From an uncultured Caulobacterales bacterium (lineage in GTDB: Bacteria; Pseudomonadota; Alphaproteobacteria; Caulobacterales; Maricaulaceae): 49,385 nt of DNA. Shown here one piece after another: positions 1-49,385 of the stretch (its first letter is position 1; each line of letters starts with the position of its first letter). Position numbers and translations under genes: made by a program. The notes below the pieces were generated by a model. It was given only the letters and a program-made list of their open reading frames with translations. It ran no database searches and was not told the DNA's origin. The stretch is taken from positions 1-49,385 of the forward strand of contig CAKZTE010000002.1 in assembly GCA_937923115.1 (NCBI GenBank), given 5' to 3'.

Positions 1-1299
1 GAGCGTAATTTTGATTACGACCTTCTCTCCAAGACGACATTGTTTGAGAATGCCGTCGGCGACCTCGTCACACTCACACGCTTTGACAAGGCGAGCGGCA
101 AGGTCATCAATCAAACGGCAGAAATCATCTCCGCGCGGCGAGATACGGGTGTGGTCATGCGTGTGGACGGCAAAGTGGAAACACTGTCATGCTCGGGCCT
201 GACCGAGCGCGTGAGATTTAATAGCGCAGGCGAAGGACTGTCCGCCAAGCCTATAATGAGCGTGCAGGTGGATGCAGAGGCCGCAGGAGAGCAAGAAGTG
301 GTCGTAAGCTACCTTACATCTGGTCTCGGCTGGAAAGCGGATTACCGCATCGACCTGAAAGGCGCGATGGAAGGCAAACCCACCGGTACACGCGAGGCAT
401 CTTTGCTCGCATGGTTGACGCTATCAAACCGAACGGCGAAAGATTATTCGGACGTGCCGCTCGCGATTATTGCGGGGGATTTAAACCGTGACCGCGACAC
501 GCGCGCCGTCTCTCCACCCGAACCGTATTTGCAAGGGCAGTGCTATCCGATTGGGAGCACGAAGCGGGGGATTGCCGTGCGCATGAAAGAGAGCGTGCAA
601 CGGATGACAACCTTTAACGGAGTTTCCTCCTCTTCTTACTCAATGGGGATGCCACAAGCTATGGTCAGGCAAGAAATGGGAGACGAAATCGTCGTGACAG
701 GCGTACGCAAAGTCGCGACCGAAGAAAATGTCGGCGATTATAAGCTCTATCGCGTGCCGGGACTTGTTAGCGTGAAGCCCTATCAGACGAAACAGATTGC
801 GTTTTTGGATGAAGAGAGTGTCGAGGTGAACAGGTTCTACTCTGCGGTCGAGGTGGGCTTTCAGCAGCGCTCAAATCCGCTCATGTTGGGCGTCGCCTAT
901 GCGCTCAATAATTCTCGCGAGGATGGATTGGCGCGTGCGCTGCCCAAAGGTACCTACCGCATTTTTGATCACCGCGAAAACGGTCAAACCGTGTTTCTTG
1001 GCGAAGCTTATAAAGACAATTTGGCTGAAGATGAAAAAGTCGAACTTTACACGGTTCAGACTATGAGCGTGCAGATGAAAAGCGAGACTGATGGTTCGCG
1101 CCGTCCTGATAGCGTGACGCATAGCTTTTTTAATGCACTTGATGAAGATGTGCGCGTGAAACTAGAAAATAGAGGCATGGATTTGCGCGGTAAAAAACTC
1201 CGTGGTGCAGAGGCGTTTCGCGACCCAGACGAGATTATTCCGACGTGGTGGATTGATGTACCGAGTGAGAGTGTGGCTGAATTGAGCTATCGGAAATAA
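1..1299 (+). CDS. DUF4139 domain-containing protein, 3' part (5' end outside window)
   Basis: The reading frame is open from base 1, so the gene starts before the window; a TTG at 40 lies inside the conserved region and is not the start. The first residues (N-F-D-Y-D-L-L-S, then F-E-N-A-V-G-D) match the start of the conserved core of DUF4139 / MuiA-like proteins, in which a short N-terminal region precedes a large beta-rich domain. The W-K-A-D-Y-R segment near residue 112 and the C-terminal W-x-I-D-V-P followed by an E-L-S-Y end are also typical of this family. The function is not established; related proteins are probably envelope-associated. The gene is transcribed towards prs and ends before a strong hairpin terminator. 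Family assignment is confident, role is not. Confidence 0.8.
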   Translation, partial: ERNFDYDLLSKTTLFENAVGDLVTLTRFDKASGKVINQTAEIISARRDTGVVMRVDGKVETLSCSGLTERVRFNSAGEGLSAKPIMSVQVDAEAAGEQEVVVSYLTSGLGWKADYRIDLKGAMEGKPTGTREASLLAWLTLSNRTAKDYSDVPLAIIAGDLNRDRDTRAVSPPEPYLQGQCYPIGSTKRGIAVRMKESVQRMTTFNGVSSSSYSMGMPQAMVRQEMGDEIVVTGVRKVATEENVGDYKLYRVPGLVSVKPYQTKQIAFLDEESVEVNRFYSAVEVGFQQRSNPLMLGVAYALNNSREDGLARALPKGTYRIFDHRENGQTVFLGEAYKDNLAEDEKVELYTVQTMSVQMKSETDGSRRPDSVTHSFFNALDEDVRVKLENRGMDLRGKKLRGAEAFRDPDEIIPTWWIDVPSESVAELSYRK

Positions 1300-1340
1300 A
1301 GAGTCAGCCGAGTTCAAATCCAATAACATCGGTGAGAACC

Positions 1341-1376
1341 AAAACGCACACTAATTGTGTGCGCGTTTTCGTTCTT
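1341..1376. terminator. bidirectional rho-independent terminator between DUF4139 gene and prs
   Basis: Arms AAAACGCACAC (1341-1351) and GTGTGCGCGTTTT (1357-1369) pair with a 2-nt bulge around a 5-nt loop. A T-rich tract follows on the plus strand and TTTT follows on the minus strand, so it can serve both convergent genes. Confidence 0.8.
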
Positions 1377-1380
1377 TCTC

Positions 1381-1401
1381 GGCTTTTGCTTCGCAAAAGC
1401 C
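1381..1401. terminator. second perfect hairpin at the 3' end of prs
   Basis: GGCTTTTGC and GCAAAAGCC form a perfect 9-bp stem with a TTC loop, ending two bases before the prs stop codon. It has only a short T stretch on the plus strand, so it may be an auxiliary terminator or a 3'-end-stabilising hairpin. Confidence 0.5.
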
Positions 1402-1402
1402 T

Positions 1403-2344
1403 TTAATCAAACAACTTACTGACGGACTCGTCATTGGCGATTCTGCGGATGGCTTCGCCTAGGAGTTTAGCGACAGAGAGTTCGCGGATTTTCTCGCAGT
1501 CTTTGACCTTTTGCGGCTGACCAATTGTATCGCAAATTACGACTTCGGTAAGCTCTGAGTCTGTGATGCGCTGCACCGCGGGGTCAGAGAGAACGCCGTG
1601 GGTAATATAGGCGGAGACAGAGTTTGCGCCGTGATCTTTGAGCGCTTTGGCCGCGTTACAAAGCGTACCGCCTGAGTCGATAATATCATCCAGCAAGATA
1701 CAACTACGGCCCGCGACATCACCGATAATGTTCATAACCTCGGCTTCACCCGCTTTGGGACGGCGTTTGTCGACGATTGCGATATCTGCGTTAAAATGCT
1801 TAGCAAGACTACGTGTCCGTACCACACCACCTGTATCAGGAGAGACGAACATGAGTTTGTCACGGTCTTTTTGGGAGAACTTGTCTCGTAGATCCGTCTC
1901 AAATACGGGCTGTCCAAAAAGGTTATCTGTTGGAATATCAAAGAAGCCCTGTATTTGGCCTGCGTGCAAGTCCATTGTCAAAACGCGGTCCGCGCCCGCT
2001 TCGGAAATCAGGTTGGCGACAAGCTTAGCTGTGATGGGAGTGCGCCCCCCGACTTTGCGATCTTGGCGCGCATATCCAAAATAGGGAATAACCGCTGTAA
2101 TACGTTTGGCGGAGGCCCGCATTAGCGCGTCAATAATAATCAAAAGCTCCATCAAATGATCATTGGCAGGCGCAGCCGTGGGCTGAATGATAAAGACGTC
2201 TTCACCGCGCACATTCTCATTAATACGGACGAAAATTTCTTGGTCGCGAAACCGTTCAATATCCATTGAGGTTAAAGGGATGTCTAGGACATCGGCAATT
2301 TCAGAAGCAAGTTTAGGATTGGACGTACCGCTGATAATTTTCAT
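1403..2344 (-). CDS. prs: ribose-phosphate pyrophosphokinase
   Basis: Makes phosphoribosyl pyrophosphate from ribose 5-phosphate and ATP, the precursor for purines, pyrimidines, His, Trp and NAD; cytosolic. The 313-residue length is normal. Visible signatures are [11 protein letters not shown] in the catalytic region near residue 125, the F-G-Y-A-R-Q-D-R loop near residue 90, and the PRPP-binding [10 protein letters not shown] near residue 218. The ATG is preceded by AGGAAA at good spacing. It is the last gene of a minus-strand run that begins with lgt, but an 80-base gap separates it from pgeF, so it may have its own promoter. Confidence 0.97.
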
Positions 2345-2424
2345 GCCGTTTTTCCTGTTAACATTTCGTTAGGATTTGGCTTGCTTTAGGCAAACTGCCG
2401 CGCCTTGTAAACACCCACTAAAGC

Positions 2425-3198
2425 CTAGCGAAGCATTATCGCAGAAATATTACGTCCATAGTCAACAATATCTTTATGGGTGTTATATCTGTAACTAAAA
2501 TAGTCGTTTGGCTGTGCATATGTACAGTCGGGCAAGGCCGCGATTCGGGTTAAGCCAGCGTCTTTCAGCCGGTGAAGAATAAAAGCTTTAAGGTCGAAAT
2601 GCGGTTGGCGCGGGCCGCTTTCTTTTTCGGGCCCAAGGCGAAAGAAACTGTCATAGATTTCGCGCTCCCCGATAAATGTATCGCGAAAACTCTCGCCAAC
2701 TTCATAGCTAGGCTGGCTTATGCAAGGGCCAAGCACAGCAGATATAGCCTCGCGCCGCGCGCCCAATTCAACCATAGTCTCAATGGTTGCGTCTGTAATA
2801 CCAGACAACGCACCGCGCCATCCTGCATGACACGCGCCTATGATGGCTGCGTCTGTGTCGGCAAATAAAACAGGTCCGCAATCTGCCGATAGCGCAGAAA
2901 GTGCAACGCCAGACAAGCGGGTCACCATACCATCAGCTTTGGGGCGCTCCGTAAACGGCGCGTCTATGATAACAACTTCGCGGCTATGGACCTGACGTAA
3001 GGAAAGTAAGTGTTCCGCGTTCAAAACATGCGTAATTCGCGCGCGGTTCTCGGTGACTTTTTCAGTAGCATCGCCAGAATCATATCCCGCATTCAGGCTC
3101 TCGTATTGCTCTAATGACACGCCGCCCTTGCGGCCAAAAAACCCATGATTGATTTGGCGATGTTCAAGCAGCGCATGTGTCTTGAACGGAAGCGTCAT
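2425..3198 (-). CDS. pgeF: PgeF/YfiH-family laccase-domain protein (purine nucleoside phosphorylase-like)
   Basis: Member of the PF02578 family (YfiH/YlmD, PgeF in E. coli). Family members are reported to have purine nucleoside phosphorylase or adenosine deaminase activity, or to edit peptidoglycan precursors carrying a wrong amino acid. Conserved metal-ligand segments are visible: N-H-G-F-F near the N-terminus, D-C-G-P-V-L-F-A-D, and C-H-A-G-W-R-G. A longer reading frame reaches 3249, but the ATG at 3198 forms an ATGA overlap with the stop of the upstream methyltransferase gene, so I chose it; this gives 257 residues. Translationally coupled to its neighbour. Family certain, substrate not. 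Confidence 0.9.
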   Translation of the reverse strand: MTLPFKTHALLEHRQINHGFFGRKGGVSLEQYESLNAGYDSGDATEKVTENRARITHVLNAEHLLSLRQVHSREVVIIDAPFTERPKADGMVTRLSGVALSALSADCGPVLFADTDAAIIGACHAGWRGALSGITDATIETMVELGARREAISAVLGPCISQPSYEVGESFRDTFIGEREIYDSFFRLGPEKESGPRQPHFDLKAFILHRLKDAGLTRIAALPDCTYAQPNDYFSYRYNTHKDIVDYGRNISAIMLR

Positions 3199-4313
3199 AG
3201 AAACTCGCGAAAGCCGAGGGGCAGGGGCAGACCAGTGGATTGAAAACATATCGCTTTGAACAAAACGCCCATTTCCTCGCCATCCATTAAGCGATGTAGT
3301 TGGCGTGCAATCTTTGCGCGCGCATCGGCATTGCTGCTTGATTTTGACAATGCGACCGCCCGCATTTCTATCCCAAGTTTGGATAAGAGTTCGCGCTGCG
3401 TAACCGCATGCGTAACGGGCAGTGCGGCTTCCCTGGCGATGTCTTGCAGGGCCGCGAAATCTACACGCGCGGTCAAGTCTGTATTGCCAGGGTCCGAAAA
3501 TACACCAACCTTTTCATGACGTTTGAGCGCTTGCAGCGTGTCCCCAAATTCAGTTGTGTCTGGTCCGTAATCGATAAATAGCGCGCGGCAAGGATGCTGC
3601 CCAAAACGCTCCGAGAGTTGATCAATTATATGCCGAGCGCTGGGACAGAGTTCCACAAGATCATCGGTTTTAGCATCATCAATGTCACGCGGTAAATCTT
3701 GCTGTAAAACCCCTGAAATGGCGACAGGCGAGACGCCAAAGCTGAGGCGATTGTCACTGTCAAGTGCAACAAGCCGCTCATGCCAGCCCGCCCGGCCAGC
3801 AAAGGGGTCTTTTTGGATGAACTGCCTAATAGGCAAGCAGTCGAGAAATTCGTTCCCGATAATTATAGAAGGTCCATTAGCGGCTTTGGAAAGATCGCCG
3901 GCCCAATTTACAGGGACATTGGCACCGGAAAGTGTTTTGGCCTGAACGGCTTCTAGGGCGGCACTGGCCTCAATTAACGTCACAGAAACGGCTTTGATGA
4001 AGTCTTTATCCAGCGCCCCAGTACGCAAAATATCGCTCATCATAATCCCGCGTCCAGGGCCAAGTTCCACAAGGTTGACGTTTGGCGGTCGTCCTAAATC
4101 TATCCAGCTTTGAATGCACCACAGGCCAATGACTTCGCCAAACATTTGGCTGATTTCGGGTGCCGTAATAAAATCGCCATCACTACCGAGCGGGTCGCGC
4201 GTGGGATAATAACCTGCCGTTGGGTCGAGCAAACAGATTGCCATATATTCCGCCACGCTCATTGGGCCTTCGGCTGTGATGCGGGCCTTTATGCGGGTTT
4301 CAAGCTCTTTCAT
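3195..4313 (-). CDS. class I SAM-dependent methyltransferase, MidA/NDUFAF7 family
   Basis: Bacterial homologue of mitochondrial NDUFAF7, which dimethylates an arginine in a complex I subunit. The SAM-binding glycine motif E-L-G-P-G-R-G is near residue 84, followed by the family signature G-N-E-F-L-D-C-L-P-I near residue 152; the N-terminus starts with the usual helical region and a T-A-G-Y-Y segment. 372 residues is typical. The start overlaps the lgt stop as ATGA and the stop overlaps the pgeF start, so lgt, this gene and pgeF form a tightly coupled operon; this order is familiar in alphaproteobacteria. The bacterial substrate is presumed, not shown. Confidence 0.93.
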   Translation of the reverse strand: MKELETRIKARITAEGPMSVAEYMAICLLDPTAGYYPTRDPLGSDGDFITAPEISQMFGEVIGLWCIQSWIDLGRPPNVNLVELGPGRGIMMSDILRTGALDKDFIKAVSVTLIEASAALEAVQAKTLSGANVPVNWAGDLSKAANGPSIIIGNEFLDCLPIRQFIQKDPFAGRAGWHERLVALDSDNRLSFGVSPVAISGVLQQDLPRDIDDAKTDDLVELCPSARHIIDQLSERFGQHPCRALFIDYGPDTTEFGDTLQALKRHEKVGVFSDPGNTDLTARVDFAALQDIAREAALPVTHAVTQRELLSKLGIEMRAVALSKSSSNADARAKIARQLHRLMDGEEMGVLFKAICFQSTGLPLPLGFREFL

Positions 4314-5191
4314 TCTGCGTCTGGTTCAGCAAGACGCTTCGGTGCGACTGGCGGGCGGCGCTGCGCCCAGACAATTATGAGAAGCCCAATTAGAACCATG
4401 GGCACAGAATAGCTCATGCCGCGCGTTAACGGGCCAAACAGGGCTGCATCGGGTTCACGGAAAAACTCTACGAAAATACGAAAGACCCCATACCCTAGAA
4501 AGAATATCCCTGCCGCTGTACCAGGCTTGGTGAGAGCCTTGAATTTATGCGTGGCCAACCGAATGAGAAGCCAAAGGGCAATCCCTTCAAGCGCAGCTTC
4601 GTAAAGCTGGCTGGGGTGCCGCGGCTGTGATGTTGGGTCAGAATTGAATATAAACGCCCATGGTACATTTGCTGGACGCCCATATAGCTCTTGGTTCACA
4701 AAATTCCCAAACAGGCGCACCATGAAAATGCCGAGCGGCGCACCTACGGCGGCCATATCCGCCACACGCCACAATTCGATTTTCGTTTTGCGCGCGAACA
4801 GCCAAACAGCAGCGCACACGCCTGCAAAACCGCCGTGAAAGGCCATGCCGCCTTCCCATATTTTAAAAATAGCGATGGGGTCATTTACAATCATTTCTGG
4901 CGTATAAAGCAGAACCGAACCCAGCCGTCCGCCAATGATAATACCAAACAAGGTATACATCATCAGGTCGTCGAGATTTTGTTTGCTTGGTATAATAGCA
5001 TTTCCGCGGGTAATGCCGTTGGGTATCCAAATCTCGCGGTTCTTAACGCAAGAAATAGCGTAAAACAGGGCGAGCATGATGCCAACAATATAAGATACAC
5101 CATACCACTTTACCGAGAAATTCCCGATAGAAAATACGTTCGGACTAATCCAATCAGGAAAGGGTATAGCGTTAATTATAACAGCAAGCAT
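4310..5191 (-). CDS. lgt: prolipoprotein diacylglyceryl transferase
   Basis: Inner-membrane enzyme that transfers a diacylglyceryl group from phosphatidylglycerol to the lipobox cysteine of prolipoproteins, the first step of lipoprotein maturation. The sequence shows about seven hydrophobic segments, the signature G-G-R-L-G-S-V-L-L-Y near residue 103, and R-H-P-S-Q-L-Y-E near residue 190, all characteristic of Lgt. Length of 293 residues is normal. Several likely lipoproteins in this window (at 20889, 30977 and 46562) would be its substrates. First gene of the lgt / MidA-like / pgeF operon, divergent from the UbiK-like gene across a 129-base gap. Confidence 0.97.
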   Translation of the reverse strand: MLAVIINAIPFPDWISPNVFSIGNFSVKWYGVSYIVGIMLALFYAISCVKNREIWIPNGITRGNAIIPSKQNLDDLMMYTLFGIIIGGRLGSVLLYTPEMIVNDPIAIFKIWEGGMAFHGGFAGVCAAVWLFARKTKIELWRVADMAAVGAPLGIFMVRLFGNFVNQELYGRPANVPWAFIFNSDPTSQPRHPSQLYEAALEGIALWLLIRLATHKFKALTKPGTAAGIFFLGYGVFRIFVEFFREPDAALFGPLTRGMSYSVPMVLIGLLIIVWAQRRPPVAPKRLAEPDAE

Positions 5192-5320
5192 AGCGGCATA
5201 TCCAATTCTGGGCGCGACGATTCTTTACAGGCGCAGTACTAGAAAAGGTGCTACACCGCTCCTATCTATATTTAAAGGGCAAAGCGCCCGCAAAATTTAA
5301 GTGTAGGAATAGAGGCTAGC

Positions 5321-5677
5321 ATGCAAAGCAAATCAAAACCATTTGATGATTTATCAAACCTTATGACCAATGCCATGGGCGCTGTTAAAGGCGTCGGGGA
5401 TGAAGTTAAGGCCATGGGCCGCGCCCGCGCAGAGAGTTTGATTGCTGATATGGATCTTGTAGGCCGAGACGAATTTGAAGTCTTTAAGAAGGTCATCGAG
5501 GCTCAGCGCGCCGAAATAGAGAGTTTGAAAGCGCAAGTCGCCAAGTTCTCGCCCGCGTCCGCCGCTAAGAAAAAAACTGCGCCAAAGCGCGCGTCGACTA
5601 TTCCCGCCGCGTCCAAAGCCGCTGCAAAGGCTGCGAAGAAACCGGTAACTAAGCGTAAACCTACGAAAAAAGCATAG
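5321..5677 (+). CDS. ubiK: UbiK-like accessory factor (BMFP/YqiC family) with Lys/Ala-rich tail
   Basis: Residues 1-75 match the BMFP (YqiC/UbiK) family: amphipathic N-terminus, then D-E-F-E-V-F-K-K-V-I and a trimeric coiled-coil region rich in E/A/L. In gammaproteobacteria UbiK assists aerobic ubiquinone biosynthesis. Here the coiled coil is followed by about 40 residues made almost only of K, A, P, S, T and R (K-K-K-T-A-P-K-R, then A-A-K-A-A-K-K), a histone-H1-like tail that makes the protein longer than the usual 80-100 residues. RBS GAGG is present before the ATG. Role in quinone synthesis is inferred from family only. Confidence 0.82.
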   Translation: MQSKSKPFDDLSNLMTNAMGAVKGVGDEVKAMGRARAESLIADMDLVGRDEFEVFKKVIEAQRAEIESLKAQVAKFSPASAAKKKTAPKRASTIPAASKAAAKAAKKPVTKRKPTKKA

Positions 5678-5823
5678 TGTTGCAGGTGAAGGACGCTTAC
5701 GCACAGCTATAATTAGTTACCCACAAAGCCCAAAATACTACATCTTGTAAAATCTGTCTGGTTTCGTAGCCTTATCTTATATTAAGAATCGCTGCGGTCG
5801 CTAAAGCGTTGGACAGGAAGACT

Positions 5824-6357
5824 ATGAATATTGCGGATACACGATGTGTTAGGCCAAATCCGGGCCTTCAAACGGCTACGGCGCTTCGCCCTAATCCGCT
5901 TGATGTGTTTGAACGCATCGCGATTGCGGAACACTATGATTTTGAGCGTGTTAGCCTAAATGAGATTCATATCAATATGGCGGGGCAATGGTCCGACCAT
6001 GATATTTCTTTGACATGGAACGCTGCTAACGAGTCCGTTCAGCTTTTTCTAATATTTGAAGGACGCCTTCCTGGCGGTCGGACAGACGACATTTGCCGCC
6101 TTATGAGCCTCATTAATGAACGTCTTTCTGCGGGCCACTTTGATTTCTGGAACAAAAACAATGCCATGGTTTATCGAAATGCGCAATCATTGCGCGGCGG
6201 TGCGCCCCTGCGGACTGAGCAAGCAATGGACATGTTAGCCTTGTCGCTTGATGCGGCAGAGCGAGGCTATCCAGCCTGCCAGTATGTCATATGGGCTGGG
6301 AAGTCACCAGAGGATGCGCTGACAGCGGCTCTCGTTGACCTCGCGGCAAATGTGTAA
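5824..6357 (+). CDS. YbjN domain-containing protein
   Basis: Belongs to the YbjN family (PF10722), which has a type III secretion chaperone-like fold; its molecular role is unknown. Conserved features include the central W-N-A-A-N-E-S-V-Q-L-F segment, the R-L-M-S-L-I-N helix and F-W-N near residue 112, and the C-terminal helical A-A-E-R-G-Y-P-A. A TTG lies at 5809, but the ATG at 5824 has AGGAAG three bases ahead of it and gives 177 residues, so I use it. Its stop overlaps the proC start (TAATG), so the pair is translationally coupled; that linkage is common in alphaproteobacteria and unexplained. Confidence 0.85.
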   Translation: MNIADTRCVRPNPGLQTATALRPNPLDVFERIAIAEHYDFERVSLNEIHINMAGQWSDHDISLTWNAANESVQLFLIFEGRLPGGRTDDICRLMSLINERLSAGHFDFWNKNNAMVYRNAQSLRGGAPLRTEQAMDMLALSLDAAERGYPACQYVIWAGKSPEDALTAALVDLAANV

Positions 6358-7175
6358 TGGTACCCGATAATTATTTGGTTGTCGGTGCAGGCCGAATGGG
6401 CGGCGCATTACTCGCGGGATGGCTAAGCGACCCCGTAAGCGGTGTTATCCCAGAACACCTTTACATCATCGATCCGCATATGGGCGAAGACGCTAAAGCG
6501 GCAATACATGCAGGCGCAACCGAGATTACGGCTAATCATAAAGCGATGGGGAAAGTTGACGTTGTCCTTTTGGCGATAAAGCCGCAGGCCTTTGATAATA
6601 TCGCGCCTGTCGTTGCCGCAAACCTCGCCGAGGGCGCGTTGGTGATTTCCATTCTTGCGGGGACAACGATTGAGGCCCTGACGGCGGCATTCCCGAATCA
6701 ACATGTTGTACGCGCTATGCCCAATACGCCCGCCGCCGTTGGTGCAGGTATGACGGCGTTTACTTGCTCGAAAAAAGTGACAGAGCGGCAGGCGCGAACG
6801 GCTGAACGCCTCTTAAAAGCAGGCGGCAAAGTCCACGAAGTCGAAAACGAGCATATGATTGACGTTGTCACAGCCGTTTCAGGCTCTGGTCCAGCCTATG
6901 TTTTTCATATGGTTGAAGCTTTGGAGGCGGCAGCGCTTGAAGCGGGATTGCCAGCGGATATTGCCCCAGAGTTTGCGCGGCAAACAATCGTCGGGGCTGG
7001 GGCACTGCTGGGCGGAACACAGGTCAGCGCGAGCGATCTACGGGTTGCTGTGACCTCACCCAATGGAACAACTCAAGCCGCGCTAGATGTTCTCATGCCT
7101 GCGCTTCCCGCCTTGATGCGCGAGACAGTCAAAGCCGCCTTACAACGGGCCAAGGAACTTGCTCGCGGCGGGTAA
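6357..7175 (+). CDS. proC: pyrroline-5-carboxylate reductase
   Basis: Catalyses the NADPH-dependent last step of proline biosynthesis. An N-terminal Rossmann motif G-A-G-R-M-G-G-A starts at residue 9, I-K-P-Q follows near residue 75, R-A-M-P-N-T-P-A near residue 120, and the helical C-terminal domain carries S-G-S-G-P-A-Y and S-P-N-G-T-T. The length of 272 residues is standard. Starts inside the stop codon of the YbjN gene. It opposes the proline-degrading PutA encoded at 33136-36228. Ends four bases before the stop of the convergent histidine kinase gene, with no room for a separate terminator. Confidence 0.96.
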   Translation: MVPDNYLVVGAGRMGGALLAGWLSDPVSGVIPEHLYIIDPHMGEDAKAAIHAGATEITANHKAMGKVDVVLLAIKPQAFDNIAPVVAANLAEGALVISILAGTTIEALTAAFPNQHVVRAMPNTPAAVGAGMTAFTCSKKVTERQARTAERLLKAGGKVHEVENEHMIDVVTAVSGSGPAYVFHMVEALEAAALEAGLPADIAPEFARQTIVGAGALLGGTQVSASDLRVAVTSPNGTTQAALDVLMPALPALMRETVKAALQRAKELARGG

Positions 7176-7178
7176 AGG

Positions 7179-8501
7179 CTAGATCGGCAAGCGAATGCTT
7201 GCTTTTAATCCGCCCAACTCGCTTTTGGAAAGTGATAAAAAACCGCCATGACTCTGCACAATATCGCGCGTGATTGACAGGCCAAGCCCAACACCGTCGC
7301 GGTTTTGATTTCGGGCAGGATCAAGCCGATTAAAAGGCTTTAAAGCTAGCTGTATCGCGTCCTCTGGTATCCCTGGACCGTCATCATCAACAATGATGAA
7401 GACGGCCTGCGATGTCTGCGAGATTGATATGGCAACATCATCCGCAAAGTCCTGTGCATTATTCAAAAGGTTTGTTATGGCGCGTTCAAGGGCCAGTGGC
7501 TTTATGGGCGCGCTCGGGTTGCCAGTTACATCCAATCGGGCTTTTGGGGACTCCATTTTTTCAATCACGCTTTCGATGAATGGCCGAAGGGGCGTCATCA
7601 CGGCCGTTTCGCCGGTCAAACCGCGGGCAAAGTCGAGATAGCCGTTTAGCATGGTCTCCATGTCCTTCACATCGCGCTTGGCGGCAAGGACATTGTCCGT
7701 TTCGTCTTGCAACGCAAGGAACAGTTTTAACCGCGTAAGGGGCGTACGTAAATCATGACTGACGCCGGCAAGAAAGACGGCGCGCTGATCTATGAAACGC
7801 TTGATACGTCCTCGCATGCGCAGGAATGACTGCCCCGCCAACCTTACCTCTGCGGCTCCGCTTGGTTTGAAATTTGAAGTGTCTTGCCCGCGGCCAAAAC
7901 GATTAGCAGCCTCCGCTAGCTGGGCAATCGGCTTGGCTTGGTTGCGGATGAAAACAATGCTGACAAGGGTCAGCAAAACTGTTGCGGTCAGTAGCCAAAA
8001 TAAAAAGACAAAGCCCGTGGGAGCAAAGACACGCTCGCGCGCTGCAAAAAATCGTAACACGCCTTCGTCGACCTCAACGCGAATATCAATATGATTAGGG
8101 TAGCGTGTGGTATCAAACCAAAAAGGGTCGGTTAACGCTTGGTCTAATGATTGCCGTAGAGTGGAGTCAAGGGCGGAAAAAAATGCCCTTCTAGTGGTCA
8201 AAGGCAGGCTATCATCTTCTTCAAGCGCCACCGACAACTCCATGTTTGGGCGCAGCATCGCATCAAGACCTTCGGCACGCTTCTCGCTAGGGTCTTGCTT
8301 ATATAGCTGCACCGCAACTGAAATGTCCGCCGCGACACTCGCCGATAAATTTGCCGTTACGGTTGCCCAATGCGCGTTAAAGAAAAAATAAGTCACGACC
8401 ATTTGCATCATCACAATTGGAAGAATAATGATAAGCAAGACGCGCGCGTAAAGCCCTTTGGGGAGGCGGGAGCGAATAAATGCGGGCGAGCTAATCTTCA
8501 C
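7179..8501 (-). CDS. EnvZ-like sensor histidine kinase
   Basis: Inner-membrane sensor of an OmpR-type two-component system. Transmembrane segment about 21-43, periplasmic domain to about 160, second segment about 163-187, then a HAMP region. The phospho-acceptor H249 lies in S-H-D-L-R-T-P-L, followed by the N-box (N-L-L-N-N-A), D-D-D-G-P-G-I-P and G-V-G-L-G-L-S. Starts with GTG and no strong RBS, 12 bases after the response regulator stop, so it is probably translated with it. The signal is unknown; the EnvZ resemblance in layout does not prove osmosensing. Confidence 0.92.
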   Translation of the reverse strand: MKISSPAFIRSRLPKGLYARVLLIIILPIVMMQMVVTYFFFNAHWATVTANLSASVAADISVAVQLYKQDPSEKRAEGLDAMLRPNMELSVALEEDDSLPLTTRRAFFSALDSTLRQSLDQALTDPFWFDTTRYPNHIDIRVEVDEGVLRFFAARERVFAPTGFVFLFWLLTATVLLTLVSIVFIRNQAKPIAQLAEAANRFGRGQDTSNFKPSGAAEVRLAGQSFLRMRGRIKRFIDQRAVFLAGVSHDLRTPLTRLKLFLALQDETDNVLAAKRDVKDMETMLNGYLDFARGLTGETAVMTPLRPFIESVIEKMESPKARLDVTGNPSAPIKPLALERAITNLLNNAQDFADDVAISISQTSQAVFIIVDDDGPGIPEDAIQLALKPFNRLDPARNQNRDGVGLGLSITRDIVQSHGGFLSLSKSELGGLKASIRLPI

Positions 8502-8513
8502 GGCGGCGGCGAG

Positions 8514-9230
8514 CTAGCTTGGCGTATCAGCCAGGAGGCGGTAACCAAGGCCGCGAACAGTAAGCAAGTAAGCGGGTTCAGCAGGATTGTCTTCGATTTT
8601 GCGGCGCAGCCGCGTCATCTGAACATCGACGGCGCGTTCTGATTTTGCCGTAATTTTTTCGGACAACGCATGACGGCTTACAGGCGCGCCGGCGCGTTTA
8701 GCAAGCAGGGTCAGCAAAGCTTCCTCGCCCGTTGTCAGGGCAACGCGATCGCCGCTGCGAGTGAGCTCTAGCCGCTCTAAATCATATTGCCATGGCCCAA
8801 AGCTAATCTGAGTTGCTGGCGCGGTCAGGCCCACGCGCCTAAAGATTGCTTCAATACGCAGCACAAGTTCCTCGGGCTCAAAGGGTTTAGAGAGATAATC
8901 ATCTGCGCCTGCCTTCAAGCCTTCAATGCGATCCTCTGCTTCCCCGCGCGCGGTTAGCAAAATGACAGGCATATCATTCTCCTCGCGCAGGCTACGTGTA
9001 AATTCAAACCCTGTTTCGCCAGGCATCATCACATCAACAATTAAGAGGTCAAATTCTAGTGTGAGCATAAGCTGGCGCGCGGCGGCGGTGTTAGCCACAG
9101 TCGATACGCGGAAGCCGCATTTGCCAAGATAGCTGGCCAATAGCTGACGAATACGATCATCATCGTCGATGACTAAGAGGTGGACATCATGCCGAATGAG
9201 CATGTCGCTTTCCGATGTTGCGGGTTTCAA
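8514..9230 (-). CDS. OmpR-family response regulator
   Basis: Receiver domain with acidic pocket D-D-D-D at 22-25, phospho-acceptor D66 in I-V-D-V-M-M-P and conserved K115 in L-S-K-P-F; the C-terminal half is a winged helix with the R-A-V-D-V-Q-M-T-R-L-R-R-K-I recognition region. I keep the TTG start at 9230 because AGGAG lies six bases before it; an internal ATG at 9203 has only GGAAAG upstream and would trim nine poorly conserved residues. Partner of the downstream kinase. Tandem repeats with 12-base period lie just upstream and could be autoregulatory sites. Divergent from ilvE. Confidence 0.92.
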   Translation of the reverse strand: MKPATSESDMLIRHDVHLLVIDDDDRIRQLLASYLGKCGFRVSTVANTAAARQLMLTLEFDLLIVDVMMPGETGFEFTRSLREENDMPVILLTARGEAEDRIEGLKAGADDYLSKPFEPEELVLRIEAIFRRVGLTAPATQISFGPWQYDLERLELTRSGDRVALTTGEEALLTLLAKRAGAPVSRHALSEKITAKSERAVDVQMTRLRRKIEDNPAEPAYLLTVRGLGYRLLADTPS

Positions 9231-9252
9231 TTCTTACTCCTATCGTAGCGCG

Positions 9253-9275
9253 CAATTTGCGGCTCAATTTGCGGC
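9253..9275. promoter_or_regulatory. tandem CAATTTGCGGC repeat upstream of the response regulator
   Basis: CAATTTGCGGC occurs at 9253-9263 and again at 9265-9275, exactly 12 bases apart and 22 bases upstream of the regulator start. OmpR-family proteins bind two directly repeated half-sites about one helical turn apart, so this is a candidate autoregulatory site; inference. Confidence 0.4.
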
Positions 9276-9283
9276 GAAATATA

Positions 9284-9319
9284 TTGACTTCCATCGCCCT
9301 ACTGTAACAATGACTGTAA
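9284..9319 (+). promoter_or_regulatory. candidate ilvE promoter with tandem ACTGTAA boxes
   Basis: TTGACT at 9284 could be a -35 element, though the -10 is weak. ACTGTAA is repeated at 9301 and 9313, again with a 12-base period, somewhat like PhoB-type half-sites. It lies 69-87 bases before the ilvE start, in the gap shared with the response regulator gene. Confidence 0.35.
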
Positions 9320-9387
9320 AGATCTATAACGGCAAGTCTGGAAACCCTGCAGCCTGCTAAATTGAAATATGAATTGAGAGTTAGACC

Positions 9388-10266
9388 ATGATTGAAAAAG
9401 CCTATCATGACCGTGACGGCCAAATTTGGATAGACGGTGAGTTCGTAGAGTGGCGCGAGGCCAAAATCCATGTGCTGACACACTCGCTTCATTATGGGTC
9501 TGCTGTCTTTGAAGGCGATCGTGCCTATGAGGGCAAGATTTTCCGCCTGACTGACCATAGCCAGCGTCTTGTGAATTCAGCCGAGTATATGGGATTTGAA
9601 ATTCCGTTTACGCGCGACCAAATTGATGCAGCCTGTAAGGAAACATTGGCGAAGACGGGGCTGGGTGACGCTTACATTCGTCCGTTTGCCTGGCGAGGTT
9701 CTAACATGATGGGCGTGGCCTCTAAGAACAATAAAATTCACTTGGGCGTCGCCGCATGGCACTGGGGCAATTATTTTCCTGATAAGATGAAAGGCATTCG
9801 CCTAACAGTTTCAAAGTGGAAACGCCCAGCGCCCGACACTATTCCTTGTAAGTCTAAGGGCGCAGGTCTTTACATGATTTGCACGCTTTCTAAAGACGCC
9901 GCCGCAGCGGCGGGTTTTGATGACGCGCTTATGTATGATTACAAAGGCCGCGTTGCCGAGTGTACGGGGGCGCATATCTTCTTTATCCGCGACGGCGAAA
10001 TTCATACACCGACGAATGATATTTTGCTCGACGGTATTACGCATGACACGGTTATGAAGTTGGCCGCTAAGCGAAACCTTAAAGTTTATAAACGCGATAT
10101 CTATCCAAGCGAAATGCCGCATTTTACAGAATGTTTTATAGTCGGCACGGCTGCAGAAATAACGCCTGTACGCGAAATTGCGGGACATAACTATACAGTC
10201 GGGGATATCACCAAAACGCTGGCAGCAGATTACGACGCGCTTGTGCGCGGTAAAACTTCGCTTTAG
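9388..10266 (+). CDS. ilvE: branched-chain amino acid aminotransferase
   Basis: PLP-dependent class IV aminotransferase that makes or degrades Leu, Ile and Val. The N-terminal segment H-V-L-T-H-S-L-H-Y-G-S-A-V-F-E-G carries conserved substrate-site residues, the PLP lysine is K157 in S-K-G-A-G-L-Y, and E-C-T-G-A-H and L-D-G-I-T-H follow as in IlvE; D-amino acid transaminases and ADC lyases lack this combination. 292 residues is typical. The stop overlaps the stop of the convergent pgsA gene. The valine-degradation operon at 21530-24619 would use the keto acid after decarboxylation, so the two loci touch the same pathway. Confidence 0.93.
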   Translation: MIEKAYHDRDGQIWIDGEFVEWREAKIHVLTHSLHYGSAVFEGDRAYEGKIFRLTDHSQRLVNSAEYMGFEIPFTRDQIDAACKETLAKTGLGDAYIRPFAWRGSNMMGVASKNNKIHLGVAAWHWGNYFPDKMKGIRLTVSKWKRPAPDTIPCKSKGAGLYMICTLSKDAAAAAGFDDALMYDYKGRVAECTGAHIFFIRDGEIHTPTNDILLDGITHDTVMKLAAKRNLKVYKRDIYPSEMPHFTECFIVGTAAEITPVREIAGHNYTVGDITKTLAADYDALVRGKTSL

Positions 10267-10919
10267 CGGGCGTTAGCTTTTACAGCTTCGACTTTGGCAA
10301 GGGCGGCGCGCAAATAAAGACTTCCCGTATATACGGACAAGGCGGCTGCGAGCCAGATAAGGCCGAGGCCAATTCGGCCTGACCAGTCCACGAGTGATGG
10401 AAAAAATGTGTCGACGGGGATGATACCGCGCGTGGCAATCCAAACGATGAGAACGCCAATACCCAGCATCTCGCACGCTGTTTTCCATTTCGCGAGTTTC
10501 GTCGGCGGCATGATGCGGCCAGAGAGAGCCGCGTGCTCGCGCGCGCCGCTAACAAGGATATCGCGCCCAATAATAGCAAGGGCTGGCACCATGATAAAGG
10601 GGTCGCCGCGCGTCACTACGCAAAACCCGATAAGACAGCCTGCAACTAATAATTTGTCCGCAATTGGATCAATCATACGTCCAAAATCGCTCACCACTTT
10701 CCAGCGCCGCGCCAGAAACCCGTCCAAAAAGTCAGTAAACCCTGCAATAATGAAAAGCGTTAGCAAGACGGACGGGCGGCCTAGAAAGCTCTGCTGACCC
10801 GTTGATAATAATACAATTCCTCCCACGATGAACGGTATCATCATGATGCGCCCGATGGTCAAAACATTGGGTAAAAAACCCAGCGGGTGCGGGGAGGTCT
10901 CAAGAGAGGCTGCCGACAT
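10263..10919 (-). CDS. pgsA: CDP-diacylglycerol--glycerol-3-phosphate 3-phosphatidyltransferase
   Basis: Membrane enzyme making phosphatidylglycerophosphate, the committed step to phosphatidylglycerol. It has the intact CDP-alcohol phosphatidyltransferase motif: D-F-L-D-G-F-L-A-R, then G-R-M-I-D-P-I-A-D, with all four aspartates plus the G and A-R residues. L-P-N-V-L-T-I-G-R near residue 16 is typical of PgsA. About five to six hydrophobic segments; 218 residues. The start overlaps the stop of the upstream, divergent paralogue as TAATG. Phosphatidylglycerol is the lipid donor for Lgt encoded at 4310. Confidence 0.93.
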   Translation of the reverse strand: MSAASLETSPHPLGFLPNVLTIGRIMMIPFIVGGIVLLSTGQQSFLGRPSVLLTLFIIAGFTDFLDGFLARRWKVVSDFGRMIDPIADKLLVAGCLIGFCVVTRGDPFIMVPALAIIGRDILVSGAREHAALSGRIMPPTKLAKWKTACEMLGIGVLIVWIATRGIIPVDTFFPSLVDWSGRIGLGLIWLAAALSVYTGSLYLRAALAKVEAVKANAR

Positions 10920-11626
10920 TACGCTGCCTTATCATGCTCTGGGGATACGCCCTTTAGAATCGCAATGCCTGTAAAGACAGAAATGATAGCCGCGATCCAG
11001 AGCAAACATTGCCCCGTAATCCAAACGTGAGGCGAGGTCGTGTTGAAAATTTCTACGATATTGCCGTCGTCAATCCGCTGCATGTCAATCCAAGCGGTAA
11101 GCCACGGCGAAGATAACAAGGTACAAACGGCAAAAATCGTGAGCGTGTTTTTCAGCCACCCCCATTTCGTTGTAGGCCATCCATATTTTGAAAACTCATA
11201 GCCTTTCAAAAGGCCAACGGTGATTTCGCGTCCGATGATCAGCAACGCGGGAACAGTAAAAGCCCAGCCTAAAACACCATTTTGCCAGACGACATAAAGC
11301 AGCGCGATAAGTGTACCGATGATTAAAACGATGTCTGCAATATCATCAAACCAGCCAAATTGGCGGGCGGCAGAGCGTTCTGATCCGCCAATAATGTCGT
11401 CCCAAATATCAGTCAGCGCCGCAATAATGAGAAGGAATGTCGCAAGAAGTGCGGCGTTAAGCTCCGGCCAGCCCATGATAATAATCGCCATGACAACGGG
11501 CGTTAGAATGACGCGAATAAGGGTTAGCCCGTCGGCAAATGCGCCTCGCATGCCGCTGACGGACTGCACATGGCCCTCACCGTAACCTTGATTGTCTATG
11601 TCACTCGTATGGATTTTATCATTCAT
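10919..11626 (-). CDS. divergent CDP-alcohol phosphatidyltransferase-like membrane protein
   Basis: Second PF01066-like protein, with the same hydrophobic layout and an N-terminal A-D-G-L-T-L-I-R. Its catalytic motif is altered. It reads D-I-W-D-D-I-I-G-G and later F-D-D-I-A-D: the four aspartates keep their spacing, but the glycine after the second Asp is Asp and the A-R pair that contacts CMP is G-G. It may use another substrate, be inactive, or act with PgsA. A frame continues upstream to 11779 but overlaps uvrC deeply; I chose ATG 11626, which overlaps the uvrC stop by 8 bases (ATG 11638 is possible). Encoded directly before pgsA with a TAATG overlap. Confidence 0.72.
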   Translation of the reverse strand: MNDKIHTSDIDNQGYGEGHVQSVSGMRGAFADGLTLIRVILTPVVMAIIIMGWPELNAALLATFLLIIAALTDIWDDIIGGSERSAARQFGWFDDIADIVLIIGTLIALLYVVWQNGVLGWAFTVPALLIIGREITVGLLKGYEFSKYGWPTTKWGWLKNTLTIFAVCTLLSSPWLTAWIDMQRIDDGNIVEIFNTTSPHVWITGQCLLWIAAIISVFTGIAILKGVSPEHDKAA

Positions 11627-13511
11627 GAAAATACTCATATATGGTTTGTGCCAGTGTTTCGCTGACACCTTCAACATTTGAAAGTTCAGTAACAGATGCT
11701 GATTTAACTTCTTTCGCAGAACCGAAGTGCGCCAATAAGGCCCGTTTTCGGCTCGGTCCGATTCCACCGATACCATCAAGCGGACTTGATTTCATCTGTT
11801 TTTTGCGCCGCGCCCTATGGGTGCCAATGGCAAAACGGTGCGCTTCGTCGCGCAGGCGCTGAAGATAATATAAAACGGGCGTACGGGGCGGCAATGTAAA
11901 GTCGGCGCGGCCATTCATATAAAACGTCTCTCGGCCCGCATTACGATCAGGCCCTTTGGCAATGCCGACAAGCGTTGTGCGATCCAGCGCGCCAATCTCC
12001 TGCATGACATCCGTCACAACTGAGAGCTGGCCTTTCCCGCCGTCAATTAAAACAAGGTCGGGCCAAACAAGGGTGTCGTCTTTCATAAGCCGAGAAAAGC
12101 GCCGCCGGAAGACTTCGCGCATCATGGCGTAGTCATCCCCAGGTACGGCATCGACATCTTTTATATTGAATGTGCGGTAGTCGCGCCGCTGAAAACCGTC
12201 AGGCCCAGCTACGATAAAAGCGCCAATGGCATTTGTGCCTTGAATGTGGCTGTTATCGTACACTTCAATACGCTCAGGAGGGGCATCTAAATCGAAAATG
12301 TCTTTGATACCCTTAAGGAGGCGCGCTTGCGATGCCGTTTCGGCCTGTTTTCTCGCGAGCGCCTCTTCAGCATTGCGAACAGCGCGGTCGATCAGTGTTT
12401 TCTTCTCGCCTCGTTTTGGAGCTATGACGGAGACCGAAATGCCAGAGCGCTCCGATAGTGCGCGCTCTAAGAGATCGCGGCTTGGGACGTCTTCGCTCGT
12501 AAATATAAATTTTGGAATAGGTTTGTTGTTGTAAAACTGCGCGATGAAAGCATCTAATATGACGGCTGCGGATTCGTCCTTGCCATGCCGAGGAAAGAAG
12601 CTGTGATTGCCCCAGTTCTGACCAGCGCGAAAAAAGAAGACTTGGATACAAGTCTGCCCGCCGCCGCTATAAAGGCCTATGACGTCACCGTCCGTAAAGG
12701 TTGTCGGGTTAACCGCGCCAGAGCTACCAGAAACATAAGTAAGGGCCTTTAGGCGGTCACGCAGCTCAGCAGCTTTTTCAAAATTAGTTTCTTTGGAGGC
12801 GGCTTGCATTTGGGCCGTGAGGCGCGTGCGAAGAACATCCGATTTTCCGCGCAAAAAATCTTCGGCGTCTTTTATCAGTTCACCATATTCTAGTATTGTT
12901 ATTTCGCCCGTGCAGGGCGCAGAGCAGCGCTTAATCTGGTGCAGCATACAGGGGCGGGTGCGCGCTTCGTAATAGCTGTCTGTGCAATTTCTTAGCAGAA
13001 AGGCGCGCTGCAAAGTGTCAAGCGTTCGGTTGACCGCGCCTGCACTGGCGAAGGGCCCAAAGTAATCTCCCTTAATTTTGCGTGCGCCGCGATGCTTGGT
13101 GATTTGCGCGGCAGGGTGATTTTTACGTACAAGAATATAAGGAAAACTTTTGTCATCTCGTAGCAGGATATTATAGCGCGGCTTTAGGCGCTTAATCAAA
13201 GAGGCTTCAAGTAGCAGCGCTTCCGTCTCGCTCTCAGTAATGACAAATTCCATTGTCCGAGTTGCGCGTATCATGCGCTGAATGCGAATAGTGTGCCGCT
13301 TGTACTTTGTGTAAGCCGTAACGCGTTTTTTTAGGTCCTTGGCTTTGCCAATATAAAGCACCGTTCCGTGCTCATCAAACATACGGTAGACGCCCGGTTT
13401 ACTTGGCAGGCGCTTCACATAATCAGCGATAAGCTTATTGCCCTGCAGCGGTCCGTTTTTGCCATTTTCAGGCGCTTTTAAATCGGGGTTATGGGAATCG
13501 GGTGTTGCCAT
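11619..13511 (-). CDS. uvrC: excinuclease ABC subunit C
   Basis: Nucleotide excision repair endonuclease that makes both incisions around a lesion with UvrA and UvrB. An N-terminal GIY-YIG domain is visible (P-G-V-Y-R-M-F, V-L-Y-I-G-K-A-K), followed by an E-N-C-T-D-S-like Cys region, a UVR motif (N-F-E-K-A-A-E-L-R-D), the RNase H-like domain starting near E-V-Y-D-N-S-H-I-Q-G with I-D-G-G-K-G-Q, and C-terminal helix-hairpin-helices (L-D-G-I-G-G-I-G). A TTG at 13565 extends the frame, but ATG 13511 better fits family length; neither has a strong RBS. Lies within the folB to pgsA run. Confidence 0.96.
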   Translation of the reverse strand: MATPDSHNPDLKAPENGKNGPLQGNKLIADYVKRLPSKPGVYRMFDEHGTVLYIGKAKDLKKRVTAYTKYKRHTIRIQRMIRATRTMEFVITESETEALLLEASLIKRLKPRYNILLRDDKSFPYILVRKNHPAAQITKHRGARKIKGDYFGPFASAGAVNRTLDTLQRAFLLRNCTDSYYEARTRPCMLHQIKRCSAPCTGEITILEYGELIKDAEDFLRGKSDVLRTRLTAQMQAASKETNFEKAAELRDRLKALTYVSGSSGAVNPTTFTDGDVIGLYSGGGQTCIQVFFFRAGQNWGNHSFFPRHGKDESAAVILDAFIAQFYNNKPIPKFIFTSEDVPSRDLLERALSERSGISVSVIAPKRGEKKTLIDRAVRNAEEALARKQAETASQARLLKGIKDIFDLDAPPERIEVYDNSHIQGTNAIGAFIVAGPDGFQRRDYRTFNIKDVDAVPGDDYAMMREVFRRRFSRLMKDDTLVWPDLVLIDGGKGQLSVVTDVMQEIGALDRTTLVGIAKGPDRNAGRETFYMNGRADFTLPPRTPVLYYLQRLRDEAHRFAIGTHRARRKKQMKSSPLDGIGGIGPSRKRALLAHFGSAKEVKSASVTELSNVEGVSETLAQTIYEYFHE

Positions 13512-13575
13512 ATGTGGCAATGTAGGGAGGGAGCCGCTATGACGCAAACGGCTAGGCCCAATCAACGCCGAATAA

Positions 13576-13956
13576 TCAGGCTTTTAGCGGAACAGCGAAA
13601 AGCTGTAATGTCTCTAGCGCCACGCGCTCTAGCGCGACTTCATGGGTGCTTTCTAGGACCACATTGGGCGCCGCGCCAGCAGCGTGTGCTTCACGCCAGC
13701 GTTCTAGGCAGAGACACCATTTATCCCCCGGTTTTAGACCCGCAAACTGATACTCAGGACGCGGAGTTGATAAATCATTGCCGACAGCTTGGGAGAATTT
13801 TAAAAATTCGGCCGTCATGACGGCGCAGACGATGTGCCGCCCGCGATCCGTAGGCCCCGTCTCGCAGCAGCCATCCCGAAAATAACCCGTTAGCGGTTCA
13901 AAGCTGCAAGGCACGAGTGGGTCACCAAGGACATTATTTGAGTTTTTGAAGCTCAT
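13576..13956 (-). CDS. DUF2237 family protein
   Basis: Small conserved protein of unknown function. Diagnostic segments are visible: N-V-L-G-D-P-L-V-P-C-S at the N-terminus, G-Y-F-R-D-G-C-C-E-T-G-P near residue 24, H-I-V-C-A-V-M-T, G-N-D-L-S-T-P-R-P-E-Y, and G-D-K-W-C-L-C near residue 77. The conserved cysteines suggest metal binding or a redox role, but nothing is established. 126 residues, family-typical. Two bases after folB and upstream of uvrC in the same orientation. Confidence 0.9.
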   Translation of the reverse strand: MSFKNSNNVLGDPLVPCSFEPLTGYFRDGCCETGPTDRGRHIVCAVMTAEFLKFSQAVGNDLSTPRPEYQFAGLKPGDKWCLCLERWREAHAAGAAPNVVLESTHEVALERVALETLQLFAVPLKA

Positions 13957-13958
13957 GT

Positions 13959-14357
13959 TTATTTGCGCGTTCTAAAAATTTCTACACCTGCCGCATCGGC
14001 TTTTAGAAGGGCTTGCGGCTTGGAAATCTTAACCGTTATGGCTTGTACCCTTGGGTCGGCCGCCAGTGCCCAATCGGCAATGCGGTCTGCTAATGTTTCG
14101 ACAAGCTGCACATGGGCTTCCATGGTGATCTCCTCTGCTTTCTCTGCCACCAAACCATAATCTAGCGTCTCATGTAAGCGGTCTTCTTTGGGAGCGGGCA
14201 TTGGGCCCATATCAAGGCTGATGTCCATGATTATGGGCTGCGTGCCTTCGTATTCATGGGGATGAACGCCGATATTGGCTTGGATTAGAAGCCCCTCGAC
14301 AAAAATGCGCATGGCAGGCCGAGCGTTGTTTTTGCGGCTGGTAATTTTTTTTAGCAT
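13959..14357 (-). CDS. folB: dihydroneopterin aldolase family protein (FolB)
   Basis: Folate-pathway enzyme that converts dihydroneopterin to 6-hydroxymethyl-dihydropterin and glycolaldehyde. The FolB fold is recognisable from G-L-L-I-Q-A-N-I-G-V-H-P-H-E, the conserved E of the Y-E-G-T-Q-P segment, the L-D-Y-G-L-V strand and the L-V-E-T-L-A-D-R-I-A helix. 132 residues, with a basic N-terminal extension of about 15 residues. Lies four bases after an SDR that resembles pteridine reductases and close to a QueD-like gene, so the three probably handle pterins together. Confidence 0.87.
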   Translation of the reverse strand: MLKKITSRKNNARPAMRIFVEGLLIQANIGVHPHEYEGTQPIIMDISLDMGPMPAPKEDRLHETLDYGLVAEKAEEITMEAHVQLVETLADRIADWALAADPRVQAITVKISKPQALLKADAAGVEIFRTRK

Positions 14358-14361
14358 TGTC

Positions 14362-15114
14362 TTAATCCAAAATCAGGTCGGGTGTTTGCCATGTCAAGTG
14401 TTGACCGCTGTCTATGGCAATCATTTGCCCGGTCACAGCGTGGGCGTTCAAAAGATAACGCACGCCGTCCAGCAATGCCTCTGCGGAGGAGGGACGTCCG
14501 AGCAGAGTTGCGGCGGCTTCTGCATTAAACTCGCCCGTTTGTTGGTGAATGTTGGGTAGGGTCGGGCCGGGGCCTATGCCGTTAACCCGAAGGCGCGGCG
14601 CGTAGCTTTGGGCTTGTGTTTTTGTCGCCCAAAACAGCGCGGATTTGGCTGTGCTATAGGTAAAAAACAGAGGGTTGGGTTTCAGCACCCGCTGGTCAAT
14701 CATGTTGATAATCGCGCCTGTGTCACCTGTGGGTAGTTGCTGCGCAAGTTTTTGTGTGAGCATGAGAGGAGCCCGAAGATTGATTTCCATATGATAATCA
14801 TAGCTCGCGCGCGTGAAGGTAGCGGCTGTATCGGGCGCAAAGGTGGAGGCGTTGTTTATAAGAGCGGTAAGGGGCGATCCTAGCGCCGCGCTTGCCCGGT
14901 TTATCAGGCTGTCGACCTCTTGCGGAACTGCGAGGTTTGCTTGAACAATGGCTGCCTTGCCGCCCGCCTCATTAATCTGCTCTGCAAGCGCGAGAGCCCC
15001 TGCCTTTGAGCGGTTATAGTGGACGGCGACGTCCCAGCCATCACCCGCGAGGCCAGTTGCGAAATGCGCGCCGACGCGCGCACCAGAGCCCGTGATAAGG
15101 ATAGAGCGGCTCAT
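14362..15114 (-). CDS. SDR oxidoreductase, pteridine reductase (FolM/PTR1)-like
   Basis: Short-chain dehydrogenase. The dinucleotide motif reads T-G-S-G-A-R-V-G, matching the T-G-x-x-x-R-x-G form that marks pteridine reductases rather than ordinary FabG-type enzymes; N-N-A-S and the catalytic Y-S-T-A-K follow. In FolM/PTR1 such enzymes reduce dihydropterins or dihydrofolate with NADPH. A frame extends to 15156, but ATG 15114 overlaps the QueD-like stop as ATGA, so I use it; 250 residues. The flanking folB and QueD-like genes support a pterin substrate; that is inference. Confidence 0.82.
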   Translation of the reverse strand: MSRSILITGSGARVGAHFATGLAGDGWDVAVHYNRSKAGALALAEQINEAGGKAAIVQANLAVPQEVDSLINRASAALGSPLTALINNASTFAPDTAATFTRASYDYHMEINLRAPLMLTQKLAQQLPTGDTGAIINMIDQRVLKPNPLFFTYSTAKSALFWATKTQAQSYAPRLRVNGIGPGPTLPNIHQQTGEFNAEAAATLLGRPSSAEALLDGVRYLLNAHAVTGQMIAIDSGQHLTWQTPDLILD

Positions 15115-15494
15115 AGCGCGCGCGGCAAACGCCTTACGCGTGCGCGCTCTCCGCATGAGGGACGTCCCACTTCAACGCAGACGAGGCCCGGTAGTTTCGT
15201 CTCAAGACGTTCAAATATCCATTCTGCAATTTGTTCAAGCGCTGGAGCGGAGAGGCCTTCGACCTCGTTGAGAAGCGCGTGGTCCAGCGGCGCAACAACG
15301 CCGCTTATGATTTGTTCGATTTTCCAGAGGTCACGAATCCAGCCTTTATCGTCTTGCGGATCGCCCTGCAGCGTTACCGTTCCCTTAAAGCTATGGCCGT
15401 GGACTTTCTTGAAAAGGTCATTGGCATCTGCATGACCGAAATAATGCGCGGCTTCGAACTGAAAATCTTTTTCAATTTCAAAAGTCAGGGCCAC
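15111..15494 (-). CDS. 6-pyruvoyl/6-carboxytetrahydropterin synthase family protein lacking the usual Cys
   Basis: PTPS/QueD fold: zinc ligands in F-E-A-A-H and V-H-G-H, and D-H-A-L-L-N-E-V near residue 72. The catalytic cysteine, expected four residues before the H-G-H histidine, is Phe in L-F-K-K-V-H-G-H, so the classic QueD or PTPS reaction is doubtful. The C-terminus has R-P-S-C-G-E. Starts with GTG and no strong RBS; 127 residues. It sits ahead of a pteridine-reductase-like SDR and folB, suggesting a folate or other pterin role rather than queuosine. Confidence 0.8.
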   Translation of the reverse strand: MALTFEIEKDFQFEAAHYFGHADANDLFKKVHGHSFKGTVTLQGDPQDDKGWIRDLWKIEQIISGVVAPLDHALLNEVEGLSAPALEQIAEWIFERLETKLPGLVCVEVGRPSCGERARVRRLPRAL

Positions 15495-15503
15495 ACGGCA
15501 AGC

Positions 15504-16478
15504 CTAAATGACGGCGCGAACAAGAGCCGCGAGATAAAGAAGATATCCAATGAACAGCATTGCGCCAGTCTTGCGCCCGATGGGTTGGCGCGTGCCAATA
15601 AATACCATGAGGAAGACCATCGCGACGAGCATAACCCAGAAGTCAAATACATAGAGCTGTTTTGCAATCCCGACAGGGCCAGAAAGTGCCGCCGCGCCCA
15701 TGACAGCAAAGAGATTAAATATGTTTGAGCCCAGTACATTACCACTCGCGACTTCAGAGTGACCGCGATAAGCTGCGACGATAACAGTTGCGACTTCGGG
15801 AAGTGATGTGCCAATCGCAACAATGGTCAGGCCAATGATCGTCTCATCAATGCCCATGACTGTGGCGATCTCGACGGCGTTGTCGACAATCAAGTTGCCG
15901 CCAATAACGAGGCCAATGAAGCCTGCGATTACGAAGAAACCAGACATCATGACGCTTGCAGGAAGGCCGTCTTCACCTTCTTCAATTTCGGTCATCTCAG
16001 CAAGAATGGGGTCTTCTGCGCCTTCTTTGGCGAGGCGGAACATCCACAGCAAATAAATCACAATGCCGCCAAACAATATTGCGCCTTGCCACATTTGCAA
16101 AGGATTGCCGAGAAAGGCGAGGCCGATGAAAATTATTGTCGCTGCGAAAGCAACGAGGGCATTGCGGCCTACACCGGGCATGTTGGTTGGGATAGCCATT
16201 ATCATGGCGGGCAGCCCTAAAGCGAGCAGCACATTTGCAATGTTTGAGCCGACTACATTACCTGAGGCAAGTTCGCCTGCGCCCTTCATGACGGCTTGAA
16301 TGCTGACAACAAGCTCAGGCGCAGATGTGCCAAAAGCAACAATCGTTAATCCCACAATAAGTGATGGTATGCCCCAATGACGGGCTAGCGCCGCTGCGCC
16401 GCGTACAAGAAAATCTCCTGCAACGATGAGCACAACAATGCCGCTAACCAGCAATAAAAATGCAGGGAGAAGGCCCAT
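15504..16478 (-). CDS. calcium/sodium antiporter (CaCA family, YrbG-like)
   Basis: Inner-membrane exchanger with about ten transmembrane segments in two inverted halves. Both alpha repeats are visible: V-A-F-G-T-S-A-P-E-L near residue 48 and V-A-I-G-T-S-L-P-E-V near residue 220, each followed by the G-N-V-x-G-S-N motif. A cytosolic acidic loop (E-M-T-E-I-E-E-G-E-D) lies between the halves. 324 residues is normal. Followed after nine bases by the QueD-like gene, so it may head the operon; a small membrane-protein gene lies just upstream on the same strand. Confidence 0.92.
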   Translation of the reverse strand: MGLLPAFLLLVSGIVVLIVAGDFLVRGAAALARHWGIPSLIVGLTIVAFGTSAPELVVSIQAVMKGAGELASGNVVGSNIANVLLALGLPAMIMAIPTNMPGVGRNALVAFAATIIFIGLAFLGNPLQMWQGAILFGGIVIYLLWMFRLAKEGAEDPILAEMTEIEEGEDGLPASVMMSGFFVIAGFIGLVIGGNLIVDNAVEIATVMGIDETIIGLTIVAIGTSLPEVATVIVAAYRGHSEVASGNVLGSNIFNLFAVMGAAALSGPVGIAKQLYVFDFWVMLVAMVFLMVFIGTRQPIGRKTGAMLFIGYLLYLAALVRAVI

Positions 16479-16508
16479 AATTAGATCCGCTTAGAAAGAA
16501 TCGTAGGT

Positions 16509-16640
16509 TTAGTCGAAGCGTTTAAACTCGAGAATGTTCAATCCGCCGAATAAAATGGCAATAAGGAGAAAAACAAATATTGCGGGGTCCATGTGAAATA
16601 ACCCAAAAATGCTAATGCCGGCATAAATAATAGCGCTCAT
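16509..16640 (-). CDS. small membrane protein, 43 residues
   Basis: Short frame starting M-S-A-I-I-Y-A-G and ending in E-F-K-R-F-D. Residues 2-15 and 20-37 are hydrophobic, suggesting two short membrane segments or one plus an amphipathic stretch. ATG 16640 is preceded by GAGGG at RBS spacing, which supports translation. The frame continues upstream but overlaps the VOC gene on the other strand with non-conserved sequence. Thirty bases upstream of the antiporter gene on the same strand. No family recognised. Confidence 0.5.
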   Translation of the reverse strand: MSAIIYAGISIFGLFHMDPAIFVFLLIAILFGGLNILEFKRFD

Positions 16641-16779
16641 AAGACCCTCTATCCGTTTGTTTATACAATTTGTCATCAGTTGACGCCCGATTGAGACCCC
16701 TATACCCTTAAACGCGCAAAAGGCCAATAATTTGTGATGAATTCTGAGGGCATTTTTGGCGCATGTGAGCGAGGGCGAG

Positions 16780-17163
16780 ATGGCAAAAGTTTTAGGGTTT
16801 GGTGGGGTCTTTCTAAAAGTTGATGACCCTGCGAAATATTGCCAGTGGTATAAAGACGCTCTGGGCGTGGATATAACAGATTGGGGCACAATGATGTGGG
16901 AGTCTGATGGCCATGGCCATACGATGCTAAGCCCATTTACGCGTGACACGTCTTACTTAAACCCGTCAAAGCGCGGATTTATGATAAACATGCGCGTGGA
17001 TGATGTAGCAACCTTAATAGCATCGGCGCGTTCTGCTGGAGCCGATATTATTGGCGATACCGAAAATAATGAATACGGCATTTTTGGCTGGTTTATCGAT
17101 CCAGAAGGTATCAAGATAGAGTTATGGCAAGAACCGTCGTCCACTGAGTCGGCAGAAACCTAA
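16780..17163 (+). CDS. VOC family (glyoxalase/bleomycin resistance-like) protein
   Basis: Single-module vicinal-oxygen-chelate protein: G-G-V-F-L-K-V-D-D-P near the start, Y-K-D-A-L-G-V, and the closing D-P-E-G-I-K-I-E-L-W-Q-E that holds the metal-ligand Glu. Such proteins are metal-dependent lyases, dioxygenases or resistance factors; the substrate cannot be told from sequence. A TTG at 16756 would extend the protein, but ATG 16780 follows GAGGGCGAG, so it is preferred; 127 residues. Ten bases separate it from the BON-LysM gene, probably an operon. Confidence 0.85.
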   Translation: MAKVLGFGGVFLKVDDPAKYCQWYKDALGVDITDWGTMMWESDGHGHTMLSPFTRDTSYLNPSKRGFMINMRVDDVATLIASARSAGADIIGDTENNEYGIFGWFIDPEGIKIELWQEPSSTESAET

Positions 17164-17173
17164 AGGATGAAAT

Positions 17174-17632
17174 ATGTTTGGAATTGTTCCGTTTGTTAAA
17201 ATGGCCGGCCGCGGCCTTGGTAAAATTTTCAAAGGCAAAGAGGCCGAAGACGCGCTTAAGAAAGAAGTCGACGATCTCGGTTTAGGCCGCGAAGAAATTG
17301 ACATTAAAGTTGATGAGACGGGCAAAGTTATCGTTAAAGGCAAGGGCGTGACGCAGGAGATGAAAGAAAAAATCATCTTGGCTGTCGGCAATGTCGAAGG
17401 CGTCGGCGAAGTTGAAGACGGAATCGAATCAAGTGACGGCGGCGCGGCGTCGCAGTTCCACACAATTGTATCAGGCGATACGCTCTGGGCCGTTTCTAAA
17501 AAATATTATGGCAAAGGGTCTCGCTACATGGAAATTTTTCATGCCAATGAACCCATGCTAAAGCATCCTGATAAAATTTACGTGGGGCAAGTTCTGCGTA
17601 TTCCAGCAGACGGCGACATGGCCGTTGCTTAG
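17174..17632 (+). CDS. BON and LysM domain protein (Kbp/YgaU-like)
   Basis: 152 residues: a charged N-terminus, a BON domain (about 30-90, with I-D-I-K-V-D-E-T-G-K-V-I-V and a G-V-G-E-V-E-D end), then a LysM domain (about 97-148, with V-S-G-D-T-L-W-A-V-S-K-K-Y-Y-G and H-P-D-K-I-Y-V-G-Q-V-L-R-I-P). E. coli Kbp (YgaU) has this order and binds potassium in the cytosol. There is no signal peptide here, consistent with that. Followed by a strong terminator. Confidence 0.9.
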   Translation: MFGIVPFVKMAGRGLGKIFKGKEAEDALKKEVDDLGLGREEIDIKVDETGKVIVKGKGVTQEMKEKIILAVGNVEGVGEVEDGIESSDGGAASQFHTIVSGDTLWAVSKKYYGKGSRYMEIFHANEPMLKHPDKIYVGQVLRIPADGDMAVA

Positions 17633-17651
17633 TTTTTGCACCTAATTGTCT

Positions 17652-17679
17652 AAAAGCGTCTCTTCGGAGGCGCTTTTTT
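17652..17679 (+). terminator. rho-independent terminator after the BON-LysM gene
   Basis: AAAGCGTCTC and GAGGCGCTTT pair (one G-T) around a stable TTCG tetraloop, followed by a T tract. Twenty bases after the stop codon. Confidence 0.88.
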
Positions 17680-17973
17680 ATACACAGCTATGCTGCGGTC
17701 GAGGATAGTAAAACGGTGAAAACGAGACAGGACGGGAGTGTTGAAAGAGAGAAACAACATTCACCGTCCTGCTACGTGACCTGCGGACCGGAAGAGAGAT
17801 CGGCCTGAATTGACTTCTGTCCCGGGGGAGGTGGGCCAGAGAGCACATCACAGTTGGGACGCACGCAAGTTGTATATAGCGAATAAAAGTTGAACTCTGC
17901 CTGAACGCTTTCGTTATATTACGTTTATGAACCTGAGCCTTGTGTAATGTTCTTTTGAGCCGCCGCCGCAGTG
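17680..17973. other. unassigned intergenic region with a long stem-loop
   Basis: No convincing reading frame. At 17728-17771, CAGGACGGGAGTGTTG and CAACATTCACCGTCCTG form a 16-bp stem with one bulged A and one G-T pair, closed by the 11-base purine loop AAAGAGAGAAA. Further on, GGCC pairs (about 17802 and 17835) and GTCCC/GGGAC pairs are possible. It may be a structured small RNA, a 3' UTR element of the convergent YbaY-like gene, or a chromosomal repeat. I do not recognise it as 6S, SRP RNA, tmRNA or RNase P. Confidence 0.4.
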
Positions 17974-19236
17974 CTAATAGATCGGCCGCGGCGATAATAC
18001 CGCCACATTGAGCGTGGCTGGATCCACAGCTATGGCTGCACTTTCAAAAAGGATGTTACCTGAAGCGTTTTCGATAACGACTTCCATCAGGGGGGCGGGC
18101 AGTTCGGGGTCAAAGTTCGCACTTGGCGCGCTCGCGGAAAAATCAATATTGCCGGATAGACCGTTTAGGCTCACGCTTGTTGTCGATAATTCACGTGCTT
18201 GACCATTTTGGCTAAGCGGGTTTAGCAGGTGTATTTTCAACACGCTGTCTCTCTCAAGGCCCTTATAGGCATTGAATATAGCTTGGCCTCTGATCTCTGT
18301 GCGGGCGGCATCACTTGGGTTTGAAAATTCAAAATTGGCGACTTCCCGGCCCTGTTTAAACGCGTCGACTTTTAGGCGGTAATCATAATTGGGACCGTTG
18401 AAATCGAGTGGTTTGGCCATGACATGCGTTTTTCGGCCTGCCCAATCCGTAATAAATGCTGACAGTGTCAACGGCATATCGAACCCGTCTTGCGGGACGC
18501 CGTAATCAAGCGTGAATTTAAAGGGCGGATTTTGTCCATCAATATTAATCTGCGATTCGCCTTTAATGGCGCTTTGTGTGCCGCCAACGAGACCCGATTC
18601 TATTAGCTGTACCGTCAGCACTGCGCCGCGAAATAGCGCATCTGGTTTTGATATATCAACGCGTCCTTGTGTTTGCTCAATTCCTACAATTGTTTTGACA
18701 GGAAGCGCAGCGCCAATGCGGCTGCTGGACTGCGGCGACAATACTAAACTTGCGGCCTCTACACCGCTATACTGCCCGGGCTGATCTGTGACTAAAACAG
18801 AGTTGCCATTTTTATCCTCTATCCGGCCCCGAATGTCTGCAAACTCTAATTCTGCCGTGACGGCTGCGGGCGCTGCAATAATCACATTGAAAGGCGACGA
18901 TAGGCCCCGCAGCAAAAGCCGCGTTTCTCCAAGTAATTCACCTTTGCTTCGCGGCCGATTTGGCGGCGGCGGCGCATAGGCGCTTACGACAAGCCATTCG
19001 CCGTCAAACGCTGTGCCCTCTGCGAGAGTTATGCTAACAGGGATGTTGTCTATACCTGTTGATTGCGCCATATCTGTTCCGGGCGGAGGCGGGAAAGCAA
19101 TTTGCGTTTCGCCAAGAATATCCCTGATGATATTAGTGATATCAGATCCGCTATTATCTGGCGGCGGTGCTGGGACTTGCGCGGCTAAATCGGCAGATAG
19201 CATAAGGGCTGCAAGGGATATCACGGCGCGTTTCAT
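17974..19236 (-). CDS. secreted protein with YbaY-like domains
   Basis: 420 residues with a signal peptide (M-K-R-A-V-I-S, cleavage near A-A-Q at 18-20) and then a Pro-rich stretch. The middle part (about 205-300) resembles the YbaY lipoprotein domain: F-R-G-A-V-L-T-V-Q-L, P-P-F-K-F-T-L, P-L-T-L-S-A-F-I-T-D. The segments at about 65-150 and 310-415 repeat the same strand pattern, so I infer three tandem YbaY-like domains. No lipobox is seen. Possible roles are periplasmic binding or an envelope scaffold. Divergent context: its 3' end faces the BON-LysM gene. Confidence 0.7.
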   Translation of the reverse strand: MKRAVISLAALMLSADLAAQVPAPPPDNSGSDITNIIRDILGETQIAFPPPPGTDMAQSTGIDNIPVSITLAEGTAFDGEWLVVSAYAPPPPNRPRSKGELLGETRLLLRGLSSPFNVIIAAPAAVTAELEFADIRGRIEDKNGNSVLVTDQPGQYSGVEAASLVLSPQSSSRIGAALPVKTIVGIEQTQGRVDISKPDALFRGAVLTVQLIESGLVGGTQSAIKGESQINIDGQNPPFKFTLDYGVPQDGFDMPLTLSAFITDWAGRKTHVMAKPLDFNGPNYDYRLKVDAFKQGREVANFEFSNPSDAARTEIRGQAIFNAYKGLERDSVLKIHLLNPLSQNGQARELSTTSVSLNGLSGNIDFSASAPSANFDPELPAPLMEVVIENASGNILFESAAIAVDPATLNVAVLSPRPIY

Positions 19237-19308
19237 CCCTAGACCTTAGCGCATCGCCTTACGTTCGGGTAGGGCGAAATTCAGCTCGCGTTCGTTTTCA
19301 CCGAGTCC

Positions 19309-19926
19309 TCATGCCCCTTCAACCCAGAGCGGATATTTGGTCATCACGGATTTGAACAGTTCTGAATCAAGGTGGCGGCTTAGCCATTCTCTTAGCGCAG
19401 AGAGAGGCGCGCTGCTCCACCAATCTGGCTCTACGGCGGCGAACTGGCGTATGAAAGGAAAAATAGCAATATCTGTGAAACTTTGCTGCGGCCCCGTAAG
19501 GAAGCTATTTTCTTCAAGTCTTTGATTAAGCTCCAGTAAAATGGCCTCTGCTTGCGCTCTATAGTTCAAGTCCACGGCCCCGCGAGGGACATCGTCTTGA
19601 TAGCGGCTTGCATATTTATAACGGTCTAAATGATGTTTAAACGGTCCATCATGTTGTTCAATTAGCTCAGCGTTATAACCGTCAAGCCAGCCAAGCGGGT
19701 CACTTTGGTTTAAGGCCCAAAGCGCAAGGTCGAGGCTTTCATCAATGACCTTGCCGTCGTCTTTTATGAAAACGGGGACGGTGCCTTTTGGCGATGCTTT
19801 GAGCATAGACGCCGGTTTGTCGCGCAGAATAATTTCGCGATGTTCATAGGCTATTTCGCTAACATGCAATGCCATTCTTGCGCGCATGGCATAGGGGCAG
19901 CGGCGAAAAGAATAGAGTATAGCCAT
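19309..19926 (-). CDS. glutathione S-transferase family protein
   Basis: N-terminal thioredoxin-like domain begins M-A-I-L-Y-S-F-R-R-C-P-Y-A-M-R-A-R with a C-P-Y-A motif, followed by K-G-T-V-P-V-F and the glutathione-binding D-E-S-L-D-L-A. The C-terminal half is helical with F-T-D-I-A-I-F-P-F. 205 residues is typical. Cytosolic; it may be a glutathione transferase or thiol oxidoreductase. Two bases follow the trhO stop, so the two genes are probably cotranscribed. Confidence 0.9.
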   Translation of the reverse strand: MAILYSFRRCPYAMRARMALHVSEIAYEHREIILRDKPASMLKASPKGTVPVFIKDDGKVIDESLDLALWALNQSDPLGWLDGYNAELIEQHDGPFKHHLDRYKYASRYQDDVPRGAVDLNYRAQAEAILLELNQRLEENSFLTGPQQSFTDIAIFPFIRQFAAVEPDWWSSAPLSALREWLSRHLDSELFKSVMTKYPLWVEGA

Positions 19927-19928
19927 GG

Positions 19929-20843
19929 CTAATTTACCTTGCGGCCGATATGGGTTTCGCCGCGATTTTTGGCCAGCGCGATTTGCTTTTGCCGCTCTGC
20001 AAAACGCTCACGTTGCGCCTCGCTCAGACGGTTATGGCATCGCGGACACGACACGCCTTTGACGTAAAGTGGATGTGCCATTTGTTCTTTGGTGAGCGGA
20101 TAGCGGCAGGCATAACATTGATCGTAATCGGATTCTTCAAGGCCGTGCTCAACGGCTACGCGCTGATCGAAAACGAAGCAGGCTCCATCCCATAAACTCT
20201 CATCTTTTGGCTGTGTTTCGAGGTATTTCAAAATTCCGCCCTTGAGATGGTAAACATCCTCATAGCCGTTATTCAGCATAAAGGCGCTGGCCTTCTCGCA
20301 GCGTATGCCGCCCGTGCAGAACATGGCGACTTTGGGCTTGTTCAGCTTGTCCTTATTGGCCTCTACCCATGCTGGAAAATCACGGAAGGTTTGCGTCTCG
20401 GGGTTTATCGCCCCTTTGAATGTGCCAATCTCGACCTCATAATCGTTGCGAGTATCAATCAGCACGACATCAGGGTCAGAAATTAGAGCGTTCCAATCAT
20501 CTGGGTTGACATAGGTGCCGACAGTTTCGGTTGGGTCAATGCCCTCAACGCCCATGGTGACAATCTCTTTTTTGAGCCGCACTTTCATGCGGTAGAAGGG
20601 GCAATCCTCGGCGAAGGAAAGCTTATAATCCAGCGCCGCGAGGCGCGGATCTGCTTTTAGATAGCCCATCAACGCATCTACGGCGCTGGCGGTACCAGTC
20701 ACTGTCCCGTTTATGCCCTCGCGAGCCAAAAGCACGGTCCCTTTAATACCAAGGAGCTCGCACATGTCCTGTAGCGGCGCGCGCAAGGCCTCATAGTCGG
20801 TCAGGCGCGTAAAATGATAGAGAGCGGCAACGGTATAGGTCAT
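19929..20843 (-). CDS. trhO: tRNA uridine(34) hydroxylase, rhodanese-like
   Basis: TrhO (YceA) introduces 5-hydroxyuridine at the wobble base of some tRNAs using oxygen. The N-terminal acylphosphatase-like domain contains A-R-E-G-I-N-G-T near residue 40; the rhodanese domain (about 120-220) carries the catalytic C176 in [10 protein letters not shown]; the C-terminus has a Cys cluster (C-Y-A-C-R and C-P-R-C-H) that probably binds metal. 304 residues, family-typical. Confidence 0.94.
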
Positions 20844-20888
20844 GCGCGCCTCTTAAAAGAGCGCCATGCAGGGGTCAAATGAAAGAGC

Positions 20889-21389
20889 TTAGTGATGCAT
20901 CATTTGTTGTGGCGGCATAACAAGCTCCGCAACGGGCTGCCGTATGTTGGATATGTCCTTCAGTATGAGGTCTTTATATTGCGGCAAGCGCTCAACAAAG
21001 TCGATCATGCCTTGTGACAAGCCGTTTTCGCGCATCATTTGGGTCATGGCGCTTGTCACGATTTTCGGGTCGTTACAGGTTTTTGCGAGTGTTTTTAAAT
21101 CGCGCATACCTCTGCCCGACTCCAGCTCCTTAGTTAGGCTGTTGACCGACCCTTGCAGGGACCAAAGTTGTAGAGGGCCAGGTTTCTTGCCCGCCGCCCA
21201 GCTTTCCGCCGCTTTGCCAAGCTTGCGCAGGGCGGGTTTTGCTTTGCGCTCGATGTTATTCATGGCTTTGTCAGAGCGTTTTCCGATCCAATCAGCGGTG
21301 CAGACTTTTTCGGGATTTGCAGTTGTGGCACAGGCCGAAAGCGCAAGAACAGAGGCCGATATGGCGGCGATTATGATTATACGAGGCAT
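20889..21389 (-). CDS. putative lipoprotein of unknown function
   Basis: 166 residues. The chosen ATG at 21389 has a strong RBS (CAGGAG) and opens a lipoprotein signal peptide: M-P-R-I-I-I-I, hydrophobic core, lipobox L-S-A-C. The mature part is helical and basic, with G-K-R-S-D-K-A-M-N-N and a Met/His-rich tail (P-P-Q-Q-M-M-H-H). A longer frame to 21428 precedes the signal peptide and is not used. Divergent from the acyl-CoA dehydrogenase gene. No family recognised; would be processed by Lgt. Confidence 0.75.
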   Translation of the reverse strand: MPRIIIIAAISASVLALSACATTANPEKVCTADWIGKRSDKAMNNIERKAKPALRKLGKAAESWAAGKKPGPLQLWSLQGSVNSLTKELESGRGMRDLKTLAKTCNDPKIVTSAMTQMMRENGLSQGMIDFVERLPQYKDLILKDISNIRQPVAELVMPPQQMMHH

Positions 21390-21472
21390 AATTTCTCCTG
21401 ATTTGTTAAAGCATCTGCCAAAAGCCAAAATAGAGCAAGGGACAAGCTGTAAAAACTAAACTGCGTCACATG

Positions 21473-21488
21473 TTTACACAGGTGTAAA
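21473..21488. promoter_or_regulatory. 16-bp perfect palindrome upstream of the valine-degradation operon
   Basis: TTTACAC-AG-GTGTAAA, two 7-base arms with a 2-base centre, 42 bases before the acyl-CoA dehydrogenase start and in the gap shared with the divergent lipoprotein gene. This is the shape of a dimeric (for example TetR-type) operator; no regulator gene is adjacent. Confidence 0.5.
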
Positions 21489-21529
21489 AAAACGTAGTCT
21501 GAACGGACCAAATTAAATACAGGTCTTTC

Positions 21530-22669
21530 ATGGATTTTCAGCTTACCGAAGAACAAACGCTTATACAGGATATGGCGCGGCAATTTGCGAATAGCGAGCT
21601 TTCCCCGCACAGCGCGCGGTGGGATGAAGAAAAAGCGCTGGACCGTGATGTGTTCACCAAGGCTGCGGCCCTTGGGTTTTTAGGTATTTATACGGGCGAA
21701 GAGCACGGCGGCACAGGGCTGTCTCGTCTCGATAGTGCGCTGGCGTTCGAGCAGCTTGCTCGCGGGGATGTATCCCATACGGCCATGATGACTATTCATA
21801 ATATGGCCACTTGGATGATTGACCACTACGGCGACGCGAATGTTCGCTCTAAATATGTGCCTCGCCTTACGGCAGGCGAATTAATCGCCAGTTATTGCCT
21901 TACCGAGCCAGGCGCGGGTTCGGACGCTGCGAGCCTATCCACGAAGGCCATTAAAGACGGCGAGAGCTATATTCTCAACGGAAGCAAAACTTTCATTTCT
22001 GGCGCGGGGTGGTCTGACGTTTATGTGGTCATGGCCCGCACGTCTGATGACGGCCCAAAAGGGGTCTCCTGTTTCGTCGTCGAAAACGGTATGGCAGGGC
22101 TATCCTTTGGCGCGAATGAAAAGAAGATGGGCTGGAACGCGCAGCCCACCGCGCAGGTTATATTTGAAAACTGCCGCATCCCCGCAGAAAACCGGGTTGG
22201 CGCGGAAGGTGAGGGCTTTCGCTTCGCTATGAGCGGGCTGGACGGCGGACGGGTCAACATCGGAGCGTGCAGCCTTGGCGGTGCGCAAAAGGCGCTGGAC
22301 GCGACGCTGAACTATACACGTGAGCGCAAGCAATTTGGCAAAGCGGTGGCGGAGTTTCAAAACACGCAATTCATGCTCGCCGATATGGCGACTGACCTCG
22401 AAGCGTCTCGCCTTATGCTTTATCGTGCGGCGGACATGGTCGATAAAAAATCACCCAATGCGGGCCAAGCCTGCGCGATGGCGAAGCGCTTTGCGACGGA
22501 TATGTGCAGCAAAATCGCTAATGACGCGCTACAGCTTCACGGCGGCTATGGCTATCTCAAAGATTATGAGATTGAGCAAATTGTCCGTGATTTGCGCGTG
22601 CATCAAATTTTAGAGGGCACAAATCAAATAATGCGCGTGATTATCTCGCGCGGATTGCTGCGGCAATAG
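21530..22669 (+). CDS. acyl-CoA dehydrogenase, probably isobutyryl-CoA dehydrogenase
   Basis: FAD enzyme oxidising a short branched acyl-CoA. Begins M-D-F-Q-L-T-E-E-Q and shows the A-Y-C-x-T-E-P-G-A-G-S-D type signature (S-Y-C-L-T-E-P-G-A-G-S-D near 121), I-S-G-A-G, and D-G-G-R-V-N-I-G-A-C-S-L-G-G, which is typical of isobutyryl-CoA dehydrogenases; the C-terminal helix has G-G-Y-G-Y and E-G-T-N-Q-I-M-R. 379 residues. Followed by a 3-hydroxyisobutyryl-CoA hydrolase-like gene and mmsB, which supports the valine pathway assignment. Confidence 0.9.
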   Translation: MDFQLTEEQTLIQDMARQFANSELSPHSARWDEEKALDRDVFTKAAALGFLGIYTGEEHGGTGLSRLDSALAFEQLARGDVSHTAMMTIHNMATWMIDHYGDANVRSKYVPRLTAGELIASYCLTEPGAGSDAASLSTKAIKDGESYILNGSKTFISGAGWSDVYVVMARTSDDGPKGVSCFVVENGMAGLSFGANEKKMGWNAQPTAQVIFENCRIPAENRVGAEGEGFRFAMSGLDGGRVNIGACSLGGAQKALDATLNYTRERKQFGKAVAEFQNTQFMLADMATDLEASRLMLYRAADMVDKKSPNAGQACAMAKRFATDMCSKIANDALQLHGGYGYLKDYEIEQIVRDLRVHQILEGTNQIMRVIISRGLLRQ

Positions 22670-22677
22670 GAAACATC

Positions 22678-23724
22678 ATGACAGATCAAATACTCTCGCG
22701 CGTTGTTGGTAATCTTGGCCACATCACGCTGAACCGTCCTAAGGCGCTGAATGCGCTGACCCAGCCCATGGTCGATGAAATCACCCGGCTTATGCTCGCG
22801 TGGGAAAAAGATGATGCCATTGGCGCAGTCTTGATTGACGGGGCAGGCGAAAGAGCCTTTTGCGCTGGCGGAGATGTTATATTGCTGCATGATAGCGGCA
22901 AGGCAGGCGACACACGCGCGGAGCATTTCTGGCGGACTGAATACGCCCTCAATGAGCTAATAGACCGCTATTCTAAACCATATATTACGTTGATTGACGG
23001 CTTTGTAATGGGCGGCGGCGTTGGCTTATCGGTACACGGACGTTTGCGCATTGCGGGCGACGATACCGTCTTTGCAATGCCAGAAACAGGCATTGGTTAT
23101 TTTCCCGATGTGGGCGGCAGCTACTTCCTGCCAAGGCTGGGTATGGAGGTTGGGCAGTGGCTTGGCCTTACGGGCGCGCGGCTTTCTGCGGGTCAATGCG
23201 TAGAGCTTGGCATAGCCAATGGCTTTGTTCCAAGCGCAAAGCATGAGGCGCTGATTGATGCCTTAGGCCGCACTAAACTGGACGGGTCTGATAAGGCCGC
23301 TGCTGACGTTATAGCCGCGTTCATTGCGCCCCCGCCCAAAGGCGAACCTATTGCGGCGGCAGTAAAAGCATTTGGCGAGTTGACCTTGCCTGCTATACTC
23401 AAAGCATTGGACGCAGACGGCGGGGAATGGGCGGTAAAACAAGCGGCTAATCTGCGCCGTAAATCCCCTCTCGCGCTTTGCGTCACGCATGAAGCCTTGC
23501 GGCGCGGCGCTAAATTGCCGTTCCGAAAGGCAATGGCGCTGGAATTAGATATTTCTCTCAACTTTCTGAAAACGCAGGATTTTTATGAAGGTATTCGGGC
23601 GCAATTGATAGATAAAGATCGTAATCCAAAATGGTCGCATGATGACGTAAGCGCCGTCACAGAGACGCAAATCGCGCGGCTTTTCGCAAAAACGGCAAAT
23701 CCGCCGCAGGAATTTTTGGATTAG
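22678..23724 (+). CDS. 3-hydroxyisobutyryl-CoA hydrolase (enoyl-CoA hydratase family)
   Basis: Crotonase-fold enzyme that releases 3-hydroxyisobutyrate from its CoA ester in valine catabolism. Oxyanion-hole segments A-F-C-A-G-G-D near residue 59 and G-F-V-M-G-G-G-V-G near residue 108 are visible, with P-E-T-G-I-G-Y-F-P-D-V-G-G-S, the long C-terminal part that separates HIBCH from ordinary hydratases, and the expected 348-residue length. Eight bases after the dehydrogenase gene; mmsB begins four bases later. Confidence 0.9.
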   Translation: MTDQILSRVVGNLGHITLNRPKALNALTQPMVDEITRLMLAWEKDDAIGAVLIDGAGERAFCAGGDVILLHDSGKAGDTRAEHFWRTEYALNELIDRYSKPYITLIDGFVMGGGVGLSVHGRLRIAGDDTVFAMPETGIGYFPDVGGSYFLPRLGMEVGQWLGLTGARLSAGQCVELGIANGFVPSAKHEALIDALGRTKLDGSDKAAADVIAAFIAPPPKGEPIAAAVKAFGELTLPAILKALDADGGEWAVKQAANLRRKSPLALCVTHEALRRGAKLPFRKAMALELDISLNFLKTQDFYEGIRAQLIDKDRNPKWSHDDVSAVTETQIARLFAKTANPPQEFLD

Positions 23725-23728
23725 ATTT

Positions 23729-24619
23729 ATGACAGTGATTGGATTTATAGGCCTAGGAAATATGGGGGCTGGCATGGCCGCAAACCTTGCCAAGGCAGGC
23801 CATGACGTGCGGGCTTTTGATTTATCCGAAGCGGCCTTGATCAAAGCCTCCGAAGCGGGATGCCGGCCTGCAGAAAGCCTTGCTGATTGCGTGAACGATG
23901 CGGATGTTGTTGTGACAATGCTGCCTGCGGGAAAACATGTTCGCGCCGTCTATGAAGGCGGTGATGGGATATTCAAACATGCTAAAGACGGGGCGCTGTT
24001 TATTGATAGTTCGACCATTGATGTTGACAGCGCGCGCCACGTGATAAGCGAGGCGACCTTAAAGGGCTTTGCTATGATTGACGCGCCCGTATCGGGCGGC
24101 GTAGGCGGTGCGGCGGCCGGAACATTGACGTTTATGTGCGGCGGTGAGCGTGGCAGTTTTGAGAAGGCGAGGCCTTATCTGGATATAATGGGACAGAACA
24201 TCTTTCACGCGGGCGGAGCGGGTAATGGTCAGGTAGCTAAAATCGCAAATAATATGCTGCTTGGTATCCACATGATTGGTACCTGTGAGGCTTTCAATCT
24301 TGCCGAAAAACTTGGCCTCGACGCGCAGACGTTTTACGATATCTCCAGCACAGCTTCTGGGCAGAATTGGTCCATGACAAGTTATTGCCCAGCGCCTGGA
24401 CCGGTTCAAAGCGCGCCATCAAATCGTGACTATCAGGCGGGATTCACGGCGGCCATGATGCTTAAAGACATGCGCTTGTCCCAAGAGGCGGCTAAATCTG
24501 CAGGCGCATCGACCCCACTTGGCGCGCATTCAGAGACGCTTTATGCCGCCATGGAGGCCGCTGGTCAAGACGGCCTTGATTTTTCGGGCATCATGCGGCT
24601 GATTAAGGATGATTTTTAG
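23729..24619 (+). CDS. mmsB: 3-hydroxyisobutyrate dehydrogenase
   Basis: NAD-dependent oxidation of 3-hydroxyisobutyrate to methylmalonate semialdehyde. N-terminal Rossmann motif G-F-I-G-L-G-N-M-G, D-A-P-V-S-G-G-V-G-G-A substrate loop near residue 117, and the conserved catalytic K in the G-Q-V-A-K-I-A-N-N-M segment near residue 170. 296 residues, family-typical. Third gene of the valine-degradation operon; the next enzyme, methylmalonate-semialdehyde dehydrogenase, is not in the window. Confidence 0.94.
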   Translation: MTVIGFIGLGNMGAGMAANLAKAGHDVRAFDLSEAALIKASEAGCRPAESLADCVNDADVVVTMLPAGKHVRAVYEGGDGIFKHAKDGALFIDSSTIDVDSARHVISEATLKGFAMIDAPVSGGVGGAAAGTLTFMCGGERGSFEKARPYLDIMGQNIFHAGGAGNGQVAKIANNMLLGIHMIGTCEAFNLAEKLGLDAQTFYDISSTASGQNWSMTSYCPAPGPVQSAPSNRDYQAGFTAAMMLKDMRLSQEAAKSAGASTPLGAHSETLYAAMEAAGQDGLDFSGIMRLIKDDF

Positions 24620-24746
24620 CGCTTTATTGCGCTCTTGATGCTTTATTCAAAGCTTAATATGCACAGTTTTGCTTTGAATGTCGCGCAGCGATTAATTGAC
24701 CTGACTAGAGCAATGTCAGACACTCCCTAAAAATTAAGGAAGTCCA

Positions 24747-26003
24747 ATGAGCCGAATTTTTAATCCTCTTATTTTGCCCAATGGGCAGATATTTGAGAAC
24801 CGCCTGTGTAAGGCAGCGATGGAAGAGAATATGGCTGAGCCGGGACAGGTCCCGGGAGAGGCGCTAGTAAATCTCTATAAGGCATGGGGCGAGGGTGCTC
24901 CTGGGTTGATTCTGACCGGCAATGTCATGGTTGACCCCAAAGCACTCACAGGGCCTGGCGGTGTCGTTTTGCAAAAGACGACCCTCGCACAGGGCGATAA
25001 TCGCGCACGTTTTGAACGCTGGGCGGGTGCCGCGAAGTCTGGCGGTTCCAAAGTCTGGATGCAAATTAGTCATCCTGGGCGCCAAGTCTATAAAAGCCAA
25101 GGGACAGAAGCCGTTTCTGCTAGCGCCACAAAAGTTGAAATGGCGGGCGCGGAAAAGATGTTCGATACCGCCCGTATGCTTGAGGGCGCGGAAATCAAAG
25201 CTATGATTAACCGTTTCGCTGATACCGCTGTTGCGGCCGAGTCCGTTGGTTTTGACGGCGTGGAAATCCATGCTGCTCATGGTTACTTGGTCGCGCAATT
25301 TTTGTCGCCCTTGACGAACAAACGGGGCGATGAATGGGGCGGCCCGCTAGAGAACCGTGCGCGTTTCCTTCTAGAAATCGTTAAGGCCGTGCGCGCCCGT
25401 GTAGGTGATGATTTTGGACTTGGCGTAAAGCTGAATTCTGCTGACTTTCAAAAAGGCGGGTTTGATGTCGAAGACGCGCGGCGCGTTGTCGAGATGTTAA
25501 ACGCTGAGGATGTCGACTTAGTTGAGCTCTCTGGCGGGTCATATGAGTCCGCGGCGATGATGGGGATGGCCGATGATGAGCGACTATCTTCGACGGCGGC
25601 GCGAGAAATGTATTTTATCGATTTCGCGGCTGATATCGCCAAAACCGCCCATATGCCAATAATGGTGACAGGCGGCGTGACAAAAAAAGCGACCGCAGAG
25701 GACGCTTTGGCGTCGCGCTCTGTTGATATGGTCGGCATTGCGCGCGCTTTTGCCTATGCGCCGCAGCTTCCTAAAGATTGGGCGGCTGAAGGGCTGCAAG
25801 TCGATTTACCGGTGGTAAAGTTCAAAAATAAGCTGCTGACGGCGCTGGGAACAATGTCGCTGACAAAAACCCAGCTACATAGATTAGGCGCGGGCAAGGC
25901 ACCCAAGGCTAACGCCAGCCCCTTATTGTCTGTCATTGCAGACCGCGTTAGGATCTCTAAAAAAACCAAGCTCTATAAAGCATGGCTGAAAGAGCAGACT
26001 TAA
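24747..26003 (+). CDS. NADH:flavin oxidoreductase, Old Yellow Enzyme family
   Basis: FMN-dependent TIM-barrel oxidoreductase. The conserved segments are G-L-I-L-T-G-N near residue 52, Q-I-S-H-P-G-R-Q near residue 106, V-E-I-H-A-A-H-G-Y-L-V-A-Q-F-L near residue 172 with R-G-D-E-W-G-G, and V-T-G-G-V near the FMN phosphate site. The C-terminus is basic. 418 residues without an iron-sulfur and second flavin domain, so this is not a full 2,4-dienoyl-CoA reductase. Substrate unknown. Its stop overlaps the zapA stop (convergent). Confidence 0.9.
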   Translation: MSRIFNPLILPNGQIFENRLCKAAMEENMAEPGQVPGEALVNLYKAWGEGAPGLILTGNVMVDPKALTGPGGVVLQKTTLAQGDNRARFERWAGAAKSGGSKVWMQISHPGRQVYKSQGTEAVSASATKVEMAGAEKMFDTARMLEGAEIKAMINRFADTAVAAESVGFDGVEIHAAHGYLVAQFLSPLTNKRGDEWGGPLENRARFLLEIVKAVRARVGDDFGLGVKLNSADFQKGGFDVEDARRVVEMLNAEDVDLVELSGGSYESAAMMGMADDERLSSTAAREMYFIDFAADIAKTAHMPIMVTGGVTKKATAEDALASRSVDMVGIARAFAYAPQLPKDWAAEGLQVDLPVVKFKNKLLTALGTMSLTKTQLHRLGAGKAPKANASPLLSVIADRVRISKKTKLYKAWLKEQT

Positions 26004-26368
26004 GTCTTAATTTCGTTTAAGCGCTCGACAATCGCTTCAATACGTTCCGCGGTATCAAGAAGTGTGTCTGTGGCTTTGCGTTCTGCGCGCGCAGCTTGGG
26101 CTTTGGCAGTTTCGCTTTCTTTGCGCACCGTAAGGGCCATTGCTTCGGCCTTTTGTGTGACATTTCCCTGAAGCTCGTCTAGTTCATCCATCATGGTGAT
26201 GCCCGCCATAACCATAAGGCGCAAATCACCGATTTGGCCAAAATTATTCGCCAGCATAGTGAGCCTATCATCAAGACGTTGCCCAAGGCGCTCTAGACGT
26301 TCCTCTTCGCCGTCATCACAGCCAAGCGCATATTTGCGCCCATTAATTTGAATGCTAACCTTCGCCAT
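26000..26368 (-). CDS. zapA: cell division protein ZapA
   Basis: FtsZ-ring bundling protein. Begins with the family's M-A-K-V-S-I-Q-I-N-G-R-K-Y, then a globular N-terminal part with the R-L-E-R-L-G-Q-R-L-D-D-R and M-V-M-A-G-I-T-M-M-D-E segments, and a C-terminal coiled coil. 122 residues. Its start shares a base with the stop of the coiled-coil gene upstream (TAATG), so the two are coupled. In Caulobacter, ZapA works with the coiled-coil protein ZauP to focus the Z-ring. Confidence 0.92.
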   Translation of the reverse strand: MAKVSIQINGRKYALGCDDGEEERLERLGQRLDDRLTMLANNFGQIGDLRLMVMAGITMMDELDELQGNVTQKAEAMALTVRKESETAKAQAARAERKATDTLLDTAERIEAIVERLNEIKT

Positions 26369-26682
26369 TATAGCGCCCCTTTAGACGGGCCGGCTAAGGC
26401 GCGCTGAACTTGGGTTATGATGTCATCAAGTTCTTTGGCAGAGCTTTCTGCGAGGGCGTTAAATTGTGCTTCACGGTCAGCAAATTTCGCTTCTTTGGCC
26501 GTGGACTCATCTAGCAAAGTGGCAAGCTGCGCACGGTCCTCACCAAATGTTTCTGCTTGTTTTGCAATTTTCTCGAGGTCAGACACGCGGGACACGATCG
26601 GGTTGAGCGTATCTTCTAATGAGCGCAAGGCAGATTGCAAGCGAGCGGCAGCTGTTTTTATGTCAGCGCTGTCATTCATCAT
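26368..26682 (-). CDS. zauP: coiled-coil protein upstream of zapA (ZauP/DUF4164-like)
   Basis: 104 residues, nearly all predicted helix with heptad-like spacing (A-A-R-L-Q-S-A-L-R-S-L-E, then V-S-D-L-E-K-I-A). Its position directly upstream of zapA with a TAATG overlap and its coiled-coil character match the DUF4164-type ZauP partner of ZapA in Caulobacter. Two adjacent ATGs are possible starts. The symbol rests on position and architecture, not on strong sequence identity, which I cannot measure. Confidence 0.7.
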   Translation of the reverse strand: MMNDSADIKTAAARLQSALRSLEDTLNPIVSRVSDLEKIAKQAETFGEDRAQLATLLDESTAKEAKFADREAQFNALAESSAKELDDIITQVQRALAGPSKGAL

Positions 26683-26734
26683 TTACCCCGAATCTTTCAC
26701 TAATTTTTATAGAATGGCTTATATAAAGCAGTTC

Positions 26735-26778
26735 GCCAAGGCATAAATATTGACTTAAAAAACTCGGTTTGCCAAGGC
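26735..26778 (+). promoter_or_regulatory. candidate gap promoter with flanking GCCAAGGC repeats
   Basis: TTGACT at 26750-26755 could be a -35 element. The 8-mer GCCAAGGC occurs on both sides of it, at 26735-26742 and 26771-26778. The region also separates the divergent zauP start from gap. A regulator for the glycolytic genes is possible but unproven. Confidence 0.3.
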
Positions 26779-26848
26779 GGCCTCAATTGGATGCGGTAAT
26801 TCAACAGGTCACGGCCTGCAATGTGGAAATTAGAGCTGGGTTGTAATT

Positions 26849-27856
26849 ATGACGATAAAAATCGGAATTAACGGTTTTGGGCGTATTGGACGCCTCGTTG
26901 CGCGTGCCTTATCTGAGTATGAAATTAAAGATGTTGAGCTAGTCGCCATCAACAGTCCTGGCGCAATAGAAGTCTCCGCGCATTTGCTAAGATACGACTC
27001 CGTACACGGCCGTTTTGGAGAGACTGTGACCGAGGGAGACGGCTTCATTGAATACGGCGGCAAGCGAATGCGCATGACACATGAGCGCAACCCTGCTGAT
27101 ATTAACTGGGGCGCTCTTGGCGTTGATGTTGTGATGGAATGCACAGGCGTGTTCCGCACTGGGCCCGCGGTTCAGCCTCACATGGAGGCCGGCGCTAAGA
27201 AAGTGCTAATTTCTGCTCCAGCGGACGGCGTTGACCGCACAATCGTTTACGGCGTGAATAGTGATGATTTAAAAGCAGAGGACATGGTTGTGTCTTGCGC
27301 CTCTTGCACGACCAATTGCCTTGCTCCTGTTGCCAAAGTTTTGCTTGATGCCGTCGGTATCCAGCGCGGTTTCATGACGACTGTGCATAGCTATACGCAG
27401 GATCAGCGCATACTGGATAACTCTCACAAAGACCTCTATCGCGCGCGGGCTGCGGCTTTAAATATGATTCCAACTTCAACGGGTGCTGCCAAGGCCGTTG
27501 GTCTCGTCTTGCCTGAGCTCTTGGGCAAACTTGCGGGCTCCGCTGTGCGCGTCCCTACGGCCAATGTGTCTATGGTCGATTTGGCTTTCCAACCGCAAAT
27601 GCAAACAACGGCCGAAGATTTGAACGCCGCCGTTAAGAAGGCTGCTGACGGCAAAATGAAAGGCGTGCTGCGGTACACTGAGCAAGCGCTTGTCAGCTCT
27701 GATATGAACCACGACCCGCACAGCGCTATCTTCGCTGCGCCTCTTACAAAGGTGTTGGACGGCAATTTGGTGCGCGTTGTCGCATGGTACGATAATGAGT
27801 GGGGGTTTGCTAATCGCATGATTGATGTTGCTCGCGCCATGGGAAACGCTAAATAG
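26849..27856 (+). CDS. gap: glyceraldehyde-3-phosphate dehydrogenase, type I
   Basis: Oxidises glyceraldehyde 3-phosphate with phosphate and NAD(P). N-terminal I-N-G-F-G-R-I-G-R, catalytic C153 in A-S-C-T-T-N-C, then the W-Y-D-N-E-W-G segment near residue 312. 335 residues. First gene of a gap-pgk-fba cluster; pgk begins 28 bases after the stop. Position 33 region (L-V-A-I-N-S-P) has N followed by S rather than an Asp at the cofactor-selecting site, so NAD versus NADP preference cannot be assumed. Confidence 0.96.
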   Translation: MTIKIGINGFGRIGRLVARALSEYEIKDVELVAINSPGAIEVSAHLLRYDSVHGRFGETVTEGDGFIEYGGKRMRMTHERNPADINWGALGVDVVMECTGVFRTGPAVQPHMEAGAKKVLISAPADGVDRTIVYGVNSDDLKAEDMVVSCASCTTNCLAPVAKVLLDAVGIQRGFMTTVHSYTQDQRILDNSHKDLYRARAAALNMIPTSTGAAKAVGLVLPELLGKLAGSAVRVPTANVSMVDLAFQPQMQTTAEDLNAAVKKAADGKMKGVLRYTEQALVSSDMNHDPHSAIFAAPLTKVLDGNLVRVVAWYDNEWGFANRMIDVARAMGNAK

Positions 27857-27884
27857 AAGCTCTCAGCTTCAATAGGATATCACC

Positions 27885-29066
27885 ATGAACTTCAAACGGC
27901 TCAAAGACGCTAAGCTTAAAGGTAAAACGGCACTGGTTCGTGTAGATTTTAACGTCCCCACAGATGCCAAAGGCCGAATTTCGGACGATACCCGCCTTCG
28001 CGCGGCTGTGCCGACTATCAAAGCCATTCAAAAGGCTGGCGGCAGAGTTGTGCTTCTTAGCCATTTTGGCCGTCCAGAAGGTAAAGTCGACCCCAAGTTA
28101 TCTCTCGAGTTCCTAGTCCCAACCTTGGTTGATTTGCTTGAGGATGAAGTTCATTTTGGCGACCAAATACACGAGGCTTTAATCGACTCTATGGCTCCTG
28201 GGGACGTGCTGCTTTTAGAAAACACGCGCTTCCACGCCGGCGAAACGAAGGGCGATAAAGAACTGGCTAAGCAATATGCAGCGCTTGGCGATGTCTATAT
28301 CCAAGATGCCTTTTCGGCCTCGCACCGCAATCACGTCTCCAGCGCTGTTATCGCTGAGTTTTTGCCAGCTTACGCCGGGCTAAATATGGAGCGCGAACTT
28401 GATCATCTGGCTCAAGCTTTGGACGTGCCGAAAAAGCCTGTCATGGGCGTTGTTGGCGGCGCTAAAGTATCGACCAAGATTGAGCTGCTGTCCAATCTTG
28501 TTCAGAAGCTTGATATTCTTGCGATTGGCGGAGGCATGGCGAACACATTCTTATTCGCGCTTGGGCACAGGGTTGGAAAATCTCTGCATGAGCCAGACTT
28601 TAAGGACACGGCTCTTGAGATCATGAAGAGCGCGAAAAAGGCAAAATGCCGTATTTTACTCCCCGTGGACGGCGTTGCCGCAAAAGAGTTTAAGGCGGAT
28701 GCTAAACACCGAGTCGTCGGTCTCGATGATGTTAAAGCCACAGAGATGATTTTGGATGCGGGCCCAGAAACAGTCGAAGGACTGCTGGATGCGATGGATA
28801 GCGCAAGGACACTCATCTGGAATGGCCCCCTCGGGGCGTTTGAAATGACTCCCTTTGATACCTCAACGGTAGAGGCGGCCAAATATGCGGCCAAACTGGC
28901 CAAAGACGGAAAGCTCATCGCCGTTGCAGGCGGCGGCGATACCGTTGCCGCGCTTAATCATGCGGGCGTAGCAGACGATTTTACCTTCATCTCGACCGCC
29001 GGCGGCGCGTTTCTTGAGTGGATGGAAGGGAAACCTTTGCCGGGCATAGAAATTTTGAAAAAGTAA
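27885..29066 (+). CDS. pgk: phosphoglycerate kinase
   Basis: Transfers the acyl phosphate of 1,3-bisphosphoglycerate to ADP. N-terminal R-V-D-F-N-V-P, H-F-G-R-P-E-G near residue 60, L-L-E-N-T-R-F near residue 108, G-G-A-K-V-S-T-K-I near residue 190, and a C-terminal G-G-G-D-T-V-A nucleotide loop near residue 347. 393 residues, normal. RBS AGGAT before the ATG. Middle gene of the glycolytic cluster. Confidence 0.97.
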   Translation: MNFKRLKDAKLKGKTALVRVDFNVPTDAKGRISDDTRLRAAVPTIKAIQKAGGRVVLLSHFGRPEGKVDPKLSLEFLVPTLVDLLEDEVHFGDQIHEALIDSMAPGDVLLLENTRFHAGETKGDKELAKQYAALGDVYIQDAFSASHRNHVSSAVIAEFLPAYAGLNMERELDHLAQALDVPKKPVMGVVGGAKVSTKIELLSNLVQKLDILAIGGGMANTFLFALGHRVGKSLHEPDFKDTALEIMKSAKKAKCRILLPVDGVAAKEFKADAKHRVVGLDDVKATEMILDAGPETVEGLLDAMDSARTLIWNGPLGAFEMTPFDTSTVEAAKYAAKLAKDGKLIAVAGGGDTVAALNHAGVADDFTFISTAGGAFLEWMEGKPLPGIEILKK

Positions 29067-29086
29067 CGAAACTGACGGAGACTAAG

Positions 29087-30124
29087 ATGGATTTGGAAGC
29101 GCTAAATAAGATTGCTGTGAAAATGGTCACGCCGGGCAAGGGTATCCTTGCGGCGGACGAGAGCACAGGGACAATTAAGAAACGCTTCGATAGCATCAGC
29201 ACCGAAAGCACGTTTGAGAAACGCCGTGATTGGCGTGAAATGCTATTTCGCACTGACAAAGCTATGCAAGATCATATTTCTGGCGTCATCCTTTATGATG
29301 AAACTATTCGCCAAGATGCAAAAGACGGAACATCGCTTGTCGATTTGCTTCATGCCAATGACGCCATTCCAGGCATCAAGGTTGATATGGGCACGACGCC
29401 TCTCGCGGGACGGCCCGGGGAAACTGTGACTCAGGGCCTAGACGGCCTACGCGAACGCTTGGCTGAGTATTATGAACTCGGTGCGCGCTTCGCCAAATGG
29501 CGGGCTGTCATCGAAATTTCTCACCCGGATCAATATGTTGGTGCAACGCCGACATTGGGCGGCATTAAAGCGAATACTCACGCGCTGGGCCGCTATGCTG
29601 CGCTTTGCCAAGAAGCTGGCATCGTTCCTATTGTGGAACCTGAAGTGCTTATGGGCGGTCACCACTCGGTCGAGCGTTGCCACGAGGTCACGGAAATGGC
29701 GCTGAACTCGCTTTTCACAGAACTTTACGAGCAAGGCGTGGCGTTGGAAGGTGTCATCCTGAAGCCGAACATGGTTGTCGCAGGGCAGAAATGCGCTGAC
29801 CAACCTTCGCGCGAAGAGATAGCAGAAAGGACAATTAAAGTGCTGAAGGATACCGTGCCAGCGGCCGTGCCGGGCATCGCCTTCCTTTCGGGCGGACAAG
29901 ATAATGAAGAAGCGACGCGCAACCTTGATATGATGAATAAAATCGGTGGTTTCCCATGGAAAATGACATATTCATACGGCCGCGCCTTGCAGCAGTCTGC
30001 GCTGAAAGCGTGGATGGGTGATGACGCAAATTATGACGCGGCGCAAATCGCTTTTTACAAGCGCGCCCACATGAACGGCCTTGCGTCCAAAGGGGAGTGG
30101 AGTTCCGCTCTTGAAAATGCATAA
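29087..30124 (+). CDS. fba: class I fructose-bisphosphate aldolase
   Basis: Schiff-base aldolase joining or splitting fructose 1,6-bisphosphate. The segment G-K-G-I-L-A-A-D-E-S-T-G-T near residue 18 and the Schiff-base K226 in V-I-L-K-P-N-M-V are diagnostic; G-G-Q and R-A-L-Q-Q-S-A-L-K-A-W follow. 345 residues. The frame extends back to 29018 inside pgk, but ATG 29087 follows CGGAGAC and starts the conserved M-D-L-E-A-L-N, so I use it. The animal-type class I enzyme is seen in many alphaproteobacteria. Completes the gap-pgk-fba cluster. Confidence 0.95.
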   Translation: MDLEALNKIAVKMVTPGKGILAADESTGTIKKRFDSISTESTFEKRRDWREMLFRTDKAMQDHISGVILYDETIRQDAKDGTSLVDLLHANDAIPGIKVDMGTTPLAGRPGETVTQGLDGLRERLAEYYELGARFAKWRAVIEISHPDQYVGATPTLGGIKANTHALGRYAALCQEAGIVPIVEPEVLMGGHHSVERCHEVTEMALNSLFTELYEQGVALEGVILKPNMVVAGQKCADQPSREEIAERTIKVLKDTVPAAVPGIAFLSGGQDNEEATRNLDMMNKIGGFPWKMTYSYGRALQQSALKAWMGDDANYDAAQIAFYKRAHMNGLASKGEWSSALENA

Positions 30125-30149
30125 GGCTATGCCCTCTTGAAAAAAACAG

Positions 30150-30169
30150 GGTAGGCCGCTAGGCCTGCC
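30150..30169. terminator. hairpin between fba and the 2OG-oxygenase gene
   Basis: GGTAGGCC and GGCCTGCC form an 8-bp stem (one G-T) with a GCTA loop, ending three bases before the next ATG. There is no T tract. It may be a weak terminator for fba or a structure that covers the ribosome-binding region of the next gene. Confidence 0.4.
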
Positions 30170-30172
30170 TTC

Positions 30173-30898
30173 ATGACTGACTTAACGCTTAGACTTAATG
30201 ACCATGACATTGAGGCCTTGCGCCGAGAATATTTAGCGGACGGCATTGTGCGGGTTGAAAACCTTTTCCCCGATGACGTGGCAGAAGCCATTTACCTAGT
30301 GCTCTCTAAGGCAACGCCATGGCATGTTGTCCATTCTGATGCACAGGAAAAACATAAATATTATCGGCCTGAGGAATGGAAAGGACTAACGCAGCAGTAC
30401 CGTGACGAAACCATTCAAGGCGTCATGCAAAGAGCGCGCACCGGCTTTGCCTACCTCTACAATTGCTACCCCATGATTAATGCTTTGCTGAAAGGTGAAG
30501 ACCCGGATTGGCCGCTTCATGCTATGCCAGTATTTATGAACTCGCCTGAATTTTTGAATTTCACGAAAACGATAACGGACGAACCAGACGTAATTAAAAT
30601 TGATGCGCAAGCGACGCTTTACGCCCCTGGTCATTTTCTCAATACGCATACAGATGTAGGCGACAATCAAGAGCGCCGGGTCGCCTATGTGATGGGGTTT
30701 TCAAAGGGCTGGTCCCGCGATTGGGGCGGGCAGCTTTTGTTCCTCGACGGTGCTGACGTGACCCGCGGTTTCTCGCCAAGTTTTAACACGCTCTCACTAT
30801 TCAAAGTCCCTCGCGACCACATCGTAACGCAGGTGACTAATTTCGCAGGCGCGGGCCGCTACAGTGTCACCGGCTGGCTTCGCACAGATCCAAAGTAA
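30173..30898 (+). CDS. 2-oxoglutarate/Fe(II)-dependent oxygenase family protein
   Basis: 241 residues of the prolyl 4-hydroxylase-like double-stranded beta-helix type. The HxD iron ligands are in L-N-T-H-T-D-V-G near residue 160, followed by W-G-G-Q-L-L-F-L, and an R in the R-Y-S-V-T-G-W-L-R end that would bind 2-oxoglutarate; the distal His lies in the P-R-D-H-I-V segment. The N-terminus has R-V-E-N-L-F-P. Substrate unknown (protein side chain or small molecule). No clear RBS; a hairpin covers the expected site. Confidence 0.85.
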   Translation: MTDLTLRLNDHDIEALRREYLADGIVRVENLFPDDVAEAIYLVLSKATPWHVVHSDAQEKHKYYRPEEWKGLTQQYRDETIQGVMQRARTGFAYLYNCYPMINALLKGEDPDWPLHAMPVFMNSPEFLNFTKTITDEPDVIKIDAQATLYAPGHFLNTHTDVGDNQERRVAYVMGFSKGWSRDWGGQLLFLDGADVTRGFSPSFNTLSLFKVPRDHIVTQVTNFAGAGRYSVTGWLRTDPK

Positions 30899-30976
30899 GA
30901 AATTTGACTTGAAATGTCACTTTACTTGACCCGCCGCCTGTCATAGCAAACGCGAGTATTTAATATGGAGATTACC

Positions 30977-31531
30977 ATGAACAAATTTATTATGGCCGCC
31001 GTTATCGGCGCAACAACAGTCCTCGGCGCTTGCGAGTCAGCTGATGTTAAGGCCGCGCGCATAGCTGCGGAGCAAGCCGCTTTGTCTGTATGCCCAGCCG
31101 ATCAAATTGTTGGCCTTGATGCCTATACTCTTGATTTGCCTGAACTTGAGGGTAGCGCCGACGCGTTTCATAGCGCACTTGCTGCGCGTGAAGGCGTGAT
31201 GACAACGCCGTCTGGCTTGCAGTATTCTGTTGTAAAAAGCGGCAATGCGGCTGCGCCAATGCCTGCTCCTGAAAACGTTGTTCGTGTGAACTATCACGGT
31301 GTTTTCCCAAATGGCGAGAAGTTTGATAGCTCTTATGACCGCGGCGAGCCAACTGAGTTTCCGCTAAATCGTGTTATCAGCGGCTGGACAGAAGGCGTTG
31401 GCCTTATGAAACCTTGTGATGCTTGGACATTTTATATTCCATCAGACTTGGCCTATGGCCCGCAAGGCCGCCCCGGTATTCCCGGCGGCGCGTCACTTGT
31501 CTTTCACGTTCAGCTTCTCGAAGTGAAGTAG
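30977..31531 (+). CDS. FKBP-type peptidyl-prolyl isomerase, lipoprotein
   Basis: 184 residues from ATG 30977, which follows GGAG; an ATG 12 bases earlier is not preferred. Lipoprotein signal with L-G-A-C at the cleavage site, then a short helical stretch, then one FKBP domain (about 75-183): V-R-V-N-Y-H-G, F-D-S-S-Y-D-R-G, V-I-S-G-W-T-E-G, F-Y-I-P-S-D-L-A-Y-G and V-F-H-V-Q-L-L. Likely folds or protects outer-membrane and periplasmic proteins. A perfect terminator follows. Confidence 0.92.
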   Translation: MNKFIMAAVIGATTVLGACESADVKAARIAAEQAALSVCPADQIVGLDAYTLDLPELEGSADAFHSALAAREGVMTTPSGLQYSVVKSGNAAAPMPAPENVVRVNYHGVFPNGEKFDSSYDRGEPTEFPLNRVISGWTEGVGLMKPCDAWTFYIPSDLAYGPQGRPGIPGGASLVFHVQLLEVK

Positions 31532-31553
31532 AAAATTATTCACATTAGTTAGT

Positions 31554-31582
31554 AAAAAGGCGCTCCTTGGAGCGCCTTTTTT
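31554..31582. terminator. rho-independent terminator after the FKBP gene
   Basis: AAAAGGCGCTCC and GGAGCGCCTTTT form a perfect 12-bp stem with a TT loop and a T run. A-rich on the other side too, so it can also stop transcription of the convergent vWA gene. Confidence 0.92.
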
Positions 31583-31601
31583 GTGTCTTCGTTTGTGCCG
31601 C

Positions 31602-32834
31602 CTAGTTGGTAAGGCGCAAGGTTGAAAGATTGGCCGCGATATCAGCGAAGGCAGCATTGAGGTCAGCGGCATTTTTCGCGTCGAAATACATGTCGCTCCC
31701 GCTCGCACATCCTTCAAGGAGACGGCGTGTTTGGCTTTTATCAATCTCATAGGCGATTGTGTAGACTTGGATTTTTTCGCCCTTAATGGCTGTGCAAAGC
31801 GCCTGTGTTTTACGGTCAGCTTTGTTACGGCTTTTTGACTCGTGTGTTTTTCCGCTAGCGGCGCGCGTGTTGCTGCCGTCCGTCATCATGACAATGATTT
31901 TGTCTCTTTGAACACCCAAGTTATCATTTGCTTCCTCAAACGGCGCGCTGCCTTCAAGTGTGCGCCAGCCCCATGCGAGGCCTGCGGGCATATATGTCCA
32001 GCCGCGCGCAACAAGGTCGCCCATAGCAGCTTTTGGCTTGCTTAAGTCAGCCGTCAGCGGCGTAATCGGATTATTACATAAATCACCGCTAATTGCTGGG
32101 AAGTCGTTGTTTCTGTGTTCAGCGGTTTCAGAGCCATTGCCCGTGCGTGATCCGACGCAGCCAGACCAGTTACTGCCGGCATCTGAATTATCTAACCATT
32201 TGGCGTCAAGGTTTGTTGGGCCGACGTTAACATATTGCGCGAACGGAACCACGGAAATGCGTATTTTTCCGGGTTTGCCAGTATTCAATTCATCGATAAG
32301 GTTCGAAGCGGCTGCCTTGAGGGTCTCGATTTTAGTGCCGCCGCCTGAACTTGCCGAACCCATTGATCCCGTTGTGTCGAGTACAAGCGCAATATCAAGG
32401 CCGCGGTCCGAAAAAGATGAGCTGGAAACTGTACGAACGCTTAGCTCATCAAAGCCGATTACCTGCGCAAAGGCGGTATCGATTTTCGTTGAGGCGTCGA
32501 CATTCACGGTATCGCCGATGCGTTCAATCTTATTAAGCACAAGCGGCATGCCGCTATCACCATAATTGAATTCAAAGTAATCCATAGCTTGCTGTGTTAG
32601 GGCGGCTGGGTCTGTTTCGAGTGACTTCGCGGCGTATAGCGCGATTTGGTCCGTCGTGTCCTGTAGTCTCTGCTTAGCAGACACGGCGGCGCCGATATCA
32701 ACGGCAGCGGCAACGCCGGCGACCATGACAAATACTGAAAGCGCTGCGATTGCGCCGAAATTGCCTTTGGTCTCTTTAGCGTAGCTTAGCGCTAGAGTAG
32801 AAACTGTTGATTTAGCTTTTTTTAAGAATGTCAT
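31602..32834 (-). CDS. TadG-like pilus-assembly/vWA-domain protein
   Basis: 410 residues. N-terminal segment G-N-F-G-A-I-A-A-L-S-V-F-V with a following hydrophobic helix is the TadE/TadG-type prepilin-like anchor; Q-R-L-Q-D-T-T-D follows as in TadG. A von Willebrand A domain follows, with MIDAS D-T-T-G-S in L-V-L-D-T-T-G-S-M-G and M-T-D-G-S-N later. Start ATG 32834 has AAGGA upstream. TadG proteins accompany type IVc (tad) pili; no other tad gene is in the window, so it stands alone. Two CtrA-like boxes lie upstream. Confidence 0.87.
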   Translation of the reverse strand: MTFLKKAKSTVSTLALSYAKETKGNFGAIAALSVFVMVAGVAAAVDIGAAVSAKQRLQDTTDQIALYAAKSLETDPAALTQQAMDYFEFNYGDSGMPLVLNKIERIGDTVNVDASTKIDTAFAQVIGFDELSVRTVSSSSFSDRGLDIALVLDTTGSMGSASSGGGTKIETLKAAASNLIDELNTGKPGKIRISVVPFAQYVNVGPTNLDAKWLDNSDAGSNWSGCVGSRTGNGSETAEHRNNDFPAISGDLCNNPITPLTADLSKPKAAMGDLVARGWTYMPAGLAWGWRTLEGSAPFEEANDNLGVQRDKIIVMMTDGSNTRAASGKTHESKSRNKADRKTQALCTAIKGEKIQVYTIAYEIDKSQTRRLLEGCASGSDMYFDAKNAADLNAAFADIAANLSTLRLTN

Positions 32835-32943
32835 CGTCTTCGTCCTTAGCAAGGGGCGGTCTGTCCGCCGGTATGCCAAGGACGTTGCACTCACCCTGCC
32901 AAGGGGAGAAAATTGTTCGAAAATCGCTCAAGAAACGAATTTT

Positions 32944-32993
32944 ATGGTTAATCAAGCATGAATTCTTGCCCCTTCGTTAACAAGCATGGTTAA
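32944..32993 (-). promoter_or_regulatory. two CtrA-like half-boxes upstream of the TadG-like gene
   Basis: On the minus strand TTAACCAT occurs twice (complement of 32944-32951 and 32986-32993), 110 to 160 bases upstream of the start. This octamer is a known CtrA half-site in Caulobacter. The sequence around them is itself partly repeated (TTAA, then CAAGCATG). The rest of 32835-33135, about 300 bases, holds the palindrome listed next and no gene. Confidence 0.4.
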
Positions 32994-33017
32994 CCCTGTA
33001 CTAATATACAGGGTTAA
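32990..33017. repeat. perfect inverted repeat TTAACCCTGTA / TACAGGGTTAA
   Basis: Two 11-base arms around CTAATA. No T tract, so not a clear terminator; it may be an operator or an end-of-putA structure. It overlaps the upstream CtrA-like box. Confidence 0.5.
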
Positions 33018-33135
33018 TGCGTTTGAATACCTTCGCGGCTGCGGACATGTCTCAGCTTTGCGCCAGCGATATGTCTTGATACGGTACGGGAGAAATAATG
33101 AGGCGGGACAATTGGACGGCCTCGCCGCAAAATGG

Positions 33136-36100
33136 TTAATCGGCGAGGTTCAGCAAAGCAGGGTCACCACCTTGGGCGGTTATATTATTGCTGACCGTGA
33201 TTTCAGTTGCGAAACGGTGAAGGTAATGCGGGCCGCCCGCCTTTGGTCCTGTTCCCGATAGGCCGCTGCCGCCAAAGGGTTGCACGCCCACAACCGCGCC
33301 GATGATATTGCGATTGATATAAATATTGCCCGCAGGAACCTTTCTCATGATGCGGTTGGCGAAGCCTTCTAGGCGACTATGGATACCTAATGTGAGCCCG
33401 TAGCCTTTGGCCGCAAAGGCTTGCGCCATCTTATCAAGGTCTTTTTCCTTGTAAGTGAGGACGTGCAAAATTGGGCCAAACATTTCTCGGTTAACGTCAT
33501 CGAGCGATTTCGCGCGTATCAGTGTCGGCGCGAAATAGGTGCCAGTGTCCGTTCCAAGCGGCAACTCGCATTGATGTACGATTTCCATCGTTGCGGGGAG
33601 TTCTGCCAAATAATCTTGCAGCAGCGTCAGCGCGTCATGATCAATCACAGGGCCAACAGAGGTCGCTGTATCCGATGGATTACCAATATCGAGGGCATCC
33701 ATCGCGCCTTTTATGCCCTCTATAATGTCATCAGCTGTCTGCTCCGGCACGAATAGGACGCGTAAGGCTGAGCAGCGCTGCCCAGCGGCGTTAAAGGCTG
33801 AATCGGTCACGTCGTCCATCACCTGTTCTTTAAGCGCCGTGGTGTCCACAAACATACCATTTAGGCCGCCCGTTTCCGCAATTAGCATGGGAATAGGGCC
33901 GTCTTTGGCCGCGAGTGTCATGTTGATTTTCTTGGCAACCTCGGTCGAGCCTGTGAAGCATACGCCCGCTACGGATGGCGCGCTGACAAGCGCCGCGCCC
34001 AACTCGCCTGCGCCAAGAGTCAACTGGAAGACATCTTTTGGTACGCCCGCTTTGTAAAGAAGCTCTGCGGCGCGGTAAGCGACGAGGGGTGTCTGCTCCG
34101 CGGGTTTGGCGACGACGCTATTGCCCGCTGCAAGGGCTGCAACGACTTGTCCAATGAAGATTGCAAGCGGGAAGTTCCACGGGCTAATGCAGATAAATGT
34201 GCCACGTCCTGACAAGGTGAGCGTATTGATTTCACCTGCAGGTCCTGGCAGATACTTAGGCGCACCAAACTCTTTCGCAGCTTGAGCGGCATAAAAGCGG
34301 CAAAAGTCCACGGCTTCGCGAATCTCAGCGATATTGTCGCCCAGACATTTTCCAGCTTCCTTGGACAGAAGCGTAATGAAATCCTCCATCTCAGCTTCAA
34401 TCAAGTCAGCGAACTTATTCAGGCAGACGGCGCGTTTGCTGCCGCCCAGCTTGTTCCAGCCATGAAATGCGGCTTGTCCCGTCGCGATAACTTCTTCGGC
34501 TCGTTTCGGATTGAGCTCAGTAACTGAACCGACGATCGAGGCATCAGTCGGAGAGAATATTTGACGGGTGACACCGGGCTGACCTTTAAGCTTCTTCGCG
34601 ACAAGTGAGGCTGCTTTAAGAGGCTTATAACCCTCTGCCAATTTAGCGAGCCGATTTTGCACCGTGACCTGGGTCAGGTCGATACCAATCGAGTTTTTAC
34701 GATCTGGAAAAAGGTCTTCGGGCTTGGGAATTGCGTTGTGCCGGGTTGGCTGCGCGGCAGAGAAGGGGGAGCGCGCCACATCCTCGGCCGGGACGTCCTC
34801 ATCAAGAAAGCTGTGGACAAAAGAGGTGTTAGCACCGTTTTCCAATAGCCGCCTGACAAGATAAGGAAGCAAGTCCTCATGCGCGCCGACAGGGGCGTAT
34901 ACGCGAACAGGCCGGCTTAGCGCCATATTGTGATAAAGCGCGTCTCCCATGCCGTGCAGGCGCTGGAATTCAAAGACAATCGGCCCTGATATGACGGCCA
35001 TGTGCTCAATTGCAGCGACGGTATGGGCGTTGTGCGTTGCAAATTGGGGGTAGATGGCATTTCCTGCCTTAAGCAGCGTGCGCGCGCAGGCTAGATAAGC
35101 TAAATCTGTCGTTGACTTGCGTGTCCAAACTGGGAAGTCAGCATGGCCTTCAATCTGGCTATGTTTTATCTCGCTGTCCCAATAAGCGCCTTTAACTAGC
35201 CGTATCATGAGGCGGCGCTTAGAAGCCGCCGCGAGCTTTATCAACTGATCTGCGGCAAGCGGCGCGCGCTTTTGATAAGCTTGCAAAGCAAGGCCAAGAC
35301 CGTCCCAGCCCTCAAGAGTGGGCGCATTGCACAACTTCTCTAGAATTTGGAAAGAAATCACCAGACGATCAGCCTCTTCAGCGTCAAGACAAAGATTTAG
35401 ATTGCCCTCCTTGGCCATTTCGCAAAGCTCTAAAACTTTCGGATATAAAACAGTCATTACATCGTTCGTGTGTAAACTATCATATTTCGGATATAGGGCA
35501 GATAGTTTCACGGATATGCCATGCTTGTCTTCTGGAAGGGCGGGGCGAGTTCCCTCAGAAAGGGTTTTTATGGCCTTTGCATAGTTGTCATAATAGCGCG
35601 CGGCGTCTTTCATTGTGCGCGCACCTTCGCCGAGCATGTCAAAAGAGCACAGCTCGGCTTTGCCCTTTGGACCCATTATCCCTGCGCGTTTAATTGCCTC
35701 CTCAATCCGTCGTCCTACTACAAATTGTTCCCCCATAATGCGCATAGCCTGCATCATGGCGGCGCGGATAACGGGCGCGCCAGATTTGCGGGTGAGTTTT
35801 TGCATGAAGCTGCTTGGATCAACGTCCATCTTAGGGTCCATATGGACAACTTTACCGGTCAGCATCAGGCCAAGCGTTGATGCGTTGACAAGCCAGCTTT
35901 CCGACTGGCCCATATGGCTGGTCCATTCGCCAGAGGATATCTTCTCGGCGATGAGCTTATCGGCAGTACGCGCATCAGGGACGCGCAGTAAAGACTCGGC
36001 CAAACACATGAGGGCGAGCCCTTCATTATTGGAGAGGCCAAACTCTTCTAGGAATGTTTCCATCAAGCCTTTTCGGGGCGTTGCGGCCCTTGCATGTTTA

Positions 36101-36228
36101 ACAAGCTCTACTGCGCGGGCATCAATTGCGGCCCGTGCTGGAGTGTCGAGGTCAATGCGCGCATCTAACTTAGCTGCCAAGGCGTTCTCATCACCATGCT
36201 TGATAGTTTCAAGTGCAATATAGTCCAT
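33136..36228 (-). CDS. putA: bifunctional proline dehydrogenase / P5C dehydrogenase
   Basis: Oxidises proline to glutamate in two steps. The FAD-dependent proline dehydrogenase barrel occupies about 130-450, with H-G-I-S-V-K-L-S-A-L-Y-P and R-L-V-K-G-A-Y-W-D-S-E; the aldehyde dehydrogenase lies at about 530-990, with active-site E in A-E-T-G-G-L-N and C in N-A-A-G-Q-R-C-S. 1030 residues. The N-terminus shows no ribbon-helix-helix DNA-binding domain, so this is probably not a self-repressing PutA. RBS GGGGAAG before ATG 36228. Opposes ProC at 6357. Confidence 0.96.
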   Translation of the reverse strand: MDYIALETIKHGDENALAAKLDARIDLDTPARAAIDARAVELVKHARAATPRKGLMETFLEEFGLSNNEGLALMCLAESLLRVPDARTADKLIAEKISSGEWTSHMGQSESWLVNASTLGLMLTGKVVHMDPKMDVDPSSFMQKLTRKSGAPVIRAAMMQAMRIMGEQFVVGRRIEEAIKRAGIMGPKGKAELCSFDMLGEGARTMKDAARYYDNYAKAIKTLSEGTRPALPEDKHGISVKLSALYPKYDSLHTNDVMTVLYPKVLELCEMAKEGNLNLCLDAEEADRLVISFQILEKLCNAPTLEGWDGLGLALQAYQKRAPLAADQLIKLAAASKRRLMIRLVKGAYWDSEIKHSQIEGHADFPVWTRKSTTDLAYLACARTLLKAGNAIYPQFATHNAHTVAAIEHMAVISGPIVFEFQRLHGMGDALYHNMALSRPVRVYAPVGAHEDLLPYLVRRLLENGANTSFVHSFLDEDVPAEDVARSPFSAAQPTRHNAIPKPEDLFPDRKNSIGIDLTQVTVQNRLAKLAEGYKPLKAASLVAKKLKGQPGVTRQIFSPTDASIVGSVTELNPKRAEEVIATGQAAFHGWNKLGGSKRAVCLNKFADLIEAEMEDFITLLSKEAGKCLGDNIAEIREAVDFCRFYAAQAAKEFGAPKYLPGPAGEINTLTLSGRGTFICISPWNFPLAIFIGQVVAALAAGNSVVAKPAEQTPLVAYRAAELLYKAGVPKDVFQLTLGAGELGAALVSAPSVAGVCFTGSTEVAKKINMTLAAKDGPIPMLIAETGGLNGMFVDTTALKEQVMDDVTDSAFNAAGQRCSALRVLFVPEQTADDIIEGIKGAMDALDIGNPSDTATSVGPVIDHDALTLLQDYLAELPATMEIVHQCELPLGTDTGTYFAPTLIRAKSLDDVNREMFGPILHVLTYKEKDLDKMAQAFAAKGYGLTLGIHSRLEGFANRIMRKVPAGNIYINRNIIGAVVGVQPFGGSGLSGTGPKAGGPHYLHRFATEITVSNNITAQGGDPALLNLAD

Positions 36229-36501
36229 ATTCTTCCCCAGAGCGTTAAACAGCCGTTTACGACTTGTTTTCTGGGGTTAATATAATTCGGTAAAACTTCG
36301 CGCGTCATCCAAATTCGCGGGCATATTTTTGCAAAATTATAGCTGTTAACGGAATTTTTTCGTGAGACTTAATTTAGGTGAACGCTACATTAACGATATT
36401 ACCATCGTGTAATGTGCCCGCTTGATTATGCACCGTAAATGAGGCATTTGTATCGCGCAGGGCCAGAATCAAGAATTGTTCTTGGGGTTCAATGGAGCGC
36501 T

Positions 36502-37167
36502 ATGTCACCTTCGACTACACATTCTGATATCGCCGGTAGGGAACCAGCGGAGTCGCGTGCGATGGAGGTTGTAGTGTTTGATTTTGACGGCACGATCACG
36601 ACAGATGATACGTTTCGCTTGTTCTTGAGTTATTATCGGGGTGCGGCAAATTATGCCGTTAAAATCTTATCCCTTATGCCAACTTTTGTTGCTTATGGTT
36701 TTAAGGCGATTGATCGAAACATGGTCAAAGCGAACGTCATAAGGCGCTTCTTTAAGGGCGAGCCTATGTCTCGCATTCAAGCACGCGCCGATAGTTTTGC
36801 GAAAGATGTCATACCAGGTTTAATCCGGCCTGCCGCAGCAGAGGCACTTGAGCGTGCCAAATTGCGCGAAAAACAAGGGTTTGAGTCATTATATATATGT
36901 AGTGCATCAATTGGGCCATATTTACGGCCCTATTTTTTGCAGCACGGCATCACGAATATTCTTGCGACGGAGCTTAAATCCGAATCGGGAGTGTGTAGCG
37001 GTGAGATCGATGGGTACAATATTTGGGGTGCAGGCAAAGTTCGCCGCATTTTGGCCGAATTTGCGCCCAATGATGTCATTATTAAAGAGGCCTATGGAGA
37101 CAGCAGGGGAGACAGGGAGTTATTAAACGCCGCTAAGGCGTCTTTTTACCGACCTTTTCGCGTGTAA
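36502..37167 (+). CDS. HAD-IB family hydrolase (phosphatase)
   Basis: 221 residues. Motif I F-D-F-D-G-T-I-T, motif II in I-C-S-A-S-I-G-P-Y, motif III G-D-S-R-G-D-R-E-L-L; the helical cap between motif I and II fits the SerB/PgpC-type HAD-IB class. In related proteins the substrate is phosphoserine or a lipid phosphate; not determinable here. ATG 36439 opens a longer frame, but ATG 36502 is preceded by GGAG at proper spacing and M-E-V-V-V-F just before motif I is a third candidate. Divergent from putA; upstream gap has no obvious operator. Confidence 0.82.
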   Translation: MSPSTTHSDIAGREPAESRAMEVVVFDFDGTITTDDTFRLFLSYYRGAANYAVKILSLMPTFVAYGFKAIDRNMVKANVIRRFFKGEPMSRIQARADSFAKDVIPGLIRPAAAEALERAKLREKQGFESLYICSASIGPYLRPYFLQHGITNILATELKSESGVCSGEIDGYNIWGAGKVRRILAEFAPNDVIIKEAYGDSRGDRELLNAAKASFYRPFRV

Positions 37168-37257
37168 ACAACATAGCCATTGATATTCCTTTTTAAATTC
37201 TTAAGAAGGAACTAATGCCTAGCAATTCGTGTTACGGAATGTTAAGGTTTGTAGATG

Positions 37258-37272
37258 TCTGCATTCTGCAGA
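37258..37272. promoter_or_regulatory. small dyad in the leader of the giant repeat gene
   Basis: TCTGCA-TTC-TGCAGA, a perfect 6-bp stem, lies 33-47 bases before the start codon at 37305. Possible leader hairpin or operator. Confidence 0.3.
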
Positions 37273-37304
37273 TGATTGTAACTGAGAGTTTGGGGGTTTT
37301 CGAA

Positions 37305-40300
37305 ATGAAACGTACTCTATTATTAGCAGCAAGTGTCGGCGTATTGGCCGCACCCACTATTGCCCAAGAATTACCACCAGGTAATCCGCTGCCGGGTGAA
37401 TGTTTTGCACGGGTTATCGTACCTGCGCAGTACGAAACGTCGCAAGAGCGCTATGTGCTTAAGCCGGCTAGCGAAGAAATTCGTAAAATCCCTGGTCGCT
37501 TCGAGACCGTAACAGAGCGTGTGCTCGTACAAGAGGCAAGCTTTGAGCTTGTAACTGTTGGCGCAGGCGGCGGAACATCCGTTGTTCCCGGCCGCGGCAC
37601 ACTCACAGTTACAGCGAACGGCACCAGCTATAACATCAATCCGTCAACACGTGCTGTGTCAAACGCTTCTGGCGCGCGCATCGGTTCTGTTGATAACAGC
37701 GGCAACATTGTTGCGTCCAACGGTTCAATCATTGCTGCTGGCGCTGTCAACGCGTTGACTATGGTCGGCACATCTGGCCGCACAACTGTCCGTATGGGCG
37801 GCACGAGCTACATGGTCGACGCAAGCGGCACAGCTTATAATGCCTCAGGATCAAGTATCGGTTCACTTGATAGCCGCGGTAACATCGTTGGTTCTAACGG
37901 CCGCGTCATCGCCTCCAGTGCAGTTGCGCATTATGGTGGCTCACGCAGTGGTTCAACATCCGGCGCGCCTACATTCCGCAACGTCACAGAAACAGTTGTG
38001 GTTCAAGAGGCGTCGACTGAGCTAGTTGTTATCCCGCCAGTATATGAAACTGTGTCAGAAACTGTTGTGGTTCAGCCGCAGTCAGTTGAGTACACAACGA
38101 TCCCAGCGACATTTGAAACATTCACAGACACTGTTGTTGTTCAAGAAGCGACAACTGAGCTCGTAAGTGTTCCCCCAGTTTACGAGACAGTAACTGAAAC
38201 TGTTGTTGTTCAAGACGCCTCCACTGAGCTCGTCACAATTCCTGCCACTTATGAGACAGTTTCTGAAACTGTTGTCGTTCAGCCGCAGTCAGTTGATTAC
38301 GTTACAATCCCTGCAACATTCGAAACTGTTACAGAGACAGTCGTTGTGAAAGACGCCTCTACTGAGCTCGTCACAATTCCTGCGACGTTCGAAACTGTTA
38401 CAGAGAACATGGTTGCTCAGGAAGCGTCCACAGAACTCGTCACAATCCCGCCAGTGTTTGAAACAGTAACAGAAACTGTTGTTGTTCAAGAAGCTTCTAC
38501 TGAGCTCGTGACAATTCCTGCGACATTCGAAACAGTCTCTGAAACTGTTGTTGTTACGCCGCAGTCAGTTGAGTACGTTACGATTCCAGCTGTTTTTGAA
38601 ACAATTCAAGAGCCAGTTGTTGTTCAAGCGGCGTCTACAGAGCTTGTGACTATTCCAGCAACATTTGAAACAGTCTCTGAGACTGTTGTTGTTCAGGACG
38701 CGTCGACAGAGCTCGTCACAATCCCAGCGACGTTTGAAACAGTAACAGAAACTGTTGTTGTTCAAGACGCCTCTACTGAGCTTGTAACAATCCCCGCAAC
38801 CTTTGAAACGGTTTCTGAAACCGTTGTGGTTCAGCCGCAAACAGTTGAATATGTTTCTGTTCCAGCTGTTTATGAAACATTTACGGATACAGTCGTTGTT
38901 CAGGATGCCGGTACAGAATTGGTAACAATTCCAGCCACATTCGAAACAGTGTCTGAAACTGTTGTCGTTCAGCCCGCGACGACAGAGTATGTTGCAATCC
39001 CTGCAACATATGAAACAATCCAAGAGCCAGTTGTTGTTCAAGAAGCGTCAACTGAACTCGTAACGATCCCAGCAACGTTCGAAACAGTTTCTGAAACTGT
39101 TGTTGTTACGCCGCAGTCAGTTGATTATGTGACTATCCCGGCTGTCTTTGAGACAATCCAAGAGCCAGTTGTGGTTCAGGCAGCGTCTACAGAGCTTGTA
39201 ACAATACCTGCGACATTCGAGACCGTTTCTGAAACGATTGTGGTTCAGCCTCAAACCGTTGAGTACATCTCAATCCCAGCTGTTTTTGAAACAGTCCAAG
39301 AGCCCGTTATGGTTCAGGCTGCATCTACAGAGCTCGTAACGATCCCTGCGACGTTTGAAACGGTCACTGAGACTGTTGTCGTTCAGCCAGCAACAACTGA
39401 TTACGTCACTGTTCCTGCAGAATATGAAACAGTAACGGAAACAGTCGTTGTTCAAGAAGCGTCAACTGAACTCGTAACGATCCCAGCCACATTTGAAACT
39501 GTGACTGAGACTGTTGTTGTACAGCCCGCCACAACGGCTTACCGTACAATCCCAGCTGTTTTTGAAACAATTCAAGAGCCAGTTGTTGTTCAAGCGGCGT
39601 CTACAGAGCTTGTTACTATCCCGCCTGTTTATGACACTGTGACTGAAACAGTCGTCGTTCAGCCAGCCTCTACAGAGTATGTTTCTGTTCCAGCTGTGTT
39701 TGAGACAATCCAAGAGCCAGTCGTGGTTCAGGCTGCGTCTACAGAGCTTGTGACTATCCCTGCGAAGTACCGCACAGTCACTGAAACAGTTGTGGTTCAA
39801 GAAGCGTCTACAGAGCTTGTCACAATTCCTGCGACATATGAGACGGTTTCTGAGCCAGTTGTTGTTCAAGAAGCAACGACAGAGCTTGTGACTATCCCTG
39901 CTACTTTTGAGACAGTTTCTGAAACCGTTGTTGTTCAGCCGCAATCCGTTGATTATGTTTCGATCCCTGCGACTTACGAAACATACACAGATACTGTGGT
40001 TGTTCAGGAAGCGTCTACTGAGTTGGTAACAATCCCCGCGACGTTCGAAACAGTGACAGAAACAGTTGTCGTCCAAGACGCTACAACTGAGCTTGTGACA
40101 ATTCCCGCGACTTATGAAACAGTGTCTGAAACTGTTGTCGTCAGAGCGGCGTCCACAGAGCTCGTTGCTATTCCAGCGACATTCAAAGAAGTGACTGAAA
40201 CAGTTGTGGTTCAGCCTCAATCTGTAGAGTATGTCTCTGTCCCAGCGACATATGAAACATACACAGATACTGTGGTTGTTCAGGAAGCGTCAACTGAGCT

Positions 40301-43300
40301 CGTTGCTATCCCAGCTACTTACAAGACTGTGACAGAAACTGTTGTCTCTCAAGAGGCGACAACAGAGCTTGTGACTATTCCTGCTACTTTCGAGACTGTC
40401 TCTGAGACGGTTGTTGTTCAGCCGCAGACTGTTGAGTATGTGACTGTTCCTGCAACATTCCGCACAGTGAATGAAACATATGTGTCACAAGACGCCGCTA
40501 ACCAGCTTACGGTTATCCCTGCGACATATGACACTGTTACTGAAACTATCGTTGTTCAAGAAGCGTCGTCACGCATCGAAGTGGTTCCTGCGAAATACCG
40601 CACAGTCACTGAGCAAATCGTTGTTCAGCCTGCACGTCAAGAAATCGACGTAATTCCTGCAACATATGAAACACGCTCTGAGCGCGTTCTCATCTCTCCT
40701 GCTCGTGAAGAGTGGAAGCCAGGCACACAGGCGCTTAACGCCGCTGAGCTTGGCGCTGGTGGACGCATCAACACGAATGCACGGGGTCAGTTCACTGTCT
40801 TTAACGGCACATCTGAGCAAGTCATTCAGTCGACTGAAACAACAGTGACACAGACTGGCGAAATTCTTTGCCGCGTCTTGATCCCTGCGCAGTACAAAAC
40901 AATCACGAAGCGCGTTGTGAAAACACCGGCTCGTACAGTTCAGAAAACAATTCCAGCTGTTACGAAGTCAATCACAAAACGCGTGATTGATGTGCCTGCT
41001 ACGACACGTGAAGTGGCAATTCCTGCCCGTACAGATACAATTACGCGCCGCGTCGTTCGTACACCTGCACGCGTTGTGTCTTCTGCTGATGCGGGCGGCC
41101 TGACTGGCGGCATGCGCCGCGGTCCAGATGGTGCTCTTATCAAGGGCTTCACGGATGCAAACCGCGATGGCCGTGACGACCGTGATGGTTTGTCATCAAG
41201 CCAAGCTGCTTCTGCTGACCGTGCTTCTGCAAATGCAGGCGCCCGTTCATCAGGTGGACGCTTCAGCCAGCAAACAAGCACTATCGCTAAGCGCGTGATT
41301 GCTGAAGAAGCTAAAGTTGTTGAGCGCGTTATCCCAGCTGTCACGAAAACTGTGTCTCGCCGTGTTGTTAAGACACCAGCGCGTACACAAGAGCGTGTCA
41401 TTCCTGCTCAAACGCAGACAATCACTCGCCGTGTTGTTGACCGTCCGGCCACAACACAAGAGCGCGTTATTCCTGCGATTACAAAGACTGAAACACGTCG
41501 CCGCATTAAGACACCTGCAAGAACAGCGGAACGGGTAATCCCAGCTGTCACGCAAACTGTTACGCGCCGCGTTGTTGACCGTCCGGCAACGACACAAGAA
41601 CGTGTTGTTCCAGCTGTCACGAAAGTGGAAACGCGCCGTGTTGTTAAGACACCAGCGTCGACACAAGAGCGTGTCATTCCTGCACGGACACAGACTGTGT
41701 CTCGCCGCGTCGTTAAGACACCGGCGCGTACGCAAGAACGTACTATACCTGCAATCACGAAGACGGAAACACGTCGCCGCATCAAGACACCTGCCAGCAC
41801 TGCTGAGCGCGTTGTCCCAGCGGTAACAAAAACTGTTACGCGCCGCGTCGTTAAGACACCGGCTCGCACACAGGAACGTGTCATCCCAGCTGTCACTAAA
41901 ATGCGCACTCGCCGCGTTGTCAAAACACCGGCATCTACGCAAGAGCGTGTGGTTCCGGCTATTACGAAACAGGTGACTCGCCGTGTTGTTGATACGCCAG
42001 CGTCGACACAAGAACGTGTCATCCCAGCTGTGACTAAGATGGAAACACGCCGTGTTGTTAAGACACCCGCGTCAACCGTTGAGCGTCAAATCCCAGCTGT
42101 GACAAAGCAAGTCACGCGCCGTGTCATCAAGACACCGGCATCTGTGAGCGAGCGCATGATCCCTGCGGTTACTAAGATGGAAACACGCCGTGTTGTTAAG
42201 ACACCAGCGCAAACTATCGAGGAAACAGTTCCAGCGGTCATGAAGCAAGTCAGCCGCCGCGTTGTTAAGACGCCAGCGTCGACACAGGAGCGTATGGTTC
42301 CAGCCATCACAAAGCAGGAAACTCGCCGCGTTATCAAGAACCCAGCTCGCACTGTTGAGCGCGCGGTTCCAGCTGTAACAAAGCAAGTCACTCGCCGTGT
42401 TGTTAAGACGCCAGCGTCAACAACAGAGCGCGTTATCCCTGCTGTCATGAAGATGGAAACTCGCCGCGTTGTGAAAACACCCGCGTCGACACAAGAGCGT
42501 GTCGTCCCGGCTGTCACAAAGCAGGTCACGCGCCGCGTCGTTAAGACACCCGCGTCGACACAAGAGCGCGTTATTCCGGCTATCACGAAGATGGAAACCC
42601 GCCGCGTTGTGAAAACACCAGCGGCAACACAAGAGCGTATTGTTCCAGCTGTCACAAAGCAGGTCACGCGCCGCGTTGTTAAGACACCGGCTCGTACACA
42701 AGAGCGTGTTATTCCAGCTATCACGAAGATGGAAACTCGCCGCGTTGTTAAGACGCCTGCAGCGACAACAGAGCGCACAATCCCGGCTGTGACAAAAACT
42801 GTCACGCGCCGTGTTGTGAAGACGCCCGCGTCGACACAAGAGCGTGTCATTCCAGCTATCACGAAGCAGGAAACTCGCCGCCGCATTAAGACTCCCGCCA
42901 GCACTGTTGAGCGCGTGATCCCTGCGGTAACGAAAACTGTGACCCGCCGCGTTGTGAAAACGCCAGCGTCGACACAGGAGCGTGTCATCCCAGCGCGTAC
43001 TGACACTGTGACCCGCCGCGTTGTGAAAACACCGGCTCGTACACAAGAGCGTGTCATTCCAGCTGTCACGAAAGTGGAAACGCGCCGCGTTGTGAAGACG
43101 CCAGCGTCGACACAAGAGCGTGTCATTCCAGCTATCACGAAGATGGAAGCGCGCCGCGTTGTGAAAACACCTGCGTCGACACAAGAGCGTGTCATTCCAG
43201 CGGTAACGAAACAGGTTACGCGCCGTGTGGTTCGTACTCCGGCTCAAACGCAAGAGCGTGTGATCCCAGCAGTTATGAAGCCTGTTACGCGCCAAGTCGT

Positions 43301-44594
43301 TAAGACGCCGGCTCGTACGCAAGAGCGTGTTATCCCAGCTGTGACGAAGCAAGTTACGCGTCGTGTTGTTAAGACACCTGCGTCAACTGCTGAGAAAGTC
43401 ATCCCGGCTGTCACGAAAACTTTGTCTCGCCGCGTTGTTAAGACGCCGGCACGGACACAGGAGCGTGTCATTCCAGCTGTGACGAAACAGGTCTCACGTC
43501 GTGTGGTTCGTACACCTGCCACTACTCAAGAGCGCGTTATCCCAGCGATAACGAAGACGGAAACCCGTCGCCGCGTTAAGACACCGGCCCGCACTGCGGA
43601 ACGCGTGATCCCTGCTGTGACGAAAACTGTCACGCGCCGTGTTGTTAAGACACCAGCTCAGACACAAGAACGTGTCATCCCAGCTGTGACGAAACAAATC
43701 ACACGCCGCGTCGTGGACCAGCCCGCTCGTACAGAGCGCCGCGAAATCCCAGCGCGTTACGAGACTGTGACTGTTCAGAAAATGGTGGAAGCACCACGGA
43801 CTGAAACGATTGTTATCCCTGCTGAGTACGGCACGATTGACAAGCGTACAGTTATCCGTCCTGAGAAGGCCGAGTGGCGTCAGGTTCTCTGTGAAGCAAA
43901 TGCTAACTCATCAGTTATCACGGCTATCCAGAACGCACTGAAGACCCAAGGCTACTACCAAGGCCGCATCGACGGGCGTCTCGGCCAAGGCACATATGCT
44001 GCGGTTGAGCAATTCCAGCGTGCACGTGGTCTATCAACAGGCGGCCTGACACTGCGTACGGTTGACGCTTTGGGTGTCGATTGGCGCTCAATGGTCAGCG
44101 GTAACTTGTCCGGTGGATCAATGGGCACAACATCTGGCGGCTTTAGTGGCGGCTCGACTGGCGGTTCATTCTCCTCTGGTACGGTTGTTGGCGGCTCGAC
44201 GGGTTCAATTTCTGGCGGCTCAGCTGCAGGGTACACAATCAGCAATGGCCGCGTCATGGACGCATCAGGCACAATGATTGGTACGCTTAACGCAAATGGC
44301 GACGTCGTGAACTCTGCGGGTCAGATCGTTCTGCGCGGCATGAGTGCTGGCGGCGCGTCAATGGGCGGCATCACAACAGGTGGCTCAATGTCAACTGGCG
44401 GCATGACCTCAGGCGGTTCAATGTCTTCAGGCTCAATGAGCTCTGGTGGCAGCATGTCTGCTGGCGGTTTCTCCGTCCGTGCTGACGGCTCTGTCGTTGA
44501 TAGCCGCGGCGTAACAGTTGGCCGTGTTGACGGCTCTGGCCAAATCATCAACGCCGCTGGCGTCGTGATTGGTCGCGTTACACCTCAGCAGTAA
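37305..44594 (+). CDS. giant secreted repeat protein with peptidoglycan-binding domain
   Basis: 2429 residues. Signal peptide M-K-R-T-L-L-L-A-A-S to T-I-A (cleavage near 20); ATG 37305 is preferred because the longer frame from 37215 puts 30 residues before it, and GGGGG precedes it. C33 starts a short pair of repeats. Residues 98-207 hold two copies of a Gly/Asp/Ser module, 227-1123 hold 39 acidic 23-residue repeats, 1124-1349 a linker (C1189, D-rich loop 1284-1295, extra basic units), 1350-2154 hold 35 basic 23-residue repeats. Then C2196, a PG-binding domain (about 2200-2262, with Q-N-A-L-K-T-Q-G-Y-Y and R-I-D-G-R-L-G-Q-G-T), Gly/Ser/Met linkers and two more modules (2309-2429). Function unknown; wall-anchored extracellular or periplasmic fibre is my inference. 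Terminator follows. Confidence 0.9.
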   Translation: MKRTLLLAASVGVLAAPTIAQELPPGNPLPGECFARVIVPAQYETSQERYVLKPASEEIRKIPGRFETVTERVLVQEASFELVTVGAGGGTSVVPGRGTLTVTANGTSYNINPSTRAVSNASGARIGSVDNSGNIVASNGSIIAAGAVNALTMVGTSGRTTVRMGGTSYMVDASGTAYNASGSSIGSLDSRGNIVGSNGRVIASSAVAHYGGSRSGSTSGAPTFRNVTETVVVQEASTELVVIPPVYETVSETVVVQPQSVEYTTIPATFETFTDTVVVQEATTELVSVPPVYETVTETVVVQDASTELVTIPATYETVSETVVVQPQSVDYVTIPATFETVTETVVVKDASTELVTIPATFETVTENMVAQEASTELVTIPPVFETVTETVVVQEASTELVTIPATFETVSETVVVTPQSVEYVTIPAVFETIQEPVVVQAASTELVTIPATFETVSETVVVQDASTELVTIPATFETVTETVVVQDASTELVTIPATFETVSETVVVQPQTVEYVSVPAVYETFTDTVVVQDAGTELVTIPATFETVSETVVVQPATTEYVAIPATYETIQEPVVVQEASTELVTIPATFETVSETVVVTPQSVDYVTIPAVFETIQEPVVVQAASTELVTIPATFETVSETIVVQPQTVEYISIPAVFETVQEPVMVQAASTELVTIPATFETVTETVVVQPATTDYVTVPAEYETVTETVVVQEASTELVTIPATFETVTETVVVQPATTAYRTIPAVFETIQEPVVVQAASTELVTIPPVYDTVTETVVVQPASTEYVSVPAVFETIQEPVVVQAASTELVTIPAKYRTVTETVVVQEASTELVTIPATYETVSEPVVVQEATTELVTIPATFETVSETVVVQPQSVDYVSIPATYETYTDTVVVQEASTELVTIPATFETVTETVVVQDATTELVTIPATYETVSETVVVRAASTELVAIPATFKEVTETVVVQPQSVEYVSVPATYETYTDTVVVQEASTELVAIPATYKTVTETVVSQEATTELVTIPATFETVSETVVVQPQTVEYVTVPATFRTVNETYVSQDAANQLTVIPATYDTVTETIVVQEASSRIEVVPAKYRTVTEQIVVQPARQEIDVIPATYETRSERVLISPAREEWKPGTQALNAAELGAGGRINTNARGQFTVFNGTSEQVIQSTETTVTQTGEILCRVLIPAQYKTITKRVVKTPARTVQKTIPAVTKSITKRVIDVPATTREVAIPARTDTITRRVVRTPARVVSSADAGGLTGGMRRGPDGALIKGFTDANRDGRDDRDGLSSSQAASADRASANAGARSSGGRFSQQTSTIAKRVIAEEAKVVERVIPAVTKTVSRRVVKTPARTQERVIPAQTQTITRRVVDRPATTQERVIPAITKTETRRRIKTPARTAERVIPAVTQTVTRRVVDRPATTQERVVPAVTKVETRRVVKTPASTQERVIPARTQTVSRRVVKTPARTQERTIPAITKTETRRRIKTPASTAERVVPAVTKTVTRRVVKTPARTQERVIPAVTKMRTRRVVKTPASTQERVVPAITKQVTRRVVDTPASTQERVIPAVTKMETRRVVKTPASTVERQIPAVTKQVTRRVIKTPASVSERMIPAVTKMETRRVVKTPAQTIEETVPAVMKQVSRRVVKTPASTQERMVPAITKQETRRVIKNPARTVERAVPAVTKQVTRRVVKTPASTTERVIPAVMKMETRRVVKTPASTQERVVPAVTKQVTRRVVKTPASTQERVIPAITKMETRRVVKTPAATQERIVPAVTKQVTRRVVKTPARTQERVIPAITKMETRRVVKTPAATTERTIPAVTKTVTRRVVKTPASTQERVIPAITKQETRRRIKTPASTVERVIPAVTKTVTRRVVKTPASTQERVIPARTDTVTRRVVKTPARTQERVIPAVTKVETRRVVKTPASTQERVIPAITKMEARRVVKTPASTQERVIPAVTKQVTRRVVRTPAQTQERVIPAVMKPVTRQVVKTPARTQERVIPAVTKQVTRRVVKTPASTAEKVIPAVTKTLSRRVVKTPARTQERVIPAVTKQVSRRVVRTPATTQERVIPAITKTETRRRVKTPARTAERVIPAVTKTVTRRVVKTPAQTQERVIPAVTKQITRRVVDQPARTERREIPARYETVTVQKMVEAPRTETIVIPAEYGTIDKRTVIRPEKAEWRQVLCEANANSSVITAIQNALKTQGYYQGRIDGRLGQGTYAAVEQFQRARGLSTGGLTLRTVDALGVDWRSMVSGNLSGGSMGTTSGGFSGGSTGGSFSSGTVVGGSTGSISGGSAAGYTISNGRVMDASGTMIGTLNANGDVVNSAGQIVLRGMSAGGASMGGITTGGSMSTGGMTSGGSMSSGSMSSGGSMSAGGFSVRADGSVVDSRGVTVGRVDGSGQIINAAGVVIGRVTPQQ
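37983..40673 (+). repeat. 39 tandem 69-bp acidic-unit repeats
   Basis: Exactly 39 in-frame 69-base units, no indel, ending at 40673; a 40th, degenerate one starts at 40674. A common unit begins V-T-E-T-V-V-V-Q with E at positions 3, 9, 13 and 22 and P at 18, no Lys/Arg in most units. Type A has A-S-T-E-L at 10-14; type B has Q-S-V-E-Y. About -3 to -4 charge per unit. Confidence 0.95.
41352..43766 (+). repeat. 35 tandem 69-bp basic-unit repeats
   Basis: Exactly 35 in-frame 69-base units, no indel. In the same register as the acidic array: V-T-R-R-V-V-K-T-P-A at 1-10, E-R-V-I-P-A at 14-19, T-K at 21-22. Positive residues at 3, 4, 7, 15 and 22, so about +3 to +4 per unit. The first residue often alternates V and E between neighbours, giving a 46-residue (138-base) second-order period in the middle part. 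Confidence 0.95.
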
Positions 44595-44635
44595 TCGCTC
44601 TGCATAGGGCGCGTTCTCGCGCCAAACGAAATTGG

Positions 44636-44664
44636 CCCTCGCTGCTTCGGCAGCGGGGGTTTTT
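44636..44664 (+). terminator. rho-independent terminator after the giant repeat gene
   Basis: CCCTCGCTGC and GCAGCGGGGG pair (one T-G) around a TTCG tetraloop, followed by TTTTTC, 42 bases after the stop. Confidence 0.9.
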
Positions 44665-44839
44665 CTTTGTCTGAAGCTTTGTCCGAACTTTCCATAGCTT
44701 GCCGCGAACTTTTCAGATTTCGTCCCGAACTTGCCGCGCCCGTTTGTATAAAGATTTAAGCTGGGCCCCTTGCGAAAAGGGAGGTAAGGGCGCAGATAGG
44801 GCTAGACGGCTTCTGCGGGCTTTGTGAGTTGGCACATAT

Positions 44840-44985
44840 TCCAGGGACCTTAAATACTCCGAAGGGAGTTGGCTCTGTTTAGACCGTGGTCTATTTAATT
44901 CCGACGCCCACCTGACACTCAGGTTCACGGGGATTTGAAAGCCTCCACGGGTCTGTGGGGTCGTCACTCAGGCACATATGTAACC
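44840..44985 (+). ncRNA. ssrS: probable 6S RNA (ends approximate)
   Basis: Upstream of the 5-formyltetrahydrofolate cyclo-ligase gene, the classic neighbour of 6S RNA. The sequence can form a long irregular rod: AGACCGTGG (44881-44889) pairs with CCACGGGTCT (44945-44954), CCTGA/TCAGG makes an apical hairpin (44911-44923), CTCC/GGAG a side hairpin (44857-44868), and GACC/GGTC could close it. Segments such as GTTCACGG and AAGCCTCCACGGG look like alphaproteobacterial 6S as I remember it. No covariance search was possible. The gap 44595-45152 otherwise holds the terminator and one hairpin. Confidence 0.55.
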
Positions 44986-45064
44986 CGCTCCATTGGCGCG
45001 ATTTTCGCGCATAAGGGACAGCAAGCCAAAGGCCCAAGGTACGCGCCGCTTTATCGCAACGATA

Positions 45065-45082
45065 ATGCCTTGCTAAAGGCAT
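45065..45082. other. small hairpin upstream of fthC
   Basis: ATGCCTT and AAGGCAT form a 7-bp stem with a GCTA loop, 71 bases before the fthC start. No T tract. A further GCGCGA/TCGCGC hairpin lies near 44997-45011 and may close or follow the 6S-like RNA. Confidence 0.3.
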
Positions 45083-45152
45083 CCTCAAATGCGAGCAGTC
45101 TATATTTAGTGCCGAGCTTGCCGCATCCTGACCTTTGGCCTAAAGTTCCTGC

Positions 45153-45737
45153 ATGGACATCAAGACTGAGAAAACGCGGGCGCGCATGCAAGCCAAGGCG
45201 CGCAGGCAAGAGGTCCTTCAGCTTATTGACCCCATTTACGCGGCACTGGACTTGAATGAACACTTTCCAGCTGCGCGGTTCCGCGGCGCGCTGATTGGCG
45301 GCATTTACCCTTTGCCCGGCGAGATCGACACACGGCCTTTATTGGCGGCCCTCTATGCTCAAGGCCATAAGCTGGCTTTGCCCTGTACCCCGCGCAAAGG
45401 GAAACCGCTAATTTTTCGCGACTGGACTCCCAAAGATCATCTAAAGGCGGGGCCTTATGGCACGCGCGAGCCTTATTTTTCAAAGCCAGAAGTGTTTCCA
45501 ACTTTTGTCTTGGTGCCGTTATTGGGATTTACCGACTCAGGCGAGCGCCTTGGCTATGGCGGCGGATTTTACGACCGAACACTGGCGGCGCTAAGGACTT
45601 ATCACCAAGAGCAGGGCACAGATATTTTTGCTTGCGGCGTCGCCTTTGCTGCGCAAGAAGCGACCCATATCCCTGTTGACGCGCATGATATGCGTCTGGA
45701 CGGAATTTTGACTGAACAATACTTTAAGGCTTTTTGA
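45153..45737 (+). CDS. fthC: 5-formyltetrahydrofolate cyclo-ligase
   Basis: Converts 5-formyltetrahydrofolate to 5,10-methenyltetrahydrofolate with ATP. Basic N-terminal helix (K-T-R-A-R-M-Q-A-K-A-R-R), the G-T-R-E-P region and the signature R-L-G-Y-G-G-G-F-Y-D-R near residue 132. 194 residues. It feeds the folate pool made partly by FolB at 13959. Overlaps the next gene (TGATG). The probable 6S RNA lies upstream, and ygfA/fthC beside ssrS is a known arrangement. Confidence 0.93.
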   Translation: MDIKTEKTRARMQAKARRQEVLQLIDPIYAALDLNEHFPAARFRGALIGGIYPLPGEIDTRPLLAALYAQGHKLALPCTPRKGKPLIFRDWTPKDHLKAGPYGTREPYFSKPEVFPTFVLVPLLGFTDSGERLGYGGGFYDRTLAALRTYHQEQGTDIFACGVAFAAQEATHIPVDAHDMRLDGILTEQYFKAF

Positions 45738-46549
45738 TGCGGTTTGCTTTTTTTGGTGATGTTGTCGGCAAGGCAGGGCGCATGGCGGTTGTAGATCACT
45801 TGCCGCGCCTCAAGGGTGATTTGAAGCTTGATGCGGTTGTTGTGAATGCAGAGAACGCCGCCGGCGGATTTGGGATTACGCGCTCGACCGCCGGTCAGCT
45901 TTATGATGCGGGCGTTGACGTTCTCACACTTGGCAATCATAGCTTTGACAATCCGCAGGGTATCACGGTGATTGAAAATGAGCCGCGCATTTTGCGGCCC
46001 TGTAATTACCCGCCTCATACAGTGCCGGGGCGCGGGGCGGGGCTTTATCAGGTGAATGGCTTTAACCTCCTGGTGATTAACGTGCTTGGACGCGTCTTTA
46101 TGGACGCGCTCGATGATCCATTCCAAGCCGTCGAACGCGAGATTAGTAATGCCCCGCTGGGCGATGTTGCTGACGCGATCATTGTTGATATTCACGCCGA
46201 AGCGACATCAGAGAAGCAAGGCATGGGCGTATTTTGCGACGGGCGCGCCTCGCTTGTTGTTGGCACCCACCAACATGTGCCGATGGCCGATACGCGGATA
46301 CTGCCGCACGGGACGGCTTTCCAAACCGATGCGGGTATGTGTGGTGATTACAATAGCGTCATTGGCATGGAGAAGGAAGAGCCGCTGCACCGCTTTACTA
46401 CGCGCATGCGCTCTGGCCGTTTCACGCCCGCCTCTGGTCCTGGAACGCTATGCGGTATATTTGTGGAAACTGATCTGAGCGGTAAGGCCGTCCGGGCCGA
46501 ACCTATTCGAGTCGGGGGCGTTCTTTCGCAGTCCCGTCCATCCCTTTAA
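45737..46549 (+). CDS. YmdB-like metallophosphoesterase (TIGR00282)
   Basis: 270 residues. Conserved metal-binding segments are F-G-D-V-V-G-K-A-G-R, N-A-E-N-A-A-G-G-F-G, L-G-N-H, D-I-H-A-E-A-T-S-E-K and V-V-G-T-H-Q-H-V-P-M-A-D. Bacillus YmdB hydrolyses cyclic nucleotides and affects biofilm decisions; the role elsewhere is unclear. The ATG at 45737 overlaps the fthC stop; a TTG three bases earlier also opens the frame and is not preferred. Confidence 0.92.
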   Translation: MRFAFFGDVVGKAGRMAVVDHLPRLKGDLKLDAVVVNAENAAGGFGITRSTAGQLYDAGVDVLTLGNHSFDNPQGITVIENEPRILRPCNYPPHTVPGRGAGLYQVNGFNLLVINVLGRVFMDALDDPFQAVEREISNAPLGDVADAIIVDIHAEATSEKQGMGVFCDGRASLVVGTHQHVPMADTRILPHGTAFQTDAGMCGDYNSVIGMEKEEPLHRFTTRMRSGRFTPASGPGTLCGIFVETDLSGKAVRAEPIRVGGVLSQSRPSL

Positions 46550-46561
46550 TGTGAGATTTTT

Positions 46562-47044
46562 ATGAATCGTTTTGTAACCTTTGCTGTTTTTTCGTCCCTA
46601 TTACTCGCGGCTTGCGGCGGCAGCGGGAGGGGCGAAATTGCCGAAATTAATAATGATTGGACGGGCAATGAGATTAAAATCGAAAGCTTTGAAGACGAGA
46701 AAGTTCAAGGCGTCACTTGCCATATGGCCCATTTTGATCGTGGCGTTATTGACCGCATGCGCAAAGGCGATTGGTTTGAAAACCCATCCAACGGCTCGAT
46801 ATCCTGCGGCGTCACAGGCCCTGTTACGATTGGCGACATCGCCAAAGGCAAGGGCGGCGAAACGGTCTTTAAACAGCGCCAAAGCATAATCTTTAAAAAG
46901 CTATCGGTTCGCCGCGTTTATGACAGCGAGAATGACACGCTGATTTATCTGGTATTCTCAAAGCAAATCGTCGACGGTTCAGCCAAGATGAGTCTCGCCA
47001 CAGTACCTCTGCATGGCGCTGAGGTGACGTGGCTCAATCAATAA
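46562..47044 (+). CDS. creA: CreA family lipoprotein
   Basis: 160 residues with a lipoprotein signal (lipobox L-A-A-C) and the CreA pattern: E-I-K-I-E-S-F-E-D, G-V-T-C-H, S-I-S-C-G, E-T-V-F-K-Q-R, and V-R-R-V-Y-D near residue 120. Two Cys may form a disulfide. The function of CreA is unknown; it is not part of the CreBC regulatory mechanism by itself. Follows YmdB after 12 bases. Confidence 0.86.
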   Translation: MNRFVTFAVFSSLLLAACGGSGRGEIAEINNDWTGNEIKIESFEDEKVQGVTCHMAHFDRGVIDRMRKGDWFENPSNGSISCGVTGPVTIGDIAKGKGGETVFKQRQSIIFKKLSVRRVYDSENDTLIYLVFSKQIVDGSAKMSLATVPLHGAEVTWLNQ

Positions 47045-47048
47045 AGAT

Positions 47049-47561
47049 TTATTTCGGTCCGCCAAAGAAATCGAGCTTGCCAAGTTTAACGCCGTTATGG
47101 CGCAGAATATTGTAAACCGTTGTCGTGTGGAAATAGACATTGGGCACAATAAACCCTGACAGATATGCGATGCCCGTAAAGTCGCGCATGTTCGGGCCAA
47201 GCTTTACGGAGAACTCTCGCAGCTCTTTGCCATTGATGTCATCGGGTGAAAATTTAGCTAGTTCCCCGCGCGCCTTGGTAATCAGGGCATACAGATCATC
47301 AAAGCTAGTTTCAGTGTCTTCGTAAACGGGCGGCTCGCTGCCAACAATGCGGTGCGGACAGGCTTTCGCGAGCGAAGCGGCGACTTGTACTTGACTAATC
47401 AACGTAAACATATCTGGCGCAAGGCGCGCGTTGAGGAAAACAGAGGGGTCAATACCGCGCGCTTTGGCGTCCGCTTCGCCCTTTTTCAAAACGTGGTGCA
47501 AATTACCAAGCGCCGTGTCGATAGCGCTCATAGCGTTATAAAGGGATAGGCCTTGGGTCAT
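47049..47561 (-). CDS. DUF1993 family protein
   Basis: 170 residues; a DinB-like helical bundle is likely. Visible features are Y-N-A-M near residue 8, L-N-A-R-L-A-P-D-M-F and Q-V-Q-V-A near 44-60, and the C-terminal Y-F-H-T-T-T-V-Y-N-I-L-R-H-N-G-V, all typical of DUF1993. A longer frame reaches 47597, but ATG 47561 has GGAGAG upstream. Convergent with creA, with four bases between stops. Function unknown. Confidence 0.87.
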   Translation of the reverse strand: MTQGLSLYNAMSAIDTALGNLHHVLKKGEADAKARGIDPSVFLNARLAPDMFTLISQVQVAASLAKACPHRIVGSEPPVYEDTETSFDDLYALITKARGELAKFSPDDINGKELREFSVKLGPNMRDFTGIAYLSGFIVPNVYFHTTTVYNILRHNGVKLGKLDFFGGPK

Positions 47562-48086
47562 TTTTCTCTCCAGATAGATGGCATATTCGTTGCGCACTAT
47601 GCGGGGATTTTCACGCGCCGCAAGCCTAAAACCGGCAGCTCAGTTGCCTTCAAAAACGTATCCTAAAAGATTTATGCTAAGCGCGTAGGGGCAAGTGCTG
47701 GCCGCCCATCAAGGAAGCCGCCGTATATCAGGTCAAGCGCGAAGGAACGCCTGCGTGGTTGATCCCCCGATGGAAGCACCAAAGAGAGAAAGAGAATTGT
47801 TTTACGAAGGGTCAACCACGCAGCGGTGCGTTGCAAAGCGGCCAAATTCAAAGACCTTTGGCATAGGATAAGACACCAATACCAACGGGATAGCTCCACT
47901 TTGCGGCCCTTTACAGCGCTCGTTAACCGCTGCGTCATGCCACACCGTCCTGATCGCAGTAAGTAACGTCTCACCTGTTCCGCCGATCAGAAACAAGAGA
48001 ACAGTGACACAGTTTTTTAAGGCGGGGATATAGTTTTTGCTGCGCGGCGAAATTTCCCGTGTTGCGGCGGCCTTAAGACCGGCAAT
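47562..48086. other. unassigned 525-base gap with a long stem-loop
   Basis: At 47751-47823, CTGCGTGGTTGA plus CCC pairs with GGGTCAACCACGCAG (15 bp, one bulged T), enclosing a 42-base loop that contains AAAGAGAGAAA, the same 11-mer as in the loop at 17744-17754. A minus-strand frame at 47802-47996 (64 residues, TTG start) overlaps one arm; it has no RBS or family and I do not call it. Otherwise I see nothing. Confidence 0.4.
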
Positions 48087-48989
48087 TTATGATCCGCCGC
48101 TTCCAAGTTTCTTGCCCATGCCTGCTTCAGGTAAGGTTTTATTGGGGCGAACCGCGATAACCAAGACGCCGCCTAGCGAAATAATGGAGCCGAGGATAAG
48201 CTGCGCCGTAATTGAATCTTTGAGCAAAACAATACTCAGCACAACGCCCCAGACAGGCGTCATCAGCGTAAGCGGGGAGAGCAGGGAGATATCGTATTTC
48301 TTGATGAGGTGGTAAAATGCGCCATGACCAAAAATAGAGACGCCAACGACGGCAAAGGCGGTCGCGGTCCAAACCATCCAGCCGCCCGATGCATAGGTGC
48401 TGACTTGACCTTGTTCCAAGAAAGCCGACACGGCAAAGAGCGGGGCGAAAGAAAAGAGGCCAATCCACGCCTGCATTTGCAACGCCGAAATGGGGGTAAT
48501 ACGTTTCATTAAAATGCCGCCCACAGAGCCAATAAACGCTGCGCCCGCAATATAGAGAAGGCCGATTGACACGCTAAAACTCTCGGGGTCTACAGCGATT
48601 AGAAAGACGCCTGCAAAAGCTAACGTAATCCCCAAACCCCTCCGCCACCCTACTTTTTCTCCGAGAAAGGCCATGCTCATCAAAGTAGAAAAGGGCACGC
48701 CCAATTGACCAACGATCGCAGCGGCGGAGGCTTCGGCATTGGCCAGACCGACAAAGAGCAAAGCGAAATGACCCGAGCCGATGAAGAACGAAATAAAGAA
48801 GAGAGTTTTGATGTCTTTGGGTATGGGGCGAAGAAACGGCAATAAAAGAAGCGAGACGCAAAGAAACCGAACGGCGGCAAAAAATAGTGGCGGCACTGCG
48901 GCATCAAATACAACCCACCGCGTAACAACGATATTTAGTCCCCACACAAAGCAGATCATAAACAGCAGTAAAAAGTCTTTAAATCCCAT
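48087..48989 (-). CDS. EamA/DMT family transporter
   Basis: 300 residues, about ten transmembrane helices in two EamA halves: F-V-W-G-L-N-I-V-V-T-R-W near residue 14, P-F-L-R-P-I, then the second half with S-V-G-G-I-L-M-K-R and P-V-W-G-V-V-L. Drug/metabolite exporters of this type move amino acids, sugars or toxic compounds; the substrate cannot be told. Ends with a short Gly-rich tail. Confidence 0.93.
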   Translation of the reverse strand: MGFKDFLLLFMICFVWGLNIVVTRWVVFDAAVPPLFFAAVRFLCVSLLLLPFLRPIPKDIKTLFFISFFIGSGHFALLFVGLANAEASAAAIVGQLGVPFSTLMSMAFLGEKVGWRRGLGITLAFAGVFLIAVDPESFSVSIGLLYIAGAAFIGSVGGILMKRITPISALQMQAWIGLFSFAPLFAVSAFLEQGQVSTYASGGWMVWTATAFAVVGVSIFGHGAFYHLIKKYDISLLSPLTLMTPVWGVVLSIVLLKDSITAQLILGSIISLGGVLVIAVRPNKTLPEAGMGKKLGSGGS

Positions 48990-49087
48990 GAGCGTTTCTA
49001 CCTAAATTTGCGGGCGAGTAAACGCTCTGCGTAATAGATTCAACTATATTGGCGTGCCGTGCGTAGCTATTGCGAGAGAGAGCTTAT

Positions 49088-49339
49088 ATGACAAATCGTA
49101 AATTTCCCGATGACTTTATTCCCGCGCGCCCGCGCCTAGACAAAGGCATGCTGACGACATCCGAAATTGTCGCCATGGCGTGGGATGACGAAACCAGCTT
49201 TGATGATATCAAATCCCAGTCAGGCTTATCCGAGCCTGAGGTGATAAAGATCATGCGCGGTCACATGCAGCCCAGTAGTTTTCGTATGTGGCGCAAGCGG
49301 GTCAGCGGCCGCGCGTCAAAACATCAGGCGAAGTTGTAG
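49088..49339 (+). CDS. TIGR03643/DUF2805 family protein
   Basis: 83 residues from ATG 49088; an in-frame start at 49070 precedes it. Matches the family pattern: S-E-I-V-A-M-A-W-D-D, F-D-D-I-K-S-Q-S-G-L-S-E-P-E-V-I-K-I-M-R, S-S-F-R-M-W-R-K-R-V-S-G-R. Helical, perhaps a helix-turn-helix-like DNA- or RNA-contacting fold; function unknown. Divergent from the EamA transporter. Ends 46 bases before the window end. Confidence 0.88.
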   Translation: MTNRKFPDDFIPARPRLDKGMLTTSEIVAMAWDDETSFDDIKSQSGLSEPEVIKIMRGHMQPSSFRMWRKRVSGRASKHQAKL

Positions 49340-49385
49340 ACCCCCGTTTTAATTCAAGCCTTTAAGTCCAAGCCTTGCGAAATCA

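Follow-up and report, generated by a model that had tools for sequence, protein, structure and literature searches.

The closest relatives of the giant protein described here are short two-half proteins from Hyphomonas, Henriciella, Hirschia and Ponticaulis, which share a C-terminal PG_binding_1 domain, repeat units of 23 residues and equal numbers of units in their two halves; four-module relatives occur in gammaproteobacteria, Desulfobacula and Nitrospirae. In these short forms a cysteine and an IPA-type unit open every half or module and a tryptophan nearly always ends it; a closing cysteine and the PG_binding_1-type end then follow. Short alphaproteobacterial proteins with a peptidoglycan-binding domain had been mentioned in the original prediction, and such proteins were indeed found. 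The same units also appear, as apparent hairpins, in a YfbK-type VWA protein (PF12034), which differs from the giant in its few units, its short turns and the absence of a PG-binding domain from its Pfam hits. The short-form repeats matched no curated family in a Pfam scan of five and an NCBIfam scan of four of these proteins, the repeat of the giant matched none in Pfam and NCBIfam scans except for LRR-type models, and among the papers listed by searches of open-licence PMC none was recognisable as dealing with the repeat family.

SMC/Rad50-type arms are fold-back coiled coils with two long matched arms, a hinge in the middle and the ends brought together. The topology proposed below for the giant is similar by analogy only, as SMC-type arms are alpha-helical, cytoplasmic and tipped by ATPase heads, whereas the giant would be beta-stranded, repeat-based, charge-coded and secreted; beta strands were predicted for it, and its Pfam hits include no ATPase model. 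In RepeatsDB, class iii (elongated) comprises repeats of 5–40 residues that need other repeats in order to fold (PMC7778985). In the giant, by contrast, a unit would pair with its mirror counterpart across the chain and not with its neighbour. Among the open-licence papers listed, no description of such a design of matched, pairing halves was found, and as a repeat architecture it would be new.

The window, i.e., the whole stretch of DNA that was analysed (49,385 nucleotides), is contig 2 of a 2.1 Mb MAG that is 73% complete and close to Hellea and Robiginitomaculum. All features given here lie on its forward strand. The gene (37305..44594) is an uninterrupted ORF encoding the predicted 2429-residue protein, for which relatives were found (from an in-frame upstream ATG, 37215, the product would be 2459 aa long), and the proposed signal peptide (approximately residues 1–21, 37305..37367) could be recognised by eye. 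The first conserved cysteine (C1, Cys 33, 37401..37403) opens half 1, which extends to W1137 and holds 42 of the 23-residue units, interrupted by a single insert (37419..40721). This insert, around unit 3 (37557..37970), is 135 aa long with a weak beta-flower likeness (Bflower_2, E 0.021); it is missing or only 3 aa long in 5 of the 26 complete giants, and no beta-flower insert was seen in the short forms that were read. The uninterrupted acidic run (38031..40721; residues 243–1139) has 39 units, a net charge of −116 and 16 K + R vs. 132 D + E, which bears out the roughly 900 residues of acidic repeats almost devoid of Lys and Arg that had been described. A central linker of about 50 residues (40722..40868), the proposed hairpin tip, carries a conserved motif of the FTVFNG..SEQV type, also present in relatives. 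Half 2 runs from C2 (Cys 1189, 40869..40871; probably unpaired, being lost or absent in some relatives) to W2191, with 41 units and one insert of 58 aa (40881..43883), so each half carries a single insert near its own start. The second insert is Gly/Asp-rich, lies between units 3 and 4 (41088..41261) and measures just 1–8 aa in 4 of the 26. Three further basic units (residues 1193–1261) precede the long basic run (41331..43883; residues 1343–2193), in which 37 units without interruption have a net charge of +132 and 194 K + R vs. 62 D + E. In both long runs, the spacing of unit starts is exactly 23 residues.

Half 2 is closed by C3 (Cys 2196, in EWRQVLC; 43890..43892), which in giants with equal halves lies with C1 on register p+q=21 (numbering below) and is the proposed disulfide partner of C1, and the PG_binding_1 domain that had been predicted follows at residues 2205–2256 (43917..44072; Pfam E 1.1e−10, 41.9 bits vs. 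a cut-off of 23). The C-terminus consists of Gly/Ser-rich repeats resembling beta-flower and DUF3659 models (44217..44585; Bflower_2, E 2e−8, below cut-off; DUF3659, E 4.3e−7). With halves that start in a cysteine and end in a tryptophan, a closing cysteine after the second tryptophan and a C-terminal PG_binding_1 domain, the window protein has the family features of the short forms, from which the giants differ in having 41–54 instead of 1–7 units per half; the short forms are also only weakly charge-separated. The second block had been called strictly basic: it is net basic, yet it keeps 1–2 acidic residues per unit, while half 1 is almost free of Lys and Arg. Likewise, the expected cancellation of charge holds roughly (summed unit charges −120 and +145) but not exactly, as the whole chain is at +34. 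The unit consensus in 18 relatives with 54/54 units was IPATYETVTETVVVQEASTELVT in half 1 and IPAVTKQVTRRVVKTPASTVERV in half 2. The acidic-then-basic layout of this ORF is confirmed: it recurs in 25 other complete copies, spread over 7 genera of the family, and is therefore not a chance pattern, and acidic units come first and basic units second in 26/26 complete giants, an order whose variation had been named as evidence against pairing.

Unit numbers were counted in 26 complete copies out of 38 giant-type genomes; the 12 left out had frames cut at a contig end (G017, G020, G049, G053, G078, G080, G128, G133), Ns (G125), a broken frame (G070) or short frames (G075 and G124). Both halves have the same number of units in 23 of these 26 giants (7 genera), namely 54/54 in 18 giants from five genera and 46/46 in five giants from two genera. 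The exceptions are G081 (52/48), G076 (54/50) and the window itself, which at 42/41 is off by one, with its sister species G001 at 54/54. Without the inserts, the Cys-to-Trp distance equals 23n+3 residues in half 1 and 23n+1 in half 2, and the window conforms to this. For the 23/26 figure n was set by hand, and unit 4, a weak one next to the half-2 insert, was counted as a unit everywhere. Two automatic countings based on score thresholds often skip this weak unit and give equality in 9/26 and 11/26, with most of the others 1–2 units short in half 2; in the second of them, a tolerant recount, half-1 numbers agreed except for L082 (47), and half-2 numbers were the same or one fewer. Counting the weak unit is backed by the almost insert-free giants L087, L090 and L095, in which the half-2 Cys-to-Trp distance exceeds a whole number of units (46, 54 and 54) by 1, 4 and 8 residues, respectively. 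With either convention, both half numbers shift jointly between the 54 and 46 classes.

The same equality was recovered in the short forms, where the parser found it in 44/46; the two others (L151, L171) are misread four-module proteins that are 3/3/3/3 by eye, which brings the figure to 46/46. This count leaves aside giant C-terminal fragments, the cut frames L159 and L170 and an unrelated frame of 227 aa, and L023 and L024, which have lost C2, were read by eye as 4/4. The states include 3/3, 4/4, 5/5 (Ponticaulis) and 7/7 (Parabeggiatoa). Further short loci were equal in five of five and in four of four that were read, adding 2/2 and more 4/4 states; second paralogues (L213, L214) and unrelated frames at L216 and L053 stand outside these later counts. 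Three minimal forms were read by eye as 1/1, so that the equal states observed are 1, 2, 3, 4, 5, 7, 46 and 54.

Because sister G001 has 54/54, the window lineage probably lost 12 units from half 1 and 13 from half 2. The mirror sets of units lost relative to G001 overlap only in part, and for the 46-unit forms, losses tallied against 18 references gave a break point that is uncertain by several units and falls close to the centre, where mirror loss and same-position loss look alike; between L043 and L044, on the other hand, the two losses mirror exactly (units 23–30 and 25–32). Common descent does not by itself account well for the matched counts, since unit number has shifted several times, and in both halves together. 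Charge balance alone explains them poorly as well. Among the short forms, 45/46 have a half 1 that is more negative than half 2, but just 31/46 have a net positive half 2 (the two misparsed rows included), and since relatives so weakly charge-separated have equal counts too, charge is not supported as the root cause. The longest exact DNA repeat within the window gene is 62 bp. Among ten loci compared, three with longest exact repeats of 59–86 bp have equal counts, while the other two unequal giants have repeats of 50 and 56 bp; there is thus no sign of repeat collapse, which had been raised as a caveat, although the count in this MAG may still be wrong by one unit or a few.

AlphaFold2 was run on a Hirschia short form (29 sequences), giving a mean pLDDT of 81.5 and a pTM of 0.35, with each unit forming a strand of about 12 residues and a shorter one of about 7. 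The strand boundaries in this model are compatible with a parallel as well as an antiparallel layout, and an asymmetric fragment of the window protein was therefore designed, with 8 acidic units, the linker and 3 basic units (25 sequences). Apart from the linker, for which one helix and three short strands were predicted, strands appeared only at residues 115–186 and 234–306 of the fragment, the stranded acidic part being the three linker-adjacent units plus three residues ahead of them. Adding up mirrored strand boundaries gives 421 in 13 of the 14 cases and 420 in the remaining one, a pattern that in this model corresponds to an antiparallel hairpin with p+q=19. The five acidic units left without a partner (residues 1–111) were predicted strand-free, with block pLDDT of 25–37. 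Independent folding of the blocks had been named beforehand as a result that would argue against pairing; in this prediction, acidic units without a basic partner stay unfolded. The model as a whole has a mean pLDDT of 59.6 and a pTM of 0.24, i.e., low confidence in the overall shape, and pairing was read from strand boundaries and from the asymmetry of the fragment. AlphaFold2 is reported to be over-confident on perfect repeats, which it renders as beta-solenoids (PMC11795689).

Structure searches with the model of a short relative matched its PG_binding_1 domain to solved peptidoglycan-binding domains (Z up to 9.8), and its repeat part weakly (Z 2.0–3.3) to solved structures that were mostly stems of pore-forming toxins. 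These stems are long two-stranded antiparallel hairpins, and the matched ranges are nearly symmetric about the linker (e.g., 43..194 and 69..167). The likeness to the giant is one of shape only, with a TM-score of about 0.1, no pore and no sequence relation shown. No convincing solved relative of the ribbon was retrieved in the structure search (best E 5e−4 and 3.7e−3), which does not in itself constitute evidence of a new fold.

Covariation was computed over 18 species with 54/54 units, using variable residues of half 1 against those of half 2 with the phylogenetic signal removed and averaging per register; in the p+q numbering, half-1 units are counted from the IPA start. The two best of the 3018 registers both run antiparallel: p+q=21 with a z of 7.0, then 20 with 5.5. 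From p+q 14 to 22 the z values are 2.5, 2.4, 3.0, 3.7, 4.3, 1.6, 5.5, 7.0 and 3.2, so 8 of the 9 lines in this band reach at least 2.4, and the other lines printed between −5 and 45 range from −2.2 to 1.8. The top register stays first in 18/18 leave-one-out runs, in a non-redundant set of 12 species and when the variability threshold is 0.11 or 0.25; at 0.35 the four best registers all fall inside the band. The best parallel register is third overall (z 4.3). The AlphaFold register, p+q=19, itself scores z 1.6, and the covariation peak lies 1–2 residues away from it. When net opposite-charge contacts were scored over 70 registers, the maximum was at p+q=20 (1.77 per unit), followed by 16 (1.62), and p+q=18 was unfavourable (−0.92). 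The register is thus known within one or two residues. Unit-level coevolution placed the antiparallel sum of 55 first of 109 diagonals, while a first residue-level measure placed it second of 78, after a parallel register. Per-unit charge along the halves did not distinguish the antiparallel from the parallel register, and unit conservation correlated best of 18 shifts at the antiparallel zero shift (r 0.40), which is weak alone. The 46/46 set, with five species, was too small for covariation.

In equal-halved giants, C-W distances put C1 and C3 on p+q=21, two residues off the AlphaFold register of 19. Three minimal relatives of about 200 aa look like single hairpins, each arm consisting of one unit and the DG turn being treated as two residues long. 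They have the same offset, their cysteine sum minus their DG-turn sum being +2 in 3/3, as in the giant (21 vs. 19). C2 has no counterpart in these three forms and was lost in L023 and L024, where the outer two cysteines were kept. This pattern points to a putative C1–C3 disulfide at the open end. In the genome of the window itself, a YfbK-type VWA protein (PF12034, E 9.5e−69) has arms of basic and acidic 23-residue units, joined by short turns such as EENGKM and REDGT, as read by eye. Its arm order is basic first in the window genome (G000) and acidic first in G002 and G020, so from these sequences the order of the arms appears reversible in YfbK-type proteins and the joining of unlike arms constant; most YfbK-type matches have shorter frames.

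Two kinds of computation, on predicted structure and on sequence covariation, indicate antiparallel pairing in an approximate register, and they lend strong support to the original idea of blocks that zip together, in a more specific form. We consider it quite probable that the protein is an intramolecular antiparallel beta-zipper anchored to peptidoglycan at its open end. After export, the chain would fold back at the central linker and zip from there, acidic unit k of half 1 pairing antiparallel with basic unit n+1−k of half 2, and the product would be one long two-stranded beta-ribbon with strands of about 12 and about 7 residues per unit. At the open end, C1 would meet C3 in the proposed disulfide beside the PG-binding domain, with the linker as the far tip. 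Opposite charge would stop near-identical repeats from pairing inside their own half, and equal counts would let the arms close without an overhang, so that both ends meet at the disulfide and the PG-binding domain. That pairing takes place within one chain, like the disulfide, the anchoring and the role of charge, we infer; wall anchoring is suggested by the PG_binding_1 domain only. The rise of a beta-strand is 0.33 nm per residue. A straight ribbon would accordingly measure about 0.3 μm in the window protein and 0.4 μm with 54 units, values that are upper bounds; the Pro-Ala breaks may coil the ribbon.

Antiparallel pairing could also take place between two molecules, in a swapped dimer or in a polymer where half 1 of each chain zips onto half 2 of the following one. 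A swapped dimer would give identical matched counts and an identical register, and a polymer would suit the peptidoglycan anchor and the notion of a fibre. Nevertheless, the linker of about 50 residues directly connects partner units, AlphaFold with a single chain as input gives a hairpin, and the arms of the minimal and YfbK-type proteins are joined by turns too short to allow much swapping, so we regard pairing between molecules as distinctly unlikely. A parallel arrangement, in which unit k of one half faces unit k of the other, draws on the strand boundaries of the short relative, which fit a parallel offset, and on the unit-level analysis, where parallel 0 ranks fourth of 109; at the residue level, however, parallel 0 is only 40th of 78, the asymmetric fragment was predicted to the contrary, and about 50 residues of linker are too short to run along 54 units. 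The probability of this arrangement is next to negligible.

The strong charge segregation would be expected of a disordered polyampholyte that coacervates or binds surfaces through charge without fixed pairing, and coacervation was part of the original prediction. The matched counts and fixed register found here are not needed by a coacervate, and the 23-residue spacing, the equal counts in weakly charged forms, the register seen in covariation and the strands would all be superfluous in such a polymer, which makes it very improbable. An independent solenoid in each block, e.g., a BspA-type leucine-rich repeat, is suggested by a match to Pfam LRR_5 (PF13306; E 3e−17, 63.2 bits vs. a cut-off of 27.7; best stretch residues 306–413) and by NCBIfam LRR adhesin HupY (residues 379–507, E 6.4e−10), which at 37.8 vs. 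1250 bits is far below cut-off. LRR_5 units have a period of about 23, and the match may therefore stem from composition and period. Four of five short relatives have no LRR_5 match and L183 is below cut-off (25.6 bits); although the giant matches PF13306 in sequence, its partnerless acidic units were predicted to be disordered, which does not agree with a solenoid that stacks without a partner, and we give this reading hardly any credence. The solenoid, the coacervate and parallel pairing were all rejected. A match to Caudo_bapla_N (residues 615–675, E 1.1e−4) was under cut-off and was set aside.

A C-terminal query (E 1e−20) matched 54 of 137 genomes of the family; 38 of these are giant-type, from 8 of 19 genera, and the remaining 16 (genus g6) have their matches in frames of 395–469 aa. 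Close matches with names are Hellea balneolensis, Litorimonas cladophorae, Robiginitomaculum antarcticum and Algimonas. In a class-wide draw of 385 genomes there were 17 matches at E 1e−10, no matching frame besides that of the window exceeding 729 aa. The original prediction knew of no other protein of this size; the 25 other complete copies, with frames of 2500–3052 aa, all exceed the window's. A HAD hydrolase gene (36439..37167), which has no part in the proposed mechanism, is the conserved upstream neighbour in 26/36 locus rows (four records appear twice and several contigs end earlier), and the giants therefore look like orthologues at one locus. In L042 the HAD match is absent, with PutA and the downstream genes kept. 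The neighbour genes that were scanned are mainly metabolic. The group of these relatives includes described prosthecate members (PMC11556061, PMC11556079).

If the antiparallel zipper is correct, each unit would need, in order to fold, a mirror partner that can be as far as two thousand residues away, with charge labelling the arms against mispairing. It would explain why a repeat number, normally labile, shifts jointly in both halves and persists across species. Materials and protein design would gain a modular beta-zipper of natural origin, spanning 1/1 to 54/54, and a domain spread across several phyla, of which libraries recognise the PG-binding end only, would have an undescribed fold. 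At somewhat less than an even chance, the giants would represent a new class of tandem repeats, in which two complementary halves, each made of dozens of units that are unfolded on their own, zip unit by unit into a ribbon of up to about 0.4 μm that is disulfide-closed at its anchor, and the 54 + 54 state shared by 18 species of five genera would be a molecular ruler of the envelope or stalk. The cellular role is a guess, and the one we offer, a long wall-fixed spacer or envelope fibre, is itself somewhat unlikely; the protein may also act as a tether, a ruler or a surface fibre. For this family with stalked members, the protein would nonetheless be a candidate for a very long wall-bound element.

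In both halves of the giant secreted protein, the acidic first and the basic second, the repeats show a second-order periodicity of 46 residues, or two units: among 18 species, unit k resembles unit k + 2 more closely than unit k + 1 (corresponding stretch of the window, 38031-43883). Outside these units, beta-flower-like segments were located within the half-1 insert (37557-37970) and at the C-terminus (44217-44585), the insert being absent or almost absent in 5 of the 26 complete giants. Upstream of the giant gene lies a gene for a HAD hydrolase (36439-37167), and the same neighbour was present in 26 of 36 locus rows, a count in which four records appear twice and several contigs end before the HAD position.

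In Algimonas arctica (L101/L148) the giant gene appears as two frames (1913 aa and 755 aa) with the break inside half 2, which may be a real break or a sequencing error. L116, which is assigned to a Granulosicoccaceae MAG but may be a misbinned contig, carries a giant gene that is 91% identical to that of the window (C-terminal match), its half 2 comprising approximately 54 units as judged by length.

The genome containing the window (G000) also encodes a short paralogue of the giant with four units per half (L010:1729-3027, contig 117), and a weaker match in a frame of ~415-457 aa was found in several further giant-bearing genomes. On contig 128 of G000, a YfbK-type VWA protein (L009:1758-4784; relatives L218 and L238) carries inserted acidic and basic arms, built of 23-residue units as in the giant, and the order of the arms varies from genome to genome; the adjoining gene at L009 resembles one for an ECF sigma factor.

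Four-module relatives (3/3/3/3 units; L150, L151, L155, L189, and L192) were found in gammaproteobacteria and one Nitrospirae MAG. They have five module cysteines, four of which would be paired if the hairpins were nested. Some short forms, with few units per half and a PG_binding_1 end (L050, L051, L198, and L200), look by eye like lipoproteins (signal peptide followed by Cys), with a coiled-coil-like stretch preceding the repeats; together, these features would suggest a membrane end besides the peptidoglycan-binding one.
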